64,000 bases of DNA from Mycobacterium sp. MS1601 (GTDB lineage: Bacteria > Actinomycetota > Actinomycetes > Mycobacteriales > Mycobacteriaceae): assembly GCF_001984215.1 (NCBI RefSeq), contig NZ_CP019420.1, forward strand, positions 1,550,001-1,614,000, given 5' to 3'. A program made the position numbers and the translations under genes. Below are positions 1 through 64,000 of the stretch, one piece after another. Numbering within the stretch: position 1 is the stretch's first letter; each line of letters opens with the position of its first letter. Below the pieces are notes generated by a model. It saw only the letters and a program-made list of their open reading frames with translations, did not search any database and was not told the origin of the DNA.

Positions 1-1
1 C

Positions 2-1531
2 CGAAGCACTCCCACTCCGAGCGCCAACCGGTATCTGCCGCCGCTCGGCGAGGAACCGGCTGAGCCGGCACCAACCGATCCGCCACGCAGACGCACCGAT
101 CCAGCGGACCGCATCACGGTGACCAGAGCCGCCAGGCAGCGCAGCCGCGAGATGGGCTCGGCCGTGTACGGCCTGGTGCACCGAGCCGCCACCGCTGACG
201 GCGCCGACAAGTCCGGACTGACGGCGCTGACCTGGCCTACGGTGGCCAACTTCGCCGTCGACGCCGCGATGGCCGTCGCACTGGCCAACACCTTGTTCTT
301 CGCGGCTGCCTCCGGCGAGAGCAAGGGCAAGGTGGCGCTGTACCTGTTGATCACCATTGCCCCGTTCGCGGTCATCGCGCCGCTCATCGGACCCGCGCTG
401 GACCGGCTGCAGCACGGGCGTCGGGTGGCCCTGGCCCTGTCCTTCGGCCTGCGCACCGTGCTGGCGTTGCTGCTGATCGCCAACTACGACGGCGCCACCG
501 GCAGCTTCCCGTCCTGGGTGCTCTATCCGTGCGCGCTGGGCATGATGGTGCTCTCCAAATCCTTCTCGGTGCTGCGCAGCGCCGTGACACCGCGCGTGAT
601 GCCGCCGACCATCGATCTGGTGCGGGTGAACTCCCGACTGACCATGTTCGGGTTGTTGGGTGGCACCATCGTCGGTGGAGGTATCGCCGCCGGGGTCGAG
701 TACGCCTGCACCAGGCTGCTGGGTGCCCCCGGAGCGCTGTTCGTGGTGGTGGGCGTCAGCCTGGCCGGCGCCTGGCTGGCCATGCAGATCCCCAGCTGGG
801 TCGAGGTCACCGCAGGAGAGGTGCCCACGACCCTGAGCTACCACGACCACAGCGGTGTTTCCCGGGAGTCGGCGGCACCGGCCAGTTCGCTGCGACAACC
901 ACTGGGCCGCAACATCATCACGTCACTGTGGGGCAACTGCACCATCAAGGCGATGGTCGGCTTCCTGTTCCTGTACCCAGCGTTCGTGGCGAAGTCGCAC
1001 GACGCCAGCGGATTGGAGCAGCTGGCGATGCTGGGCCTGATCGGTGCGGCCGCCGGAATTGGCAACTTTGCGGGCAACTTCACCGCGGCGCGCCTCAAAC
1101 TGGGGCGACCGTCGGTGCTGGTGGTCCGCTGCACCATCGCGGTGTGTGCGGCGGCACTGGCCGCCGCCGTCGCCGGCACCCTGGTGGTGGTGGCCATCGC
1201 CGCGCTGATCACCTCCGGCGCCAGCGCCATCGCGAAGGCCTCGCTGGACGCCTCTCTGCAGGACGATCTTCCCGAGGAATCGCGGGCCTCGGCCTTCGGC
1301 CGGTCGGAGTCGGTGCTGCAGCTGGCCTGGGTCCTGGGCGGAGCCATCGGAGTACTGGTCTACACCGACCTCTGGGTAGGGTTCACCGCGATCACTGCCC
1401 TGCTGATCCCGCTGCTGGCCCAGACCGTCGTCAGTTTCCGCGGCAACTCACTGATCCCCGGCTTCGGCGGCAACCGACCGGTGATGGTTGAACAGGAGAC
1501 GGTGGATCACACGGTGGTGACCAGGAAGTGA
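2..1531 (+). CDS. MFS-type membrane transporter, Rv0876c-like (5' end outside window)
   Basis: Multi-pass membrane protein of the major facilitator type; substrate unknown. The reading frame has no stop from base 2 onward, and the stretch before the first good start (GTG at 119) already reads as protein, including ANRYLPPLG about 30 codons upstream. The gene therefore probably begins left of the window, and GTG 119 would be an internal start. Many hydrophobic segments are visible, with a cytoplasmic-loop-like GPALDRLQHGRR after the third segment. It overlaps the next gene by 4 bases (GTGA), so the two are probably translated together. Position next to the DUF2771 gene and upstream of cspB and the moa genes matches M. 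tuberculosis Rv0876c (from memory). Substrate cannot be inferred. Confidence 0.8.
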   Translation, partial: RSTPTPSANRYLPPLGEEPAEPAPTDPPRRRTDPADRITVTRAARQRSREMGSAVYGLVHRAATADGADKSGLTALTWPTVANFAVDAAMAVALANTLFFAAASGESKGKVALYLLITIAPFAVIAPLIGPALDRLQHGRRVALALSFGLRTVLALLLIANYDGATGSFPSWVLYPCALGMMVLSKSFSVLRSAVTPRVMPPTIDLVRVNSRLTMFGLLGGTIVGGGIAAGVEYACTRLLGAPGALFVVVGVSLAGAWLAMQIPSWVEVTAGEVPTTLSYHDHSGVSRESAAPASSLRQPLGRNIITSLWGNCTIKAMVGFLFLYPAFVAKSHDASGLEQLAMLGLIGAAAGIGNFAGNFTAARLKLGRPSVLVVRCTIAVCAAALAAAVAGTLVVVAIAALITSGASAIAKASLDASLQDDLPEESRASAFGRSESVLQLAWVLGGAIGVLVYTDLWVGFTAITALLIPLLAQTVVSFRGNSLIPGFGGNRPVMVEQETVDHTVVTRK

Positions 1532-2025
1532 AACGAACGATCGCGGCGGCCACCGCCGCCGCTGTGGTGCTGGCCTCTGCGGGTACCGGCACGCTGGCGT
1601 GGGCCCTGACCCGGGGTGAAGGAGGCGGCCACGGGCTCCCGGAGATCAGCGCGTTCACCGGCGGACAGCTGATCCGCGTCGGTCCGTTCCTGTACTGCAA
1701 TGTGCTGGACCTCAACGACTGCGCGACTCCACAGAGTCAAGGTGAGTTGCGGGTGACCGAGCGCAATCGGGTACAGCTGTCAGTCCCCGAAGCCATTGCC
1801 GCGGCGCCGTGGCGGCTCATGGTGGTCTACGAGAATCCCGACAACACCACCATCAGCACCTTCCGACCGGACAGCCGGCTGTCGGCGACCATTCCGACGG
1901 TGGATCCCCAGCGTGGCCGCGCGACGGGTCTTGCGGTGCAGTTGCTGACGCTGGTGACCGACGGCAACGACGAGATCCGCGAGGTCCCGCACGCCGAGTG
2001 GTCCGTCCGCTTCGTCTGGGAGTGA
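1528..2025 (+). CDS. DUF2771 family exported or membrane-anchored protein (Rv0875c-like)
   Basis: 165-residue protein starting at a GTG that overlaps the upstream transporter stop by 4 bases. Residues about 4-27 form a hydrophobic N-terminal segment (a long Ala/Val run ending TLAWAL) after KR, so it is probably secreted or anchored. The rest is a small beta-rich domain with one Cys pair (residues about 54 and 62, CNVLDLNDC) that could form a disulfide outside the cell. It resembles the actinobacterial DUF2771 family. Function is unknown; the tight coupling suggests it serves with the membrane transporter before it. Confidence 0.8.
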   Translation: MKRTIAAATAAAVVLASAGTGTLAWALTRGEGGGHGLPEISAFTGGQLIRVGPFLYCNVLDLNDCATPQSQGELRVTERNRVQLSVPEAIAAAPWRLMVVYENPDNTTISTFRPDSRLSATIPTVDPQRGRATGLAVQLLTLVTDGNDEIREVPHAEWSVRFVWE

Positions 2026-2026
2026 G

Positions 2027-2797
2027 TCACCGCGCGTGGTTGCGCAGGTACTCCAGATCCGAGGCGATGCCCTCGCCGGGAGTCTCGATGATGACGTCGC
2101 TGCCCGCCGCCCGGCAGATGTCGGCGATCACCGCCGAATCAAAAGTGCCCGCGTCAAAATTCGCATGCCGGTCGGCTCCCGAGTCGAAACCGTCGCGGGA
2201 GTTGTTGGCGTGGATCAGATCGATGCGACCGGTGATGGCCTTCACGCGGTCGACGATGTTGTCGAGCTCTTCACCGCCGGCCCAGGCATGGCAGGTGTCG
2301 AGCACAAAACCCGGCTCGTACTGTCCCACCGCGTCCCACAGCATGGCGAGGCGGTCGAACTTGCGGGCCATCGCGTTCTCGCCGCCCGCGGTGTTCTCGA
2401 TCAGGATCGGCAGCGGGAACCCGCCGTCCTGTTCCTGACGTTCGAAGGCCTTTCGCCAGTTCTCCACTCCGACAGCGGGATCGTCCTTGGCGGTGACGTG
2501 GCCGCCGTGCACGATCAGGCCCTTGGCACCGATGCCCGCGGCGGCTTCGGCGTGCTGCAGAAGCATCTTGCGACTGGGGATGCGGATCTTGTTGTTGGTG
2601 CTGGCCACGTTGATCAGGTACGGCGCGTGGATGTAGATGGTGACGTCGCTGTCGCGCAGCGCGTCGGCATGCGGATGTGGTGGCGGCTTCTTCCAGCCCT
2701 GGGGGTCACCCATGAAGAACTGGATGGTCTCGGCACCGATGGCCTCGGCCGCGGTCAACGGGTCTTCGGAATCGACATGTGCACCCAGTAGAGCCAT
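2027..2797 (-). CDS. nfo: Deoxyribonuclease IV (AP endonuclease family 2)
   Basis: 256-residue TIM-barrel protein of the endonuclease IV family, which cuts the DNA backbone 5' to abasic sites in base excision repair. Family metal-ligand motifs are present in order: IYIHAPYLINVAS, LIVHGGHV, ILIENTAGG, LDTCHAWAGG, IDLIHANNSRD, DRHANFDAG and VIIETPGEG. The length is normal for a mycobacterial homologue. It is divergent from the molybdenum hydroxylase genes, with an 86-base gap that holds a LacI-type palindrome. It is unusual for this repair gene to sit in a catabolic setting, so it may be a second copy or a sugar-isomerase-like relative, but the metal ligands favour endonuclease IV. Confidence 0.87.
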   Translation of the reverse strand: MALLGAHVDSEDPLTAAEAIGAETIQFFMGDPQGWKKPPPHPHADALRDSDVTIYIHAPYLINVASTNNKIRIPSRKMLLQHAEAAAGIGAKGLIVHGGHVTAKDDPAVGVENWRKAFERQEQDGGFPLPILIENTAGGENAMARKFDRLAMLWDAVGQYEPGFVLDTCHAWAGGEELDNIVDRVKAITGRIDLIHANNSRDGFDSGADRHANFDAGTFDSAVIADICRAAGSDVIIETPGEGIASDLEYLRNHAR

Positions 2798-2843
2798 GCC
2801 GTCAGCCTAAACCGCGGCGATGACACCTCCCGGGAGTGTAATC

Positions 2844-2857
2844 TGCAATCGATTGCA
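2844..2857. promoter_or_regulatory. LacI-family-like operator TGCAATCGATTGCA
   Basis: Perfect 14-base palindrome with a central CG, matching the LacI/GalR pattern TGnAAnCGnTTnCA; the match extends to 16 bases (C...G). It lies 26 bases before the molybdenum hydroxylase start and 46 bases from the endonuclease IV start. The same sequence recurs at 61618-61631 and, with small changes, at 61729-61742 and 63801-63814. Confidence 0.7.
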
Positions 2858-2883
2858 GTCCGCACGCTTCACAATGGAGTGAC

Positions 2884-3366
2884 ATGACCACGAGTACACC
2901 GGACGACGACGTCGCCTCGTTCCACCTGACCGTCAACGGCCGTGGACACGACGTCGACGTTCCCGTGGGTACCTCACTGCTCGAGGTGCTGCGCAACGAC
3001 ATCGGTGACAAGTCACCGAAGTTCGGGTGCGGACTGGGTCAATGCGGCGCGTGCTTCGTGCTGATCGACGGCCATCCGACCCCGGCGTGTGACACACCCG
3101 TCGAGTACGTCCACGGTGAGGTGCGCACGCTGGCCGGGCTGGATCACAACCCGGTGCAGCGCGCCTTCCTGGAACTGCAGGCCGGTCAGTGCGGGTACTG
3201 CATCGCCGGGATGATCGTCAGCGCGACAGCGCTGCTGCGCGACAATCCCCGGCCCACGCGTGAAGCGGTGTCGGCCGCCCTGGACCGCAACCTGTGCCGG
3301 TGCGGAACCCATCTGCGTTTTGTCGACGCCGTGCTCGCGGCGGCAGACTCGGACGCGGGGAAATGA
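2884..3366 (+). CDS. Molybdenum hydroxylase small subunit, two [2Fe-2S] clusters
   Basis: 160-residue iron-sulfur subunit of the xanthine dehydrogenase / aldehyde oxidase / isoquinoline oxidoreductase family, passing electrons from the molybdenum centre. The N-terminal ferredoxin-like cluster uses C49, C54, C57 and C69; the C-terminal helical cluster uses C103, C106, C138 and C140 (CGYC ... CRCG). ATG 2884 follows a GGAG ribosome site. The stop overlaps the large-subunit ATG (ATGA). No FAD subunit gene lies nearby, which fits the two-subunit isoquinoline/nicotinate-dehydrogenase arrangement that usually hands electrons to a cytochrome or quinone. The upstream palindrome suggests LacI-type control. 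Confidence 0.9.
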   Translation: MTTSTPDDDVASFHLTVNGRGHDVDVPVGTSLLEVLRNDIGDKSPKFGCGLGQCGACFVLIDGHPTPACDTPVEYVHGEVRTLAGLDHNPVQRAFLELQAGQCGYCIAGMIVSATALLRDNPRPTREAVSAALDRNLCRCGTHLRFVDAVLAAADSDAGK

Positions 3367-5471
3367 CCGTCGAGCTGCCGCCCACCCTGGCCGCCAATCG
3401 CCGGATCTCGACGTGGCTGACCTTCACCGACGACGGCACAGTCCACCTACGGGTCGGCAAAGTCGAACTCGGACAAGGGATTCTGACGGCCCTGACGCAG
3501 ATCGCGGCCCATGAACTCGACGTCGCACCGGAGACGGTGACCGCCACGGCCGCCAACACCGCGTCATCGCCGGACGAAGGGCTGACCGCGGGCAGCCTGT
3601 CCATCACGTTCTCCGGCGCAGCGGTCCGGCGGGTGTGCGCGGAAACCAGGGAGTTGTTCCGACGTGCCGCCGCCCACCAGGCGGCACTCGACATCACCCA
3701 GGTACGACTGGCGTCGGGTGTCTTCGTCAGAGCGGACGGCTCGCGCATCGGTTCCTATGCAGACCTCTCCAACATGGTCGACCTGCACGTCGACGTGGGC
3801 GATCCGTCCCTGGCCATCGAGTTCGCCCCGGCCACCTCGAAGGATCTGCCTCGGATTGACCTTCCCGACAAGGTGCTGGGCCGGCCCCGTTTCATCCACG
3901 ATCTGGAGTTCGACGGCATGCTGCACGCCAGGGTGGTGCGCCCACCCGGCCCGGGTGCGCACCTGAACGACGTTGCACTGCACCGTGTCTCATCGATGCC
4001 CGGCGTCTTTGAGGTGGTGCGCGACGGTGATTTCCTGGCTGTTCTGGCCCGCCGCGAAGGCCAGGCCGCCCGGGCCGCCGAGACATTGGCCGCCACGGCC
4101 GCCTGGTCGCTGGGCATAGAGCTGCCCGACGTCGACGACCTGCCGAGTTGGCTACGTGCCGCCCAGGCCGAGACCCGCCAGATCCGTGCCGAGGGCGCCC
4201 ACCACGGTGGAGCGGCCGTCGTCAGCGCGACGTTCTCCAGGCCGTTTGTGGCGCACGCGTCGATCGGACCCAGCTGTGCCATCGCACGCTTCGACGGCAG
4301 CCGGCTGCACATCTGGAGCCACAGCCAGGGCGTGTTCACCCTGGGACAGGCCATCGCGACGGCACTGGCCCTGAGCACCGACGACGTGGTGGTGCAGCAT
4401 GTCGAGGGGCCGGGCAGCTACGGCCACAACGCCGCCGACGATGTGGCCATGGACGCCGCCCTGCTGGCGATGCAGGTTCCCGGCCGGCACGTGCGGGTGC
4501 AGTGGACTCGCCGCGACGAGTTCGGCTGGGAGCCGTTCGGCCCGGCCATGGTCGGCGACCTCACGGCCAGCGTCGACGACTCCGGCACCATCACCGATCT
4601 GTCCTATGAACTGTGGACCAACGGCCACACTGCCCGACCCGGCTACGCACCCGAGCACAGCCTGCTGGCCGACGCTCACCGCGACCGCCTGCAGATGCTG
4701 CCCCCGTCGGTCGACCCGCCTGCCGAACGGGGTCATGGTTCGGCGCGCAATGCCGAACCGTACTACGACGTCGCCAGGGTGGATGTCACCGTTCACCGTC
4801 TGCTGACGATGCCGATCCGCTCGTCGTCTCTGCGCTCCCTGGGTAGTCAGCTCAACACCTTCGCCCTGGAATCGGTGATCGACGAGCTGGCCGTGGAGAC
4901 CGGTCGCGACCCGCTGGAGCTGAGGCTTGCGAACCTGTCCGACCCCCGCGCGCGGGACGTGCTGACCACCGCAGCCGCGGCGGCCGGCTGGGGCACTGCG
5001 CTGCCCGACGGGCTGGGTCGCGGAATCGCGTTCTGCCGCTACAAGAACCGTGGCTCGTACTGCGCTGTCGTCGCCGATGTGGAGGCCACCGACCGGCTGC
5101 GGGTAACCCGGCTGACCATCGCCGTGGACGTCGGCCGAGTGGTGAACACCGACGGCGTGCGCAACCAGATCGAGGGCGGCGCCATCCAGGCGACCAGTTG
5201 GGCTCTGTTCGAGCAAGTCCGCTTCGACCGCCACAGCGTCACCAGCACCGACTGGGAGGTCTACCCGATAGCTCGGTTCACCGATGTCCCCCGAGTCGAC
5301 GTCCACGTGCTGGACCGTCCCGATCAACCATCTCTGGGCGCCGGTGAGGCCACCCAGGGGCCCGCCACAGCGGCCATCGGAAACGCTCTCGCAGATGCCC
5401 TCGGGATCCGGGTCCGCACATTGCCGTTCACACCACAGAACATCGTGGCAGCCATCGACAGCGCCGTCTGA
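3363..5471 (+). CDS. Molybdopterin-binding large subunit of a xanthine dehydrogenase-family hydroxylase
   Basis: 702 residues from ATG 3363, which overlaps the small-subunit stop by 4 bases; the frame is open further upstream but this start gives the usual coupling. The protein begins directly with a molybdopterin-binding segment (VGKVELGQGILTALTQIA), has the usual ARVVRPP segment in the middle, and ends with GAGEATQGPATAAIGNALADA, the family's C-terminal GE motif. This layout is like IorB/nicotinate dehydrogenase B rather than bacterial XDH. Substrate is probably an N-heterocycle or aldehyde, but this cannot be read from sequence. Cofactor genes moaA2/C2/D2/E2/mog lie 2-7 kb downstream. Confidence 0.85.
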   Translation: MTVELPPTLAANRRISTWLTFTDDGTVHLRVGKVELGQGILTALTQIAAHELDVAPETVTATAANTASSPDEGLTAGSLSITFSGAAVRRVCAETRELFRRAAAHQAALDITQVRLASGVFVRADGSRIGSYADLSNMVDLHVDVGDPSLAIEFAPATSKDLPRIDLPDKVLGRPRFIHDLEFDGMLHARVVRPPGPGAHLNDVALHRVSSMPGVFEVVRDGDFLAVLARREGQAARAAETLAATAAWSLGIELPDVDDLPSWLRAAQAETRQIRAEGAHHGGAAVVSATFSRPFVAHASIGPSCAIARFDGSRLHIWSHSQGVFTLGQAIATALALSTDDVVVQHVEGPGSYGHNAADDVAMDAALLAMQVPGRHVRVQWTRRDEFGWEPFGPAMVGDLTASVDDSGTITDLSYELWTNGHTARPGYAPEHSLLADAHRDRLQMLPPSVDPPAERGHGSARNAEPYYDVARVDVTVHRLLTMPIRSSSLRSLGSQLNTFALESVIDELAVETGRDPLELRLANLSDPRARDVLTTAAAAAGWGTALPDGLGRGIAFCRYKNRGSYCAVVADVEATDRLRVTRLTIAVDVGRVVNTDGVRNQIEGGAIQATSWALFEQVRFDRHSVTSTDWEVYPIARFTDVPRVDVHVLDRPDQPSLGAGEATQGPATAAIGNALADALGIRVRTLPFTPQNIVAAIDSAV

Positions 5472-5479
5472 GACGGCGC
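5461..5479 (+). terminator. Possible hairpin at the end of the hydroxylase operon
   Basis: Perfect 9-base inverted repeat around one central base (GCGCCGTCT / AGACGGCGC), overlapping the stop codon of the large subunit. There is no T-run, so it would be a non-canonical actinobacterial terminator at best. Confidence 0.4.
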
Positions 5480-5480
5480 A

Positions 5481-5629
5481 CGTCCCTCAGCCGCTAGGCC
5501 CCGTGTCCCTACCTTCTGGCCACGGTCTCCTGCACGGCTTCGTCCCTCAGCCGCTAGGCCCCGTGTCCCTGCCTTCTGGCCACGGTCTCCTGCACGGCTT
5601 CGTCCCTCAGCCGCTAGGCCCCGTGTCCC
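5481..5629. repeat. 60-bp tandem repeat, about 2.5 copies
   Basis: Copies start at 5481, 5541 and 5601; the third runs only to 5629. The two complete copies differ at a single base (A at 5511, G at 5571). The third copy contains the last codons and TAG stop of the minus-strand transferase gene, so the repeat appears to have arisen by duplicating the 3' end of that gene plus about 40 bases. The near identity indicates a recent expansion. Confidence 0.9.
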
Positions 5630-6615
5630 AACGGCACCTGTTCACCCGGCGGCGTCGTACCCGGCGGGGTGCCGTCGCCGAAAGGCCTGCCGCCCAACGA
5701 CTCCCGCCCGTGCGGGGTCAGCCAGTTGGCCAGCTCCGGCCCCTTGGGCACCACCCGGGTGGGGTTGATGTCGGTGTGCACCATGTAGTAGTGCTGCTTG
5801 ATCTGCACAAAATCGGTGGTGTCGCCGAATCCCGGCGTCTGGAACAGATCTCGTGCGTACGCCCACAGCACCGGCATCTCGGACAGCTTGGTGCGGTTGC
5901 ATTTGAAATGCCCGTGGTAGACCGGATCGAAGCGCGCCAGCGTGGTGAACAGCCGCACGTCGGCCTCGGTGATGGTGTCACCCACCAGGTATCGCTGCGT
6001 CGAGAGGCGGTCCTCCAGCCAGTCCAAGGTGGTGAACAGCCGGTCGTAGGCGGCGTCATAGGCATCCTGTGAACCGGCGAAACCGCACCGGTACACGCCG
6101 TTGTTCACTTCGGTGTAGATCCGCTTGGCCACCACGTCGATCTCGTCGCGCAGTTCCTCGGGGTACAACACAGGGGCGCCGGGGCGGTGATAGGCCGTCC
6201 ATTCCGTGGACAGATCCAACGTCATCTGCGCGAAGTCGTTGGTGACCACCTGCCCCGTGGCCACCTCGACGATGGCAGGCACGGTGATGCCCTTCGGGTA
6301 GTCCGGGAACCGGGCGAAGTACGCGTCCTGCAGCCGCGGGATCTTCAGTACCGGGTCGACGCCGCCCGGGTCCAGGTCGAACGTCCAGCTGCGCTCGTCG
6401 TGCGTGGGTCCGCAGAAGCCGATGGACATCACGTCCTCGAGCCCGAGTAGGCGCCGCACGATGATCATGCGGTTGGCCCACGGGCAGGCCCGCGCCACGA
6501 TCAGCCGGTACCGGCCCGGCTCCACGGGATAGCCGTCACGGCCGTCGGCCGTGATGCGGGTGGTGATGTAGTTGGTGTCCCGGTTGAATTCGCTGCCCTG
6601 GGCGACGTAAGCCAT
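5614..6615 (-). CDS. Glutathionyl-hydroquinone reductase-like transferase (Xi-class GST fold)
   Basis: 333-residue protein with an N-terminal thioredoxin-like domain carrying the CPWA motif (ARACPWANR, nucleophile C44) and a C-terminal alpha-helical transferase domain (GDTITEADVRLFTTLARFD). This matches the ECM4/YqjG glutathionyl-hydroquinone reductase family. Mycobacteria make mycothiol rather than glutathione, so the thiol it uses is probably mycothiol or unknown (inference). The last residues (EQVPLGHGA) lie in a 60-bp tandem repeat. It is transcribed alone, convergent with the hydroxylase operon. Confidence 0.85.
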   Translation of the reverse strand: MAYVAQGSEFNRDTNYITTRITADGRDGYPVEPGRYRLIVARACPWANRMIIVRRLLGLEDVMSIGFCGPTHDERSWTFDLDPGGVDPVLKIPRLQDAYFARFPDYPKGITVPAIVEVATGQVVTNDFAQMTLDLSTEWTAYHRPGAPVLYPEELRDEIDVVAKRIYTEVNNGVYRCGFAGSQDAYDAAYDRLFTTLDWLEDRLSTQRYLVGDTITEADVRLFTTLARFDPVYHGHFKCNRTKLSEMPVLWAYARDLFQTPGFGDTTDFVQIKQHYYMVHTDINPTRVVPKGPELANWLTPHGRESLGGRPFGDGTPPGTTPPGEQVPLGHGA

Positions 6616-6644
6616 GCGCCTAGATTGCCCGACCGGACGCGCGT

Positions 6645-7058
6645 TTACGCGTCGAGTTCGCGGGCGACGGCCTTGACCACCTCGGAAACCCGACGGGCCA
6701 CCTTGCGATCCGGGTACTTGCCCTTGCGCAGCTCCGGCTGGACCGTGCCCTCCAGCAAGGTGATCAGATCGTTGACCATGCCGTGGAGCTCGTCAGGGGT
6801 GTGCTTGTGCTCGACAGGACCCGCCGACTCCCGCCGGGTACGCGACAGACTGGGCGGCGCTTCCAGCAGCTTGACCTGAAGGGCCTGCGGGCCGCGCCGG
6901 CCGGCGGCGACACCGAACTCGACCTTCTGGCCGGCCTTGAGACCTTCCACGCCTGCGGGCAGCGCCGAGGAGCGGACATAGACGTCCTCTCCTTCTTCCT
7001 GGGAGAGGAAGCCGAAGCCCTTCTCGGCGTCGTACCACTTCACCTTGCCGGTCGGCAC
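6645..7058 (-). CDS. cspB: Cold shock domain protein CspB
   Basis: 137 residues from GTG 7058. The frame is open upstream, but the family begins at PTGKVKWYD, so this start is preferred. The N-terminal cold shock domain has the RNP1 motif KGFGFLS and RNP2 motif [11 protein letters not shown], binding single-stranded RNA or DNA as an RNA chaperone. The tail of about 60 residues beyond the usual 67-residue CSD is basic and helical ([22 protein letters not shown]), as in mycobacterial CspB. It is divergent from the YccF-type membrane protein gene. Confidence 0.92.
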
Positions 7059-7200
7059 TGGTCTCACCTGCTTGTCAAGTCTTGGCAACATAAGGAAGCG
7101 TCCCGCCTGCGCAGGACGCAATGACAGGTGATCCTACTCGGCCGCCGGCTCCGCCAGCATCCCCGTTACTCGGTAGGCTGGCCGTACCTCTGGAGGAGCG

Positions 7201-7605
7201 ATGCGCCTGATATTGAATGTGATCTGGCTGATCTTCGGTGGCCTCTGGCTTGCACTGGGCTACCTGTTGGCCGCACTGATCTGTTTTGTCCTGATCATCA
7301 CCATTCCGTTCGGTTTCGCATCGCTGCGAATCGCGTCCTATGCACTGTGGCCGTTCGGCCGCACCATCGTGGACAAACCGGGCACCCGTCCCGGCGCCCT
7401 GATCGGCAACATCATCTGGATCATCGTGGCCGGCATCTGGCTGGCGATCGGGCACCTCATCACCGCGGTGGCCATGGCGATCACCATCATCGGCATCCCC
7501 TTGGCAATCGCGAACCTGAAGTTGATCCCGGTCTCGCTGATGCCGCTGGGCAAAGACATTGTGCCGGTCGGCCAGGACCGTGCCGTTGCGGAGGCACTCC
7601 GGTGA
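7201..7605 (+). CDS. YccF-domain inner membrane protein (Rv0870c-like)
   Basis: 134-residue membrane protein with two copies of the YccF repeat (MRLILNVIWLIFGGLWLALG and LIGNIIWIIVAGIWLAIGH), giving four predicted membrane helices. ATG 7201 follows a strong GGAGGAG ribosome site. The stop overlaps the moaA2 GTG start, so the two genes are coupled. Function of the family is unknown. Confidence 0.9.
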   Translation: MRLILNVIWLIFGGLWLALGYLLAALICFVLIITIPFGFASLRIASYALWPFGRTIVDKPGTRPGALIGNIIWIIVAGIWLAIGHLITAVAMAITIIGIPLAIANLKLIPVSLMPLGKDIVPVGQDRAVAEALR

Positions 7606-8657
7606 CGGTCACCGCCCTGGGCCTTCCTTCTATACAGCGGCCTCCCACAAGCGCTGCTCCCAGTGCGGGTCCTCTGGTCGACACCTTCGGCCGCGTCGCG
7701 ACCGACCTGCGGGTGTCGCTGACCGACCGCTGCAATCTGCGCTGTACCTATTGCATGCCTGCCGAGGGCCTGGACTGGATGCCGCGCACCCAGATGCTCA
7801 GCCCCGAGGAGCTGATTCGACTGCTGCGCATCGCGGTCACCCGGCTGGGCATCACGATGGTGCGCTTCACCGGCGGCGAGCCGCTGCTGATACCCCATCT
7901 GGAAGAGGTGGTGGCAGCAACGGCCGCGATGCGCCCGCGGCCCGAGATGGCGATGACCACAAACGGGCTGGGACTGCACAAACGCGCAGCGGGCTTGGCC
8001 CGTGCCGGCTTGAACCGTGTCAACGTCTCCCTGGACAGCGTCGACGCCGCCCACTTCGCCGCCATCACCCGGCGCGACCGGCTCGACGACGTACTGGCCG
8101 GCCTGGCAGCCGCCGAGGCAGCCGGCTTGGGCCCCGTCAAGGTCAATGCGGTACTGGACCCGGTGACCGGCCGCGGTGATGTCGTGGACCTGCTGAGGTA
8201 CTGCCTGGAGCACGGATACCAACTGCGGATCATCGAGCAGATGCCGCTGGACGCCGGTCATCAGTGGAAGCGAGGCGAGATTCTCAGCGCCGCCGAGATC
8301 CTGACGATTCTGCGCAGTCACTTCGTCCTGTCCCCTGATCCCCGTCCACGCGGGTCGGCTCCGGCCGAGCTCTGGCAGGTTGACGGGGGCCCGGCGACCG
8401 TCGGCGTCATCGCCTCGGTCTCGGAGGCCTTCTGCTCCGCCTGTGACCGCACCCGCCTGACGGCCGACGGCCAGGTGCGTAACTGCTTGTTCGCCACCGA
8501 CGAGACCGACCTGCGCCTGCTGCTGCGCGGTGGCGCCGACGACGACGCCATCGAGTCCGCCTGGCGCGCCGCGATGTGGAGCAAAGCAGCCGGGCACGGT
8601 ATCAACGACCCCGACTTCGTCCAGCCCGCGCGCCCGATGAGTTCCATCGGTGGCTGA
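7602..8657 (+). CDS. moaA2: GTP 3',8-cyclase MoaA2 (molybdenum cofactor step 1)
   Basis: 351-residue radical SAM enzyme that converts GTP to (8S)-3',8-cyclo-7,8-dihydroguanosine 5'-triphosphate. GTG 7602 overlaps the preceding stop by 4 bases; the frame is open further upstream, but this start gives a normal length. The SAM [4Fe-4S] cluster ligands are C44, C48 and C51 (CNLRCTYC). A second cluster motif lies near SEAFCSACDRTRLTADGQVRNCLF, and the protein ends in the GG needed for activity (SSIGG). It overlaps moaD2 by 8 bases. It supplies Moco for enzymes such as the hydroxylase upstream. Confidence 0.95.
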   Translation: MTVTALGLPSIQRPPTSAAPSAGPLVDTFGRVATDLRVSLTDRCNLRCTYCMPAEGLDWMPRTQMLSPEELIRLLRIAVTRLGITMVRFTGGEPLLIPHLEEVVAATAAMRPRPEMAMTTNGLGLHKRAAGLARAGLNRVNVSLDSVDAAHFAAITRRDRLDDVLAGLAAAEAAGLGPVKVNAVLDPVTGRGDVVDLLRYCLEHGYQLRIIEQMPLDAGHQWKRGEILSAAEILTILRSHFVLSPDPRPRGSAPAELWQVDGGPATVGVIASVSEAFCSACDRTRLTADGQVRNCLFATDETDLRLLLRGGADDDAIESAWRAAMWSKAAGHGINDPDFVQPARPMSSIGG

Positions 8658-8901
8658 GGTGACAGTGCGGTACTTCGCCGCGGCCCGCGCCGCAGCGGGT
8701 ACCGAGGAGGAGACGCTGAAGGTGGCGGCGGGAACGACGGTCGCCGATGTGATCCAGATCCTCGCTCTGCGTGACAAGCAGCTGGACCGGGTGCTGCAGC
8801 GGTGTTCATACCTTTGTGACAACATTGCGATCCGCGATACCGCAACCGTGATCGAATCGGGACAAACGCTGGACGTGTTACCCCCATTCGCCGGCGGATG
8901 A
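8650..8901 (+). CDS. moaD2: Molybdopterin synthase sulfur carrier subunit MoaD2
   Basis: 83-residue ubiquitin-fold protein starting at GTG 8650 inside the end of moaA2. It ends in the diagnostic PFAGG, whose terminal glycine is thiocarboxylated and donates sulfur to precursor Z in complex with MoaE. It is somewhat longer at the N-terminal half than E. coli MoaD but normal for mycobacteria. Confidence 0.93.
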   Translation: MAEVTVRYFAAARAAAGTEEETLKVAAGTTVADVIQILALRDKQLDRVLQRCSYLCDNIAIRDTATVIESGQTLDVLPPFAGG

Positions 8902-8902
8902 C

Positions 8903-8918
8903 CGTGATTTACATCACA
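8903..8918. promoter_or_regulatory. Crp-like (cAMP receptor protein) binding site upstream of rpfA
   Basis: CGTGATTTACATCACA fits the TGTGA-N6-TCACA consensus of mycobacterial Crp with one mismatch. rpfA is a reported target of Crp (Rv3676) in M. tuberculosis. The site lies about 425 bases before the rpfA ATG, which fits a promoter ahead of a long leader. Confidence 0.7.
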
Positions 8919-9053
8919 TAACAATCCGATAACGAGCTGGCTACGAGGGAATAGACACCATTTCGGACCTGGGAAAACACGTTCCCGTCGTGGCGTTTTA
9001 GAGCCTTCTTAGACTTTGCCCGGCCGCAAAACGCCAGGACAGAGCCAAGGTGA

Positions 9054-10519
<1,466 letters not shown>

Positions 10520-10531
10520 CAAGACCCGAAT

Positions 10532-10568
10532 ACACGTCGAGACTGCACAGTGTGCAGTCTCGACGTGT
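10532..10568. terminator. Bidirectional terminator-like perfect palindrome between rpfA and moaE2
   Basis: Two perfectly complementary 18-base arms (10532-10549 and 10551-10568; core GACTGCAC-AGT-GTGCAGTC) lie between the converging genes rpfA and moaE2. No long U-run follows on either strand. The perfect symmetry over 37 bases is unusual, but the position is typical of a two-way terminator. Confidence 0.75.
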
Positions 10569-10594
10569 TACTGGGGCCGTGTGGTCGGGGTGTT

Positions 10595-11020
10595 CTAGGC
10601 GCTGTTGACCCACTCGTCGGTGCCGTCACCGAAGAACTGGTGCTTCCACACCGGCAGCCGGTCCTTGATGACGTCGACCAGCAGCGCGCAGGTGTCGAAG
10701 GCGGCCTTGCGATGGTCGGCCGCCACCGCCACCACCAGCGCCGCGTCACCGATGGCCAGTGGACCGACCCGGTGACTGGCGGCGATGGCCCGGACTCCCA
10801 CCGCACCGGCGGCGATCTCGTTCAGCACGTCGCTTATGGTCTGTTCGGCAGTGGGGTGTGCCGAATACTCGAGCCGCAGCACCCCGCGTCCGCCGTCATG
10901 GTCGCGGACCACACCGGCAAAGCCCACCACCGCGCCCGCAGCGACGTGTGCCACCAAGTCCTCGTGTTCGGTCAGCGAGATGGGCGCCTTCGTCAGGCCC
11001 GCACGCAGCACCACAGTCAT
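10595..11020 (-). CDS. moaE2: Molybdopterin synthase catalytic subunit MoaE2
   Basis: 141 residues from ATG 11020, chosen because it overlaps the mog stop by 4 bases and gives the family's length; the open frame continues upstream. Motifs [40 protein letters not shown] and [11 protein letters not shown] are those of MoaE, which forms the synthase with MoaD and adds the dithiolene sulfurs. Third gene of the moaC2-mog-moaE2 operon. Confidence 0.95.
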
Positions 11021-11496
11021 TGCGAATGATCCTCTCCGGCAAGCTGATCCAGCGCGTGGTGCACCACATCGGCCAGCACCCCGAGGCCGTCGCGCACACC
11101 ACCGGGCGACCCGGGCAGGTTGACGATCAACGTCGTGCCCGCCACACCGCAAAGGCCACGGGAGAGCACCGACGTGGGCACCTTCGGCAGACCCGAACGC
11201 CGGATCGCGTCGGCCAGACCGGGAATCTCGTAGTCCAGCACCGCACGGGTTTGTGCCGGGGTGGCATCGGTGGGCGAGATACCGGTGCCGCCGGAGGTGA
11301 TCACCAGGTCGGCGCCGTCGGCCACCGCGGCCCGCAGGGCGGCGCCGACCGGATCACCGTCGGGGACAACCTTGATCTCAGGCACCGAAAAGCCTTGTTG
11401 TACAAGCCATTCTGAGATAAGTGGCCCGGTGCGGTCCTCGTACACTCCGGCCGAGGCCCGCGTGGAGGCGATCACCACCGACGCGGTACGCGTCAT
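11017..11496 (-). CDS. mog: Molybdopterin adenylyltransferase Mog/MoaB-type
   Basis: 159 residues from ATG 11496, which overlaps the moaC2 stop by 4 bases; longer upstream starts would run into moaC2. The MoCF-biosynthesis fold is marked by [16 protein letters not shown] and the later NLPGSPGG motif that binds molybdopterin. It activates molybdopterin by adenylation before molybdenum insertion. Second gene of the operon. Confidence 0.93.
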
Positions 11497-11978
11497 CGGG
11501 TCCAGGTCCCGGTGCGCCCGCCGGTCTTGCTGAGCACCCGCACGTCGTGGATGCTGCCCGCCGGGTCCACGGCCTTGATCATGTCGTAGACCGTGAGAGC
11601 GGCGACACTGACGGCAGTCAGCGCTTCCATCTCGACGCCGGTGCGGTCGGTGGTCTTGACGGTGGCGGTGATGTCGATGTGCTCGGCGCCGACGTCGAAT
11701 TCGATGTCCACCCCGGTGAGCGCCAGGTGATGGCACAACGGAATCAGATCACTGGTGCGTTTGGCCGCCAGGATGCCCGCCACCCGCGCCGTCGCCAGCG
11801 CGTCACCTTTGGGCAGGCCGCCCGAGGAGATCAGCCCCACCACCTCCGCGGTGGTGCGCAGCGTGCCCGCCGCGACAGCTATCCGTTTGGTGGTCGACTT
11901 GTCCGAGACGTCGACCATGTGCGCCGCACCCCGGTCATCGAGGTGCGACAGCGGGTTGGAACCCGTGCCGCGTGCCAC
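11493..11978 (-). CDS. moaC2: Cyclic pyranopterin monophosphate synthase MoaC2
   Basis: 161-residue enzyme that rearranges the MoaA product into cyclic pyranopterin monophosphate. GTG 11978 is the best start. Family motifs LSHLDDRGAAHMVDVS, TSDLIPLCHHLAL (catalytic His region) and GVEMEALTAVSVAALTVYDM are intact. It heads the moaC2-mog-moaE2 gene run just after a small conserved gene. Confidence 0.95.
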   Translation of the reverse strand: MARGTGSNPLSHLDDRGAAHMVDVSDKSTTKRIAVAAGTLRTTAEVVGLISSGGLPKGDALATARVAGILAAKRTSDLIPLCHHLALTGVDIEFDVGAEHIDITATVKTTDRTGVEMEALTAVSVAALTVYDMIKAVDPAGSIHDVRVLSKTGGRTGTWTR

Positions 11979-11980
11979 CG

Positions 11981-12169
11981 CTACCGGTTGACGACGGTGA
12001 CCGGGTGGACGTACGGAATTTCCGACAAAGGAAGCGGAAAGACCAGGTCACCAAAGGGTGAGAGAGATCCCGTGCGGTCGGAGACCAGCTCGCTGACCGC
12101 GTGGTCGTCGGGTCCCACCTCGGGCCAGCCGTTGTCGACGTAGTTCTTCTTGTCAGCCACGAGGGCCAT
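11981..12169 (-). CDS. Small conserved actinobacterial protein (Rv0863-like)
   Basis: 62 residues from ATG 12169 ([16 protein letters not shown]...). It is hydrophilic, with no recognisable domain or membrane segment. Its stop lies two bases before the moaC2 start, so it is likely the first gene of the Moco operon. The position matches Rv0863 in M. tuberculosis. A longer frame upstream overlaps the divergent helicase-associated gene and looks non-coding. Function unknown. Confidence 0.7.
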
Positions 12170-12225
12170 TGTGTCAGGTGATGGACGGATGGCGCGCACG
12201 AGAACCTGTTTTACGCTGGTCAACG

Positions 12226-14499
12226 ATGACCAAGCACTCCCCAGGCGTACCGCTCGGCGCCTGGCTGGCCGAGCTACCGGACGAGCGGCTGATCCGGCTG
12301 CTCGAGTTGCGGCCGGATCTCGCCCAACCGCCGCCCGGCAGCATCTCGGCTCTCGCTGCGCGCGCACAAGCCCGCCAGTCGGTGAAGGCTGCCACCGACG
12401 AGCTCGACTTCCTGCGCCTCGCAGTGCTGGATGCGCTGCTGGTGCTGCATGCCGACACCGAACCGGTACCGCTGTCCAAGCTGGTGGAACTGGTCGAGGA
12501 CCGGGCGCCCGAGGCCACCGTGATCGAGGCCCTCGACGACCTCAAGGACCGCGCCCTGGCGTGGGGCGACGCGTCGGTCCGGGTATCGGCCGAGGCGGCA
12601 GCCGGTCTGCCGTGGTACCCGGGCCAGGTCATCCTCGAGGATCCCGCGCGGACGTCGGCTCAGATCACCGAACTGCTCGACGGGCTCGACGCCCCGCAGC
12701 GCGACCTGTTGGACCGGCTGCTCGACGGCTCTCCCGTGGGGCGCACCCGCGACGCCGCGCCGGGCGCTCCCGCCGATCGTCCGGTACCGCGGCTGCTGGC
12801 CTCCGGACTGCTGCGCCAGGTCGACGACGAGACGGTGATCCTGCCGCGCCAGGTCGGCCAGGTGATGCGCGGCGAAGAAACCGGACCGGTGCACCTCGTC
12901 GCGCCGGAACCCACCGTGTCCACCAACACCGTCAAGGACATCGACGCCGTGGCCGCGGGCGCCGTCATCGACCTGATGCGCGATATCGACGTGCTGATCG
13001 AAACCCTCGGTGCCACCCCCATCCCCGAGCTGCGCAGTGGCGGGCTCGGGGTCCGCGACATGAAGCGGCTCACCAAGCTCACCGGCATCGCCGAGCCGCG
13101 GCTCGGTCTGCTGCTGGAGGTCACGGCGGCGTCCGGACTGATCGCCAGCGGCATGCCCGACCCCGACCCCGAGGACGGCGCCGGACCGTACTGGGCGCCC
13201 ACCGTCGGCGCCGACCGGTTCACCGAATCCCCCTTGGCCGAGCGCTGGGAACTGATCGCCACCACCTGGCTCACGCTGCCCTCCCGGCCCAGCCTCATCG
13301 GCCACCGCGGCCCCGACGGCAAGCCGTACGCAGCCCTGTCGGATGCGCTGTACTCGACGGCCGCTCCGCTGGATCGTCGGCTGCTGTTGACTGTGCTGAC
13401 CGGGATGCCGAAGGGAGCAGGAGTGGACGCCGCGTCGGCGTCGCGGGCCCTGATCTGGCGTCGGCCCCGGTGGTCGGTGCGGCTACAGCCCGAACCCGTC
13501 GGCCAGCTGCTCGAGGAAGCGCACGCGCTGGGAATTCTCGGCCGCGGCGCCATCACCTCGCCCAGCCGCGTGCTGATCGACACCACCCGCGAGGATGCCG
13601 GCGACGCGGCCGTGGTCGCGATGAACAAGGTGCTGCCACCGCCCATCGACTACTTCCTGGTGCAGGCGGACCTGACCGTGGTGGTCCCCGGCCCGCTGGA
13701 ACGCGACCTCGCCGAGGAACTGGCCGTGGTCGCAACGGTGGAGTCGGCGGGTGCGGCCATGGTCTACCGGGTCGGCGAGCAGTCCATCCGGCGGGCCCTG
13801 GACACCGGCCGCTCCGCTGCCGCCCTGCAGTCGTTCTTCAAGAAGCACTCCAAAACACCTGTCCCGCAGGGGTTGACGTACCTCATCGACGACGTCGCCC
13901 GGCGGCACGGTCAGCTGCGCATCGGGATGGCGTCCTCGTTCATCCGCTGCGAGGATCCTTCGCTGCTGGCCCAGGCCATCGCGCTGCCCGGCGCCGCGCA
14001 ACTGGAACTGCGGCAGGTGGCCCCCACGGTGGCGGTGTCGCAGGCGTCCATCGCCGACGTGCTGGCGGTGTTGCGCCAGGCCGGGCTGGCCCCTGCCGCC
14101 GAGGACGCCTCCGGGGCCATCGTGGACCTGCGCTCCCGGGGCTCGCGGGTGCCCACGCCGCAACATCGGCGCTTCTTCCGGCCGCTGCCCAGCGCTCCCA
14201 ACCGGGATACCCTGGGCGCCGTCGTCGCGGTGCTGCGCAAAGTGGTGGCCCTGCCGCTGCCCGGTTCCACCGGCGAGCGTGTGGACCCGACGCGGGCCAT
14301 GGCTCTGCTACAGCAGGCCGCCCACCGGCAGGAGTCAGTGGTGATCGGCTACATCGACGCGGCGGGGGTGGCGACGCAGCGGGTGGTGTCGCCGATCTCG
14401 GTGCGCGGCGGGCAGCTGATGGCCTTCGATCCGGCCTCCGGCAGGGTGCGTGACTTCGCGGTTCACCGCGTGACGACGGTGATGTCGGTGGACGACTGA
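12226..14499 (+). CDS. Helicase-associated protein with XPB/Ssl2 N-terminal-like domain (Rv0862c-like)
   Basis: 757 residues from ATG 12226 ([20 protein letters not shown]). Matches the actinobacterial family annotated helicase C-terminal / XPB-Ssl2 N-terminal-like. The end (residues about 690-757, [26 protein letters not shown] at positions 14349-14426) looks like a WYL-type ligand-binding fold. There is no Walker A motif, so it is not itself a helicase; it sits 64 bases before xpb and may regulate or partner it. The position matches Rv0862c. The exact role is unknown. Confidence 0.85.
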
Positions 14500-14563
14500 A
14501 TAATGGGCGGGTGCCCAGCGTTGACCACGACGCCACGATGCGGCACACAGAAGGGAGGGGCGC

Positions 14564-16213
14564 ATGACCGACGGACCCCTGATCGTTCAGTCCGACAAGA
14601 CCGTGTTGCTCGAGGTCGACCACGAGCAGGCCGGCGCGGCGCGCGCCGCCATCGCCCCGTTCGCCGAGTTGGAACGTGCCCCAGAGCACATCCACACCTA
14701 CCGCATCACCCCGCTGGCGTTGTGGAACGCCCGGGCTGCGGGCCACGACGCCGAGCAGGTGGTCGACGCCCTGGTGAGCTTCTCGCGCTTTGCGGTGCCA
14801 CAGCCGCTGTTGGTCGACATCGTCGACACCATGGCCCGCTACGGCAGGTTGCAGCTGGTCAAGAGCCCGGTCCACGGACTGGTTCTGGTCAGCCTGGATC
14901 GGGCGGTGCTCGAGGAGGTCCTGCGCAACAAGAAAATCGCCCCGATGCTGGGCGCGCGCATCGACCCCGACACCGTGATCGTGCATCCCAGCGAGCGTGG
15001 GCACATCAAGCAGATCCTCTTGAAGATCGGCTGGCCCGCTGAGGACCTGGCCGGTTACGTCAACGGCGAGGCGCATCCCATCGCGCTGGACCAGGACGGT
15101 TGGCACCTACGCGACTACCAGGAGATGGCCGCCGAGTCGTTCTGGGCTGGTGGCTCCGGGGTGGTGGTGCTCCCGTGCGGCGCGGGCAAGACGATGGTGG
15201 GTGCGGCTGCCATGGCCAAGGCCGGCGCCACCACGCTGATCCTGGTCACCAACACCGTCGCCGGTCGGCAGTGGAAGCGAGAGCTGATCGCCCGCACCTC
15301 GCTGACCGAAGAGGAGATCGGCGAGTACTCCGGCGAACGCAAAGAGATCCGGCCGGTCACCATTGCGACGTATCAGGTGATCACCCGCCGCACCAAGGGC
15401 GAGTACAAACACCTGGAGCTGTTCGACAGCCGCGACTGGGGCCTGATCATCTACGACGAGGTGCACCTGCTGCCCGCCCCGGTGTTCCGGATGACGGCCG
15501 ATCTGCAGTCACGTCGCCGCCTCGGGCTGACGGCCACCCTGATCCGTGAGGACGGCCGCGAGGGTGACGTGTTCTCGCTCATCGGACCCAAGCGGTACGA
15601 CGCGCCGTGGAAGGACATCGAGGCCCAGGGCTGGATCGCCCCGGCGGAGTGCATCGAGGTCCGGGTCACCATGACCGACAACGAGCGCATGCTCTACGCG
15701 GTGGCCGAGCCGGAAGATCGCTACAAACTCTGTGCCACAGCACGTTCCAAGATGGCGGTGGTGAAGTCCATTCTGGCGCAGCACCCCAAGGAGCAGACGC
15801 TGGTCATCGGCGCCTATCTCGACCAACTCGACGAGCTGGGCGCCGAACTCGATGCGCCGGTGATCCAGGGCGCCACCAAGAACGCCGAACGTGAGGTGCT
15901 CTTCGACCAGTTCCGCCGCGGCGAGATCCGCACGCTGGTGGTGTCCAAGGTGGCCAACTTCTCCATCGATCTTCCGGAAGCATCGGTGGCCGTGCAGGTG
16001 TCGGGGACATTCGGCTCACGCCAGGAAGAGGCGCAGCGGCTGGGCCGGCTGTTGCGACCCAAGGCCGACGGCGGTGGCGCGGTGTTCTACAGCGTGGTGG
16101 CCCGCGACAGCCTCGACGCCGAGTACGCCGCGCACCGGCAGCGGTTCCTGGCCGAGCAGGGCTACGGCTACGTGATCAAGGACGCCGACGACCTGCTGGG
16201 TCCCGCCATATGA
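14564..16213 (+). CDS. xpb: DNA helicase XPB/ERCC3 (superfamily 2, 3'-5')
   Basis: 549-residue homologue of archaeal and eukaryotic XPB, the repair helicase found in actinobacteria. Walker A PCGAGKT is at 204-210, the DEVH box at 298-301, the RED-containing motif LTATLIREDGREGD at 322-335, and motif VI is QRLGRLLRPK. The N-terminal damage-recognition-like domain precedes the helicase core. ATG 14564 has a strong AGGGAGG site. The stop overlaps a VOC gene by 4 bases. Established biochemistry for the M. tuberculosis homologue is ATP-dependent 3'-5' unwinding. Confidence 0.95.
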   Translation: MTDGPLIVQSDKTVLLEVDHEQAGAARAAIAPFAELERAPEHIHTYRITPLALWNARAAGHDAEQVVDALVSFSRFAVPQPLLVDIVDTMARYGRLQLVKSPVHGLVLVSLDRAVLEEVLRNKKIAPMLGARIDPDTVIVHPSERGHIKQILLKIGWPAEDLAGYVNGEAHPIALDQDGWHLRDYQEMAAESFWAGGSGVVVLPCGAGKTMVGAAAMAKAGATTLILVTNTVAGRQWKRELIARTSLTEEEIGEYSGERKEIRPVTIATYQVITRRTKGEYKHLELFDSRDWGLIIYDEVHLLPAPVFRMTADLQSRRRLGLTATLIREDGREGDVFSLIGPKRYDAPWKDIEAQGWIAPAECIEVRVTMTDNERMLYAVAEPEDRYKLCATARSKMAVVKSILAQHPKEQTLVIGAYLDQLDELGAELDAPVIQGATKNAEREVLFDQFRRGEIRTLVVSKVANFSIDLPEASVAVQVSGTFGSRQEEAQRLGRLLRPKADGGGAVFYSVVARDSLDAEYAAHRQRFLAEQGYGYVIKDADDLLGPAI

Positions 16214-16560
16214 CCGTGGTGCGCGTTGTGCCGGTGCTGACGGTCCCGGACCTCGATTCTGCGGTCAGCGCACACAGCAGCGTCCTCGGCCTGAACGTGG
16301 TGATGAACCACGGCTGGATCGCCACGCTGGCCGGTGCCGACAATCGGCATCAGCTCAGCCTGATGACCAAAGACCAAACAGCGCAGGTCAATCCGTCGGT
16401 ATCAGTGGAAGTCGACGACGTAGACGCCGCCTACGAACAGGCGGTGGCCGCCGGGCTGCCGATCCTGCATCCCCTCAGCGACGAGCAGTGGGGAGTGCGG
16501 CGGTTCTTCTTCGCCGACCCGTGCGGCAACGTCGTCAACGTCCTGAGCCACCGCGACTGA
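16210..16560 (+). CDS. VOC superfamily (glyoxalase/bleomycin resistance-like) protein
   Basis: 116-residue single VOC module: PVLTVPDLDSAVSAHSSVLGL at the start and GVRRFFFADPCGNVVNVLSH at the end. The usual metal-ligand pattern is incomplete, so it may bind a ligand rather than catalyse. It is coupled to xpb by an ATGA overlap. No specific substrate can be assigned. Confidence 0.85.
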   Translation: MTVVRVVPVLTVPDLDSAVSAHSSVLGLNVVMNHGWIATLAGADNRHQLSLMTKDQTAQVNPSVSVEVDDVDAAYEQAVAAGLPILHPLSDEQWGVRRFFFADPCGNVVNVLSHRD

Positions 16561-16572
16561 GCCAGGGCGTCC

Positions 16573-18111
16573 ATGGTGACCTTGGACCGGCTCGTCAACG
16601 TGCTCGGCGGCTACGGGTTCAGTTTGCGGGCATGCGCAATTGAGCGGTCGACGGAATTGCGATCGGTGGTTCTGCGCGAGGACCGCGACGTGGTGGGCGA
16701 CGTGCTGCTGGGGGTCGGGGCGCACTGCCTCGACGACGCGCTGGACTGGGCTCGCAAGGCGCGCGCCTCGGTGCTGCTGGTCCGCGACGACGCCTGGGGT
16801 GAACAGGTCGAGCCCACCGCGGACATCGCCATCTTGACTGTCGCCGGTGACGTCTCGTGGAGCGAGGTCGCCGCCGTGGTGTTCGGGCTGGTGCTCGAGG
16901 GCAGGGAAACCGAGTCCGGCCGGGGCCCCACCGATCTGTTCGCCCTGTCGGACAGTCTCGCCGACGCGGTGGGTGGTGCAGTGACCATCGAGGACCGCGT
17001 GGGCCGGGTGCTGGCCTACTCCCGGATGCAGCAGCACGCCGACAACGCGCGCGCCGAAACCATCCTGGGCCGGGAGGTTCCGCAGCGGCTGCGTGAGCTG
17101 TTGGCCGAGCGCGGGGTGATCCGGCACCTGGCCTCCTCCGATCAGCCGCTGTTCCTTGCGCCCGCACCCGCCGACGGATTGTCGGGGCGCATGGTGGTGG
17201 CCGCGCGGGCCGGCCGGGAGGTGCTGGGCTCGCTGTGGGTGGCCAGCCCCACCGAATTGGTGGGCGAGCGACTGCAGGCGCTCACCGACGGCGCCAGGAC
17301 GGTGGCGCTGCATCTGCTGCGCTCGCGAGCCAGCGCGGACTTGGAGCGTCAGGTGGAATCCGATCTGGTGATCGGGCTGCTCGAGGGCACCGTGGACGCA
17401 CCCACCGCGGTGAGCAAGCTGGCGTTGCCGGCGTCCGGTTTACGGGTTATCGGGTTGCGCGCACGCGTGGGCGAGGAACTGCACGCGGCGCTTCTCATGA
17501 CGTTCGAGCGTGCCACCACAGGTTTCGGTTGGTCGCGGCCGGGCCGCAGCGCGCTCGCGGCCAGCACGGTCTACACCATCTTGCCCGGCGATTCGGCCGT
17601 CGCTGCCCGCCGCTGGGTCGACGACGTGCGGGCCGCGTTGCCCGCGGAGTCGGTTGTGCACGCGGGGATCAGCGGTGCGGCGACGGTGTTGGAGTTGCCC
17701 GTGGCCCGCGACGAGGCGGACGAGTGCCTGGCGATGCACGAGCTGCGCCGCGGCGCGGCGGGAGATCCGCCCGCCTATGACGAGTCCTGGGACGAGATCG
17801 TGCTGCAGCGTCTCACCATCGCGGCACGCCTGGGCCGCACTCCGCAACGTGGCCCGGTGAGTGATCTGCGCCGTCACGACCAGTTGCACGCCACGCAATA
17901 TGTGGCCACCCTGCGCGCCTGGCTGGCCGCGCAGGGTGACCTGCATGCGGCGGCGGCGAGCTTGGGGGTCCACGACAACACCGTGCGTTACCGGATGCGC
18001 AAGATGGCCGAGGCCACCGAACTCGATCTCACCGATGCTCGCAAGCGTTTCGCCATGACGGTGGAATTGGCTGCCGCCGACACCTTGTCCGCAGAGGACA
18101 ATCAGTTGTAG
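16573..18111 (+). CDS. PucR-family transcriptional regulator
   Basis: 512-residue regulator. The C-terminus holds the PucR/CdaR helix-turn-helix (AWLAAQGDLHAAAASLGVHDNTVRYRMRKM) and a GGDEF-like central segment; the N-terminal part is a PucR-like ligand domain. Such proteins often activate neighbouring genes in response to amino acids, purines or other nitrogen compounds. Here the next gene, an amino-acid oxidase-like FAD protein 84 bases downstream, is the obvious target (inference). Confidence 0.88.
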   Translation: MVTLDRLVNVLGGYGFSLRACAIERSTELRSVVLREDRDVVGDVLLGVGAHCLDDALDWARKARASVLLVRDDAWGEQVEPTADIAILTVAGDVSWSEVAAVVFGLVLEGRETESGRGPTDLFALSDSLADAVGGAVTIEDRVGRVLAYSRMQQHADNARAETILGREVPQRLRELLAERGVIRHLASSDQPLFLAPAPADGLSGRMVVAARAGREVLGSLWVASPTELVGERLQALTDGARTVALHLLRSRASADLERQVESDLVIGLLEGTVDAPTAVSKLALPASGLRVIGLRARVGEELHAALLMTFERATTGFGWSRPGRSALAASTVYTILPGDSAVAARRWVDDVRAALPAESVVHAGISGAATVLELPVARDEADECLAMHELRRGAAGDPPAYDESWDEIVLQRLTIAARLGRTPQRGPVSDLRRHDQLHATQYVATLRAWLAAQGDLHAAAASLGVHDNTVRYRMRKMAEATELDLTDARKRFAMTVELAAADTLSAEDNQL

Positions 18112-18195
18112 GGATTTTGTTCGCCCTGTCCAACACCCGGTGCCACTCCGCGGGCCACTATCGATAGGAGTAGCTCATTCGACGGAGGTGACCTG

Positions 18196-19449
18196 ATGGC
18201 CGGCGGCGTTGGGATCGACGGCGTGCCGCGATCGGTGCTTGTCGTGGGGGCGGGCATCGTTGGCCTGTCCACTGCGTGGTTTCTTGCCGAGCGTGGTGTC
18301 GAGGTGACGGTGGTGGATCGCACCGGCGTAGCCGCGGGCGCATCCTGGGGCAATGCCGGATGGGTGTCGCCGGCGCTGACGATTCCACTCAATGAGCCGG
18401 CGGTACTGGCCTACGGTCTGCGATCCCTGGTGAATCCCGCTGCGCCCCTGCATATTCCACCGACAGTCGATCCGAAGTTGTGGTCGTTTCTGATCCGCTT
18501 CGCCATGAACTGCCGCCGCTCGTCGTGGCAGCGGGCGGTGGCGGCCAACCTGCCGTTCAACCGGGAATGCCTCGAGGCATTCGATGTGCTGACCGGCAAC
18601 GGGGTGGACGTGCCGACCACTGACGGCCCCATCACCGCGGTGTTCGGCGACACCCGCCAAGCCGCACATCTCGACGCCGAGCTGCGCGCGCTGCAACGCG
18701 CCGGCCAGGAGCTCGAGTACCGCATGTTGTCAGGGGCCGAACTGCGCGATCAGGCGCCGCTGGCATCCTCGGCAGCCGCGGTGGGTGTGAGCGTCGAGCA
18801 TCAGCGCTTCGTGGATCCGGGCCGATTCACCCACGCCTTGGGCCGGGCTGTCGCGGCGCGGGGTGTCGTGATCGCCACCGGTGAGGTCACCGATGTGCGC
18901 CCGGGCCCGCATGGCGTCCAGGTGTTCCTCCGGGGCGAGCCTCCACGCCTGGCCGACGCCGTCGTCCTGGCCACCGGCGCCTGGCTCTCGAAACTGGCCG
19001 GCCGATGGGTGCGCACCCCGGTTCGCGCCGGACGCGGATACTCGTTCACCGTGCCCGTCGACCGTCCGGCGCCGGGGCCGATCTATCTGCCCGAAGCACG
19101 GGTGGCGTGCACGCCGTACCAGGGTGCGTTGCGGGTGGCAGGCACCATGGAGTTCCGCGACCCGGACGCACCGCCGGTGGCGGCGCGTGTCCGTGCCATC
19201 GTCGAGTCCGCGTCCCCGCTGCTTGACGGTGTGGACTGGGATCGGCGTAGCGATGTCTGGGTGGGCCCTCGACCGGTCACCTCCGACGGACGCCCACTCA
19301 TCGGCGCGGTGCAGCCCGGCCTGTTCGTCGCCGGCGGGCACGGCATGTGGGGGCTGGCGCACGGTCCGGCCACCGGTCGTTTGCTGGCTGAGCTGATCAC
19401 CACCGGAAAGCGCAGTGCGGCACTGGATGCCGTCGATCCGCTGCGCTGA
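18196..19449 (+). CDS. FAD-dependent D-amino-acid dehydrogenase-like oxidoreductase (DadA/DAO fold)
   Basis: 417-residue protein with an N-terminal FAD-binding GxGxxG ([21 protein letters not shown]), the DadA-like [11 protein letters not shown] segment, and the C-terminal FAD motif [22 protein letters not shown]. It most likely deaminates a D-amino acid or related amine. A GGAGGTGACC ribosome site precedes ATG 18196. It sits downstream of a PucR regulator and ends in a clear terminator. Exact substrate is unknown. Confidence 0.87.
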
Positions 19450-19470
19450 ATTCACCGGCCTGTACCGAGT

Positions 19471-19513
19471 CGTCAGGGGCGGCGTACCGACCCGCCCCTG
19501 ACGGCGATTTTCC
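19471..19513 (+). terminator. Rho-independent terminator after the amino-acid oxidase gene
   Basis: A 12-base perfect stem (CGTCAGGGGCGG at 19471 and CCGCCCCTGACG at 19492) with a 9-base loop, followed by GCGATTTTCC. It lies between the oxidase stop and the next gene on the same strand. Confidence 0.8.
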
Positions 19514-19541
19514 TGTTTCGGACAACTTTTGGGAGAGACCC

Positions 19542-19997
19542 ATGACCACAGCGCAGCCGAGTTGGCTGACCACACAAGCGCACAGCCGGCTGATGGCCGA
19601 GCTGGATCTGCTCAACAGCCTGGGCAGCACCGAGCGCAGGGATGACGATGACGCCAATGCGGTGGCCGTCGAGCATGCCCGCCGCTCCCGGATCCAGCGC
19701 ATCCACGACCTTCTGCTCAATGCCGTTGTGGGAGAGGATCCGCCCGACGACGGTGTCGCCGAACCGGGGATGGTCCTGACGGTGCGCTTCGCCGACACCG
19801 GCGAGACCGAGACGTTCCTGCTCGGCGTCGGGGGTGTCGAATACGGCGATCTGGAGGTCTACTCCGTCACCTCACCGCTGGGCGCCGCACTGGTGGGTGC
19901 CCGCCCGGGTGACCGCCGCGTGTATCACGTGCCCAGCGGCGCCGCGATGGAGGTGACGCTGGTGAAGTCGGTGCCGTACGGGATGCACATGCGCTGA
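19542..19997 (+). CDS. GreA/GreB-family C-terminal domain protein (RNA polymerase secondary-channel factor type)
   Basis: 151 residues with a helical N-terminal part (residues about 10-65) and the GreA C-terminal FKBP-like fold (VTSPLGAALVGARPGDRRVYHVPSG). The N-terminal part is shorter and lacks the acidic tip sequence of a standard GreA coiled coil. It is more like the Rnk/Gfh-type or mycobacterial Rv3788 proteins that inhibit rather than stimulate transcript cleavage (inference). A GGGAGAGA ribosome site precedes ATG 19542. Transcribed alone. Confidence 0.78.
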   Translation: MTTAQPSWLTTQAHSRLMAELDLLNSLGSTERRDDDDANAVAVEHARRSRIQRIHDLLLNAVVGEDPPDDGVAEPGMVLTVRFADTGETETFLLGVGGVEYGDLEVYSVTSPLGAALVGARPGDRRVYHVPSGAAMEVTLVKSVPYGMHMR

Positions 19998-20016
19998 TCC
20001 ACCGATACGCACTCCC

Positions 20017-21096
20017 CTACGTCAGGCCCGGCCGGATCACCACCGCCGACAGGGGATCTGAGCGTCCGGCGGCAATGTCGCGCCAGGTCTGGTCAGCGGC
20101 GTCCAGACCGGCCAGGGTGCGTACCTGCAACCACTGCGACGCCCACCCGTTGAGGTCCGTGCGGGCCGCGGGGTAGAGCTGCTCGATGGCGTCCTGGCCT
20201 ATCTCGGCGGCCAGTTCCTGTTCGCGGTCACCGGTGTTGAACACCGACACCGTGGGGTCATGGCGACCGTCGGCCGACCATGTGCGCAGGTGGGTGCCGC
20301 CGACGATCACCGTGGCCGCCAGGCCCGATCCCAGGCGGTCTCGCACCGCGGCGCTCACCTCGGCCGCACCGGCCAGGTCGACGTAGACGACCTCACCCGC
20401 GGTCGGCAGCGCGGCGATGTTGTCGTAGCTCAGCACCTGCTCGTACACCCCGAACGACTCCACGGCGGTGCGGTGGCGCGCACTGGTGAGGCCGGTGACG
20501 TGGGTGCCCGTGGCGCTCAGCAGCCGGGCCAGCGCCGCCGCCGACCTGCTGGACGCGCTGGACAGCACCACCCGGTCCGCGTACCCCAGGTCGCGGGCCA
20601 ACAGGGTGGCGAACGGGAAGACGGCCAGCAGCACGGTGTCGACGTCGATCTGGTGGTCGTCCCACTGCGCCAGCACCGGCGGCGCCGCGGTCAGCCGGCG
20701 GTAGATGGGCAGCATGCCGGCTCGGGGCTGATCGACGGCCAGCAACCCCTCGGGTACGGCGGTGGCTCGCAGCGCGGTGTGGGTGGCCATCGGCAGGTAA
20801 CCGGTCACCACCGCCCCGGCCTCGGCGACCGCGCTCGGCGCGGACACCACGCGGGCGGCGCCCCAGACCGGCACCCGCCCCCAGCCCGGCGACGGTGACG
20901 GGTAGGCGTCCCAGGAGCGCAGGATGTCACCGAGCATCACATAGCCCAGGTTGTTGGTGGCCAGGCTGAAACGCTGCACCTCCAGAACCACGGCGTCGGG
21001 AGCGTCGGGCAGATGGTCGGACACGATCCGGGTGTGGTCGAACGCGGCGGCGCGTTCGACTTCGAGAACGGACACGGGCAGGTCTTCCGCAGTCAT
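20017..21096 (-). CDS. DUF2855 family protein
   Basis: 359-residue protein of the DUF2855 family, a divergent relative of the MDR (zinc-less alcohol dehydrogenase) fold: VLSSASSRSAAALARLL resembles a nucleotide-binding turn although the GxGxxG is lost. Function unknown. It is divergent from a TetR gene 37 bases away, with a perfect palindrome between them, so it is very probably the TetR target. Confidence 0.83.
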   Translation of the reverse strand: MTAEDLPVSVLEVERAAAFDHTRIVSDHLPDAPDAVVLEVQRFSLATNNLGYVMLGDILRSWDAYPSPSPGWGRVPVWGAARVVSAPSAVAEAGAVVTGYLPMATHTALRATAVPEGLLAVDQPRAGMLPIYRRLTAAPPVLAQWDDHQIDVDTVLLAVFPFATLLARDLGYADRVVLSSASSRSAAALARLLSATGTHVTGLTSARHRTAVESFGVYEQVLSYDNIAALPTAGEVVYVDLAGAAEVSAAVRDRLGSGLAATVIVGGTHLRTWSADGRHDPTVSVFNTGDREQELAAEIGQDAIEQLYPAARTDLNGWASQWLQVRTLAGLDAADQTWRDIAAGRSDPLSAVVIRPGLT

Positions 21097-21110
21097 GCTT
21101 CGACCTTACT

Positions 21111-21126
21111 TGCTATTCACATAGCA
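21111..21126. promoter_or_regulatory. TetR-type operator between DUF2855 and TetR genes
   Basis: TGCTAT-TCAC-ATAGCA is a perfect 6+4+6 palindrome in the 37-base divergent gap, close enough to both starts to repress both genes. Confidence 0.75.
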
Positions 21127-21133
21127 TGTTGCG

Positions 21134-21742
21134 ATGACCGGTCACCGCCCCCGCACCCAGCAGCAGCGCCGCGCCGAGACCGAGCACCGCCTGCTGGAAG
21201 CTGCGCTGGCGCTCATCGCCGAGTCGGGATCCCGGGCGATGTCGACAGCGCAGGTGGGCACCACCGCCGGCTACAGCCGCGGGATCGTCAACCACCAGTT
21301 CGGTTCCAAGAAGGAACTACTGCGTCGCGCCGTCGAGCACGCCCAGATTCTGGTGACCGTCCCACCGGAGGCCAGCGGCCTGCAGTGGATCCTCGAGCTC
21401 ACCAGGAGCTATCTGGCGCTGCCCGCCGAAGGCATCGCCGGGGTCACCCGCGCGTTCCTGCTGATGTGGGGTGAGGCGGCCGCCAACGACGTCAACGTCC
21501 GCGAGGTCTACCTCGAGCGCGACCAGTGGTTTCGCGACCTCATCACCACCGCGGTCACCGACGGCATCACCGCAGGCGACATCCGCGCGGACGTCGACGC
21601 GACGGCGTTCGCGTATCTCCTGGTCGGCATGCTGCGCGGGACGATGCTGCAGTTGATGCTGACCCCCGACCCGGCGATGCACGAACGGCTGAGAGCAGAA
21701 TGCCTGGCGCTGGTGCGCCACCACCTGGCGGTCACGCCGTAG
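21134..21742 (+). CDS. TetR-family transcriptional regulator
   Basis: 202 residues with an N-terminal TetR helix-turn-helix (residues about 14-60, MSTAQVGTTAGYSRGIVNHQFGSKKELL) and a helical C-terminal ligand domain. It is divergent from the DUF2855 gene across a perfect palindrome, so it is likely an autoregulated local repressor. Its last 11 bases overlap the end of the converging MFS gene. Confidence 0.92.
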   Translation: MTGHRPRTQQQRRAETEHRLLEAALALIAESGSRAMSTAQVGTTAGYSRGIVNHQFGSKKELLRRAVEHAQILVTVPPEASGLQWILELTRSYLALPAEGIAGVTRAFLLMWGEAAANDVNVREVYLERDQWFRDLITTAVTDGITAGDIRADVDATAFAYLLVGMLRGTMLQLMLTPDPAMHERLRAECLALVRHHLAVTP

Positions 21743-23087
21743 TGGCGACCTCGTCCAGGCTGGTGTCCTTGGTCTCGGGCATCACGAGAAGGGCGATGAA
21801 CGTCAGCGCCGCCGCCGACGCCAGGTAGACCCCCACCCATCCGACGCTGTAGGTGGTGGCCAGGTAGGTGGCGATGAACGGGGCCACGGCCGCGCCGAGG
21901 ATGCTGGAGAGGTTGTAGGAGATACCGGATCCGGTGTAGCGGACGTTGGTCGGGAACAGCTCCGGCAGCACCGCACTCATCGGCGCGAACGTCAGACCCA
22001 TGAGGGTCATACCGACCACCAGGAACAGCAGCGTCATGCCTTCGGTGCGCGAACTGAGCAGCATCCCGAAGCAGCCGCCGAAGACGATGATGCCCGCGGT
22101 GATCACCAGTAGGGTCCGACGGCGACCGAACTTGTCGGCCAGCAGACCCGAGATCGGCAACGCCCCGGCGAAGAACAGCACCGAGATCAGTTGCAGGTAC
22201 AGGAAATCCACGTACCCGAAGCCCAGTCCGCTGCCGTCGGGCGGGCGCTTGCCGGTGCCGTAGCTCAACGCCCAAGTGGTCACGATGTAGAACAGCGTGT
22301 AGGTGGCCAGCATGACGAAGGTCCCGATGATCAGCTGCCGCCAGCTACCGCGGAACACCTCGGCCAGGGGTGTCTTGACACGTTCGCCGCGTTCCACGGC
22401 GCGGGCGAACACCGGCGTCTCGGTCAGCTTCAGCCGAACGTACAGACCGATGGCCACCATGATCGCCGACAGCAGGAACGGCACCCGCCAGCCCCAGGTC
22501 AGGAACGCACCGTCCAGGTCCGGTTCGGTGTTGCTGTGCCCCAGGGCGATGATCAGTATCAGGAATAGCCCGTTGGCCAGCAGGAAGCCGAACGGGGCAC
22601 CCAGCTGGGGCCACATCGCCGCCCACGCGCGTTTGCCCGGTCTGGCGGTCTCGGTGGCCAGCAGTGCCGCACCGCTCCATTCCCCGCCGAGTGCCAGGCC
22701 CTGGGCAAAGCGCATGACGGCCAGCAGCGCCGGCGCCAGCACGCCCACCTGGGCGTAGGTGGGCAGCAACCCGATGGCGAATGTCGCGATCCCCATCGTC
22801 AGCAGCGAGCCGACCAGCGTCGCCTTGCGTCCCACCCGGTCGCCGAAGTGGCCGAACAGGACAGATCCCACCGGCCGGGCGACGAACGCCAACCCGAACG
22901 TCGCCAGCGAGGCCAGCAGGGCTGCAGTGCCGTCGCCTTTGGGGAAGAACAGGTGCGGGAACACCGATACCGCCGCGGTGGCGTAGATGTAGAAATCGAA
23001 GAACTCGATGGTGGTGCCCACCATCGACGCCACCACGATGCGGCTGCGCGGCACCCCTGCGACGAGGTTCTCGTCGGTCCTGCTCAT
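21732..23087 (-). CDS. MHS-type MFS metabolite:H+ symporter
   Basis: 451 residues from ATG 23087; a TTG six bases earlier also fits, but the AGGA site is better spaced for the ATG. The protein has the MHS-family opening (TTIEFFDFYIYATAA), the loop 2-3 motif GHFGDRVGRKATL, the LAPALLAVMRFAQGLALGGEWSGAALL segment and loop 8-9 LLADKFGRRRTLL, with twelve membrane segments. Relatives carry carboxylates, betaines or aromatic acids; substrate unknown. It ends convergent with the TetR gene. Confidence 0.9.
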   Translation of the reverse strand: MSRTDENLVAGVPRSRIVVASMVGTTIEFFDFYIYATAAVSVFPHLFFPKGDGTAALLASLATFGLAFVARPVGSVLFGHFGDRVGRKATLVGSLLTMGIATFAIGLLPTYAQVGVLAPALLAVMRFAQGLALGGEWSGAALLATETARPGKRAWAAMWPQLGAPFGFLLANGLFLILIIALGHSNTEPDLDGAFLTWGWRVPFLLSAIMVAIGLYVRLKLTETPVFARAVERGERVKTPLAEVFRGSWRQLIIGTFVMLATYTLFYIVTTWALSYGTGKRPPDGSGLGFGYVDFLYLQLISVLFFAGALPISGLLADKFGRRRTLLVITAGIIVFGGCFGMLLSSRTEGMTLLFLVVGMTLMGLTFAPMSAVLPELFPTNVRYTGSGISYNLSSILGAAVAPFIATYLATTYSVGWVGVYLASAAALTFIALLVMPETKDTSLDEVATTA

Positions 23088-23152
23088 AAGCAACTCGTCC
23101 TTGTTAGCTCAGTGGGTCAACAAGGCATCTTGACATCACGGGTGCGTTCGGG

Positions 23153-23626
23153 TCACATCGTCGCGACGGCCGCTTCCAGATCGGCGATCACGATCTTGCG
23201 CATCTCCAGCATCGCCCTGGTGGCCGCGGCGGCGACGGCCGGGTCGGCATTCTCGATCAGCTCGTAGAGCCGTTGCGGCACCACCTGCCAGCTCAGCCCG
23301 AACCGGTCCTTGAGCCAACCGCACTGCGATTCCTCACCGCCGTCGGTCAGCTTGGCCCAGTAGTAGTCGACTTCGTCCTGGTCAGCGCAGCGGATCTCGA
23401 ACGACACAGCTTCGGTGAAGCGGAACTCCGGCCCACCGTTGATCCCCAGAAAACGGTTGCCGTCGAGCACGAAGGCGCCGTAACAGACATCACCGGGTTT
23501 CCCGGGCCCGGCCTCGGTGTAGCGGACCAGAGACTCCACCGAGGAGTTGGGGAACACCGAGGTGTAGAACTCGATGGCTTCTTCGAGGGTGTAGTCGAAC
23601 CATAGGCAGGGGGTGATTGTTGTCAT
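23153..23626 (-). CDS. PhnB-like VOC family protein (3-demethylubiquinone methyltransferase-like fold)
   Basis: 157 residues with the PhnB signature: CLWFDYTLEEAIEFYTSVFPNS at the start, GINGGPEFRFTEAVSFEI in the middle, and CGWLKDRFGLSWQVVPQRL near the end. Despite the historical name, these are VOC-fold proteins of mostly unknown function. A single gene between an MFS gene and a luciferase-like oxidoreductase on the same strand. Confidence 0.88.
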   Translation of the reverse strand: MTTITPCLWFDYTLEEAIEFYTSVFPNSSVESLVRYTEAGPGKPGDVCYGAFVLDGNRFLGINGGPEFRFTEAVSFEIRCADQDEVDYYWAKLTDGGEESQCGWLKDRFGLSWQVVPQRLYELIENADPAVAAAATRAMLEMRKIVIADLEAAVATM

Positions 23627-23667
23627 GCCGGTACCGACTGCACCCGTGGCCGGAAGTCATCGAGGCG

Positions 23668-24660
23668 TCACTGCAGGGCGGGGATGACCTCCCGCTCGAA
23701 CATCTCGATACCGGAGCGGTCATAGGCCGCCTCCGGGAAGTAGCAGATGACGTACTCGCAGCCCAGGCCGCGCAGATTCTGCAGCGTCTCGGTGACCTGC
23801 TCGACGGTGCCCGCGCCGGTGCCGGGGCCGCTCATCGAGGCGATCATGGCGTCGGTGGCAGCCTCCCCCGCCACGCCGGAGATCCGGGACCGGATGCGTT
23901 CGAGTCGGTCGGAGACATCGAATTCCGAGGTCCCGAGTACGACGTTGACGTTGGAGGACCGCACGATGGCGTCGAAGTCGGTGCCGACCTCGCGGCAGTG
24001 TCCGGCCAGGATCTCCGACTTGTTCTTGAAGACGTCCGGGGTCGAGGCAAAGTTGGTGTACTGCGCGTACTGGGCGGCGATGCGCAACGTCACCTTCTCA
24101 CCGCCGCCGGCGATCCACAGCGGGATGCCGTCGTCCTGCAGGGGCTTGGGTGCCACGATCGCGCCGTCCACCTGGTAGTGCTTGCCGTCGAAGTTGACCA
24201 CGCCGTCGCGCCAGGCCTCGCGCATGATCTGCACGCCCTCGTCGAGCCGGGCAAGCCGTACACCTGCGGACGGGAAGCCGTAGCCGTAGGCGCGCCATTC
24301 GTGTTCGTACCAGCCACCACCGATGCCCATCTGGACCCGTCCGCCCGAGATGATGTCGGCGGTGGCAGCCACTTTGGCCAGGTAGACGGGGTTGCGGTAG
24401 CTCATGGCCGTGCACATCTGGCCCAGCTTGATCCGCGAGGTCGTGGCGGCGTACGCCGACATCAGCGACCACGCCTCGTGGGTGGCTTCGCTGCTGGGCA
24501 CCGGCACGGTGTGGAAGTGGTCGTACACCCACAGCGAGTCCCACGCCTGGGTGTTGTCGGCATAGGTGGCAAGCCCGTTCATCACCGCCCACTGCTCTGC
24601 GGGGTCGATTCCGACCAGATCCAGACGCCAGCCTTGCGGGATGAACAATCCGAAGCGCAT
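23668..24660 (-). CDS. Luciferase-like (LLM class) F420-dependent oxidoreductase
   Basis: 330 residues from ATG 24660 (MRFGLFIPQG); an upstream in-frame ATG adds 12 unlikely residues. It has the TIM-barrel LLM pattern: LWVYDHFHTVP, LGQMCTAMSYRNPVYLAKVAATADIISGGRVQMGIGGGWYEHEW, typical of actinobacterial F420-dependent enzymes. Substrate unknown. It is divergent from a cysteine hydrolase gene. Confidence 0.88.
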   Translation of the reverse strand: MRFGLFIPQGWRLDLVGIDPAEQWAVMNGLATYADNTQAWDSLWVYDHFHTVPVPSSEATHEAWSLMSAYAATTSRIKLGQMCTAMSYRNPVYLAKVAATADIISGGRVQMGIGGGWYEHEWRAYGYGFPSAGVRLARLDEGVQIMREAWRDGVVNFDGKHYQVDGAIVAPKPLQDDGIPLWIAGGGEKVTLRIAAQYAQYTNFASTPDVFKNKSEILAGHCREVGTDFDAIVRSSNVNVVLGTSEFDVSDRLERIRSRISGVAGEAATDAMIASMSGPGTGAGTVEQVTETLQNLRGLGCEYVICYFPEAAYDRSGIEMFEREVIPALQ

Positions 24661-24747
24661 GGCACCCGACTCTAGCCCGAGGACGGGGCACGGCAAGTAA
24701 TCGGGAGTTCACTGCGTTACACGGCCTGGTAACACGGGTCGGCGAAC

Positions 24748-25497
24748 GTGGACCGTGTGACCGTCACCATCAATGCGAACCCGTACGTATGGCCGTACGA
24801 CGGCGACATCCCGCCCGACAGGACCGCACTGATCAACATCGACTGGCAGGTCGATTTCTGCGGCGAGGGCGGTTACGTCGACGCCATGGGTTACGACCTG
24901 TCGCTCACCCGCACTCCGCTGGGCCCGGCGCAGGAGGTGCTGGCGGCGGCCCGCGATGCCGGGCTGTTCATCATCCACACCAGGGAGGGGCATCGGCCGG
25001 ATCTGTCCGACCTGCCGCCCAACAAACGGTGGCGCTCGGCACAGATCGGCGCCGAGATCGGCTCCGCGGGGCCCTGCGGTCGCATCCTCACTCGCGGAGA
25101 GCCCGGCTGGGAACTGGTGCCCGAAATGGCGCCGCTGCCTGGTGAACCGGTGATCGACAAGCCCGGCAAAGGCAGCTTCTACGCCACCGACCTGGATCTG
25201 GTGCTGCAGAGCAGCCGGATCACCCACATCATCTTCACCGGCATCACCACTGACGTGTGCGTACACACCACCATGCGCGACGCCAACGACCGCGGCTACG
25301 AGTGCCTGGTGGTCTCCGATGCCACCGGCGCCACGGACTATGCGAATCATGTTGCGGCACTGAACATGATCACCATGCAGGGCGGGGTGTTCGGCGCGCA
25401 TGCCGACAGCGCGACGGTGGTCGAATCGCTGCGCCGTCTGCCTCAGAGTCCGAGAGCGGACATGGCTCCGGCGATGACGACTTCGCGCAGTTCCTGA
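24748..25497 (+). CDS. Isochorismatase-like cysteine hydrolase (biuret amidohydrolase type)
   Basis: 249 residues from GTG 24748 (GTG 24757 is equally possible). The cysteine-hydrolase triad is visible: Asp in [11 protein letters not shown], Lys in [14 protein letters not shown], and Cys in [22 protein letters not shown]. The opening [11 protein letters not shown] and the overall length resemble biuret amidohydrolase / ureidoacrylate hydrolase-type amidases acting on small amides. The last 55 bases overlap the converging TetR gene, so its C-terminal tail is unusually long or poorly conserved. Confidence 0.85.
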
Positions 25498-25979
25498 GGC
25501 TGCGCGTCGGGGAACTGCAGACAGCAGTCCTGGAGTCCGCCGAGAGCGATCACGGCACGGGCCGCCTGCTCGAGTGTCGGTTCCGGTCCGAAGATCAATA
25601 TGCCCAGCCGCTGCCGCCACGACAGCATCCTGTCGATGAGGCCGAGGTCGGCGATGGTGCTCAGTTCGGAGACCACCAGCAGCAGATCCGCCCGGTGCCC
25701 ATAGTGGAAGTCGAAGTACCTGGCCAGGATCTCCCGCGGGGTCCACTCCGGGTGGGTTTCGCACTCCAGCGCCAACTGTTCACCGCCGTCGATCAGCGGT
25801 TGCACGATGCTGCGGACCAGTTCCTCCCGCGAGCTGAAGTGGTAGTACAGCGCCGGCTTCGTGATGCCGAGCCGCGCTGCGATGTCCTGCAGGCTGGTGC
25901 GCTGGACTCCTTTGACCGCGAACAGTTCCCGGGCGGCGTCCTGGATGCGCTGACGCGTGTCTGATCTCGGGGAACTCAC
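25443..25979 (-). CDS. TetR-family transcriptional regulator
   Basis: 178 residues from GTG 25979, with the helix-turn-helix at residues about 24-48 ([28 protein letters not shown]). It is divergent from the FAD monooxygenase gene; two palindromes in the gap are likely its operators. Its 3' end overlaps the cysteine hydrolase gene by 55 bases. Confidence 0.92.
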
Positions 25980-25992
25980 GGACCTACCCTAA

Positions 25993-26040
25993 CTAACCGA
26001 TCGTTAGGTAAGCTCTCATCGACACTTACCGACCGTTAAG
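25993..26040. promoter_or_regulatory. Paired TetR operators before the FAD monooxygenase gene
   Basis: CTAACCGATCGTTAG (25993-26007) and CTTACCGACCGTTAAG (26025-26040) share the core TnACCGAnCGTTAnG and lie 32-33 bases apart, three helical turns, in the divergent promoter gap between TetR and the monooxygenase. Confidence 0.75.
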
Positions 26041-26054
26041 TAATTGAGGTTGTC

Positions 26055-27266
26055 ATGCGAGTTCTGATCTCCGGTGCGAGCATCGCCGGCCCCGTGCTGG
26101 CCTACTGGCTCAACCGCGGCGGCTTCGAGGTCACCGTCGTCGAGCGGTCGCCCGAACCGCGGAAAACCGGCGGGCACGCCATCGATTTGTTCGGCCCCGC
26201 CATGAACATCGCCGAACAGATGGGCGTCCTCGACCGAGTTCTCGACCACGCCACCGGCACTGATCGCATCCTGGCGTACCGCGACGGGTCCCCCCGCCCA
26301 GCCCACATCGACTACCGCAAGTTGTCGGCGGCCATCTCGGACCGGCACGTCGAGATCATGCGCGACGACCTCAGCGAGATCTTCGTCGACGCCGGTACCG
26401 ACATCGAGTACATGTTCGGCGACCAGATCACCGCGATCGACGGTGCCCGGGTGACGTTCGCCCACTCCCCGGCGCGGGACTTCGACGTCGTGGTCGGCGC
26501 TGACGGCCTGCGCTCCGGGGTACGGCGGCTGGTGTTCGGCGACGACGCTGGACGCACCGAGTTTCTCGGCACGTACCTGTCTGTCCTATCGATTCCCAAA
26601 TCACTTGCCCGAGAGGGGGAATCATCGATGCACTTCGGTGCCGACCGCAGCGTGATGATGTACACCGCCAACCACCTCGACGACGCACGGGCGGTGTTCC
26701 TCTTCCGACCCACCACCGACTACCGCTATGACCACCGCGACCACGAGGGTCAGAAACAGCAGCTGCGAGCCCACTTCCGCGGTATGTCGGCCGACGTGGA
26801 CCGCTGGCTCGATGAACTCGACGGCACGCCGACGTTCTATTTCGACGCCATCGACCAGCTGCAGCTGACCACCTGGTCCCGGGGTCGGGTGACCCTGGTC
26901 GGTGACGCGGGCTACTGCCCCGGCCCAGCTGTCGGCGGCAGTACCAGCCTGGCGGTGATCGGCGCCTACGTGCTGGCCGGCGAGTTGGAGCGCGCCGGCG
27001 GGGACCACGCCGCAGCCTTCGCCGCCTACGAGGAGGTGATGCGTGCGCCGGTGCTCGGTGCTCGCGCGTTGGCCAAGAGCATCGCCAAAGGGATCCTGCC
27101 GTCGACGCAGCTGGGCGTCCGTGCGCTGATCGGCGCCGGCCGGTTGATCTCGATCCTGCCCACACCGGTGACCGCGGCGCTGGCACGACTCAACAGCACG
27201 GGCATCCGGTTCTACAACTCGATCAGCGTTCCGGACTACGGGTTTCCTGTCAGCGCCGCGGGATAG
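26055..27266 (+). CDS. FAD-dependent aromatic-hydroxylase-type monooxygenase
   Basis: 403 residues: N-terminal FAD motif VLISGASIAGPVLAYWLNRGG (consensus glycines partly replaced by GASIAG), the DG motif DVVVGADGLRSGVRR, and the GD motif RVTLVGDAGYCPGPAVGGSTSLAVIGAYVLAGEL. This is the PHBH/TetX-like class A flavoprotein monooxygenase family. Controlled by the divergent TetR. Substrate unknown; relatives act on aromatics or polyketides, including antibiotics. Confidence 0.87.
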   Translation: MRVLISGASIAGPVLAYWLNRGGFEVTVVERSPEPRKTGGHAIDLFGPAMNIAEQMGVLDRVLDHATGTDRILAYRDGSPRPAHIDYRKLSAAISDRHVEIMRDDLSEIFVDAGTDIEYMFGDQITAIDGARVTFAHSPARDFDVVVGADGLRSGVRRLVFGDDAGRTEFLGTYLSVLSIPKSLAREGESSMHFGADRSVMMYTANHLDDARAVFLFRPTTDYRYDHRDHEGQKQQLRAHFRGMSADVDRWLDELDGTPTFYFDAIDQLQLTTWSRGRVTLVGDAGYCPGPAVGGSTSLAVIGAYVLAGELERAGGDHAAAFAAYEEVMRAPVLGARALAKSIAKGILPSTQLGVRALIGAGRLISILPTPVTAALARLNSTGIRFYNSISVPDYGFPVSAAG

Positions 27267-27276
27267 CCTGAGTTTC

Positions 27277-27702
27277 ATGGCCCTATCCACCGCTGATCGC
27301 GAACAGTTCCTGGCCCAGCCGCACATCGCCGCACTATCGGTGCACGCCGGCGCCGACCGCGGCCCCCTGACGGTGCCCATCTGGTACCAGTACACCCCGG
27401 GAGGTGAGCCCTGGATCCTCACCGGCACCGACTCCCGCAAGGCCCGGTTGATCCAGGCCGCAGGCTTCTTCTCGCTGATGGTCGAACAACTCGAGCCCAG
27501 CGTGCGCTATGTCGCGGTGGACGGCGCGGTCAGCCGGATCGAGCCGGGTACCGACGCTCAGATGGAAGAGCTGGCCTACCGGTACCTCGACGACGCCGCT
27601 GCCCGGCGCTATCTGGAGTTCGCGACAGCCAACTTCGGCGACCACGTGGCGATCTTCCTGCGGCCGCAGCACTGGCTGTCCTCGGACATGGGCAGCTTCT
27701 GA
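27277..27702 (+). CDS. Pyridoxamine 5'-phosphate oxidase-fold protein (PPOX/F420-binding split barrel)
   Basis: 141 residues; AALSVHAGADRGPLTVPIWYQYTPGGEPWILTGT is the flavin/F420-binding split-barrel opening. It is likely a flavin- or F420-dependent reductase or oxidase of unknown substrate. It starts 10 bases after the monooxygenase, so it is in the same operon, and could regenerate its cofactor or act on its product (inference). A strong terminator follows. Confidence 0.83.
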   Translation: MALSTADREQFLAQPHIAALSVHAGADRGPLTVPIWYQYTPGGEPWILTGTDSRKARLIQAAGFFSLMVEQLEPSVRYVAVDGAVSRIEPGTDAQMEELAYRYLDDAAARRYLEFATANFGDHVAIFLRPQHWLSSDMGSF

Positions 27703-27708
27703 GGCAAC

Positions 27709-27744
27709 AAAAGCCCCCAGCACACCGTTGTGCTGGGGGCTTTT
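27709..27744. terminator. Bidirectional Rho-independent terminator
   Basis: A perfect 16-base stem (arms AAAAGCCCCCAGCACA and TGTGCTGGGGGCTTTT) around CCGT, with a T-run on one strand and an A-run that gives U-run on the other. It separates the plus-strand PPOX gene from the converging fadB gene. Confidence 0.95.
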
Positions 27745-27755
27745 GAGGTCTGCTG

Positions 27756-29903
27756 CTAGCTGGTCAGCGAGGCAGGCGGGGTGAAGCGCTCACCGTAGCG
27801 CTCGGCCAGCTGCTTGGCGCGCGCCACAAACGCTTTCTTGCCGACGCCGAGCTCACCCTGGTATCCGACGATGAACTGCGCGCTGCCACCGGTGTACGGC
27901 GGGAAGCCGATTCCCATGATGGAGCCGATGTTCGCGTCCGCGGTGGAGGTCAGCACGCCTTCGTCGAGGCACTTCTGCGTCTCCAGGGCCTCGGCGAACA
28001 GCATGCGGTCGATCATGTCCTGCAGCGGGATCTCGGTCTTTCCCGAGTTGAACGTATCGGCCAGACCTTCCCACAGACCGACGCGCTTGCCGTCGACGTA
28101 GGAGTAGAACCCGGCACCCTTCAGTCGCGACGGACGCCCGATCTCGATCATCTTGTTGACGACCTCTTCGGCCGGGTGCGACACATGGGTGCCGCCGGCC
28201 GCCTCGGTGGCCTTGCGGGTCTCGGTGGCGATCTTCTGCATCAGCTCCAGGTTGAGCTCATCGGAGAGCTGCAACGGCGCCGCCGGGTAACCCGCCTGGG
28301 CACCGGCCTGCTCGATGCTGGCGGCGGCAACGCCCTCGCCCAGCATCGCCAGCGCCTCGTTGACGAAGGTGCCGATGACACGGCTGGTGAAGAAGCCGCG
28401 GCTGTCGTTGACGACGATCGGGGTCTTGCCGATGGCCAGGGTGTAGTCGAACACCCGGGCCAGCGCCTCGTCGGAGGTCTTCTCGCCCTTGATGATCTCC
28501 ACCAGCGGCATCTTGTCCACGGGGGAGAAGAAGTGGATGCCGATGAAGTCCTCTTGGCGCTTGACCCCGGAAGCCAGACCGGTGATCGGCAGCGTCGAGG
28601 TGTTGGAGCCCAGCAGCGCGTTGGGTTCCACGATGTCCTCGATCTCACCGAACACCTTGTGCTTGAGTTCCTGGTTCTCGAAGACGGCCTCGATCACGAA
28701 GTCGACACCCTTGAGATCCTGCGGGTCGGCGGCCGGGGTGATGCGGGCCAGCAGCGCGTCGGATTTCTCCTTGGTGGTGCGTCCACGCTCCAGCGCCTTG
28801 GCCTCGATCTTCTCGGAGTAGCTCTTGCCCTTCTGCGCGGCTTCGAGCGAAACGTCCTTGAGCACAACGTCATAGCCGGCCTTGGCCGAGACGTAGGCGA
28901 TGCCTGCGCCCATCATGCCCGCGCCCAGCACGCCGATCTTCTTGATCTCCTGCTTGGCGATGCCGTCCGGGCGCGAGGCGCCGCCGTTGATGGCCTGCAG
29001 GTCCAGGAAGAACGCCTGGATCATGTTCTTGGCGGTCTGGCCGGTCACCAGCGAGACGAAGTAGCGGCTCTCGATGCGGGTGGCGGTGTCGAAATCCACC
29101 TGGGCGCCCTCGACGGCAGCGTCGAGGATGGCCCGCGGCGCCGGCATGGGCGCACCCTTGAGCTGCTTCTTCAGCAGGGCCGGGAACGACGGCAGGATGG
29201 CAGCCAGGGCCGGATGCGACGGCGTGCCGCCGGGCATCTTGTAGCCCTTCTGGTCCCACGGCTGGGTGTGGGCGTCAGGGTTGGCCTTGATCCACGCCTT
29301 CGCAGCAGGCACCAATTCCTCGGTGCTGGAGACCAATTCGTCCACCAGACCGACGTCCTTGGCCTTGCCGGGCTTGAAACGCGTGCCCTGGCTCAGGATC
29401 TCCATGAAGGCCTTCTGGATGCCGAACATGCGCACGGTGCGCGCCACGCCGCCACCGCCGGGCAGCAGGCCCAGGGTGACCTCGGGCAGGCCGATCACCA
29501 CACCCTTGACGTCGGCAGCGATCCGGTGGTGCGTGGCCAGCGCGATCTCCAGGCCACCACCGAGGGCGGCGCCGTTGATGGCGGCCACCACGGGCTTGCC
29601 CAGCGTCTCCAGCTTGCGCAGGTCGGCCTTGATGAACTCGACCTCGGCGAACGAGGCTGCCGCGTCGTCGGGGCCGACGTTCATCATGCCCTTGAGATCA
29701 CCGCCGGCGAAGAAGGTCTTCTTGGCGCTGGCGATCACCACGCCGGTGATCGAATCCTTTTCCGCTACAAGCTTTTCCACGGCATTGTGCATGGACTCCT
29801 TGTAGTGGGAGTTCATCACGTTGGCCGAACCCGTGGGGTCGTCCAGCGTCAGGGTGACGATGCCGTCGGCATCCTTGTCCCACTTGATGGTGTTTTCAGC
29901 CAT
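27756..29903 (-). CDS. fadB: Fatty-acid oxidation multifunctional protein FadB (enoyl-CoA hydratase / 3-hydroxyacyl-CoA dehydrogenase)
   Basis: 715 residues, the alpha subunit of the trifunctional beta-oxidation complex. The crotonase domain (about 1-200) has the oxyanion-hole motif [15 protein letters not shown] and [15 protein letters not shown]. The Rossmann NAD domain starts near residue 325 ([21 protein letters not shown]). The 3HCDH catalytic segment is [16 protein letters not shown], followed by two 3HCDH C-terminal domains. It begins three bases after fadA ends, the same gene pair as Rv0860-Rv0859. Confidence 0.95.
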
Positions 29904-29906
29904 TGG

Positions 29907-31118
<1,212 letters not shown>

Positions 31119-31191
31119 ACGTTGTCTCCAGGTGCTGTTCAGGGTTGATGCAGGGAGGTTTGTCCTCTATTGCGCCAGCCTAGCAGCCTCG

Positions 31192-31209
31192 CCCAACCGC
31201 TTGGTTGGG
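31192..31209. promoter_or_regulatory. Palindrome upstream of fadA (candidate operator)
   Basis: CCCAACC-GCTT-GGTTGGG, 7-base perfect arms, located 74 bases before the fadA start and between fadA and the end of the cobalt transporter operon. It could be a binding site for an acyl-CoA-responsive TetR regulator, or part of a terminator of the upstream operon; there is no T-run. Confidence 0.5.
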
Positions 31210-31230
31210 AGCCTGTTCTCGCCCTGGTGG

Positions 31231-32019
31231 TCAGGTGGGCACCACCTGCCTGCGAGCACCTTCCACCACTCGCGACACGAGTGCCCCGAACACCAGCGCG
31301 ATCGCCACCCACATCACCAGCTGGGTGCCGAAGGAGTACAGCCGGAATTCGTAGAGGTCGTCGGCCGGGAAGCCGCCGAACACGATCACCCCGGCGTCGT
31401 CGACGATGGGTCCCGGCGTCTCGTCGATGGTCGGCAGCACCAACATCAGCACCGCGACCGCCCCCACGTAGGCGCCTCCGGCCGACAGCGCGGCATTCCA
31501 GGCGCCCAGTTTGGTGGTCAGCCGGCGACCCAGGTGCACGGCCGCCACCAGAATCACCACCGACAGCACCACCATCAGCACATACAACAGCGTGCGCTGT
31601 TGAAGGGTGCCGTCCAGACTGACCGCAGGCGGGTTCGGTGGGTACTTCAGCGCGGGCACCACCCACACCGACAGCAACATCCCAGCGGCCAGCACACCCG
31701 ACAGTGCCCGCGCCGAGATGTCACCGATATGTCCGTAGGTCACGCAGAAGACGACGGCCAACAGCGCGCCCATCGCCGCCGAGAACGCCAGGACACCGAA
31801 GCCCATCCCGATGTTGGCCTGGACGGCGCGGGTGAACAGTTCGACGCCCTCGCCGTGGGAGTGGCCGCCGTGGCTGGCCTCGTGGGCCGCGCTGACGCCC
31901 TCTTCGTATCCGATGGCCCGCTCGATCACCGGTTCCAGGAAAATCCGCGCGAACACGAATGCCGATACCGCGCCTGCGACGCCGGCCAACACGCCGCGCC
32001 CGATGATGTGCTTTTCCAT
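31231..32019 (-). CDS. cbtA: Cobalt transporter subunit CbtA
   Basis: 262 residues from ATG 32019. Membrane protein with several helices and a metal-binding His cluster in the first outer loop (HEASHGGHSHGEG). The family is a predicted cobalt permease that pairs with CbtB. Here it is the last gene of the nitrile hydratase operon, eleven bases after cbtB, so it probably supplies Co to the enzyme rather than to cobalamin. Confidence 0.9.
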   Translation of the reverse strand: MEKHIIGRGVLAGVAGAVSAFVFARIFLEPVIERAIGYEEGVSAAHEASHGGHSHGEGVELFTRAVQANIGMGFGVLAFSAAMGALLAVVFCVTYGHIGDISARALSGVLAAGMLLSVWVVPALKYPPNPPAVSLDGTLQQRTLLYVLMVVLSVVILVAAVHLGRRLTTKLGAWNAALSAGGAYVGAVAVLMLVLPTIDETPGPIVDDAGVIVFGGFPADDLYEFRLYSFGTQLVMWVAIALVFGALVSRVVEGARRQVVPT

Positions 32020-32029
32020 GGTCGGCGAC

Positions 32030-32236
32030 TCAGTGGCAGGGGAAGCCGAGGAGGTGACGGGCATCGTGGGTGAACTCGTGCACGTAGGTGTTGTTGCCGA
32101 ACACCGAGGTTGCGCCCTGGTCCATCCCGACGAAGTAGAGCGCCAGCAGCGCGAAGAAGGCGGTGAGGGACAGCCAGGCCACTGCCTTGGCTGCGGAAAG
32201 ATCCAGCGCTGTCGAGCGCTTCTGTGTGGTGTCCAT
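32030..32236 (-). CDS. cbtB: Cobalt transporter subunit CbtB
   Basis: 68-residue protein with one membrane helix (residues about 19-38) and the CbtB C-terminal metal motif VHEFTHDARHLLGFPCH (His/Cys ligands). It sits between the DUF1097 gene and cbtA on the minus strand. No cobalamin riboswitch is visible in the 22-base gap before it, so expression probably follows the upstream operon. Confidence 0.92.
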   Translation of the reverse strand: MDTTQKRSTALDLSAAKAVAWLSLTAFFALLALYFVGMDQGATSVFGNNTYVHEFTHDARHLLGFPCH

Positions 32237-32258
32237 GATGTGCCTTTCTCAGATGTGA

Positions 32259-32768
32259 TTACGTGGGGACGACGGCGCGGTCAGGCCGGCTCAGTGCGCC
32301 GGCCAGTTGCTCGGCGACATAGCCGAAAGCGGTGCCCAGCACCATGGCCATCAGCGCGATGGCGGCAGGGTGCGAGATGGACGGTGCGTCGGCGATCGAG
32401 CGGCCGGTCACGCCGATGATGCCGACAGTCGAGGCGAAGCCGAAAAAGGAAGCGGGAGTGAAGGAGAACAGGTCGAACCGACCGATGGCCACCAACACGC
32501 CCGCTCCGAAGACTATGCACAGGGCAGTCGCCCACGGGCCGCCGCCGAGTGCATGCGCCACCAACAGGGTGGCGGTGGCGCTGACGATGCCCACCACTGC
32601 CATGGGCAGTGATCGGCGCATCCCGGCGATGCCGCCGCCTGCGGCGACAAACGATGCCCAGGCGATGAACAAGGCCCAGATGGGCACAGTCACCAGATAA
32701 ACGGTGACCAGAAAGGAAGCAGCCCCCAGGACACCGATCACCAGGGTCGCCGCCAGACGTTCGTTCAT
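32259..32768 (-). CDS. DUF1097 family membrane protein in the nitrile hydratase operon
   Basis: 169 residues with five or six hydrophobic helices (LAATLVIGVLGAASFLVTVYL first). It matches the DUF1097/YcdZ-type inner-membrane family. ATG 32768 overlaps the stop of the accessory gene by 4 bases. By position it could transport the nitrile, amide, acid or ammonium, or assist cobalt uptake (inference); the family has no established function. Confidence 0.75.
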   Translation of the reverse strand: MNERLAATLVIGVLGAASFLVTVYLVTVPIWALFIAWASFVAAGGGIAGMRRSLPMAVVGIVSATATLLVAHALGGGPWATALCIVFGAGVLVAIGRFDLFSFTPASFFGFASTVGIIGVTGRSIADAPSISHPAAIALMAMVLGTAFGYVAEQLAGALSRPDRAVVPT

Positions 32769-33247
32769 CGGTGAGTCCTCGAGTTGGCAACCGGCTGTCC
32801 TGCGTACACCGCGATGGGTTTGATCCGGTCCCGGATCTCGGCCAGCGGGGTCATCGGATGGTCATGATCGTGATCATGTGCCGGAGTCGGGCAATCACGT
32901 TGCACCCGATGATGATTGGTCAGTTCGATGGGCTGCCCGTGTGGGGTACCCAGGTAGGCAAGGCGCCACTGCTCGTGCCGCTCGTCCACCATCTCGTCCG
33001 AGACCCCGGCGTGCCGGTCGATCATCCGGTTCACGGTGGTCAGCCACTGCCGATAGTAGGACTCGGTGACCGTCTCGTGCTCGCGTCGCGGCGATCCGTT
33101 GATCTCGGCGGAGAACTCGTCCACCCACTCGGTCCAGGTGAACATCTTCTGCCGGGTGAGCGCCACGACCAGCGCGAAAGCCTCTACCTGCCAAGGCTCT
33201 TCGAAGGCAACTTCCGGATCTTCGCCCGCGGACAGCAGCGCGTTCAC
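32765..33247 (-). CDS. Nitrile hydratase accessory/activator protein (NhlE/P14K type) with His-rich tail
   Basis: 160 residues from GTG 33247, whose GTG overlaps the preceding stop; the frame is open further upstream inside the beta gene. FEEPWQVEAFALVVALTRQKMFTWTEWVDEFSAEI is the typical opening of nitrile hydratase activators, which resemble the beta-subunit N-terminus and deliver cobalt or swap subunits. Residues about 125-135 are AHDHDHDHP, a His/Asp run that could bind Co2+. It overlaps the DUF1097 gene by 4 bases. Confidence 0.87.
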   Translation of the reverse strand: MNALLSAGEDPEVAFEEPWQVEAFALVVALTRQKMFTWTEWVDEFSAEINGSPRREHETVTESYYRQWLTTVNRMIDRHAGVSDEMVDERHEQWRLAYLGTPHGQPIELTNHHRVQRDCPTPAHDHDHDHPMTPLAEIRDRIKPIAVYAGQPVANSRTHR

Positions 33248-33603
33248 AAGGCCCGTGCCGGATCGAGGTAGCTGTCCCACAGATCGATGTAGATCCACGA
33301 GTTGGGGGTGCCGCGGTCGCCGAACAACTCAGCGCTGCTGAACTTGATGCTGTAGAGGTGCTCGGGGTTCTCCCCGCGGCCATGGGCCATGGTGTCGGGG
33401 TAGACGAAGAACCCGTGATGACGGTCGACGACGCCGACGTGGCATTTGGCGTAACCCGGCAACCGGGTGTGACCGATCGGATTGTGGTTGCGCACCACAA
33501 CGGTGTCGCCTTCGGCGAAGCGTGGCTCGACCGTGACAGGCCGAGTGAAGTCACCGGGAGTGCGGATTGCGCCGAGAACCTCGGCGGGAGCGAGCTTCTG
33601 CAT
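33244..33603 (-). CDS. Nitrile hydratase beta subunit, C-terminal half (SH3-like), separate gene
   Basis: 119 residues matching the C-terminal barrel of nitrile hydratase beta: PRFAEGDTVVVRN, GHTRLPGYAKCHVGVVDRHHG, and FSSAELFGDRGTPNSWIYIDLWDSYL. ATG 33603 starts one base after the stop of the N-terminal-half gene. Three-subunit nitrile hydratase relatives such as thiocyanate hydrolase and toyocamycin nitrile hydratase are split in the same place (established). Its end overlaps the activator start by 4 bases. Confidence 0.87.
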   Translation of the reverse strand: MQKLAPAEVLGAIRTPGDFTRPVTVEPRFAEGDTVVVRNHNPIGHTRLPGYAKCHVGVVDRHHGFFVYPDTMAHGRGENPEHLYSIKFSSAELFGDRGTPNSWIYIDLWDSYLDPARAL

Positions 33604-33604
33604 G

Positions 33605-33931
33605 TCAGGCCTGCTTCTCTTTCTCTTCCGGGGCCGAGAGTTCCGCGATGCGGGCGTCCAGTTCTTCCTTGGTGAACAGGCCGTTGCCGTAGCCCAGGTT
33701 CTCGGCCGCGCGCAGCCAGTGCACGTAGTACGGGGTGGTGAGATACTCTGCCGGATCCATGATCTCGATGGAGTGCCGGAACTCGTCGAGTGGGCACAGG
33801 CCGGCGGCGAAGTACAGGCCGATCACGGAGAAGACGTCCTTCTCCCAGTCACCGTGGAACACCACCTCGTCCTCCTCGGTCTTGACGGCCCCCATCCCGT
33901 CTTTGCCGCCAACGTCGTGAATTCCGTTCAT
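33605..33931 (-). CDS. Nitrile hydratase beta subunit, N-terminal half, separate gene
   Basis: 108 residues matching the helical beta-subunit N-terminus: MNGIHDVGGKDGMGAV, then FSVIGLYFAAGLCPLDEFRHSIEIMDPAEYLTTPYYVHWL. It ends with a charged tail (ELSAPEEKEKQA) and its own TGA, and the C-terminal half begins immediately afterwards with its own ATG, so the split is genuine and not a frameshift in one long gene. Its ATG overlaps the alpha-subunit stop by 4 bases. Confidence 0.88.
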   Translation of the reverse strand: MNGIHDVGGKDGMGAVKTEEDEVVFHGDWEKDVFSVIGLYFAAGLCPLDEFRHSIEIMDPAEYLTTPYYVHWLRAAENLGYGNGLFTKEELDARIAELSAPEEKEKQA

Positions 33932-34554
33932 GCCGCCGCCCCCTGGGGTGTCGATGCCAGTTTTGTACCGATCATGGCGTCGCGGCTCACCAGGTCGGCG
34001 AGTTCCTCGACGGTCAATCCCTCTGTGCCGGAGGGGCGTTGCGGAATGACGATATAGCGGATCTCAGCAGTGCTGTCCCACACCCTGATCTCGATGTCGT
34101 CGGCAAGCGTGGTCCCGAACTCTGCGAGCACCGCCCGCGGTTCGAAGACCACCCGCGCCCGGTACTGCGGCGCCTTGTACCAGGCCGGAGGCAGACCCAG
34201 CACGGCCCACGGGTAGCAGGAGCACAGGGTGCACACCACGACGTTGTGCACGTCGTCGGTGTTCTCGACGAAGATGACGTGTGCCCCTTCGAAACCCGTC
34301 ATGCCCAGCTCGGCCAAGGTGGCGGTGCCGTCGGCCAGCAGCTTGGCTTTGAAATCCGGTTCCGTCCAAGCCCTCGCGATCACCGCGGCACCGTCTTTGG
34401 GGCCGATCCGATTCTCGTAGATGTCGACCACTTCGTTGAACGAGTCGGGGTCGATGATGCCCTTTTCCACCAGCAACGACTGGACCGCCTTGATCCGCAG
34501 TTGGGCGTACGGCGGCGGCGCGGTGTAGCCGTCGCTGCGTGTGATTTCTTCCAT
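33928..34554 (-). CDS. Cobalt-type nitrile hydratase alpha subunit
   Basis: 208-residue metal-binding subunit that hydrates nitriles to amides. The metal motif is V107-C-T-L-C-S-C113; Thr at the third position marks the cobalt class (iron enzymes have Ser). C111 and C113 would become the sulfinic and sulfenic acids. The following YPWAVLGLPPAWYKAPQYR is family typical. It is followed by two half-beta genes, so the active enzyme is probably an alpha/beta-N/beta-C complex. A thiocyanate-hydrolase-like activity cannot be excluded. Confidence 0.92.
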   Translation of the reverse strand: MEEITRSDGYTAPPPYAQLRIKAVQSLLVEKGIIDPDSFNEVVDIYENRIGPKDGAAVIARAWTEPDFKAKLLADGTATLAELGMTGFEGAHVIFVENTDDVHNVVVCTLCSCYPWAVLGLPPAWYKAPQYRARVVFEPRAVLAEFGTTLADDIEIRVWDSTAEIRYIVIPQRPSGTEGLTVEELADLVSRDAMIGTKLASTPQGAAA

Positions 34555-34581
34555 GGGTGTGTGACCCCTTTCTGGTTGGGT

Positions 34582-36351
34582 TTATCCGGGCACGACGGAC
34601 AGCGCCGGCGCGGGTACGGCGTCGGCGGTCGACAAGCTGCCGTAGTGGTGCGGCAGTCGCATACTCACCAGGTCCTTGCGGCGTACCACGTTGGCCGGGT
34701 ACGGTCCGGGACCGTCGCTGGTGTTGATGGGTGTGGCCACCACCTCGGCGGTGGAACCGGCCACCCGCTCCCGACGTGGGAACTCGAAGGTATCCGGGCC
34801 GAATACCCCACTGCGGCCACCGAATTCGGGTGGGTTGGCATAAGCCAGGTACACGTTGTTCTCCCCGGCCCGCACCCGCATGTGATGCCAGTGCAGCGGG
34901 CTGGCGGCGCGTGGGATCGGGTAGTTCAAGGGCACCCTGGTCCCGGGGTGGCCGTGATGCAGCTTCGCCGCGATGCGCGCGGGTACGGCGATCACGTCGC
35001 AGCCGCGCAGCGCCGCCACCCGGCCGGACTCCGGACGCAGCACGTCGTCACCGTGCAACAGCGCCACCCGACCCACCCGGATATCGGAGTGCGTCCAGGA
35101 ATCGCCTGCCGTGAAGTACATCTCGTCGACCTCGTTGAGGTGCACCTTGCGGTGCACGGCCACGATTCCCTCGGGTCCGAGCAGCACCACACTGTTGTAG
35201 GGCGATGTCCCGGGTTCACCGCGTTCGGCCACACCCACCACCAGGTAGCTGCCACACCCGGCGGCGGCATCCAGCAGCGGCAGCAGAAGCCCTTCGCCGT
35301 CAACACTTTCCGCGTAGTCGGCAGCGGCGCTGGGTGGACCCGAGACGCTGAGTTCGGGGAACACCACCAGATCCGCTCCTGCACCGACCGCCTCGAGAAA
35401 GGCGTCTCTGATGGCCGCGACGTTGGCCGCCGGGTCGGTGGTGGGGTCCTGTTGGACCACGGCCAGCACCGACTCGCGGCCGGGCGGAATCGGGTCGTTG
35501 CCGTAGAGGGTGAAGAAGTCCCGCGGATTCCACAGGAAGGTGTTGGTCTGCAGCTCCCGGTACAGCTCGGGGCGACGACCCGCCAGTCCGGAGTCCCGAC
35601 CCGCCTTCGCGGCACGCACGGCAGCCAAATCGATTTCGGCGCTCACGATCTCGTCGCCGCTGTCACATACGGCCAGGATCTCGGAATCCGGTGCGATGAT
35701 GCAGGATCCGCCGCTGAACTGGACGCCGCGCTCCAAACCCCAACGGTTGCTTTCCATCAGGTAGCAGGAGTTCTCGTAGGCGCGGCTGATCCAGTACGGC
35801 GCGGGTGTACGTTCGGCGAGCCAGTTGCTGATGTGGCAGATCACGTCCGCACCGTCGAGGGCGACCACCCGCGCGGTTTCCACGAAGTGGATGTCCATGC
35901 AGATCAGCACAGCGATGCGGCCCAGCGCGGTGTCGAACACCTGGTGCCCGAGGTTGCCCGGCGCAGCCCACTTGGGTTCAGCGATGTAGCCGTGGGTCTT
36001 TCGGTGCGTGCCGATGATGCCCCGGGGGCCGATGAGCACCGCGGAGTTGTACAGCAGCCCGGTGTCGAGATCACGTTCCGGCATCCCGATCACCAGGTGG
36101 CAGTCCAGGCGCGCGGCCAGTTCGGCGAACACATCGGTGGCCGGTCCGGGAACCGGCTCGGCCATGGTCTCGGCTTCGGTGATGTCGAAGAAGCAGTACC
36201 CGGAGATACCCATTTCCGGGGTGGTGATCAGCTTGGCGCCGCCGGCTGCGGCTTGCGTCACGAGTTCGGCCAGTCGGGCGATGTTGCCCTGCTTGTCGAA
36301 CAGCACGGGTTCGAACTGGACCGCCGAAGCCAGGTAGGTCGTTTCCGACAC
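34582..36351 (-). CDS. Two-domain nitrilase-superfamily (carbon-nitrogen hydrolase) protein, second active site degenerate
   Basis: 589 residues from GTG 36351 with a GAAGGGA ribosome site. Domain 1 (about 1-260) has the complete Glu-Lys-Cys triad: E46 (TTPEMGISG), K118 (GTHRKTHGY) and C151 (VLICMDIHF). Domain 2 (about 290-560) keeps E333 (FPELSVSG) and K402 (VHRKVHLNEVDE), but the Cys position is H433 (ALLHGDD), so it is probably inactive or structural. First gene of the nitrile hydratase operon, 27 bases before alpha. It could hydrolyse the nitrile or the amide product; which is not decidable here. Confidence 0.87.
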   Translation of the reverse strand: MSETTYLASAVQFEPVLFDKQGNIARLAELVTQAAAGGAKLITTPEMGISGYCFFDITEAETMAEPVPGPATDVFAELAARLDCHLVIGMPERDLDTGLLYNSAVLIGPRGIIGTHRKTHGYIAEPKWAAPGNLGHQVFDTALGRIAVLICMDIHFVETARVVALDGADVICHISNWLAERTPAPYWISRAYENSCYLMESNRWGLERGVQFSGGSCIIAPDSEILAVCDSGDEIVSAEIDLAAVRAAKAGRDSGLAGRRPELYRELQTNTFLWNPRDFFTLYGNDPIPPGRESVLAVVQQDPTTDPAANVAAIRDAFLEAVGAGADLVVFPELSVSGPPSAAADYAESVDGEGLLLPLLDAAAGCGSYLVVGVAERGEPGTSPYNSVVLLGPEGIVAVHRKVHLNEVDEMYFTAGDSWTHSDIRVGRVALLHGDDVLRPESGRVAALRGCDVIAVPARIAAKLHHGHPGTRVPLNYPIPRAASPLHWHHMRVRAGENNVYLAYANPPEFGGRSGVFGPDTFEFPRRERVAGSTAEVVATPINTSDGPGPYPANVVRRKDLVSMRLPHHYGSLSTADAVPAPALSVVPG

Positions 36352-36442
36352 GGTGTTCCCTTCGTCGTCGCTGCCACCGCACGGGTCGGTGACGGCTTGA
36401 ACGCTAGAAACGTTGTGTGTCGATGAGTCGCAACTCAGGTTT

Positions 36443-36459
36443 CGTCAATGTTAATGACG
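36443..36459. promoter_or_regulatory. Candidate operator ahead of the nitrilase/nitrile hydratase operon
   Basis: CGTCA-ATGTTAA-TGACG has perfect 5-base arms, and its minus-strand half TTGACG could serve as a -35. It lies in the 113-base gap between the MarR gene and the nitrilase start. Plausible site for the adjacent MarR regulator; weak evidence. Confidence 0.4.
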
Positions 36460-36464
36460 TTTGG

Positions 36465-36965
36465 TTATGTTTCCTTTGTGTTACCTGTAGCGGCTTGAGC
36501 TGCTCTGTTGCTGATCCAGAAAACATTTTCTTCAGAAACTGATTCGGCCGATCCGAGGACATCCAGCGCATTGGCGACGGCCGTCTGCAGCGTGGAAAGG
36601 GCATCGGAGACCTCGGTGTCGAGGTGGGTGTCGGCGCGGTCGAGGACGTCGGCGCAAGCACGGTGCACGGCGGCCCCGCGGCTGGTCAGGTGGATGTTGA
36701 TGCGGCGCCGGTCCGCCGGATCGATGCGACGGTAGAGCAGGTTGTTGGTGACCATCCGGTCCACCAGCTTCGAGAGCACCGACGGCGCCAGGCCGGCGTC
36801 CTTGCCGATCTTCGACATCACCGCAGGCCCGCCGGAGGCCACGTGGTCCAGGACACGCCACTCGTCGAGCGAACACCCCTGGACGGCAAGCAGAGCTTCC
36901 ACGCGGCCTCGTAGCATGCGGACCAGGGCATCGGCCTGTAGTGCCACCTGCGATGCCGTTCCCAT
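36465..36965 (-). CDS. MarR-family regulator of the nitrile hydratase region (NhhD-like)
   Basis: 166 residues with a winged helix: DEWRVLDHVASGGPAVMSKIGKDAGLAPSVLSKLVDRMVTNNLLYRRIDPADRRRINIHL. It lies between the nitrilase operon, same strand, and a divergent AmiC-like sensor. In Rhodococcus rhodochrous J1 a MarR-type protein (NhhD) and an AmiC-type protein (NhhC) together control the high-molecular-mass nitrile hydratase (established), so the same role is likely here. Confidence 0.85.
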   Translation of the reverse strand: MGTASQVALQADALVRMLRGRVEALLAVQGCSLDEWRVLDHVASGGPAVMSKIGKDAGLAPSVLSKLVDRMVTNNLLYRRIDPADRRRINIHLTSRGAAVHRACADVLDRADTHLDTEVSDALSTLQTAVANALDVLGSAESVSEENVFWISNRAAQAATGNTKET

Positions 36966-37009
36966 TGCCGGGTCCCTCCGATCGGTCTACCGTGGGCGCC
37001 AATGGCACA

Positions 37010-37022
37010 CCACCGTCGGTGG
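37010..37022. promoter_or_regulatory. Short palindrome in the MarR / AmiC-like divergent promoter
   Basis: CCACCGTCGGTGG, 6-base arms about one base, in the 124-base gap between the divergent regulator genes. Possible operator; could equally be chance in GC-rich DNA. Confidence 0.3.
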
Positions 37023-37089
37023 CGACCTTAGTCGCCCGAATCGGATCGGGCCTGACGAAAACCCGTGCCGCTAGTCGAAAGTCACCACG

Positions 37090-38172
37090 ATGCTCACATC
37101 ACACCACGACGACGTCTTCAGCGTCGCGGTGGTGAACCCGCTGCAAGGTCCACTCGGCATCATCGGGCCGCCTGCACAATTGTGCACACAGCTGGCGGCC
37201 GAGGAGATCAATGCCGCAGGCGGCATCCTGGGTCGCGAGCTCCGGTTGGTGACGGTCGACGGGGGCCTGCCGCCCGCGGTCATCGCAGCCCGGCTCGATG
37301 CGTTGGTGTCCACCCGCCAAGTGCATTCGGTGATCGGCACACACACCTCCGCGGTGCGCAGGGCGGTGGCGCCGAGGTTGGCGGGGCGGGTGCCCTACAT
37401 CTACACGTCGTTGTACGAAGGCGGCGAACGTGATCCCGGGGTGTTCGTCACCGGTGAGACTCCGGACACCCAGTTGCTTCCGGCGCTGACGGTGTTGGAA
37501 CAGGAGTTCCGGGTCCAGGACTGGTTTGTGGTGGGCAACGACTACATCTGGCCGCGGTCCACCGCCCGCCAGATCGGCGCCCACCTCGCGGCAGACAATC
37601 GAGCATTGCGCGGAGCTGCGTATGTTCCGTTGGGGTGCAACGATTTTGCCGCCGTACTGGACCGTGTGGAGCGCTCGGATGCCACGGGAGTGGTGGTACT
37701 GCTGGTGGGGCAGGACGCGGTGGACTTCCACCGCCAGTTCGCCGATCGCGGCCTACACCACCAGATGGTGCGCCTGAGTCCGTTGATGGACGAGAACATG
37801 CTGCTGGCGGCGGGCGCCGCGGCCGCAGAACAGCTCTACGTGAGTGCGGCGTACTTCTCGGCGCTGCCCACTCAGGGCAGCCTGGACTTCACCGCACGGT
37901 ATTCACAACGCTTCGGGCCCGACGCCCCGATGGTCGGGACCATGGCCGAATCCTGTTACGAAGGTCTGCACCTGCTGGCTGCGCTTACCGAATCCGCTGG
38001 CAGCGCTGCCGTCTCAGAGCTGTGTCTGGTGGCCGACGACGTCGAGTTCGAAGGCCCCCGTGGTGCGCAGCGCCTCACTGCGCACCACACCTCGCAGCAG
38101 AACTATCTGGCCAAAGCGGCCGGACTCGACTTCGATGTGCTGGCCTCACTGAGTTCGGCCAAAGTCGGGTAG
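37090..38172 (+). CDS. Cytoplasmic amide/ligand sensor of the periplasmic-binding-protein fold (AmiC/NhhC-like)
   Basis: 360 residues of the leucine/amide-binding (type I periplasmic binding) family: FSVAVVNPLQGPLGIIG, LAAEEINAAGGILGREL, and GNDYIWPRSTARQIGAHL. No signal peptide or lipobox is present, so it should be cytoplasmic like Pseudomonas AmiC and Rhodococcus NhhC rather than a transporter component. It is divergent from the MarR gene and next to the nitrile hydratase operon, and is likely to sense amides or nitriles. Its last 70 bases overlap the converging alkene reductase gene. Confidence 0.83.
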   Translation: MLTSHHDDVFSVAVVNPLQGPLGIIGPPAQLCTQLAAEEINAAGGILGRELRLVTVDGGLPPAVIAARLDALVSTRQVHSVIGTHTSAVRRAVAPRLAGRVPYIYTSLYEGGERDPGVFVTGETPDTQLLPALTVLEQEFRVQDWFVVGNDYIWPRSTARQIGAHLAADNRALRGAAYVPLGCNDFAAVLDRVERSDATGVVVLLVGQDAVDFHRQFADRGLHHQMVRLSPLMDENMLLAAGAAAAEQLYVSAAYFSALPTQGSLDFTARYSQRFGPDAPMVGTMAESCYEGLHLLAALTESAGSAAVSELCLVADDVEFEGPRGAQRLTAHHTSQQNYLAKAAGLDFDVLASLSSAKVG

Positions 38173-39236
38173 TCGGTGTAGCCCACCGGACCCGCTGCGT
38201 AGAACGTGGCGACGTCCGGCTCGTTCAGGTCGGCGCCCAACTCCAACCGGGTGATCAGGTCAGGGTTGGCCAGGAACGCCCGGCCCACGGCGGCAGCGCT
38301 GATGACGCCCCACTCGGCCAGCTCTTCGAGTTGGCAGAAGTTGGTGTCACGGTCACGGCCGGTGTTGAGCACCAGCGGTCCGTCCCAGAGCGACCTCAGC
38401 GTGGCGAACACCGGGTCCGACGGATCGATCAGGATGTGCAGGTAGGCCAGCCCCAGCGCGTCGATACGCCGCAACAGGGCCTCGTAGGCACTCACCTTGT
38501 CGTTCTCGCGCATGTCGCCTGCGGTGTTTCCTGGCGAGATCCGCAGGCCCACCCGGCCCGCGCCGATCTCGTCGGCCACGGCTTCCACCACCTCGGCGGT
38601 GAGTCGCGCCCGGTTCTCCGGCGAACCGCCGTAGACGTCGGTGCGCTGGTTCACCACGTCGGATGAGAACTCGTGGAGCAGATAGCCGTTGGCACCGTGG
38701 ATCTCCACACCGTCCATCCCCGCGTCGACGGCACGACGTGCCGCCGAGCGGAACTGTCCGACAATGGTCTCGATCTCCGCAATGGTCAGGGCCCGCGGCT
38801 CGGGCAGCGGCTGCTTGCCCGACGGGGTGTGTGTCACCATGTCAGCCGCGATGGGAGACGGCCCCACCACGTCGAATCCGCTGATCTCCGGATGCGCCAT
38901 GCGGCCGACGTGCCACAGCTGGACGAACATCTTGCCGCCTTCGGCGTGCACGGCCGAGGCGATCTCACCCCACTTCTCCTGATGCCTGTCGGTGTACAGA
39001 CCCGGGGTGTGCATGTAGGCGCCGTTGGCCTGCTCACAGATGGCGGTCGCCTCGCTGATGATCAGGCCCGCCGCGGCGCGCTGGGCGTAGTAGGTCACCG
39101 CCAGGTCCGACGGCGTGGCGTCGGCGTCGGCGCGCGAACGCGTCAGGGGTGCCATGAAGATCCGGTTCTCGGCAGAGGTGTCGCCGATCTGAATGGGCTT
39201 GCGCAGCGCCGCATCACTGCCGAGGGTGAATGTCAT
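38103..39236 (-). CDS. Old yellow enzyme-family alkene reductase (NemA/XenB type)
   Basis: 377-residue FMN TIM barrel that reduces activated C=C bonds or nitro compounds. Motifs: NRIFMAPLTRSRADADATPSD, the FMN-region SEATAICEQANGAY, substrate-binding VEIHGANGYLLHEFSSDVVNQRTDVYGGS (His and Asn of the HxxN pair), and VGRAFLANPDLITRL. ATG 39236 preferred. The extra C-terminal tail (SEASTSKSSPAALAR) lies over the end of the sensor gene. Confidence 0.92.
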   Translation of the reverse strand: MTFTLGSDAALRKPIQIGDTSAENRIFMAPLTRSRADADATPSDLAVTYYAQRAAAGLIISEATAICEQANGAYMHTPGLYTDRHQEKWGEIASAVHAEGGKMFVQLWHVGRMAHPEISGFDVVGPSPIAADMVTHTPSGKQPLPEPRALTIAEIETIVGQFRSAARRAVDAGMDGVEIHGANGYLLHEFSSDVVNQRTDVYGGSPENRARLTAEVVEAVADEIGAGRVGLRISPGNTAGDMRENDKVSAYEALLRRIDALGLAYLHILIDPSDPVFATLRSLWDGPLVLNTGRDRDTNFCQLEELAEWGVISAAAVGRAFLANPDLITRLELGADLNEPDVATFYAAGPVGYTDYPTLAELSEASTSKSSPAALAR

Positions 39237-39326
39237 GCAGCTTTAGAGCGCACGGGCGAGACGATTCATTCCCGGCCCGCGTTTCTAGGATGATCACGGA
39301 GAATCCCCCATCGAAAGGTCACGACC

Positions 39327-39953
39327 TTGGCCCGCGAAGGCGCGCACTACTACCGACCCGCACACGGAACGGGGTTGCCCCATGACCCGTTCAACGCCAT
39401 CGTCGCGCCCAGACCCATCGGCTGGATATCGACAGTCAGCGGTGACGGCGTGGCCAATCTGGCCCCGTACAGCTTCTTCAACGGGTTCAACTATCACCCG
39501 CCTATCGTCGGGTTCGCCTCGGTGGGCTGGAAGGATTCCGTCGCCAACGTCGAAGCCACCGGAGAGTTCGTGTGGAACCTGGCCACCCGCAGTCTGGCCG
39601 AGGCCATGAATGAGACCTCGGCGCCGCTGCCGCCCGACGGCGACGAGTTCGCGCGCGGCAAGCTGACCCCGGTGCCGTCGACCCTGGTGTCGGCACCCCG
39701 GGTGTTGGAGAGCCCGGTGAACTTCGAGTGCAAGCTCACCCAGCTGGTGCAGTTGACCACCAGCGCCGGCGAGGTGGTGCCCACGTGGTTGGTCCTCGGT
39801 GAAGTGGTGGCCGTGCACATCGACGCCGACCTACTCACCGACGGCATCTTCGACACGGGGGCGGCGCGCCCGATCGTCCGGGCCGGGGGGCCGGCTCAGT
39901 ATTTCGAGATCACTCCCGACGCCGCATTCGAGATGCGCCGCCCCACAAGCTGA
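39327..39953 (+). CDS. Flavin reductase-like FMN-binding split-barrel protein
   Basis: 208 residues from TTG 39327 (no ATG/GTG fits the family start). The flavin reductase-like domain is marked by DPFNAIVAPRPIGWISTVSGDGVANLAPYSFFNGFNYHPPIVGFAS and VWNLATRSLAEAMNETS. Such proteins supply reduced FMN to monooxygenases or act as esterase-like DIM6/NTAB proteins. It is divergent from the alkene reductase, 90 bases apart. Confidence 0.85.
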   Translation: MAREGAHYYRPAHGTGLPHDPFNAIVAPRPIGWISTVSGDGVANLAPYSFFNGFNYHPPIVGFASVGWKDSVANVEATGEFVWNLATRSLAEAMNETSAPLPPDGDEFARGKLTPVPSTLVSAPRVLESPVNFECKLTQLVQLTTSAGEVVPTWLVLGEVVAVHIDADLLTDGIFDTGAARPIVRAGGPAQYFEITPDAAFEMRRPTS

Positions 39954-40017
39954 TCGACGCTCACCGCCCACACACTCGCACCGGCATGGCGCCCTGACCG
40001 ACGAGATCGCCTCGGCG

Positions 40018-40452
40018 TCAGTCCTCCGAGCTGTTCAGGATGTCGAAACACTCGAGCAGAGTGGCGATCTGACGCGAGGTCAGCCGGCCGAGACGATCAC
40101 GCAGCATCGGGCCCACCCGCCCCTCCACCTCGGAGACAGCGACCTCGGCCGCGGGGGTGAGGGTGAGGGTGGACCGCCTCGAGTCGCCCGGATCGACAGC
40201 TCGCACGAGCAAACCGGCCCTGGCCAGCTTGGTCACCGCGCGGCTGACCACGGACGCGTGCAGCCCCAGATCCCGAACCAGATCGCCCGGTCCATCGACA
40301 CCGAGTTCGATCGACCGGAGTATCAGGAAGTCGACGAGATCCAGTTTCGCGACTGCCGCCACGTGGGTTCGGGCCGCCCCCAGAACCGACTTGTTCAGTC
40401 GATACAGCGCGTCGAGTAGCCGCATCTCGAGGGCACCTTCATCACGCTTCAC
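40018..40452 (-). CDS. MarR-family transcriptional regulator
   Basis: 144 residues from GTG 40452; an alternative TTG at 40482 would place the start inside the palindromic operator, so the GTG is preferred. Winged-helix segment: DFLILRSIELGVDGPGDLVRDLGLHASVVSRAVTKLARAGLLVRAVDPGDSRRSTLTL. Divergent from an amidohydrolase gene, which it probably represses. Confidence 0.85.
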   Translation of the reverse strand: MKRDEGALEMRLLDALYRLNKSVLGAARTHVAAVAKLDLVDFLILRSIELGVDGPGDLVRDLGLHASVVSRAVTKLARAGLLVRAVDPGDSRRSTLTLTPAAEVAVSEVEGRVGPMLRDRLGRLTSRQIATLLECFDILNSSED

Positions 40453-40476
40453 CGGGACGACCCTAGCAATACCATC

Positions 40477-40499
40477 TGTCAATTATTGACAAATATCAA
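40477..40499. promoter_or_regulatory. MarR-type operator and promoter of the amidohydrolase gene
   Basis: TGTCAATTATTGACA (40477-40491) is a perfect 6+3+6 palindrome; a second, weaker TTGACAAATATCAA (40486-40499) overlaps it. The TTGACA also looks like a -35 box for the plus-strand amidohydrolase, whose ATG is at 40520, so binding would block the promoter. AT-rich compared with its surroundings. Confidence 0.75.
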
Positions 40500-40519
40500 C
40501 TATCTGGCACTCTGATGGC

Positions 40520-41518
40520 ATGCCCGCGACAACACCGACCACTTCCAGGATCGATCTTCACCACCACGCGTTCCCGCCACAGCTGTTCGGTGCACACGTC
40601 GCTGGCACGCTGACTGCGAATTCGGGTTGGAAGTACTCAGCGGAGTCGCCGGCCTGGAGTCCCAGCGCGAGCCTGGCCTTCATGGACGCCCTGGGTGTGT
40701 CCACGGCAATCCTGTCTCTTCCCAACGACATCGAGTCCTATCTACCGGAATCGGCCCGTCGCGGGTTCGCCCGCGAGATCAACATGTTCTGCAGTCAGGT
40801 CGCCGACGAGCATCCCGGCCGCTTCGGCTTCTTCGCCCACCTGCCGACACCAACCGATCCGGATGCCGCTCTCGAGGAGTTGACCTATGCGCTGGACGTA
40901 CTGGGCGCAGACGGGGTCACCCTGACCAATGTCTACGGAACCGGCGAGAATGCCCGGTCGCTCGGCCATGCCGTCTTCGAACCCGTGTGGGCCGAACTCG
41001 ACCGCAGGAATGCCGTGGTGTTCCTGCATGGCGAGCAGACTCCCGGCCGCAACTCCGCACCGAACCAATACCTGCCAGTCCCCGTGATCGAGGTGCCCAA
41101 CGAGACCTACAAGGCCGCCGCCGACCTCGTCACGAGCGGCCGCAAGCGACAGTTCCCGAATGTCCGAATCATCTTGTCGCACTCCGGTGGAAGCACACCA
41201 TTTCTCGCGTCCCGGGTCGCCGGACTGTGCTCGTTTCACACCGACTGCGGTCTCACCGCAGACGAGATCCTCGCCGACTTCCGCACCTTCTACTACGAGA
41301 CCGCGCTGTCGGGATTCGAGACCAATCTCGTCGCACTGGAAAACTTCGTACCGGTGGATCACATTCTGTTCGGCACCGACTTCCCCGCAGTCAGCCCGTC
41401 GGCGGCGGGGTGGTACACACGTAATGTCGACGCCTACTTCGGCGACCGGCCCGACACCCTGGCCGAGGTGATGGAGGGCAACGCGCGAAAGCTGCTGCCC
41501 CGATACACATCGAGCTAG
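40520..41518 (+). CDS. Amidohydrolase-2 family (ACMSD-like) metal-dependent hydrolase/decarboxylase
   Basis: 332-residue TIM-barrel metal enzyme. Metal-ligand motif IDLHHHAFP at the start, VFLHGEQTPG, IILSHSGGSTPF (His), and HILFGTDFPAVSP (Asp) at the end, the pattern of the ACMSD / 5-carboxyvanillate / gamma-resorcylate decarboxylase group. Substrate is probably an aromatic or ring-cleavage acid. Expression is likely controlled by the divergent MarR. Confidence 0.87.
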   Translation: MPATTPTTSRIDLHHHAFPPQLFGAHVAGTLTANSGWKYSAESPAWSPSASLAFMDALGVSTAILSLPNDIESYLPESARRGFAREINMFCSQVADEHPGRFGFFAHLPTPTDPDAALEELTYALDVLGADGVTLTNVYGTGENARSLGHAVFEPVWAELDRRNAVVFLHGEQTPGRNSAPNQYLPVPVIEVPNETYKAAADLVTSGRKRQFPNVRIILSHSGGSTPFLASRVAGLCSFHTDCGLTADEILADFRTFYYETALSGFETNLVALENFVPVDHILFGTDFPAVSPSAAGWYTRNVDAYFGDRPDTLAEVMEGNARKLLPRYTSS

Positions 41519-41555
41519 CCCCGCACCGGAGCGATGCCAGGCCGGAGTGCTGCTG

Positions 41556-41987
41556 TCACAGTGGTGAACCAGCATCCTCGACGATCGCGGACACCTTGAT
41601 CTCGACCCGCATCTTGGGCGCCCCCAGGGCGGCCACGCCGATCTCGGTCCAGATGGGGGCCCGGTCTCCCATCCTCTTGCGGAACTGTTCGACCATCACT
41701 GCGGTGTGCTCGTCGCCGATCTCCACCGACGAGGTGGGGATGTGATGGGAGTCGACGGTCACCACGTCACGCCAACTGGCACCCGCGAGCGCCAGGGTGC
41801 GCTCGACATTATCGAAGGCGCGGATGATCTCCTCTTCCAGGGACTCCGGGAAGGTGATGTCGTCATCCCAACCGCCCTGGCCGGAGATCTCCACCCGATT
41901 CCCGATCCGCACCGCCTGGTTGTAGTGGAGCATGTCGCGCAACTTCTCGCCGTAACCCGGAGTTACGAAGAACTCGACGTCCTGCAT
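41556..41987 (-). CDS. RidA (YjgF/UK114) family protein
   Basis: 143 residues with a RidA-like opening (YNQAVRIGNRVEISGQGGWDDD) and the MRVEIKVSAIVE strand containing the Arg that binds carboxylates. Relatives deaminate reactive enamines or imines, or act as hydrolases in catabolic pathways. Divergent from a MarR gene over three palindromic half-sites, so likely its target. Confidence 0.85.
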   Translation of the reverse strand: MQDVEFFVTPGYGEKLRDMLHYNQAVRIGNRVEISGQGGWDDDITFPESLEEEIIRAFDNVERTLALAGASWRDVVTVDSHHIPTSSVEIGDEHTAVMVEQFRKRMGDRAPIWTEIGVAALGAPKMRVEIKVSAIVEDAGSPL

Positions 41988-42005
41988 GGTCTTCCTCTCA
42001 TCATC

Positions 42006-42089
42006 ACTTCACGCTTGAACTAACCATACACAGAATGACTTCAAACGTGAAGTTATTCCAGGTGTGCTGCGCTAAGGTTCAAGCGTGAA
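42006..42089. promoter_or_regulatory. Three MarR-type operator elements between ridA-like and marR genes
   Basis: ACTTCAcgctTGAACT (42006-42021), ACTTCAaacgTGAAGT (42038-42053, perfect arms) and TTCAAGCGTGAA (42078-42089). The third is the exact reverse complement of the core of the first. The last overlaps the MarR start codon, indicating autoregulation. Confidence 0.75.
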
Positions 42090-42540
42090 TCCGACGTGGC
42101 TCAGCCCGGACGAGAAGGAAGCGTGGACGGGCCTGGTGTCGCTGATGCTGATGCTGCCAGGCAAGCTCGAGGCGCCGCTCAAGCAGGTAGACCTGACACT
42201 CTTCGACTACCTGACACTGAGCCACATCTCCGAAGCGCCCGAGCGCCGGATCCGGATGAGCGAGCTGGCATTCCTGGCGAACGGGTCGCTGTCGCGACTG
42301 TCCAATGTGGTCAAGCGTTTTGAGCAACGCGGCTGGGTGACCCGCTCCCCGGATCCCGACGACGGCCGCTACACCGTCGCCGAGCTCACCGACGCCGGGT
42401 ACCGCCTGGTGGTCGAGGCCGCGCCGATCCATCTGCGTGCCGTGCGCGAACTGGTGCTCGACCGGCTCACCGCCACCGACCTGCGGGCCATGACCAGAAT
42501 CGCCGACAAACTGCGGGTGGTTCCGGACGATCTGCAATAA
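42085..42540 (+). CDS. MarR-family transcriptional regulator
   Basis: 151 residues from GTG 42085. Winged helix: FDYLTLSHISEAPERRIRMSELAFLANGSLSRLSNVVKRFEQRGWVTRSPDPDDGRYTVAELTDAG, with the DxR wing motif. It is divergent from the ridA-like gene across three related palindromic elements and ends 3 bases from the converging SDR gene. Confidence 0.92.
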   Translation: MNPTWLSPDEKEAWTGLVSLMLMLPGKLEAPLKQVDLTLFDYLTLSHISEAPERRIRMSELAFLANGSLSRLSNVVKRFEQRGWVTRSPDPDDGRYTVAELTDAGYRLVVEAAPIHLRAVRELVLDRLTATDLRAMTRIADKLRVVPDDLQ

Positions 42541-42543
42541 CGA

Positions 42544-43257
42544 CTACAGACTGAACGCCCGTGGCGGTCCGGCGAGCGCCGCCTTCGCCTCGACGCCCAT
42601 GGTGTCCAGGATCTCGATGTCCCCGGCTTCCAGGCCATCTAGCGCCAGCCGCACGAGGTCTGCCGGATCCTGCACCACGCCGTCGGCGAATTCGATGCCG
42701 TGACGTTCGGCGAAATCGAAAAGCGTTTGGGTTCCCACCAATCCGGGCACCAGCGCCGAAACAAGCGTGCCCTGGCTTTCGAGTTCGATCCGCACTCCAT
42801 TGGTCAGGCCCCACTGTGCGGATTTGGCGGCGGCGTAAGCGGTGTTGCCGTCGACGGTGGCCCATGCCGCTGCGGACAGCACGTTGAGGATGGCTCCGCC
42901 ACCATTGCGGGCCAGGATCGGAGCGAAGGCGCGGATCATCGCCAGGGTGCCGTAGAAGTTCGAGTCCATCGTCGATCGGATGGCGACCATATCGCCGGTC
43001 AGCAGATTTCCGCCGGCGGTATCGGCGGCATTGTTGATCAGCACGTCCACGTCGGCCGCCTGCGCCGCCGCCGCTTCCACCGAGGCTTGGTCGGTGATGT
43101 CGAGGCGCAGCAGTTCCGCACCGGCGATCTCGACCAGCTCGGGACGGCGCGCCGTGGCGTACACCTTGGCGCCACGGCGCAGCAGTTCGGTGGCGAAGTG
43201 ATGACCTATCCCCCGGTTCGCGCCGGTGACCAACGCGGTAGCACCCTGCAACTTCAT
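42544..43257 (-). CDS. Short-chain dehydrogenase/reductase
   Basis: 237 residues from ATG 43257, which has a GGAGGA site; upstream in-frame starts add 25 unlikely residues. SDR motifs: TGANRGIGHHF (cofactor), NNAADTAGG (NAG-type), catalytic Ser in NVLSAAAW, and the YAAAK active-site Tyr/Lys. Substrate unknown. It is divergent from a TetR gene, with two palindromes between them. Confidence 0.92.
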   Translation of the reverse strand: MKLQGATALVTGANRGIGHHFATELLRRGAKVYATARRPELVEIAGAELLRLDITDQASVEAAAAQAADVDVLINNAADTAGGNLLTGDMVAIRSTMDSNFYGTLAMIRAFAPILARNGGGAILNVLSAAAWATVDGNTAYAAAKSAQWGLTNGVRIELESQGTLVSALVPGLVGTQTLFDFAERHGIEFADGVVQDPADLVRLALDGLEAGDIEILDTMGVEAKAALAGPPRAFSL

Positions 43258-43292
43258 CTGTCCTCCAAAGATTTTCGCACCACAACACAAGA

Positions 43293-43348
43293 TGACCATG
43301 CGGTCACTTTGACTCGAGCCACGGTGCCACAAGATGACCGGCCGGTCA
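43293..43348. promoter_or_regulatory. Two TetR operators between SDR and TetR genes
   Basis: TGACC-ATGC-GGTCA (43293-43306) and TGACC-GGCC-GGTCA (43335-43348) have the same 5-base arms and flanking AAGA, 42 bases apart centre to centre (four turns). They sit in the divergent gap; the second overlaps the presumed start of the TetR gene. Confidence 0.8.
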
Positions 43349-43956
43349 ACTTGGTAGGCTCGAACGATGCCCGCCCCCGCGCAGATGCCGCCCGCAACCG
43401 CCAGTCACTGCTGGCGGCAGCCGAGGCAGAGTTCGCCGAGCGCGGACCGGCCGCCTCGGTGGCCGACATCGCCCGACGGGCCGGGGTGGCCAAGGGAACG
43501 GTGTTCCGGCACTTCGCCACAAAGGAGGACCTGATCGCCTCCATCGTCATCGGGCACGTCCGCACCCTCGCCGACACGGCCCGACAGCTCGTCGACGCCG
43601 CCGACCCCGGTGCCGCACTGCTGGAGTTCCTGACCGTCGCCGCCGATCAGCGTCAACAGCACGACCTGACGTTCGTGCAATCCGCCAGCGGCGACGATCC
43701 GCGTGTGACGGCGGTGGTGGACCAGCTACACACCCATCTCGGCACACTCGTCGACCGCGCCCGCGATGCCGGAGCCATCCGCTCGGACATCACCGAAAGC
43801 GATGTGTTCCTGCTGCTGTGCGCTCCGGTGCACGTCGTCGAAAACCTCTCCACCCCAGCACCATTGCTGTGGCAGCGCTATCTGGCCATCATCTTCGACG
43901 GGTTACGTCCCGAGGGTGCACATCCACTCCCCCAGCCGGCTCCGGTGCTGCGCTAG
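43324..43956 (+). CDS. TetR-family transcriptional regulator
   Basis: 210 residues from GTG 43324; TTG 43351 (201 residues) is an alternative that avoids covering the second operator. Helix-turn-helix: ASVADIARRAGVAKGTVFRHFATKEDLIASIV. The C-terminal domain is helical. No clear ribosome site for either start, so a leaderless mRNA is possible. The likely target is the divergent SDR. Confidence 0.87.
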   Translation: MPQDDRPVNLVGSNDARPRADAARNRQSLLAAAEAEFAERGPAASVADIARRAGVAKGTVFRHFATKEDLIASIVIGHVRTLADTARQLVDAADPGAALLEFLTVAADQRQQHDLTFVQSASGDDPRVTAVVDQLHTHLGTLVDRARDAGAIRSDITESDVFLLLCAPVHVVENLSTPAPLLWQRYLAIIFDGLRPEGAHPLPQPAPVLR

Positions 43957-44732
43957 GCCGAGATGATCGAGAACATCACGATGTTCTGATCGCGGTGGGG
44001 ATCCTGCAGCATGTCGCAGGCCAGAGTCAGCGGCCCGAGATCGCGGTGTTCGACGTGCTTGATCATGTGCGTCCCGGTGACAACCGTTGCGTCATTCCAC
44101 AATTCGGCGAACTCAGGGCTCTCGTTGAGCAGATCGGCGATCAGCTTCCGCGTCTGTTCGTCACGTGGATAACGGGCCAGCGTCGCCCGCAACTGCCCCA
44201 CCACCATGCGCGAGAACTCCGCGGAATGCGTCATACCGTAGTGCGGCGTCATTCCCACCGGAGGCAGGAAGTGCCGCCGGGCGATATTGCGTTCCGCCGG
44301 CGCAAGAGCGCCGAAGTCCTCCATCAGCAGCGTCGCTTGCGGATTCCAGGCCAGGACGTCAAACCGCGCGCTCAGCACAATGGCGGCGGTGGTTCCCAGA
44401 CCCTGCACCAGTTTCGCCACGCTCGGGGTGACCTCCGTGCTGGGCTCGCTGCCCCGGGGCACGGCACGCCCCATCAGTTCGAAGAGGTGCCGTCGCTCGT
44501 CGTCGTCCAACCGCAGCGCGTCGGCGATGGCACTGACCACCTGATCCGACGGTCCCGCACCACGGCCGCGCTCCAGGTTCGTGTAGTGGTCCACCGAGAT
44601 GTGCGCCAACTGCGCCACCTCTTCGCGCCGCAATCCCGGCGTCCGGCGACCACGGTTACCGAACCCGAAGGCGCGCGGATCACGATTGTCGCGAACCGCC
44701 CGCAGGTAGCGCCCTGCTGCTAGTCCGTCCAT
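43953..44732 (-). CDS. XRE-type regulator with MmyB-like ligand domain
   Basis: 259 residues: N-terminal helix-turn-helix (GLRREEVAQLAHISVDHYTNLERGRGAGPSDQVVSAIADALRL) followed by the MmyB/PAS-like domain (VLSARFDVLAWNPQATLLMEDF). In actinobacteria these often sit beside an SDR, as here: the next minus-strand gene is divergent in function but only 22 bases away. Its end overlaps the TetR gene by 4 bases, convergent. Confidence 0.9.
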   Translation of the reverse strand: MDGLAAGRYLRAVRDNRDPRAFGFGNRGRRTPGLRREEVAQLAHISVDHYTNLERGRGAGPSDQVVSAIADALRLDDDERRHLFELMGRAVPRGSEPSTEVTPSVAKLVQGLGTTAAIVLSARFDVLAWNPQATLLMEDFGALAPAERNIARRHFLPPVGMTPHYGMTHSAEFSRMVVGQLRATLARYPRDEQTRKLIADLLNESPEFAELWNDATVVTGTHMIKHVEHRDLGPLTLACDMLQDPHRDQNIVMFSIISA

Positions 44733-44753
44733 GTGTCGATACTGGCACGCTCC

Positions 44754-45494
44754 TCACCAGGGCACGACTTCTCCCTGGTCACTGAAGAACAGGCCGGTCT
44801 GCAGGGGCTCTGAGAGCGCAACCCCGACGATGCCCGCGGCCCCGTCGGCGGGATCACCCGCGCCCTCCATCGGTTCGCCGTTGCTCAGCCCGGTGGCCCG
44901 GTAGCCGGGGCTCACCGAAACCACGGCGATGTTCTCGGCGGCCAGCTCTTTGGCGTACAGCACGGTGAGCATGTCCAGCGCGCTCTTGGAGGCCTGGTAG
45001 GCGGCGGTGGCCACGTGACTGAAGGGCCAGCCCGGGTCGTTCACCAGCCGGGTGGACCCGAGCTCGCTGGAGACGTTGAGCACCCGGGCTCGGTCCGACG
45101 CCCGCAGCAGCGGCAGGAAACCGTTGGTGACGGCGGCTACGCCGGCGACATTGGTGTCATAGGTGCGCTGCAGGGATTGTCGGCTGACACCTGAGGCGGG
45201 CCGCAAATCGCCGGCGATGGCGGCATTGTTGATCAGCAGATCCAGCCGTCCGTGGGTCTGGTCGACCCGTCGCACCGCGTCGTCGATGGTCTGGTCGTCG
45301 GTGACGTCGATGGTCAGCTGCACCACGTCCAGCCCCTCGGCGGCGAGCTTCTCGGCAGCTTCGGTGCCGCGGCCGGGATCACGGCTACCGAGCAGGACCT
45401 GGACTCCGGCCTGGGCCAGCTGACGTGCGAGATGGAATCCGATTCCGGTGTTGGCTCCGGTCACCAGGGCGATGGTGTTCTCTTGTGTGGTCAT
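44754..45494 (-). CDS. Short-chain dehydrogenase/reductase
   Basis: 246 residues from ATG 45494 (MTTQENTIALVTGANTGIGFHLARQL). Cofactor motif TGANTGIG, NNAAIAGD, catalytic Ser NVSSELGS and YQASK. Located on the same strand upstream of the MmyB-type regulator, 21 bases apart, so probably co-transcribed and autoregulated. Substrate unknown. Confidence 0.92.
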   Translation of the reverse strand: MTTQENTIALVTGANTGIGFHLARQLAQAGVQVLLGSRDPGRGTEAAEKLAAEGLDVVQLTIDVTDDQTIDDAVRRVDQTHGRLDLLINNAAIAGDLRPASGVSRQSLQRTYDTNVAGVAAVTNGFLPLLRASDRARVLNVSSELGSTRLVNDPGWPFSHVATAAYQASKSALDMLTVLYAKELAAENIAVVSVSPGYRATGLSNGEPMEGAGDPADGAAGIVGVALSEPLQTGLFFSDQGEVVPW

Positions 45495-45563
45495 GCCTCC
45501 AGCACAGCCGAAACCGGACCGGCCTGGCAGGGACAAGCTCTACCCCCGTGCGGGAGGAATAAA

Positions 45564-46757
45564 TCACGGGAAGAGCTGCGTGGCCAACGTCTGGCCGATC
45601 GGCAGCGCCGAGGTGGCAGCCGGTGACGGCGCGTTGAGCACGTGGATGCTGCGCGGCGACGTCTTCAGTAGGAAGTCGTGGACCAGGCTGCCGTCGGGGC
45701 GCACAGCCTGGGCCCGGATGCCGGCTTCCATCGGGACCAGATCATCGAGCGTGAGCTCGGGACAGTACTTGCGGCACTGTGCGAGGTAGCCACGCTTGAA
45801 CAGTGAGTTGGACAGCTCCCGCGCTCCGGTGCGGATGTTGTTCCTGGCCAGTTTCCACATCCCCGGGTAGCGCAGGTACTCGGCGACATCGGCCGGCGCC
45901 ACGGCCCCCTTGCGGTAGCGCTCACGGGCGAACCCCAGCACGGCGTTCGGCCCCACCGTGAGGTGACCATGCATTGTCGGACTCAAATGCACACCCAGGA
46001 AAGGCAATTCGGGATCCGGTATCGGATAGATCAGGTGCTCGACGAGCCCGTTGCGCGCCGTAGGTAGCGCGAAGTACTCGCCCCGGAACGGGATGATCTG
46101 GACCTCGGGCTCCAGGCCGGCCATGGCCGCCATGCGGTCGGCTTGAAGCCCGGCACAGGCGACGAGGTTCGTCGCGGTCCAGGTCCCGGCGGCGGTGTCG
46201 ACACGCACGTGCTCGGAGGTCTCGGCGATGCCGGTGACTGCCACTCCGGTCTCCACGATGCCGCCGGCAGCCACCACCAGCTCGGCCAACACCTGCGACA
46301 CCCGCCGGTAGTCGATGATGCCGGTGGTGGGCACCTCGATGGCACCGCAGCCACGCACGTGGGGCTCGGCACGGCGCAGCTCTGCCGCATCCAGTAGTTG
46401 GACGTCCAGACCGTTGACCTTGGCCCGCTCGAACAGCGCCAGCATCCGCTGCTGTTCGGACTCGTCCGTGGCGACCAACAACTTGCCGGTGACGCGAAAC
46501 GGGATATCGTGCTCGCGCGCAAAGGTTTTGGTGTCCTCGGCACCCTGTTTGCACAGGGTGGCCTTCAGACTGCCCGGCTCATAGTAGATCCCCGAGTGGA
46601 TGACGCCACTGTTGTGCCCAGTCTGGTGGACAGCAACCCCGGCCTCCTTCTCCAGCACTGCCACGGTGATGCCGGGGCGGCGTTGCTGAAGCTTCCACGC
46701 CGTCGCCAGCCCGACGATGCCGCCACCGATGACGACGACGTCGACAGATTCATGCAC
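45564..46757 (-). CDS. lhgO: L-2-hydroxyglutarate oxidase/dehydrogenase
   Basis: 397 residues from GTG 46757. FAD domain DVVVIGGGIVGLATAWKLQQRRPG, then the LhgO signature HNSGVIHSGIYYEPGSLKATLC and the C-terminal VHDFLLKTSPRSIHVLNAPSPAATSALPIG. It removes L-2-hydroxyglutarate by oxidising it to 2-oxoglutarate. Monocistronic by appearance. Length and motifs are complete. Confidence 0.93.
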   Translation of the reverse strand: MHESVDVVVIGGGIVGLATAWKLQQRRPGITVAVLEKEAGVAVHQTGHNSGVIHSGIYYEPGSLKATLCKQGAEDTKTFAREHDIPFRVTGKLLVATDESEQQRMLALFERAKVNGLDVQLLDAAELRRAEPHVRGCGAIEVPTTGIIDYRRVSQVLAELVVAAGGIVETGVAVTGIAETSEHVRVDTAAGTWTATNLVACAGLQADRMAAMAGLEPEVQIIPFRGEYFALPTARNGLVEHLIYPIPDPELPFLGVHLSPTMHGHLTVGPNAVLGFARERYRKGAVAPADVAEYLRYPGMWKLARNNIRTGARELSNSLFKRGYLAQCRKYCPELTLDDLVPMEAGIRAQAVRPDGSLVHDFLLKTSPRSIHVLNAPSPAATSALPIGQTLATQLFP

Positions 46758-46799
46758 CGAGTCATTCTGTCACGCCCCAGCACACAGAATCTTTCACAG

Positions 46800-47125
46800 G
46801 TCAGCTGGCCGCCTTGGGTGGTGGTTGGTGTGGGGTGTACCACCACCAGTCGCAGCATCCTCCGCCGGGGCCAGGGTTGGGTGGTGGCGTGGTGGTGTGG
46901 TGGTTTTGGTGAGACGCCGGTCTTTGCCGCCACCAGGGAGGCGATGGAGCGGTAGCCGGTGTTGCCTGCCAGTCCGTTACGGTCGATCTCGGCGACGATA
47001 TCGACGATGCGCCCGTCGATGGCATTGCGGTGACCCGACAACTCGGCCAGTTCCTCGAACAACGCTTCCATCCGCTGCTTGGGTCTCACCCCATCAGCGG
47101 CGAAAGACGTTGTTTCAGTGGACAT
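46800..47125 (-). pseudogene. Remnant of a 13E12/DUF222-HNH repeat protein
   Basis: The first about 70 codons from ATG 47125 (MEALFEELAELSGHRNAIDGRIVDIVAEID...SLVAAKTGVSP) match the N-terminus of mycobacterial 13E12-repeat DUF222/HNH endonuclease proteins, usually 400-500 residues. After TGVSP the frame degenerates into His/Pro/Trp-rich sequence, and a tail in the +1 frame reads to a stop near 46801. The middle of the gene, including the HNH motif, is missing. This looks like an internally deleted relic of a mobile or recombinogenic repeat family, filling the 417-base gap between lhgO and the E2 gene. Confidence 0.7.
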
Positions 47126-47174
47126 GCCAACATCAAAACAGAGATCACCGAGAAGAAAGTCGCCACCATGCGCC

Positions 47175-48395
47175 CTAGATCAGGATGGTCAGCGGATTCT
47201 CGATCCGGCGCACAAACGCCGCCATCCACTGTGCGGCCACCGCACCGTCGATCACCCGGTGATCGGCAGACAGCGTGACGGTCATGACGGTCCCGACTGC
47301 CAACTCACCATCGATCACCACCGGTTTCTGCACGGCACCACCAACGGCCAGGATGCCGGAGTGCGGTGGGTTCAGGATCGCCGAAAACTCGCTCACCCCG
47401 TACATTCCGAGGTTGGACACCGAGAAGCTGCCGCCTTCGAGTTCCTGCTGCTTGATCCTGCCGTCGCGTGCGCGGCCGGCCAGATCAGCGACCTGCGCCC
47501 CAATACCCGAGATCGAAAGACGGTCCACCCCACGGATGACCGGGGTCAGCAGTCCGCCGTCCACCGCGACGGCCACCGCGATGTCGGCGCTCTCGAAGCG
47601 CCGGATCGAGTCGCCGTTCCAGATCGAATTGGCCTCGGGCACTTCCAGTAAGGCGCCGGCCACGGCCTTGAGCACGAAGTCGTTGACCGACACCTTGACG
47701 GTGCCGGTGTTGTTCACCGTCTTGCGCAATTCGAGCAGGGCGTCCACCCGGCACTCTGCGGTGACATAGAAGTGCGGCACCGTGGTCTTGCTCTCGGTGA
47801 GCCGCCGTGCGATGGCCTTGCGCATGCCGGTCAGCGGGAGGTCGGTGAACCCGGTCTGGGTTGTGATGGGCTCGGCGACCCGCGGCGCAGGTGCAGGTGC
47901 CTCGGCCACGGCGGGAGCGGCGGCCGGGGCGGGCAGCTTCTCCAGATCCCGGCGCACGATGCGGCCGCCCGGGCCGGTCCCGGTGACGGAGTGCAGGTCG
48001 ATGCCCTTCTCCTTGGCGATCTTGCGCACCAAAGGCGTGGCGAACAATCGCCGGCCGTTGGTCTGCGGCGGGGCCTGTACCGGAGCTTCGACTGGCGCCT
48101 CCAGCACCGGGGCCGCCGACTCCGGATCACGGGTGACCGAAACGTCAACGGTCTCGCCCGGCGCACCCACCACGGCGATGGGTTCGCCGACGGCAATGGT
48201 GACACCGGGCTCGGCAATCAGCTGCGCCAGTACGCCGCCCACCTCGGCGGCATACTCCACAACCGCCTTCTCCGTTTCGATTTCAGCGATCGGGTCACCG
48301 ATGCTTATCTCCTGCCCGACGCTGACCAGCCAGGTCTGGATGATGGCCTCGCCGGTATTGGCCAGCACCTCGGGCATACGGACGACGGTGGCCAT
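47175..48395 (-). CDS. 2-oxoacid dehydrogenase complex E2 (dihydrolipoamide acyltransferase)
   Basis: 406 residues: one lipoyl domain with lipoylated K43 (EIETEKAVVEY), an E3-binding domain (ATPLVRKIAKEKGIDLHSVTGTGPGGRIVRRDLEKL), an Ala/Pro linker, and the catalytic domain ending with the HRVIDGAVAAQ motif. ATG 48395 shares one base with the E1 stop. No E3 gene is nearby, so a chromosomal lipoamide dehydrogenase must serve. Related to acetoin or branched-chain complexes. Confidence 0.92.
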   Translation of the reverse strand: MATVVRMPEVLANTGEAIIQTWLVSVGQEISIGDPIAEIETEKAVVEYAAEVGGVLAQLIAEPGVTIAVGEPIAVVGAPGETVDVSVTRDPESAAPVLEAPVEAPVQAPPQTNGRRLFATPLVRKIAKEKGIDLHSVTGTGPGGRIVRRDLEKLPAPAAAPAVAEAPAPAPRVAEPITTQTGFTDLPLTGMRKAIARRLTESKTTVPHFYVTAECRVDALLELRKTVNNTGTVKVSVNDFVLKAVAGALLEVPEANSIWNGDSIRRFESADIAVAVAVDGGLLTPVIRGVDRLSISGIGAQVADLAGRARDGRIKQQELEGGSFSVSNLGMYGVSEFSAILNPPHSGILAVGGAVQKPVVIDGELAVGTVMTVTLSADHRVIDGAVAAQWMAAFVRRIENPLTILI

Positions 48396-50581
48396 CAGTT
48401 GCCACCCATCCCGGTGCGCATCTTCTCCAGGCCTGCCACCACTTCCTCGGTGCGCGCGATGGCCGCACGTTCCAGCACTCGCGAGATGCTCGGCGACGCT
48501 TCTTCGCCGGAGACCCGCTCCACGGGTTGATCCAGCCAGTCGAAGAGGCGGCGTTGGATCTCGTCGGCCAGCCAGCCGCCGTAGGAGCTGCCACGGGCAC
48601 CTTGTTCGACGATCAGGACTGCGTTGGTCTTCTTGACGCTGACTTCGATGGTGTCCCAGTCGATGGACGCCCGGTCCAGCCAGCGCAGGTCTATCAGCTC
48701 GGCGTCCATCCCGGTCTGTTCGATGGCCTCGGCGCAGTGCGCCACCATCGACAGGTAGCTGATCACGGTGACGTCATTGCCGGTGCGGCGCACGGCCGCG
48801 GTGCCGGGCGGGATGATGTAGTCCAAGTCGACATCGGGCACCTGGTCAGCTGTGCCGTAGAGATCGACATGCTCGATCACGAGCACCGGATCCTGCAGTG
48901 CGAGTGCGGAATTCATCAGGCCGACGTAGTCCGCGGCGGTAGAGGGGGCGACGATGCGCCAACCGGGGCTGGTGGCGAAGATGCCGGCCGGGTCCATCAG
49001 GTGCTGGGAGCCGTAGCCCGACCCCATCGCCACTTTGGTGCGCAGCACAAACGGCACCGGGTTGTCACCACCGAACATGTGGCGGGCCTTGCCGATCTGG
49101 TTGAACACCTGGTCGGCGGCCACCCACATGAAGTCGGGATACATGAACTCCACCACCGGCCGGAACCGGCCGTCGAGCGCCAGACCGCCACCGAGCCCGG
49201 TGAAGGCGTTTTCACTGATGGGTGTGCCCACCAGCCGGTTGTCGCCGTACTTGGCCAGACCTTTGGTGGCACCGTTGGTGCCGCCGCCCAGGCGGTGCAC
49301 GTCTTCTCCGAAGATGACGATGCGCTCGTCGGTGGCCATTCGGCGGTCCATCACACCGGCGACGGCTTCGACGAATTTCGTCTTGCGCCAAGGCCCGTCA
49401 TATGACGTCGGCTCCAGCACGTCGAGCGAGTCGAGCTCGGAGGCATCACCGCGCACGCCCACGTTGACAAAGCCTGGGTCGGGCCACAGTTCGGGACGGA
49501 TGCGGCGCTTGCCTGCGGTGTCGGGGTCGGGCTCCAGCAATTGAGCCATCGCATCGGTCATCGCCTGCCGGGCCTGGCGGCGCAGTTCGGCCACACCGGC
49601 GTCGTCGATGAGACCGAGCTTGATCATCTCGGAGGCGGTCTTGTCCAACGGGTCGCGGCTGCGCCACTCCGCTTCTTCAGCCTTGTCCCGGTAACCGAAG
49701 GCGCTTCCGGGGTAGGGGCCGTTCTGGTGGAAAAACCGGTACACCTCGGCTTCGATGACGGCGGGGCCTTCACCGCTGCGCATGCGTTCGGCGGCTTGCT
49801 CGGTGGCCAGGTACACCGCCAGCGGATCCATGCCGTCCACCCGCCAGCCGGGGATGCCGAAACCTTGCCCTCGCACCGACAGCCGTGGATCGGCGGTGAT
49901 CTCGTCCACTCGGGTGGACACTGCGTAGAGGTTGTTCTCGATGAAGAAGCAGAACGGCAGCTTCCAGGCGGCAGCCAGATTCATCGACTCGAGCACCGAG
50001 CCGATCTGACTGGAGCCGTCGCCGAAGTAGCTGATGGTCAGATCTGTTGTACCACTGTGTTTTTGAGCCCATGCGTTGCCCGCACCCATGGGTACGCCGC
50101 CGCCGACGATGGCGTTGGTACCCAGTGCGCCGGCTTCGAACCACTGAAGGTGCATCGAGCCGCCGCGGCCGCGGCAGTAGCCCTGCGCCAGGCCCAGGAT
50201 CTCGGCCAGCGTCTGCTGCAGCACTCGCTGAATCTTCGGTGTGACAGCGGCGGCCGGGTCGATCACCCCGCCGGACACGTGAGTCAGGGCTTTGGCCAGG
50301 AATTGGTGATGGCCGCGATGTGAACCGTTCACGGCATCGGCGGAGCGCAGTCCGACAATGGAACCCACCGCGCCGCCTTCCTGCCCGATGCTCGAGTGGG
50401 CGGGGCCGTGTACCAGGCCTTCCCCGGCCAGTTCCAGAACGGCCTCCTCGAAGGCTCGGATCAGGTGCAGCTCGGCGAGCATGCTGCCGAGCAGCACCGG
50501 GTCAGCCGCCTTCCAGTCCTCCTCCGTGGTCGCCAGTTCGATCCACGGCGAGCCGGTTTCCAGTCGAGTTTCGGTTGGCAT
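48395..50581 (-). CDS. 2-oxoacid dehydrogenase E1, alpha and beta fused
   Basis: 728 residues from ATG 50581 (starts up to 50596 are also possible). The alpha half has the TPP motif GDGSSQIGSVLESMNLAAAWKLPFCFFIENN near residue 190-220. The beta half starts near residue 400 (KFVEAVAGVMDRRMATDERIVIFGEDV), with GLGGGLALDGRFRPVVEFMYPDF. E1 alpha and beta are usually separate in acetoin or branched-chain complexes, so this fusion is notable. Co-transcribed with E2; divergent from a VOC-GntR operon. The 2-oxoacid is unknown. Confidence 0.9.
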   Translation of the reverse strand: MPTETRLETGSPWIELATTEEDWKAADPVLLGSMLAELHLIRAFEEAVLELAGEGLVHGPAHSSIGQEGGAVGSIVGLRSADAVNGSHRGHHQFLAKALTHVSGGVIDPAAAVTPKIQRVLQQTLAEILGLAQGYCRGRGGSMHLQWFEAGALGTNAIVGGGVPMGAGNAWAQKHSGTTDLTISYFGDGSSQIGSVLESMNLAAAWKLPFCFFIENNLYAVSTRVDEITADPRLSVRGQGFGIPGWRVDGMDPLAVYLATEQAAERMRSGEGPAVIEAEVYRFFHQNGPYPGSAFGYRDKAEEAEWRSRDPLDKTASEMIKLGLIDDAGVAELRRQARQAMTDAMAQLLEPDPDTAGKRRIRPELWPDPGFVNVGVRGDASELDSLDVLEPTSYDGPWRKTKFVEAVAGVMDRRMATDERIVIFGEDVHRLGGGTNGATKGLAKYGDNRLVGTPISENAFTGLGGGLALDGRFRPVVEFMYPDFMWVAADQVFNQIGKARHMFGGDNPVPFVLRTKVAMGSGYGSQHLMDPAGIFATSPGWRIVAPSTAADYVGLMNSALALQDPVLVIEHVDLYGTADQVPDVDLDYIIPPGTAAVRRTGNDVTVISYLSMVAHCAEAIEQTGMDAELIDLRWLDRASIDWDTIEVSVKKTNAVLIVEQGARGSSYGGWLADEIQRRLFDWLDQPVERVSGEEASPSISRVLERAAIARTEEVVAGLEKMRTGMGGN

Positions 50582-50626
50582 GGCCCTCATCTCCATCGGT
50601 GTGATGCGCGTCCCAACCATAACCCG

Positions 50627-50702
50627 ATTGGATGCACTTTTGCCATACACGGTTCTCTTCTGTCGGCGTTTGGCTTATAGTCTGATCTAATTGGATGCAC
50701 TT
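50627..50702. promoter_or_regulatory. Two direct repeats ATTGGATGCACTT in the E1/VOC divergent promoter
   Basis: Identical 13-mers at 50627-50639 and 50690-50702, 63 bases apart (six turns). Each contains TGnATnCA, the symmetric core seen in GntR-family operators. The nearby GntR regulator is the likely binder and would control both divergent operons. The first copy is 46 bases from the E1 start, the second 15 from the VOC start. Confidence 0.7.
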
Positions 50703-50716
50703 CAGAAGGGTCTGCA

Positions 50717-51241
50717 ATGCCACTGCCTGGCCTGGTCGGCACTGATCACATCGGCTTCACCGTTCCGGATCTGGACAAGGCGCACGACTTCTTCGTGCGA
50801 GTCCTGGGTTGCACCCACGTGTACACACTCGGCCCCTACGCACACGAGGACGATTGGATGCAGGTCCATCTGAACGTCCACCCCCGCACGGTGATGCGCG
50901 AACTGCGCTTCTATCGGTGCGGCACCGGAGCGAACTTCGAGGTGTTCGAGTACGAGCCCGCCGACGGCCAGGCCCCGCAACCCCGCAACAGCGATATCGG
51001 CGGCCATCATCTGGCGTTCTATGTCCACGACATCGATGCCGCAGTGGGCTACCTGCGCTCCGAGGGCATCGAGGTGCTCGGCGATCCGACGGCCAGCCGC
51101 AACGCCAGTGAAGGACAGCGTTGGGTGTACTTCCTGAGCCCCTGGGGCATGCAGTTCGAACTCGTGAGCTTCGAACAGGGCAAAGCCTACGAAGCCGACG
51201 CCGAAGTGCTGCTGTGGAATCCGAATCATCCGGCAGACTGA
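50717..51241 (+). CDS. VOC family dioxygenase/glyoxalase-like protein
   Basis: 174 residues; LVGTDHIGFTVPDLDKAHDFFVRVLGC with the His of the VOC metal site, GHHLAFYVHDIDAAVGYLRSEGIEVLG in the second module, and SPWGMQFELVSFEQG carrying the second His/Glu. Looks like a methylmalonyl-CoA epimerase or glyoxalase-type metalloenzyme. First gene of the plus-strand operon VOC-GntR-aldehyde dehydrogenase-CMD. Confidence 0.88.
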   Translation: MPLPGLVGTDHIGFTVPDLDKAHDFFVRVLGCTHVYTLGPYAHEDDWMQVHLNVHPRTVMRELRFYRCGTGANFEVFEYEPADGQAPQPRNSDIGGHHLAFYVHDIDAAVGYLRSEGIEVLGDPTASRNASEGQRWVYFLSPWGMQFELVSFEQGKAYEADAEVLLWNPNHPAD

Positions 51242-51248
51242 ACAACCG

Positions 51249-51908
51249 ATGACACAGCCACTGATTCGCGACGGCGTCACCGGTGCCCGGGTAGCCGACG
51301 AGCTGCGCCAAGCCATTCTGCGTGGGGTGTACCCGCCAGGGACCCGGCTGCGCCAGGTCGAGCTGGCCGACGAATACGGCGCCAGCCGCGTGCCGGTGCG
51401 CGAGGCGCTGCGCATCCTGGAGGCGGACGGCCTGGTCACCTCGGTGGCCAATGCCGGCTCGTGGATAGCCCGGCTGAGCCTCGACGAGTGCGTCGAGCTG
51501 TATCAGGTCCGGGAACGGATCGAGCCGTTGCTGCTGCGCTACAGCATGCCGAAGCTCTCGGACTTCCAGATCGAGCGGCTCGCCGAGCTGGCCGAGCAGA
51601 TGCGCGCCACCCGCGACGTCGAGAAGTTCCTCGAGTTGGATCGCGCGTTCCACCTCGGCAGCTACGCCGGGGCCGACACCACGTTCCTGAACCCCACCGT
51701 CGAACGACTGTGGAACACCACTCAGCACTACCGCCGTGCGTTCACCCGGCTGCTCGACGACGAGAGCAACCGCATTGTGCACGACGAGCACCACATGCTC
51801 GTGGCCGCCCTTCGCGAGCGTGATTGTGACGAGGCCGAACGTGTTCTACTCGGCCACATCCGGCGCACCCGCCGCCAATTGGCCCGCCATCCAGAAGTTT
51901 TCGAGTAG
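51249..51908 (+). CDS. GntR-family (FCD domain) transcriptional regulator
   Basis: 219 residues: winged helix (RVADELRQAILRGVYPPGTRLRQVELADEYGASRVPVREALRILEADGLV) and the FCD helical ligand domain (ELDRAFHLGSYAGADTTFLNP, metal/ligand His residues, and RIVHDEHHMLVAALRERD). It probably responds to a carboxylate from this pathway and controls both the E1-E2 and VOC operons through the 13-mer repeats. Confidence 0.92.
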   Translation: MTQPLIRDGVTGARVADELRQAILRGVYPPGTRLRQVELADEYGASRVPVREALRILEADGLVTSVANAGSWIARLSLDECVELYQVRERIEPLLLRYSMPKLSDFQIERLAELAEQMRATRDVEKFLELDRAFHLGSYAGADTTFLNPTVERLWNTTQHYRRAFTRLLDDESNRIVHDEHHMLVAALRERDCDEAERVLLGHIRRTRRQLARHPEVFE

Positions 51909-51933
51909 TCCCCGCCAACGAACAGGAATTCTC

Positions 51934-53310
51934 ATGGCAATCGAGACCATCAACCCGGCCACCGGCGAAACCGTGGAGACGTTCGAGGCGCATTCGGCCG
52001 AGGAAGTGCAGCGGCGGATCGCCCAGGCCTTCGATGCCTTCCACCAGCTCAAGAGCACCACCTACGCTCAGCGCGCCGCGTGGATGCACGCCACGGCCGA
52101 AATCCTGGAGGCCGACGTCGACAAAGCGGCGGAGATGATCACCCTCGAAATGGGCAAGCCGATCGGCCAGTCCCGCGCCGAAGTGCTCAAGTGCGCCAAG
52201 AACATGCGCTTCTACGCTGACAATGCCGAATCCTTCCTCGGCGCAGAAGGCCTGGCCGACCCGTCGTCGGTGAGCGCCTCGGAGGCCGGCACGGTGTGGC
52301 AGCCGCTGGGTGTGGTGCTGGCGGTGATGCCGTGGAACTACCCGCTGTGGCAGGTCATCCGGTTCGCCGCGCCTGCGCTGATGGCGGGCAACACCGGCCT
52401 GCTCAAGCACGCCTCCAACGTGCCCCGCAGCGCGCTGTACCTCGACGAGCTGTTCGAACGCGGCGGCTTCCCGGCCGGGTCGTTCCGCACGCTGCTCATC
52501 GGTTCGCGTGAGGTGGCCGCGGTGATCGAGGACAGCCGGGTCAAGGCCGTCACCCTCACCGGTTCCGAACCGGCGGGACGTTCGGTGGCCGCAACCGCCG
52601 GCAATGTCATCAAGAAGGCGGTGCTGGAACTCGGCGGCTCCGACCCGTTCATCGTCATGCCCAGCGCCGACCTGGAAGCCGCGGCTACCACCGCGGTGAA
52701 GGCCCGCGTCTCCAACAACGGCCAATCCTGCATCGCCGGAAAGCGATTCATCGTGCACGCGGAGGTGTATGACGAGTTCGTGGACAAGTTCGTGGCGAAG
52801 ATGAACGCTCTCAAGGTCGGCGATCCGATGGACGAAGCCACCGATGTGGGCCCGTTGGCCACCGAATCCGGCCGAACCGATGTCGCCGAACTGGTGGACG
52901 ACGCCGTGGTCAAGGGAGCGCAAGTACTCGCCGGCGGGAGTGCCCCGGATCGCGGCGGCTGGTACTACAACCCGACCGTGCTGGCCGGCCTGACCGACGA
53001 CATGCGGATCGTCATGGAGGAGACGTTCGGTCCGGTGGCCTCGGTCTACAAGGTGGCCGATCGTGACGAAGCGGTGCAGGTGGCCAACCAGACCACCTTC
53101 GGGCTGAGCTCCTCGGTGTGGAGTGACGAAGCCGAAGAACAGGATTGGTTCATCGGGGCGCTGGACGCCGGCGCGGTGTTCCTCAACGGAATGACGGTGT
53201 CCTATCCCGAGCTGCCCTTCGGCGGTATCAAGGACTCCGGTTACGGCCGTGAGCTGGCCGCAGCCGGCATCCGCGAGTTCTGCAACCTCAAGACGGTCTG
53301 GAAGGCCTGA
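51934..53310 (+). CDS. NAD(P)-dependent succinate-semialdehyde dehydrogenase-type aldehyde dehydrogenase
   Basis: 458 residues from ATG 51934; the open frame further upstream lies inside the GntR gene. Catalytic E232 (LELGGSDPF) and C266 (NNGQSCIAGKRF) are present, with the GabD-like opening ETINPATGETVETF and the end PFGGIKDSGYGRELAAAGIREF. It most resembles SSADH/GabD1 but the semialdehyde substrate is not proven. Followed by a CMD gene with its ATG one base after the stop. Confidence 0.9.
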   Translation: MAIETINPATGETVETFEAHSAEEVQRRIAQAFDAFHQLKSTTYAQRAAWMHATAEILEADVDKAAEMITLEMGKPIGQSRAEVLKCAKNMRFYADNAESFLGAEGLADPSSVSASEAGTVWQPLGVVLAVMPWNYPLWQVIRFAAPALMAGNTGLLKHASNVPRSALYLDELFERGGFPAGSFRTLLIGSREVAAVIEDSRVKAVTLTGSEPAGRSVAATAGNVIKKAVLELGGSDPFIVMPSADLEAAATTAVKARVSNNGQSCIAGKRFIVHAEVYDEFVDKFVAKMNALKVGDPMDEATDVGPLATESGRTDVAELVDDAVVKGAQVLAGGSAPDRGGWYYNPTVLAGLTDDMRIVMEETFGPVASVYKVADRDEAVQVANQTTFGLSSSVWSDEAEEQDWFIGALDAGAVFLNGMTVSYPELPFGGIKDSGYGRELAAAGIREFCNLKTVWKA

Positions 53311-53311
53311 C

Positions 53312-53899
53312 ATGTCTCGCATCAGCTACGTGCGGCCGGAGCACGTCACCGACCCGGAACTCGCCGAGATCCTGGACCAGTCCCGGCGGTTCGGCACACC
53401 ACGGCTGGAGAGCCAGGCCATCCGCGCGCACGTGCCTGCGGTGTTGCGGACATTCACCGCGTCCTGGCAGCAGACCTTTCGAGACGGCGTGCTGGACCAC
53501 TCGGTCAAGGAGCTGGCGCGGGTGTTCATCGCCAAGAGCCTGGACTGCGGGTACTGCGCCGGGCAGCGCTCGCATCTGGGCGCCGAAGCCGGTTTGACCG
53601 AGCGGGAGTTCGACGAGGTGATCGAGTTCCGGGACTCGACCGTGCTCGGCGACCGGGAGAAGGCCGCGCTGCGGTGGGCAGAGGCCATCGCCTGGGATCC
53701 GGGACTGGCCGACGACGAACTGTGGGCCGATCTGCATGCCCATTTCACCGAGCCCGAACTCGTCGAGCTCGGCTACTTCATCGCCCTGACCATGGGTCAG
53801 CAGAAGTTCCTCAAGACCCTGGACCTGCGCCACGGTGACCTCGGTACCGATAGCCTGGCCGGGCTGGCGCCGGAGGTCGCTGCGGCGTTGCGGAGTTGA
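53312..53899 (+). CDS. Carboxymuconolactone decarboxylase (AhpD-like) family protein
   Basis: 195 residues from ATG 53312. The AhpD/CMD motif is DCGYCAGQRSHLG with C79, C82 and H88, a pattern for peroxidase-like or decarboxylase activity. Last gene of the plus-strand operon; probably removes reactive oxygen or a pathway intermediate. Confidence 0.9.
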   Translation: MSRISYVRPEHVTDPELAEILDQSRRFGTPRLESQAIRAHVPAVLRTFTASWQQTFRDGVLDHSVKELARVFIAKSLDCGYCAGQRSHLGAEAGLTEREFDEVIEFRDSTVLGDREKAALRWAEAIAWDPGLADDELWADLHAHFTEPELVELGYFIALTMGQQKFLKTLDLRHGDLGTDSLAGLAPEVAAALRS

Positions 53900-53913
53900 G
53901 CCGACGTCCGGTG

Positions 53914-54387
53914 TTATCCAGGCTCGGTGCGGCGTTCCGCCAGCGCAGCCAGACGGCGCAGGCATTCGCGGTTGCGCGGCCACGCGGCAGCCAGGGCGAT
54001 CTTGCGCGGCACCAGATTCAGCGGTCCACCCAGTGGCACCTCGGACATGTCGACCACACATCCGCCATCCGCGGTGTCCGACAGCCGCAACGACACCCGC
54101 GCCGCGAAGGCCGGACGCCCCTTGGCCAGTAGCACCAACTCGCTGACCGGAACGCACACCTCCACTTCGGTTTCATCGTCGAGGGCCAGCGGCCACACGC
54201 CGATCGTGTGGTGGATCTTCGACCCCGGCACCGGCCACGCCGGGTCGACAGCACGCATTCGGCTGTTCCCGACCACCCACTGTGAGTAGGTCCAGCCGTC
54301 GGCCATCACATCCCACACTGCACGTCGCGAGGCGGTGGTCTGGCATCGGACCGCGAGCGCGTCGTCAAACTCTCGTGCTGTGTTCAC
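53914..54387 (-). CDS. SRPBCC (START-like) domain protein
   Basis: 157 residues from GTG 54387; the upstream frame is Pro/Arg-rich and looks non-coding. RAVWDVMADGWTYSQWVVGNSRMRAVDPAWPVPGSKIHH is the polyketide-cyclase/START opening. Binds hydrophobic ligands; function unknown. The 222 bases between this gene and the M24 gene hold a strong terminator. Confidence 0.82.
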   Translation of the reverse strand: MNTAREFDDALAVRCQTTASRRAVWDVMADGWTYSQWVVGNSRMRAVDPAWPVPGSKIHHTIGVWPLALDDETEVEVCVPVSELVLLAKGRPAFAARVSLRLSDTADGGCVVDMSEVPLGGPLNLVPRKIALAAAWPRNRECLRRLAALAERRTEPG

Positions 54388-54535
54388 GCGGGCCGGATAC
54401 CCCTCATCCGGCCGCCGAATCGAGCCGGACCCACCGGGTTCGTCTGGCCCGAACCCGAGGAGTGGTACCCAGGGCCTCCGCCGCAGGACAGGAGCCGCCG
54501 GTGCGCGAGCAGCGGGCCTGCGGCAGTCCAACGTA

Positions 54536-54568
54536 AAGTGCGGCGCCCCGGTGAGGGGCGCCGCACTT
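54536..54568 (-). terminator. Terminator of the M24/ABC transporter operon
   Basis: A 14-base perfect stem (AAGTGCGGCGCCCC and GGGGCGCCGCACTT) with loop GGTGA, followed on the minus strand by TTACG. It lies 41-73 bases past the M24 stop. Confidence 0.85.
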
Positions 54569-54609
54569 CCGTCTGCGGGCGAGGGGTCCCGCTGGATCAA
54601 GAGCGCGAG

Positions 54610-55884
54610 CTAGTATTCGTTGGCGACGAAGAGTTCCTGGGCGGGGAACTTCGTCAGGATCACCGGGCCGTCGTCGGTGACCACCACCTCCTCCTCGATC
54701 CGTGCGGCCGAGGTCCCGTCAGAGGCCGGGCAATAGGTCTCCATCGCAAACACCATGCCCGCCTGAATCTCCAACGGATTCTCCAACGAGTTCAACCGCG
54801 AAATGATCGGCCGCTCATGCAACCCCAGGCCCAGGCCATGAGCGAACTGCAACCCGAACGCCGCCATCTCATTCTCGAACCCGAAATCCTGCGCCTTGGG
54901 CAGCAACCGGGCGATCTGATCCGACCCCACCCCCGGACGGATCGCGTCGATGGAACGATCCATCCACTCCCTGGCCGTCTTGTAGGCATCACGCTGGCTC
55001 TGCGTGGCCGACCCCACTCCGAACGTCCGGTAATAACACGTCCGGTACCCGTTGTAGGAATGGATGATGTCGAAAAACGCCTGATCTCCCGGGCGGATGA
55101 TCCGATCGGTGAAGTTGTGCGGGTGCGGATTACACCGCTCACCGGAGATGGCGTTGACGGCCTCCACCTGATCGGAGCCCAACTCGTAGAGTCGCTTGTT
55201 GGCCAGTGCCACGATCTCGTTCTCGCGCACACCGGGTTTCAACACATCCACGATGTCCTGATACACCCCGTCGACCATGGCCGCGGCCTGGTTGAGCAAC
55301 ATGATCTCGTCCTGGGATTTGATCACCCGCGCGTCGAGCATCGACTGCTGGGCATCCACCACCGACAGACCCTGACGCTGCATCTCGAACAGAAACGGCG
55401 GCTCCACGATGTCCATACCCACCGGCTCACCGGCCACCCCGGCCTCGACCAACAGTGCCTTGATCTCGGTGACCGCATCGCGCATCAACCCGGCCTCAGG
55501 AGCCACCGCACCGCGGAAGCCCAGGAACCCGGCCCGCCAGTTCTCCTGCGGCAACCACGGGCTGTAGAGCTTGTGATGACGCACCGCCGACCCGAAGTCC
55601 CACAGAATGGGTTCCCGGTCGCGGGTCAGCAGGCAATAGCGAATCATCTTGTCGCCCAATGCCCCACCGATCCACGTCTGCGTGGTGTACCGGATGTTGT
55701 AGAAGTCGAACAGCAGGAACGCACCACAGCCAGAGGCCTCCAGCGCCGCCTTGGCCCGCCCGATCCGGTAATCGCGCAACCGCGCGAAATCCACCCGCTC
55801 CTCGTAGTCCACACCCATGTGCCCAGGAGCGCCCAGCGGACGCAGCGTCACCGGAGGAGCCTTGGGCTCATGCAGAGCCGTCAT
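54610..55884 (-). CDS. M24 (creatinase/aminopeptidase P-like) family protein with altered metal site
   Basis: 424 residues from ATG 55884 (4-base overlap with the preceding gene). Creatinase-type N-terminal domain, then the pita-bread domain. Expected metal ligands: D272 (FFDIIHSYNGY) and H349 (QFAHGLGLGLHE), E382 and E398 are present, but the second Asp of the DxxxxxxxxxxD pair is C283 (RTCYYRTF). Loss of metal ligands is a feature of creatinase, so it may hydrolyse an amidino or similar C-N bond rather than a peptide. Last gene of the ABC operon. Confidence 0.83.
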   Translation of the reverse strand: MTALHEPKAPPVTLRPLGAPGHMGVDYEERVDFARLRDYRIGRAKAALEASGCGAFLLFDFYNIRYTTQTWIGGALGDKMIRYCLLTRDREPILWDFGSAVRHHKLYSPWLPQENWRAGFLGFRGAVAPEAGLMRDAVTEIKALLVEAGVAGEPVGMDIVEPPFLFEMQRQGLSVVDAQQSMLDARVIKSQDEIMLLNQAAAMVDGVYQDIVDVLKPGVRENEIVALANKRLYELGSDQVEAVNAISGERCNPHPHNFTDRIIRPGDQAFFDIIHSYNGYRTCYYRTFGVGSATQSQRDAYKTAREWMDRSIDAIRPGVGSDQIARLLPKAQDFGFENEMAAFGLQFAHGLGLGLHERPIISRLNSLENPLEIQAGMVFAMETYCPASDGTSAARIEEEVVVTDDGPVILTKFPAQELFVANEY

Positions 55885-56828
55885 GACTGGTGCACCGGCG
55901 GCGTCAGTCCGTCGTCGACCGTCACGTTCTCGGGTGAGAGTTCGATGCCCGCGCCACGGGCCACCTCCAGTAGCAGTGTTGCGAAGTCTTCCTCCACACC
56001 GACACCGGCACCGGCGGCCTGTGCGACGATCTGCCTGGTGGCCGAGGCGATCGGCATGGGCGACTTCAATACGTTCGCCGCCTCCAGACCGAGGTCGAAG
56101 TCCTTCTGCAGCAACCCCATCGTGAACGTCGGGGAGAAGTCCAGGTTGACGAAGGCCGGAGACTTGTACTTGGTGAACGTCGATCCCATCACCGAATCGT
56201 TGAGGAACTCCAGGAAGTCGGCACGGCTGACACCGCCCTTCTCCACCAGCACCGTAATCTCGGCCAGACATTGTGTCACCACACCGAGCATCAGGTTGTG
56301 GGCGATCTTCACCAGCCGCGCCACCTCACCTTCACCCACGTAGGTGACACCGCGGCCGAACACCTCCAGCACCGGGCGCACCGACTCGAACACCTCACGC
56401 GGCCCCGACACGGCCACCGTGAGCTTCCCTGCCGCAATCACTTTCGGGTTGCCGCTGACCGGGGTGGCCAGGAAGTCGCAGCCGCGGGAGTTGGCGGCCT
56501 CGCGGATCTTCGCACTCGCCTCGGCCGACACGGTCGATGAATCGGCGATCACCCGCGGCGACACCTCACCGGTGAGCAGACCACCCTCACCGAGCATCAC
56601 CTGCTCCAGATCCTTCGACGAGGACACCATCGCGAACACCAGATCACGATCAGCCAGATCCACCGGCTGGGTCACCACCTTGGCGCCCTTTTCCGCCAGC
56701 GCAGCAGCTTTGGAGGCGGTCCGGTTGTACACCGTCACGTCATAGCCGGCGTCCAGCAACCGCGTCACGAGCTGGGCACCCATCCGGCCTGCGCCGATCC
56801 AGCCGATCTTGAGGTTTGTGGCAGACAT
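55881..56828 (-). CDS. Beta-hydroxyacid dehydrogenase (3-hydroxyisobutyrate dehydrogenase-like)
   Basis: 315 residues from ATG 56828 with an AAGGAA ribosome site. NAD(P) motif GWIGAGRMGAQLVTRLLDAGYDVTVYNRT, the conserved DSSTVSAEASAKI segment, the substrate-binding ATPVSGNPKVIAAGKL, and catalytic Lys in VKIAHNLMLG. Oxidises a beta-hydroxyacid to a semialdehyde or ketoacid. Between the ABC genes and M24, so probably acts on the imported compound or its product. Confidence 0.9.
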   Translation of the reverse strand: MSATNLKIGWIGAGRMGAQLVTRLLDAGYDVTVYNRTASKAAALAEKGAKVVTQPVDLADRDLVFAMVSSSKDLEQVMLGEGGLLTGEVSPRVIADSSTVSAEASAKIREAANSRGCDFLATPVSGNPKVIAAGKLTVAVSGPREVFESVRPVLEVFGRGVTYVGEGEVARLVKIAHNLMLGVVTQCLAEITVLVEKGGVSRADFLEFLNDSVMGSTFTKYKSPAFVNLDFSPTFTMGLLQKDFDLGLEAANVLKSPMPIASATRQIVAQAAGAGVGVEEDFATLLLEVARGAGIELSPENVTVDDGLTPPVHQS

Positions 56829-56847
56829 GTTCAGTTCCTTTTCTTTC

Positions 56848-57597
56848 TTAGGCGGTTGCCGGGGTGTCGGACGTGCTGGGTGCATGCACCGCACCACCGA
56901 AGTAGAGATCTGCGATCTCGGGATTGGACAGAACGGACTGCGCCGGGCCGGTCAGGAGCACCCGACCGCTTTCCATGACGATGCCGCTGGAGGCCATGCG
57001 CAGGCCGAACCGGACGTTCTGTTCGACCATCAGGATGGCTTTGCCGCGCGCCCGCATGATGGCGACTGCTTCATCGATCACGGTGAGAGACTTGGGATCC
57101 AGGCCCAGCGATGGCTCGTCGAGAAGGACAAGCTTGGGATCGAGCATCAGCGAGCGGGCGAACTCCACCATGCGGCGCTGGCCGCCGGAGAGGTTGCCGC
57201 AGCGGACGCCGGTCTTGTCCTTCACCAGTGGGAACATGTCGAGCACCTGGTCGTAGCGCTGTTTGACCAGGGAGCGCTGCCTGCGGATGACGTAGGCGCC
57301 CATCAGGATGTTCTCCTTGACGGTTAGCGTCGGGAACAACCCGTTGCTCTGCGGTACCTGGGTGACACCGCATTCCAGCACCTGGTCGGGCGCCAGGCCC
57401 GTGATGTTCTTGCCATCCAGCGTGATCTTGCCTGCGCTGGGTTTGAGGATGCCGCTGACCGCGCGCAGCACGGTGGACTTCCCGGCGCCGTTCGGGCCGA
57501 CGATACAGCCGAGCTCGCCCGGCCCCACCTCGAGATCGACACCTTGCAGGACGTTGCCGCCGCCGTAGCCGGCGACCACACCTTCGAGCTTGATCAT
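56848..57597 (-). CDS. Branched-chain amino acid-type ABC transporter ATPase (LivF)
   Basis: 249 residues: Walker [10 protein letters not shown], signature LSGGQRRM, Walker [18 protein letters not shown]-family importer ATPase. Its ATG overlaps the stop of the fused permease-ATPase by 4 bases. Confidence 0.93.
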
Positions 57598-59465
57598 GAG
57601 CGATTCCCTTCAGAGACAGAGACCTTGGACGGTGCCTCGAGCAGGTAGTCGTCACCCAGGTAGGCGTCGAGCACCAACGGGTCCTTCTGGATCTGTTCCG
57701 GGCTTCCTTCGGCGATCACCGCACCACGGGCCAGAACCCGGATCGGGTTGCACAGCCCCACCACGAACGGCATGTTGTGTTCGACCAACAGGAACGTCTT
57801 GCCGCCTGCGTTGAGTTCGCGGATCAGGTCACCCATGCGTTCGATCAGCGTGGGGTTGATACCACCGGCCGGCTCGTCGAGCAGGATCAGCTTCGGATCG
57901 AGCATCAGGACCTGGGCCAGTTCGACCAGCTTCTGCTGGCCGTAGGACAGTGCCCCGGCGCGGGCGTCCCGGTAGGCCGTCATGCCGACGAACTCCAGGA
58001 GTTCCTCTGCGCGACGGGCTTCCGAGCCGCTGACAGCACCGAGGCCGAGCTGCGGCACCGAGAAATTGCGCAGCGGGGCGACGACGTTCTCCAGCACGGT
58101 CATCTCCCGGAACAACCGGGTGATCTGGAACGTCCGGCCCAGCCCGTGGTGGGCACGCGACCACGGCGAGATGTTGTCGATGCGCTGGCCGTCCAGCAGG
58201 ATCTCGCCCTTGTCCGGGGTCATGACGCCCGAGATCAGGTTGAACACCGTGGTCTTGCCGGAGCCGTTGGGCCCGATGAGCGCGGTGATGGACCCTTCGG
58301 GAACGGTGAAGCTGCAGTCGTTGACGGCGTGGTTGCCCCCGAAGCTCTTGTGCAGCCCCTTGACTTCCAGCAGCGTCTTGCCGGTGGGCTCGGGTCTGCG
58401 GATCTCGGTACGCACCAAAGGGCGGTCCAGCGGGTTGAGCCGCGCGCCGGACAGGCCAACGGTGCCCTTGGTTCTGGCCTTCTCGATCAGCAAGGCCACG
58501 GTCGGCAGGATGCCCTTGGGCAGCAGGATCACCAGCAGCACCAGCAACCCGCCGAAGAGCACCAGGCGGGCGTTGCCGCCGCCGAAAGCCTGGTTGGCGT
58601 AGATGTTGACGGGCTGGATGATGAAGGCGCCCAACACCGGACCCCACAGGGTTCCGCGTCCGCCGAGAATGACCGCCAGCACGATCAGCGCACTGGTGAT
58701 GATGGAGAACATGCCGATCGGGTCGACGAAGGACAGGTAGTAGCCGTACACCGAGCCGGCCATGCCGACGAACAGCGCCGAGAGCCCGAAGGCCAGCAGC
58801 TTGTAGACGGGCGCGTTGACACCGATGGTGCCGGCCTTGCCCTCGTCCTCACGGATGGCGATCAAGCCCATGCCGAACTTGGTGCGCCGGATCCACCACG
58901 TCATCAGCACCGAGGCAGCCAGCAGTGCGACGAGGATCAGGTGGAAGGGCCAGTTACCCCAGGCTTCGGGCCAATCCGGCAGCGGCAGAGTCAGTCCCGC
59001 GGTTCCGTTGGTGACCGATACCCACTCGATGGCGACGAACTGGATGAGGAACAAAAACGCCACGGTGATGATGACGAACGCGGGACCACGCGACCGGTAG
59101 GTCACCAGGCCGAGCAGCATCGCGATCAGTGCGGCGACCACGCCGGCCAGCGGAACCCAGACCAGTGGTTCGATGTCGGGAAACCGGTTGGCCATGATGG
59201 CGCCGACGTAGGCGCCGATGCCGATGAACGCACCCTGGCTCAGCGACAGGTAGCCGGTGAAACCCGTGATGACGTTCAGGCCGCTGGCGCCGATGGCCAG
59301 CACCAGCGACAGGATGACGATGTTCTGTGCAGACATGCTGGGCGACAACGGGAACAGCAGGATCACCACTGCTGCGACGGTGAGCACCGCGCGGGTGGCC
59401 CATTTGTGCAGCTTCGGATCGAGCAGTTTGGACTTCGTATCTGAAGTCGTGGTGTCTGAGGTCAT
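57594..59465 (-). CDS. Fused LivM permease - LivG ATPase of a HAAT-type importer
   Basis: 623 residues from ATG 59465. Residues about 1-340 are the LivM permease ([38 protein letters not shown]; ten or so helices), the rest the LivG ATPase (Walker [10 protein letters not shown], signature [11 protein letters not shown], Walker [11 protein letters not shown]). Fusion of LivM and LivG is found in some actinobacteria and rhizobia. The solute is unknown. It overlaps the livF and livH-like genes by 4 bases each. Confidence 0.92.
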
Positions 59466-60343
59466 GCCACGGCGTCCTCTCTGAGTCGGGTGCCCAGGAG
59501 CCCCTGCGGACGCGTGATCAGTACGACGATGATGACCAGGAACGGCACGGCTACGGGCCAGGCGGCGCCGACGTAGGCCGTGGCCGCCATCTCTCCGATG
59601 CCGATCACCAACGCGCCCAGTACGGCACCGGGCAGGCTGCCGAGACCACCGAGCACGACGATCGCGAGAAGCCTTGCGATCCACTGGTAGTGGGTGCCAG
59701 GCAGGAACGGATAGATGGTCGAGAGCATCGCTCCGCCCGCGCCCAGAGTGGCCACGCCGATAGCGAAGGTGAGCGCGGCGATGGTGGCAACGCTCACCCC
59801 CACCAGCAGGGCGCCGCCTTCGTTCGACGAGGCGGCCCGGATGGCACGGCCCGTCCAGGTGTGGTTGAGCAACAGGTACAGCCCGCCCATCACCGCGACC
59901 GCGATGACCGCGGCGATGAGCATGGCCTGTGGCACGTAGATGGATCCCAGTGACAGCGATGCGTCGGTGTAGGACACCACCACGGTGGACGAGGTGTTGC
60001 CCCAGATGAAGCCCATGATTCCCTCGAGCATCAACGCAATCCCGAAGGTGGCCAACACCGTCATCGTGACGTGTGCGCCGCGGACGTGGCGGATCACCAG
60101 AACATAAACCAGCCAACCGAATCCGAACATGATTACCATGACGATCGGGATGGACAGCAGCGGATCGAGGCCGAGCTGGCGCCACAGGGTGAAGGTGAGG
60201 AACGCCGCGAGCACGGCGAACGCGCCGTGGGCGAGGTTGATCACCCGCATGACCCCGAAGATCAGGGTCAGGCCCGAAGCCATCAGCGCGTACAGCGCGC
60301 CGACGAGCAGGCCCAGGATGAGCGTTTGGACGAGGGAACCCAT
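59462..60343 (-). CDS. Branched-chain amino acid-type ABC permease (LivH)
   Basis: 293 residues from ATG 60343; eight membrane helices, with MASGLTLIFGVMRVINLAHGAFAVLAAFL the LivH opening and GLGSLPGAVLGALVIGIGE the conserved loop facing the ATPase. Starts four bases after the substrate-binding protein stop. Confidence 0.93.
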   Translation of the reverse strand: MGSLVQTLILGLLVGALYALMASGLTLIFGVMRVINLAHGAFAVLAAFLTFTLWRQLGLDPLLSIPIVMVIMFGFGWLVYVLVIRHVRGAHVTMTVLATFGIALMLEGIMGFIWGNTSSTVVVSYTDASLSLGSIYVPQAMLIAAVIAVAVMGGLYLLLNHTWTGRAIRAASSNEGGALLVGVSVATIAALTFAIGVATLGAGGAMLSTIYPFLPGTHYQWIARLLAIVVLGGLGSLPGAVLGALVIGIGEMAATAYVGAAWPVAVPFLVIIVVLITRPQGLLGTRLREDAVA

Positions 60344-60347
60344 GAGA

Positions 60348-61559
60348 TCAGATGTCCCCGCCGCGCCAGCGGAAGATGCTCTGCGACGTGGCGACATCGG
60401 TGGGCAGCACCACCTGGGATACCCCGGCCTGCCACTGTCCGACCAGGAAGTCACCCTTGGGGCTGCCATCGGAGTTCCAGCTCAGCGAACCCAGAAGAGT
60501 GTCGACGCTGTTGCCGCGCAACCATTCTGCCAGAGCTGCCTGGTCATCGATAGACCCCACGGCCTCGACCGCCGCGGCGAGCACCTGTCCGGCGGCGAAG
60601 CCGTCGGCAGCGTCCTCGGGCGGGCTCTGACCGAACTTCTCCTCGAAGCGCTTGACGAACTCGGCGTTCTGCTTGGTGTCCGACAGGGGGCTGTAGCTCG
60701 ACGAGAAGAACACACCCTCGGCGTTGTCGGCGCCGACGGCATCCAGGTACTGCTGGCCGTAGGTGGGCGAGCTGCTCTGGTACAGGATCTCCGGCTGGTA
60801 GTTCGCACGGTTCATCGAGCGGATCATGTTGACCCCGTCCTCGAATTGGGCGCCCTGGACCACGATCTCGGCTCCGGCATCACGCATGGCGTTGACCACG
60901 GAGTCGAAGTTCTTGGTGGTGGCGGGGTACTGGTCCTTGTAGACGGTCTGGATTCCGGCCGCCGAGAGGATCTTCTCGGCGCCCTCGACCACCGGGCCGG
61001 CGAACGGATCGTCCAGCGTCGGATAGGCGGCGGTCTTGGGGCGCTGCTCCGGCGGCAGGGCCGCGATCCACTCGGCGAAGACCTTGGCCTGGTTGGTGGC
61101 GATGGCCTGCTGCGAGAAGAAGATGTAGGAGAACCCGCGGTTGAACATGTCCGGCGAGCCGCAGGACGGGCAGACGAACAGCATCTTGTTCTTCTCGGCA
61201 ATGGCCGAGGCGGGGATGTTCAGCAGGGAGGACTGGCTGCCGAGCAGCAGATTCACCTTGTCCTGCGAGATCAGGTTGTTGTAGTTGGAGACCGCTGTCT
61301 CCTGCTGGGTGGCATCGTCCTTGATGACGATCTCCACCTGCTTGCCGAGCAGACCGCCGGCCTCGTTCGTCATCTCGACCCAAGTCTCGTACCCACGCTG
61401 GGTGTCGAGACCGCCCTGGCTGAATTCGCCGGTCAGCGGCAGTGAGGCGCCGATCTTGATGGTCTCACTGTCACCGGCGTTGTCCGCCGTGCAGCCTGTG
61501 GCTGCGAGCCCGATCGCGGCGGCCGCCGCGATCGCGCGAAATGCAGTGGTGATGCGCAT
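60348..61559 (-). CDS. ABC importer substrate-binding lipoprotein (LivJ/HAAT type)
   Basis: 403 residues from ATG 61559. The signal peptide ends at the lipobox LAATG-C (residues about 18-23), so it is anchored outside the membrane. Type I binding fold: IKIGASLPLTGEFSQGG, YETWVEMTNEAGGLLGKQVEIVIKDDA, and LLGSQSSLLN. Ligands of the family include amino acids, urea, amides and aromatic acids. First gene of the minus-strand operon, behind two LacI-like operators. Confidence 0.93.
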   Translation of the reverse strand: MRITTAFRAIAAAAAIGLAATGCTADNAGDSETIKIGASLPLTGEFSQGGLDTQRGYETWVEMTNEAGGLLGKQVEIVIKDDATQQETAVSNYNNLISQDKVNLLLGSQSSLLNIPASAIAEKNKMLFVCPSCGSPDMFNRGFSYIFFSQQAIATNQAKVFAEWIAALPPEQRPKTAAYPTLDDPFAGPVVEGAEKILSAAGIQTVYKDQYPATTKNFDSVVNAMRDAGAEIVVQGAQFEDGVNMIRSMNRANYQPEILYQSSSPTYGQQYLDAVGADNAEGVFFSSSYSPLSDTKQNAEFVKRFEEKFGQSPPEDAADGFAAGQVLAAAVEAVGSIDDQAALAEWLRGNSVDTLLGSLSWNSDGSPKGDFLVGQWQAGVSQVVLPTDVATSQSIFRWRGGDI

Positions 61560-61617
61560 GTCCAACCTCTCTGTCAGACCGATTGCCCCAACGAGCTCAA
61601 ATGTTGTGTGGCTCACT

Positions 61618-61742
61618 TGCAATCGATTGCAGTGAATCGTCACACAGCACCGATACGGGTGTCAACACTTTTGCATGTGTCGGATCGTTCGACGCTTCCA
61701 GGGATCGGACGCACCGCCTATAGTCACCCGCAATCGATTGCA
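61618..61742. promoter_or_regulatory. Paired LacI-like operators between the ABC and MFS operons
   Basis: TGCAATCGATTGCA (61618-61631, perfect) lies 59 bases before the SBP start, and CGCAATCGATTGCA (61729-61742, one change) 70 bases before the MFS start. The centres are 111 bases apart, a spacing that permits a repression loop. They share the sequence with 2844-2857 and 63801-63814. Confidence 0.78.
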
Positions 61743-61776
61743 CAAGCAATCAACCGGCCGTGACATCGGAGTGCAC

Positions 61777-61815
61777 ATGACTGTCCCAGGGACCATGCCG
61801 AAGCCACACACATGA
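61777..61815 (+). other. Possible 12-codon leader ORF coupled to the MFS gene
   Basis: ATG 61777 reads MTVPGTMPKPHT and stops at TGA 61813-61815, overlapping the MFS ATG by 4 bases (ATGA). No ribosome site is obvious before it. It could couple translation of the permease; it may also be chance. Confidence 0.35.
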
Positions 61816-62939
61816 TCCTCATCGTCGCCGCGTTCGTAGCGATGGTCGACCGGTCGGCAATGCCGCCACTGGTACCGGTGATCGCCGACGACCTGGGCAC
61901 CAGCCTGGAAGCAATCGGCCAGTCGCTGACGGTGTACGCAGTCTGCTATGCCGCATTCCAGTTGCTGTGGAGCACACTGGCGGCCCGGTTCGGCCGGGTG
62001 CGGATACTCGTCGTCTCCACGACGCTCGGCGGACTGGCCAACGTGGCAACAGCATTCACCTACGACGCGCTCAGCTACAGCGTGGCCCGCGGCGTGGCAG
62101 CTGCCATGTTCTCGGCCACCATCACGACAGTGCTCATCTACTACGGCGACACCCTGACGGTGAAACAGCGTGCGGTGGCCACCGCCAATCTCGCCGCGGC
62201 CATCGCGCTGGGCCTGGCGGCGGGCACCCTCGCAGCCGGGGCCATCACCCAGTGGTTCGGCTGGCGCTGGGTGTACGTGGTGATCGCGGCGCTCTCTTTT
62301 GCGCTGGCCGCGGTGCTGCCCCGCCTTGCCGAGACCGTCGGCGACACCCGAGAGCGGCTGATCCCGTCACTGCGCCGCCTGGCCGCCAACCGCTGGGCCG
62401 TCACCGTCCTGGTGTTCACCGTGGTCGAGGGCGCGCTGCTGGTCGGGGTGTTCAACTACCTGGCGGTGGCACTGCAGGCGACGGGCACGGGGGTGCTGGC
62501 CGCCGGAGCGGCGACAGCCGCGTTCGGAGCCGCGGTGGTGGTGATCAGTCAGTTGATGAAGTTCATCCTGGGCCGCTGGCCGGCCTGGGTGCTGATCCTG
62601 ATCGCCGGGGTTGCCACCATCGGTGCCTACGTCGCTGTGGCACTGTCGATCTCCTTCACCACGGTGCTCACGGCGGCCATTCTGCTGGGCCTGGCCTGGG
62701 CGGCCGGGCACACCACGATGCAGACCTGGATGACCGATGCCGCCGCCGACAGCCGGCCCATCGGGATGTCCTTGTTTTCCATCGCGCTGTTCGTCGGGGC
62801 CTCCCTTGGCGCGGCGGCCGGTAACGTCGCCGCAGGCCACCAGGGTTTCGAGGTACTGTTCACCGTCGCGGCCGTGGTGGCGGTGGCCTACACAGCCGCG
62901 ACCAGCACAGCCCGCGCCCGCTACGTGGAGAAGGAATAG
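61812..62939 (+). CDS. MFS permease, LacI-controlled
   Basis: 375 residues; the protein begins in the first membrane helix (MILIVAAFVAMVDRSAMPPLVPVIADDLG), so no N-terminal cytoplasmic extension exists. It has ten to twelve helices with LAARFGRVRIL as the loop 2-3 motif. It is divergent from the ABC operon with shared operators, suggesting a second transporter, perhaps exporter, for the same pathway. Converges with the next gene (19-base overlap). Confidence 0.82.
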   Translation: MILIVAAFVAMVDRSAMPPLVPVIADDLGTSLEAIGQSLTVYAVCYAAFQLLWSTLAARFGRVRILVVSTTLGGLANVATAFTYDALSYSVARGVAAAMFSATITTVLIYYGDTLTVKQRAVATANLAAAIALGLAAGTLAAGAITQWFGWRWVYVVIAALSFALAAVLPRLAETVGDTRERLIPSLRRLAANRWAVTVLVFTVVEGALLVGVFNYLAVALQATGTGVLAAGAATAAFGAAVVVISQLMKFILGRWPAWVLILIAGVATIGAYVAVALSISFTTVLTAAILLGLAWAAGHTTMQTWMTDAAADSRPIGMSLFSIALFVGASLGAAAGNVAAGHQGFEVLFTVAAVVAVAYTAATSTARARYVEKE

Positions 62940-63796
62940 GCCTCGGCGATGTCGTCGAGTTCCGGCATCGGCAGGAAGCGGCGGCGCAAGTCCACGAGCG
63001 TGGCCACCGCAGCCGGGTCCACACCACCGTCGGCGATCAGCCCCCGCAGCGGATCACACAGCACCGCGACATGGGCCGACGGGTCTGCCAGACCGAGCAG
63101 CCGTGCCGCGGATTCGGTTGCCTGCGCGGTCAGTTCACCCGAGACGATGGCACCCGCCGTGTCGGTGAGAGCCGCGGCCAGGCGCAGCACCGCGGCCGCC
63201 CCCGGCGCCTGACGCATTCGCGCCATGACGGTACCCAGGTAGGGCCCTAGCTGGGCGACATCAGCCAACAACACACATCCGTCCGCCTGGGCCGCTAGCT
63301 CGTTTCCGGCGTTGAGCACGGTGACGTCACAACCGCCGGTGTGCAATGCCCTGGCCCGCTTGGGGGTCGATCCGAGTGCCACGATCTCGAACTCCTCGCG
63401 GGCGCTCCCCTGCGCCTCCAGCAGCGCGTATGCGACGAAGGCGAAGCCCGAGTTCGGGACGTCGACGCCCAGGCGCCCACCCGCCAGCTCGTCGACGTCG
63501 GAGGCGCCGGGGCGGGCCGCGAGGCACAGCCCGAGTCCGCGGTCCAGCCCGGCGACGATCTCGACATCGAGCAACTCGCCCAACGGATTCGCCGGCAGGA
63601 AGCGGTAGGCCAGCACGTTGTCGGGACTGGTGAAGACGGCGTCGTACTCACCGTCGCGCAACGCTGCGAACTGCGCGGGTGACGAGGGGACGGGTCGGTC
63701 GGTCACCTCGAGGTCGACGGCCGCCAGGCGGCCGGTGGAACGAGCGACATCGAGAAGAACCGACGGGCTGAACACGCCGAGAGTGAGGTGATCCAT
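62921..63796 (-). CDS. ABC substrate-binding-like protein (NMT1/SsuA-type) lacking a signal peptide
   Basis: 291 residues from ATG 63796; a TTG at 63805 would start inside the operator. MDHLTLGVFSPSVLLDVARSTGRLAA and YDAVFTSPDNVLAYRF, LDVEIVAGLDRGLGLCLAARPG are of the type II binding fold of NMT1/THI5 or SsuA proteins. There is no signal peptide or lipobox, so it may act as a cytoplasmic sensor or enzyme of the same fold. The LacI-like operator directly ahead links it to the regulon. Confidence 0.72.
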   Translation of the reverse strand: MDHLTLGVFSPSVLLDVARSTGRLAAVDLEVTDRPVPSSPAQFAALRDGEYDAVFTSPDNVLAYRFLPANPLGELLDVEIVAGLDRGLGLCLAARPGASDVDELAGGRLGVDVPNSGFAFVAYALLEAQGSAREEFEIVALGSTPKRARALHTGGCDVTVLNAGNELAAQADGCVLLADVAQLGPYLGTVMARMRQAPGAAAVLRLAAALTDTAGAIVSGELTAQATESAARLLGLADPSAHVAVLCDPLRGLIADGGVDPAAVATLVDLRRRFLPMPELDDIAEAYSFST

Positions 63797-63800
63797 GGCC

Positions 63801-63814
63801 TGCAATCGATTGTG
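63801..63814. promoter_or_regulatory. LacI-like operator upstream of the binding-protein gene
   Basis: TGCAATCGATTGTG: first 12 bases identical to the 2844 and 61618 palindromes; the final two differ. Located five bases before the ATG of the minus-strand gene, so binding would block transcription start. Confidence 0.65.
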
Positions 63815-63841
63815 AGAACCGGACGGCTGGAGCTTACCCGG

Positions 63842-64000
63842 TCAAAGCAGTTCGCGGCCAAGATCTTCCAGCATCACGATGGCGGCATTGCGGCCCGGCC
63901 CGCCAGTCACCGATCCGCCGGGGTACGTCGTGGCACCCGTCTGGTACAGCCCGGGGATCGGCGTGCGGTGAGCGGCCCATCCCGGTGCGGGGCGTTGCGG
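63842..64000 (-). CDS. Phytoene-desaturase-like NAD(P)/FAD-dependent oxidoreductase, C-terminal end only
   Basis: 53 codons in frame to the window edge, ending at TGA 63842-63844. The sequence AHRTPIPGLYQTGATTYPGG followed by SVTGGPGRNAAIVMLEDLG is the C-terminal FAD motif of CrtI/phytoene dehydrogenase-like amine oxidases. The rest of the gene lies to the right of the window. Confidence 0.82.
   Translation of the reverse strand, partial: PQRPAPGWAAHRTPIPGLYQTGATTYPGGSVTGGPGRNAAIVMLEDLGRELL

Follow-up and report, generated by a model that had tools for sequence, protein, structure and literature searches.

A probable cobalt-type nitrile hydratase operon with a two-gene beta subunit in Mycobacterium sp. 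MS1601, and the linkage of DUF1097 membrane proteins to nitrile hydratases within the genus

The nitrile hydratase (NHase) clusters of Rhodococcus rhodochrous J1 carry AmiC-like and MarR-like regulators (NhhC/NhhD type) beside an NHase with a fused beta subunit. Enzymes of this class make acrylamide and nicotinamide and remove nitrile pesticides; a split-beta form equipped with its own activator and importer is therefore of practical use. Three-subunit NHases acting on nitrile insecticides have been published (PMC7329996, PMC13243292, PMC11573777). The cobalt enzyme of Streptomyces canus is described as having alpha and, in two genes, homologues of the N- and C-terminal parts of beta (PMC7329996; PMC13243292), with the gene order D-E-A and no activator gene reported in that description. 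The plasmid-borne enzyme of Microvirga flocculans is likewise three-subunit, and alpha is described as lying between its two beta genes (PMC11573777). The thiocyanate hydrolase of Thiobacillus thioparus is drawn in a review with the order alpha, beta, gamma, activator (PMC7193024).

A locus comparable to these systems was found in a 64,000-nucleotide stretch of contig NZ_CP019420.1 (hereafter, the window). It shares the two-gene beta subunit with S. canus and the three-subunit build with M. flocculans, whereas alpha stands first, the two beta genes adjoin and the activator follows, an arrangement matching that drawn for T. thioparus. The same order of alpha, beta-N, beta-C and activator was present in split-beta NHases of Alpha- and Gammaproteobacteria (Rhodopseudomonas, Acidisoma, Pantoea rwandensis and others), none of which carries the nitrilase-fold gene or the DUF1097 gene of the window. 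The closest group in the tree was Pantoea/Erwinia/Chimaeribacter (SH-aLRT 98, with a long-branch warning), while a Streptomyces plasmid locus with the order beta-N, beta-C, alpha (L114) fell away from the window. The plasmid NHase operon of Pantoea sp. At-9b also continues from the activator into CbtB and CbtA, but its beta subunit is fused and an amidase and an aldoxime dehydratase lie upstream. Near 18 of 36 split loci lay an amidase resembling the one of Pantoea pPAT9B04, and the importer in 10 split loci was NicO instead of the CbtAB of the window. The features of the locus are as follows.

29907–31118, thiolase gene, flank of the block
31119–38102, no strand, block between the flanking genes
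31231–32064, minus strand, CbtA, predicted cobalt importer subunit, start possibly at 32019 (PF09490, 238.5; cut-off 30.7)
32030–32236, minus strand, CbtB, predicted cobalt importer subunit (PF09489, 38.6; cut-off 27)
32259–32768, minus strand, DUF1097 membrane protein, 169 aa (PF06496, 91.4; cut-off 24.6; NHase linkage)
32765–33247, minus strand, activator/accessory protein with the His-Asp tract HDHDHDH (TIGR03889)
33244–33603, minus strand, NHase beta-C, 119 aa (PF02211; PDB match)
33605–33931, minus strand, NHase beta-N, 108 aa (PF21006; PDB match; homologues)
33928–34554, minus strand, NHase alpha (TIGR01323; PF02979; VCTLCSC motif; PDB matches)
34582–36351, minus strand, two-domain nitrilase-superfamily protein (nit), 589 aa, predicted amidase (GTG start; PF00795 in two stretches)
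36465–36965, minus strand, MarR-family regulator, upstream of the operon and in the same direction (PF12802/PF01047)
37090–38172, plus strand, divergent AmiC/UrtA-like ligand-binding protein, predicted amide/urea sensor (PF13458/PF13433)
38103–39236, FMN oxidoreductase gene, flank of the block

The eight minus-strand genes between 31231 and 36351 reported by the initial annotation were all present and open, and a Pfam profile match backed each assignment; no NCBIfam model exists for DUF1097 or CbtA. The statement that most neighbours overlap by 4 bases was too strong, as such overlaps occur at three of the seven junctions (alpha/beta-N, beta-C/activator and activator/DUF1097). Gaps of 27, 1 and 22 nt separate nit/alpha, beta-N/beta-C and DUF1097/CbtB, respectively, and CbtB and CbtA overlap by 35 nt or lie 10 nt apart depending on the choice of CbtA start. 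The eight genes are likely to form one operon, apparently with nit, alpha, beta-N, beta-C and the activator as its core, to which CbtBA and DUF1097 seem to have been added. The enzyme is probably a cobalt-type NHase with its beta subunit in two genes, converting a nitrile to an amide, with the nitrilase-fold partner converting the amide to acid and ammonia and CbtAB supplying cobalt.

The new point of this analysis is the linkage between DUF1097 and NHase within the genus. The 40 genus genomes with NHase together contained 53 copies of DUF1097, of which 50 lay no more than 1.3 kb away from an NHase alpha gene (400–1269 bp from it, in three operon types and at two positions), while none of the 40 genus genomes without those NHase classes carried DUF1097. 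Since the copies stand nearly always beside NHase in NHase-bearing related genomes, the protein probably has a function in the nitrile pathway. That it is instead a hitch-hiker with no role appears rather unlikely in view of these counts, even though DUF1097 is missing from the corresponding loci of genome G167 and Prauserella and from 77 of the 78 NHase loci taken from genome records (Mycobacterium sp. MBM being the sole locus to have it), and eight of the nine genomes with above-cut-off DUF1097 in the class outside the genus lack NHase, leaving the link in one of nine. In that case DUF1097 would be a membrane partner of the pathway, for which nitrile, amide or acid is the most likely cargo and cobalt a less likely one. 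We tentatively suggest that it might be the membrane component so far missing from nitrile catabolism in mycobacteria, a protein dedicated to letting nitriles or amides pass and recruited to three types of cobalt NHase operon, each with its own cobalt importer; if so, every such operon would by itself provide for uptake, metal supply, maturation and hydration. The linkage offers a first concrete and testable role for an uncharacterised membrane family. Identity with the AmiS/UreI amide channels was rejected, as no profile similarity was obtained (hhalign probability 0.4% over 23 columns). A search of the DUF1097 profile against PDB sequences gave a best E value of 0.19, and an AlphaFold model built from two sequences had a mean pLDDT of 46.2.

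The nit product matched PF00795 with a score of 262.5 (cut-off 23.2), which places it in the CN_hydrolase (nitrilase) superfamily. Its first domain retains an intact Glu46-Lys118-Cys151 triad, and in 120 family members the Glu was conserved in 118 (two gaps) and the Lys and Cys in all. The second domain has no Cys at the matching position, and the catalytic Cys was absent from this domain in 120 of 120 family members. The two-domain nitrilase fold assigned earlier was thus borne out, while the function is better read from sequence and context as that of an amidase, the most likely activity of nit. A true nitrilase or cyanide-type enzyme working beside the NHase, and not downstream of it, would agree with a nitrilase model (NF040852) being the top curated match and with chains named nitrilase leading the PDB list for domain 1, but is unlikely: the score of 243.6 is far below the cut-off of 500, and nit occupies the place held by an amidase in the NHase operons of Pantoea and Klebsiella. 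Three of four plasmid contexts of nit relatives, two of these three being alike and from Rhizobium, were also amide/urea-type clusters with an ANTAR regulator, a binding protein and a urea-type ABC transporter; the fourth (Thermomicrobium) had no amide cluster. As an amidase, nit would likely hydrolyse the amide product to acid and ammonia.

The initial annotation had called alpha cobalt-type and left the substrate open among nitrile, cyanide, thiocyanate and a natural-product nitrile. Thiocyanate hydrolase is likewise three-subunit, with a non-corrin cobalt centre (PMC7193024), and its gamma chain in the PDB was matched by alpha at 141–147 bits. This assignment is nevertheless very unlikely, as alpha scored 180.2 against TIGR03887 (thiocyanate hydrolase gamma), below the cut-off of 291.45, but passed the curated NHase alpha model TIGR01323 with 295.4 (cut-off 249.85). 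Its top PDB matches were chains named cobalt-containing or Co-type NHase (233–298 bits), and the amide-type neighbours would also fit NHase better. A toyocamycin-like natural-product nitrile, with the block as part of a biosynthetic cluster, is highly improbable, for although toyocamycin NHase is also three-subunit, the block here is flanked by genes of the thiolase, fadB and FMN oxidoreductase types, and a scan of 20 flanking ORFs, a subset of the ORFs, revealed no domain of nucleoside biosynthesis. In the metal motif of these enzymes, Thr marks the cobalt type and Ser the iron type. The VCTLCSC of alpha, which also matches PF02979, aligns to the same motif of the Co-NHases 4ob1 and 3qxe, so motif and models agree on the cobalt type. 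The predicted reaction of the NHase is the hydration of a nitrile to the corresponding amide, and the three chains alpha, beta-N and beta-C would form an assembly similar to the alpha-beta unit in Co-NHases of solved structure.

No single full-length beta chain was found; the two genes make this a three-subunit variant. Co-NHases were the best PDB matches of both halves, beta-N matching residues 1–95 of Co-NHase beta and beta-C residues 106–219 of the beta chain of 3qyh. Against TIGR03888 (cut-off 152.2) the halves scored 104.3 and 121.3, each below, and together they cover positions 1–103 and 121–226 of 226. The 25 beta-N homologues were 103–138 aa long. Glu56 of beta-N was invariant in 24 of 24 alignment rows, and the His of the beta-C GHTR motif aligns to residue 147 of 3qyh, as counted on the printed alignment. 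For the Pseudomonas putida NHase, beta Glu56 and His147 are named as second-shell residues (PMC8278588). The same source includes one active NHase without the Glu, which is thus not strictly required. In the window, beta-N would provide Glu56, and beta-C the His aligning to beta-147. The activator passed TIGR03889 (72.8; cut-off 46), and its His-Asp tract recurs in G167, MBM and Prauserella. The activator, which is related to beta-N, would insert the cobalt and afterwards give place to the two beta halves.

A sequencing artefact as the origin of the split could be ruled out. The split beta recurs with the same gene order in G167, Mycobacterium sp. MBM and Prauserella halophila, and the two genes are in different frames in all four genomes, so the split is genuine. 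The junction TGACATG is identical in the window, G167 and MBM, and reads TGATG in Prauserella. The arrangement had been thought unusual for nitrile metabolism, which does not hold: among the 78 complete NHase loci taken from genome records, 36 are split, although splits are over-represented in this sample, and three-subunit NHases are already published. The arrangement was found in many other bacteria. At least five changes between split and fused beta were counted on the tree, three of them forced by well-supported branches; this repeated switching is a natural experiment on the relation between beta chain and activator.

CbtAB, termed a predicted cobalt transporter (PMC2667541), would supply cobalt to the NHase. 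CbtB scored below the NCBIfam cut-off (TIGR02459, 27.1 against 64.4), and CbtA, NicO or CbiM lay within 7 kb of 37 of the 78 NHase loci. The predicted importer is present as annotated, but its place as a dedicated, integral part is weakened: CbtAB is absent from the corresponding loci of G167, MBM and Prauserella and is thus not required for the core. It is an optional add-on at the NHase locus.

The block extends beyond 31231–36351, as G167 and MBM also have the MarR and AmiC/UrtA-like genes next to the operon, the MarR gene adjoining it, and both belong to the block. The AmiC/UrtA-like protein has no signal peptide in its translation, and its PDB matches include urea-binding proteins (102–114 bits) and AmiC (78 bits). 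It would be the sensor of the amide, with the MarR protein acting as transcriptional regulator; alternatively, the AmiC/UrtA-like protein could be an orphan transporter component. A palindrome before nit was discarded as a conserved operator, being kept in neither G167 nor MBM. Literature searches on NHase with AmiC and MarR gave nothing on point among the matches listed, and those by the names NhhC/NhhD gave no match.

Alpha was found at 89–90% in 2 of 197 other genus genomes sampled. Alpha had matches in 179 plasmid records, seven of them at 60–80% identity, 172 below and none above 80%, which excludes a close copy on these plasmids. GC content did not mark the block as foreign, and no integrase or transposase was seen in the 20 flanking ORFs scanned (a subset of the ORFs). 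The thiolase and FMN oxidoreductase genes were contiguous without the block in 3 of 17 relatives (L154, L155 and L158); this and the patchy distribution fit horizontal gain, which is likely. For the proposed mobile metabolic module, these observations support horizontal gain but not self-mobility. Two further NHase loci were present in the same genome, the second with a formamidase/acetamidase-family gene, CbtAB, DUF1097, MarR and the same sensor type, and the third with DUF1097 and CbiM.

The eight minus-strand genes proposed in the initial annotation, namely the two-domain nitrilase-superfamily gene (nit), nitrile hydratase (NHase) alpha, beta-N, beta-C, activator, DUF1097, CbtB, and CbtA, could be recovered from gene coordinates and by curated and Pfam models, and the observation as a whole was confirmed. 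Its interpretation was partly supported. The split beta and the dedicated importer proved ordinary once compared; more worthy of attention are the linkage of DUF1097 to NHase, the amidase-like partner with its two domains, and the presence in a single genome of three NHase loci that are each self-supplied. Overlap by 4 bases, ascribed to most neighbours, was true of only three of the seven junctions, the rest being short gaps or, at CbtB/CbtA, an overlap or gap set by the choice of start. The operon is preceded by a MarR gene and, in divergent orientation, a gene for an AmiC/UrtA-like binding protein, the N terminus of which is without a signal peptide. Since both genes also adjoin the operon in G167, a sampled genome of the genus, and in Mycobacterium sp. 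MBM, they are regarded as part of the block, though outside the interval first delimited. The nit gene of G167 (L129:14887–16616) matched in two frames and looks frameshifted, unlike the alpha, beta-N, beta-C, and activator matches of that genome, which were unbroken.

The alpha subunit scored over the NHase alpha equivalog cut-off and under that of thiocyanate hydrolase, and its nearest solved structures were chains named cobalt-type NHase. Alignment to solved cobalt NHase beta chains placed beta-N on residues 1–95 and beta-C on residues 106–219. Glu56, located in beta-N, did not vary across the 24 beta-N rows aligned, and beta-C carries a His aligned to beta-147. Excerpts of PMC8278588 assign Glu56 and His147 of beta to the second shell in P. 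putida NHase, and also describe one active NHase without the second-shell Glu. As these two positions fall in different pieces, the aligned sequences suggest that the active-site surroundings would be shared out, either half holding a part.

A search restricted to proteins of similar length yielded 25 beta-N relatives of 103–138 amino acids, and an alignment of the window sequence with 23 of these was used to draw 80 loci from genome records. Among the 78 complete loci (all pieces present), beta was split at 36 and fused at 42, in a sample biased towards splits as it was drawn with split sequences. In a tree built from 40 split and 70 fused rows (110 in all), at least five changes between the two states are needed, three of which are required by well-supported (starred) branches; shuffling gave a mean of 32.8. 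Three-subunit NHases have also been published for Streptomyces canus (PMC7329996) and Microvirga flocculans (PMC11573777), according to excerpts of these papers. The locus counts, the changes on the tree, and the published enzymes together establish the split beta as genuine and recurrent and no oddity, contrary to the earlier statement that it is unusual for nitrile metabolism. The window, G167, MBM, and Prauserella halophila formed one group (support 100), which joined a Pantoea/Erwinia/Chimaeribacter group (support 98, with a long-branch warning). In Pantoea rwandensis (L068:4404–12135), the split-beta NHase and activator are followed by a NicO nickel/cobalt transporter, with a urea-type ABC transporter divergent.

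The dedicated importer was likewise ordinary: CbtBA was absent from the corresponding locus in G167, MBM, and Prauserella, and importers were located within 7 kb of NHase at 37 of the 78 loci (CbtA 11, NicO 10, CbiM 16), counts that are lower bounds with only 51 of 80 loci exceeding 20 kb. The window's own genome contains three NHase alpha genes, two of them at the following loci (C1, own-genome sequence):

L130:4848–11084 (C1 ~3.339–3.345 Mb), second NHase locus: fused beta, alpha, activator, DUF1097, MarR, AmiC-like sensor
L130:4848–11084, other arm of the second locus, divergent: CbtB, CbtA, acetamidase/formamidase-family gene
L131:7353–10285 (C1 ~2.737–2.740 Mb), third NHase locus: DUF1097, fused beta, alpha, activator, CbiM-type cobalt uptake gene

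Because CbtAB occurs at the window and second locus and CbiM at the third, all three loci have their own predicted cobalt importer, of two kinds.

The nit product contains two CN_hydrolase domains. A total of 954 relatives were found, and in the 120 listed ones that were aligned, domain 1 retained Lys and Cys without exception and Glu in 118 sequences, the other two having gaps, while in domain 2 the place of Cys was occupied by Gly in all 120 and the preceding residue was never Cys. The position of nit in the operon is that of the amidase in several other NHase operons, and an amidase was present within 7 kb at 53 of 78 NHase loci. The economical scheme would be NHase followed by nit as the amidase. 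Three of four plasmid contexts of nit relatives contained urea-type ABC transporters, ANTAR, and binding proteins, two of the three being from Rhizobium and alike; the fourth was not of this kind.

The DUF1097 link was evaluated in 40 genus genomes picked for carrying NHase of three better-matching classes and in 40 control genomes (20 without an alpha match, 20 with the weakest class only). DUF1097 was present in 33 of the NHase-bearing genomes (53 copies) and in none of the controls (Fisher p ~1e-15, uncorrected for relatedness). The distance to alpha was 400–1269 bp for 50 of the 53 copies, the other three belonging to G041, G008, and G167. Conversely, 68 alpha genes were listed for those classes, and DUF1097 lay within 2 kb of 50 of them. 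A later search added three genus genomes (G004, G011, and G101) in each of which DUF1097 adjoins NHase alpha. Its place in the operon varies, coming after the activator at the window's locus and the second locus but ahead of beta at the third. Outside the genus, DUF1097 exceeded the cut-off in nine of the 394 class genomes searched; the one bearing NHase has two copies, one of them 842 bp from alpha, and the other eight carry distant versions (~29–35% identity or without a match). Since only one of these nine has NHase, and DUF1097 was not seen at the NHase locus of G167 and Prauserella or at 77 of the 78 genome-record loci, mostly proteobacterial, the NHase-linked form is one DUF1097 subfamily, not the whole family, and is limited, as far as seen, to this genus or near it. 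DUF1097 had no similarity to AmiS/UreI. Comparison with solved sequences revealed no similarity to any, and the structure model was too poor for use. In the literature searched, five papers name DUF1097, and among the papers listed for DUF1097 together with nitrile hydratase none contained both terms.

An alpha with 89–90% identity occurred in 2 of 197 other genus genomes sampled; protein records add mycobacteria outside that sample, such as Mycolicibacterium baixiangningiae (92%), and show alpha at 72–80% in Saccharopolyspora, Prauserella, and an Acetobacter. In the window and G167, the block sits between the thiolase and FMN oxidoreductase genes. Thiolase loci were fetched for 17 relatives: three (L154, L155, and L158) have the oxidoreductase gene immediately upstream of thiolase, and in the other 14 it was not found in the fetched stretch (≤1.5 kb). 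At the junction, the FMN oxidoreductase C terminus has a tail common to the window and G167 and missing in L154, L155, and L158; the MBM locus yielded no thiolase gene. The patchy occurrence of alpha and the insertion between genes that adjoin in relatives make horizontal gain of the block likely, and any self-mobility would be conjectural; a scan of 20 flanking ORFs revealed no recognisable integrase or transposase. The GC content of the block was unremarkable.

A 3.4-kb contig of Acetobacter sp. DsW_059 (protein records P0008 and P0049) carries alpha and beta-N 72–74% identical to those of the window, the closest named non-Actinomycetota relatives among the matches listed; these sequences hint at transfer between phyla. 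At the block junction, the sensor and FMN oxidoreductase genes, on opposite strands, overlap by 70 bases at their 3' ends (38103–38172). Upstream of the thiolase gene, within 31118–31240, lies a palindrome-like element, CCCAACCAAnnGGTTGGG, which may serve a regulator of the thiolase-fadB pair. G167 and L155 retain this element, and L154 and L158 have a related form of it.
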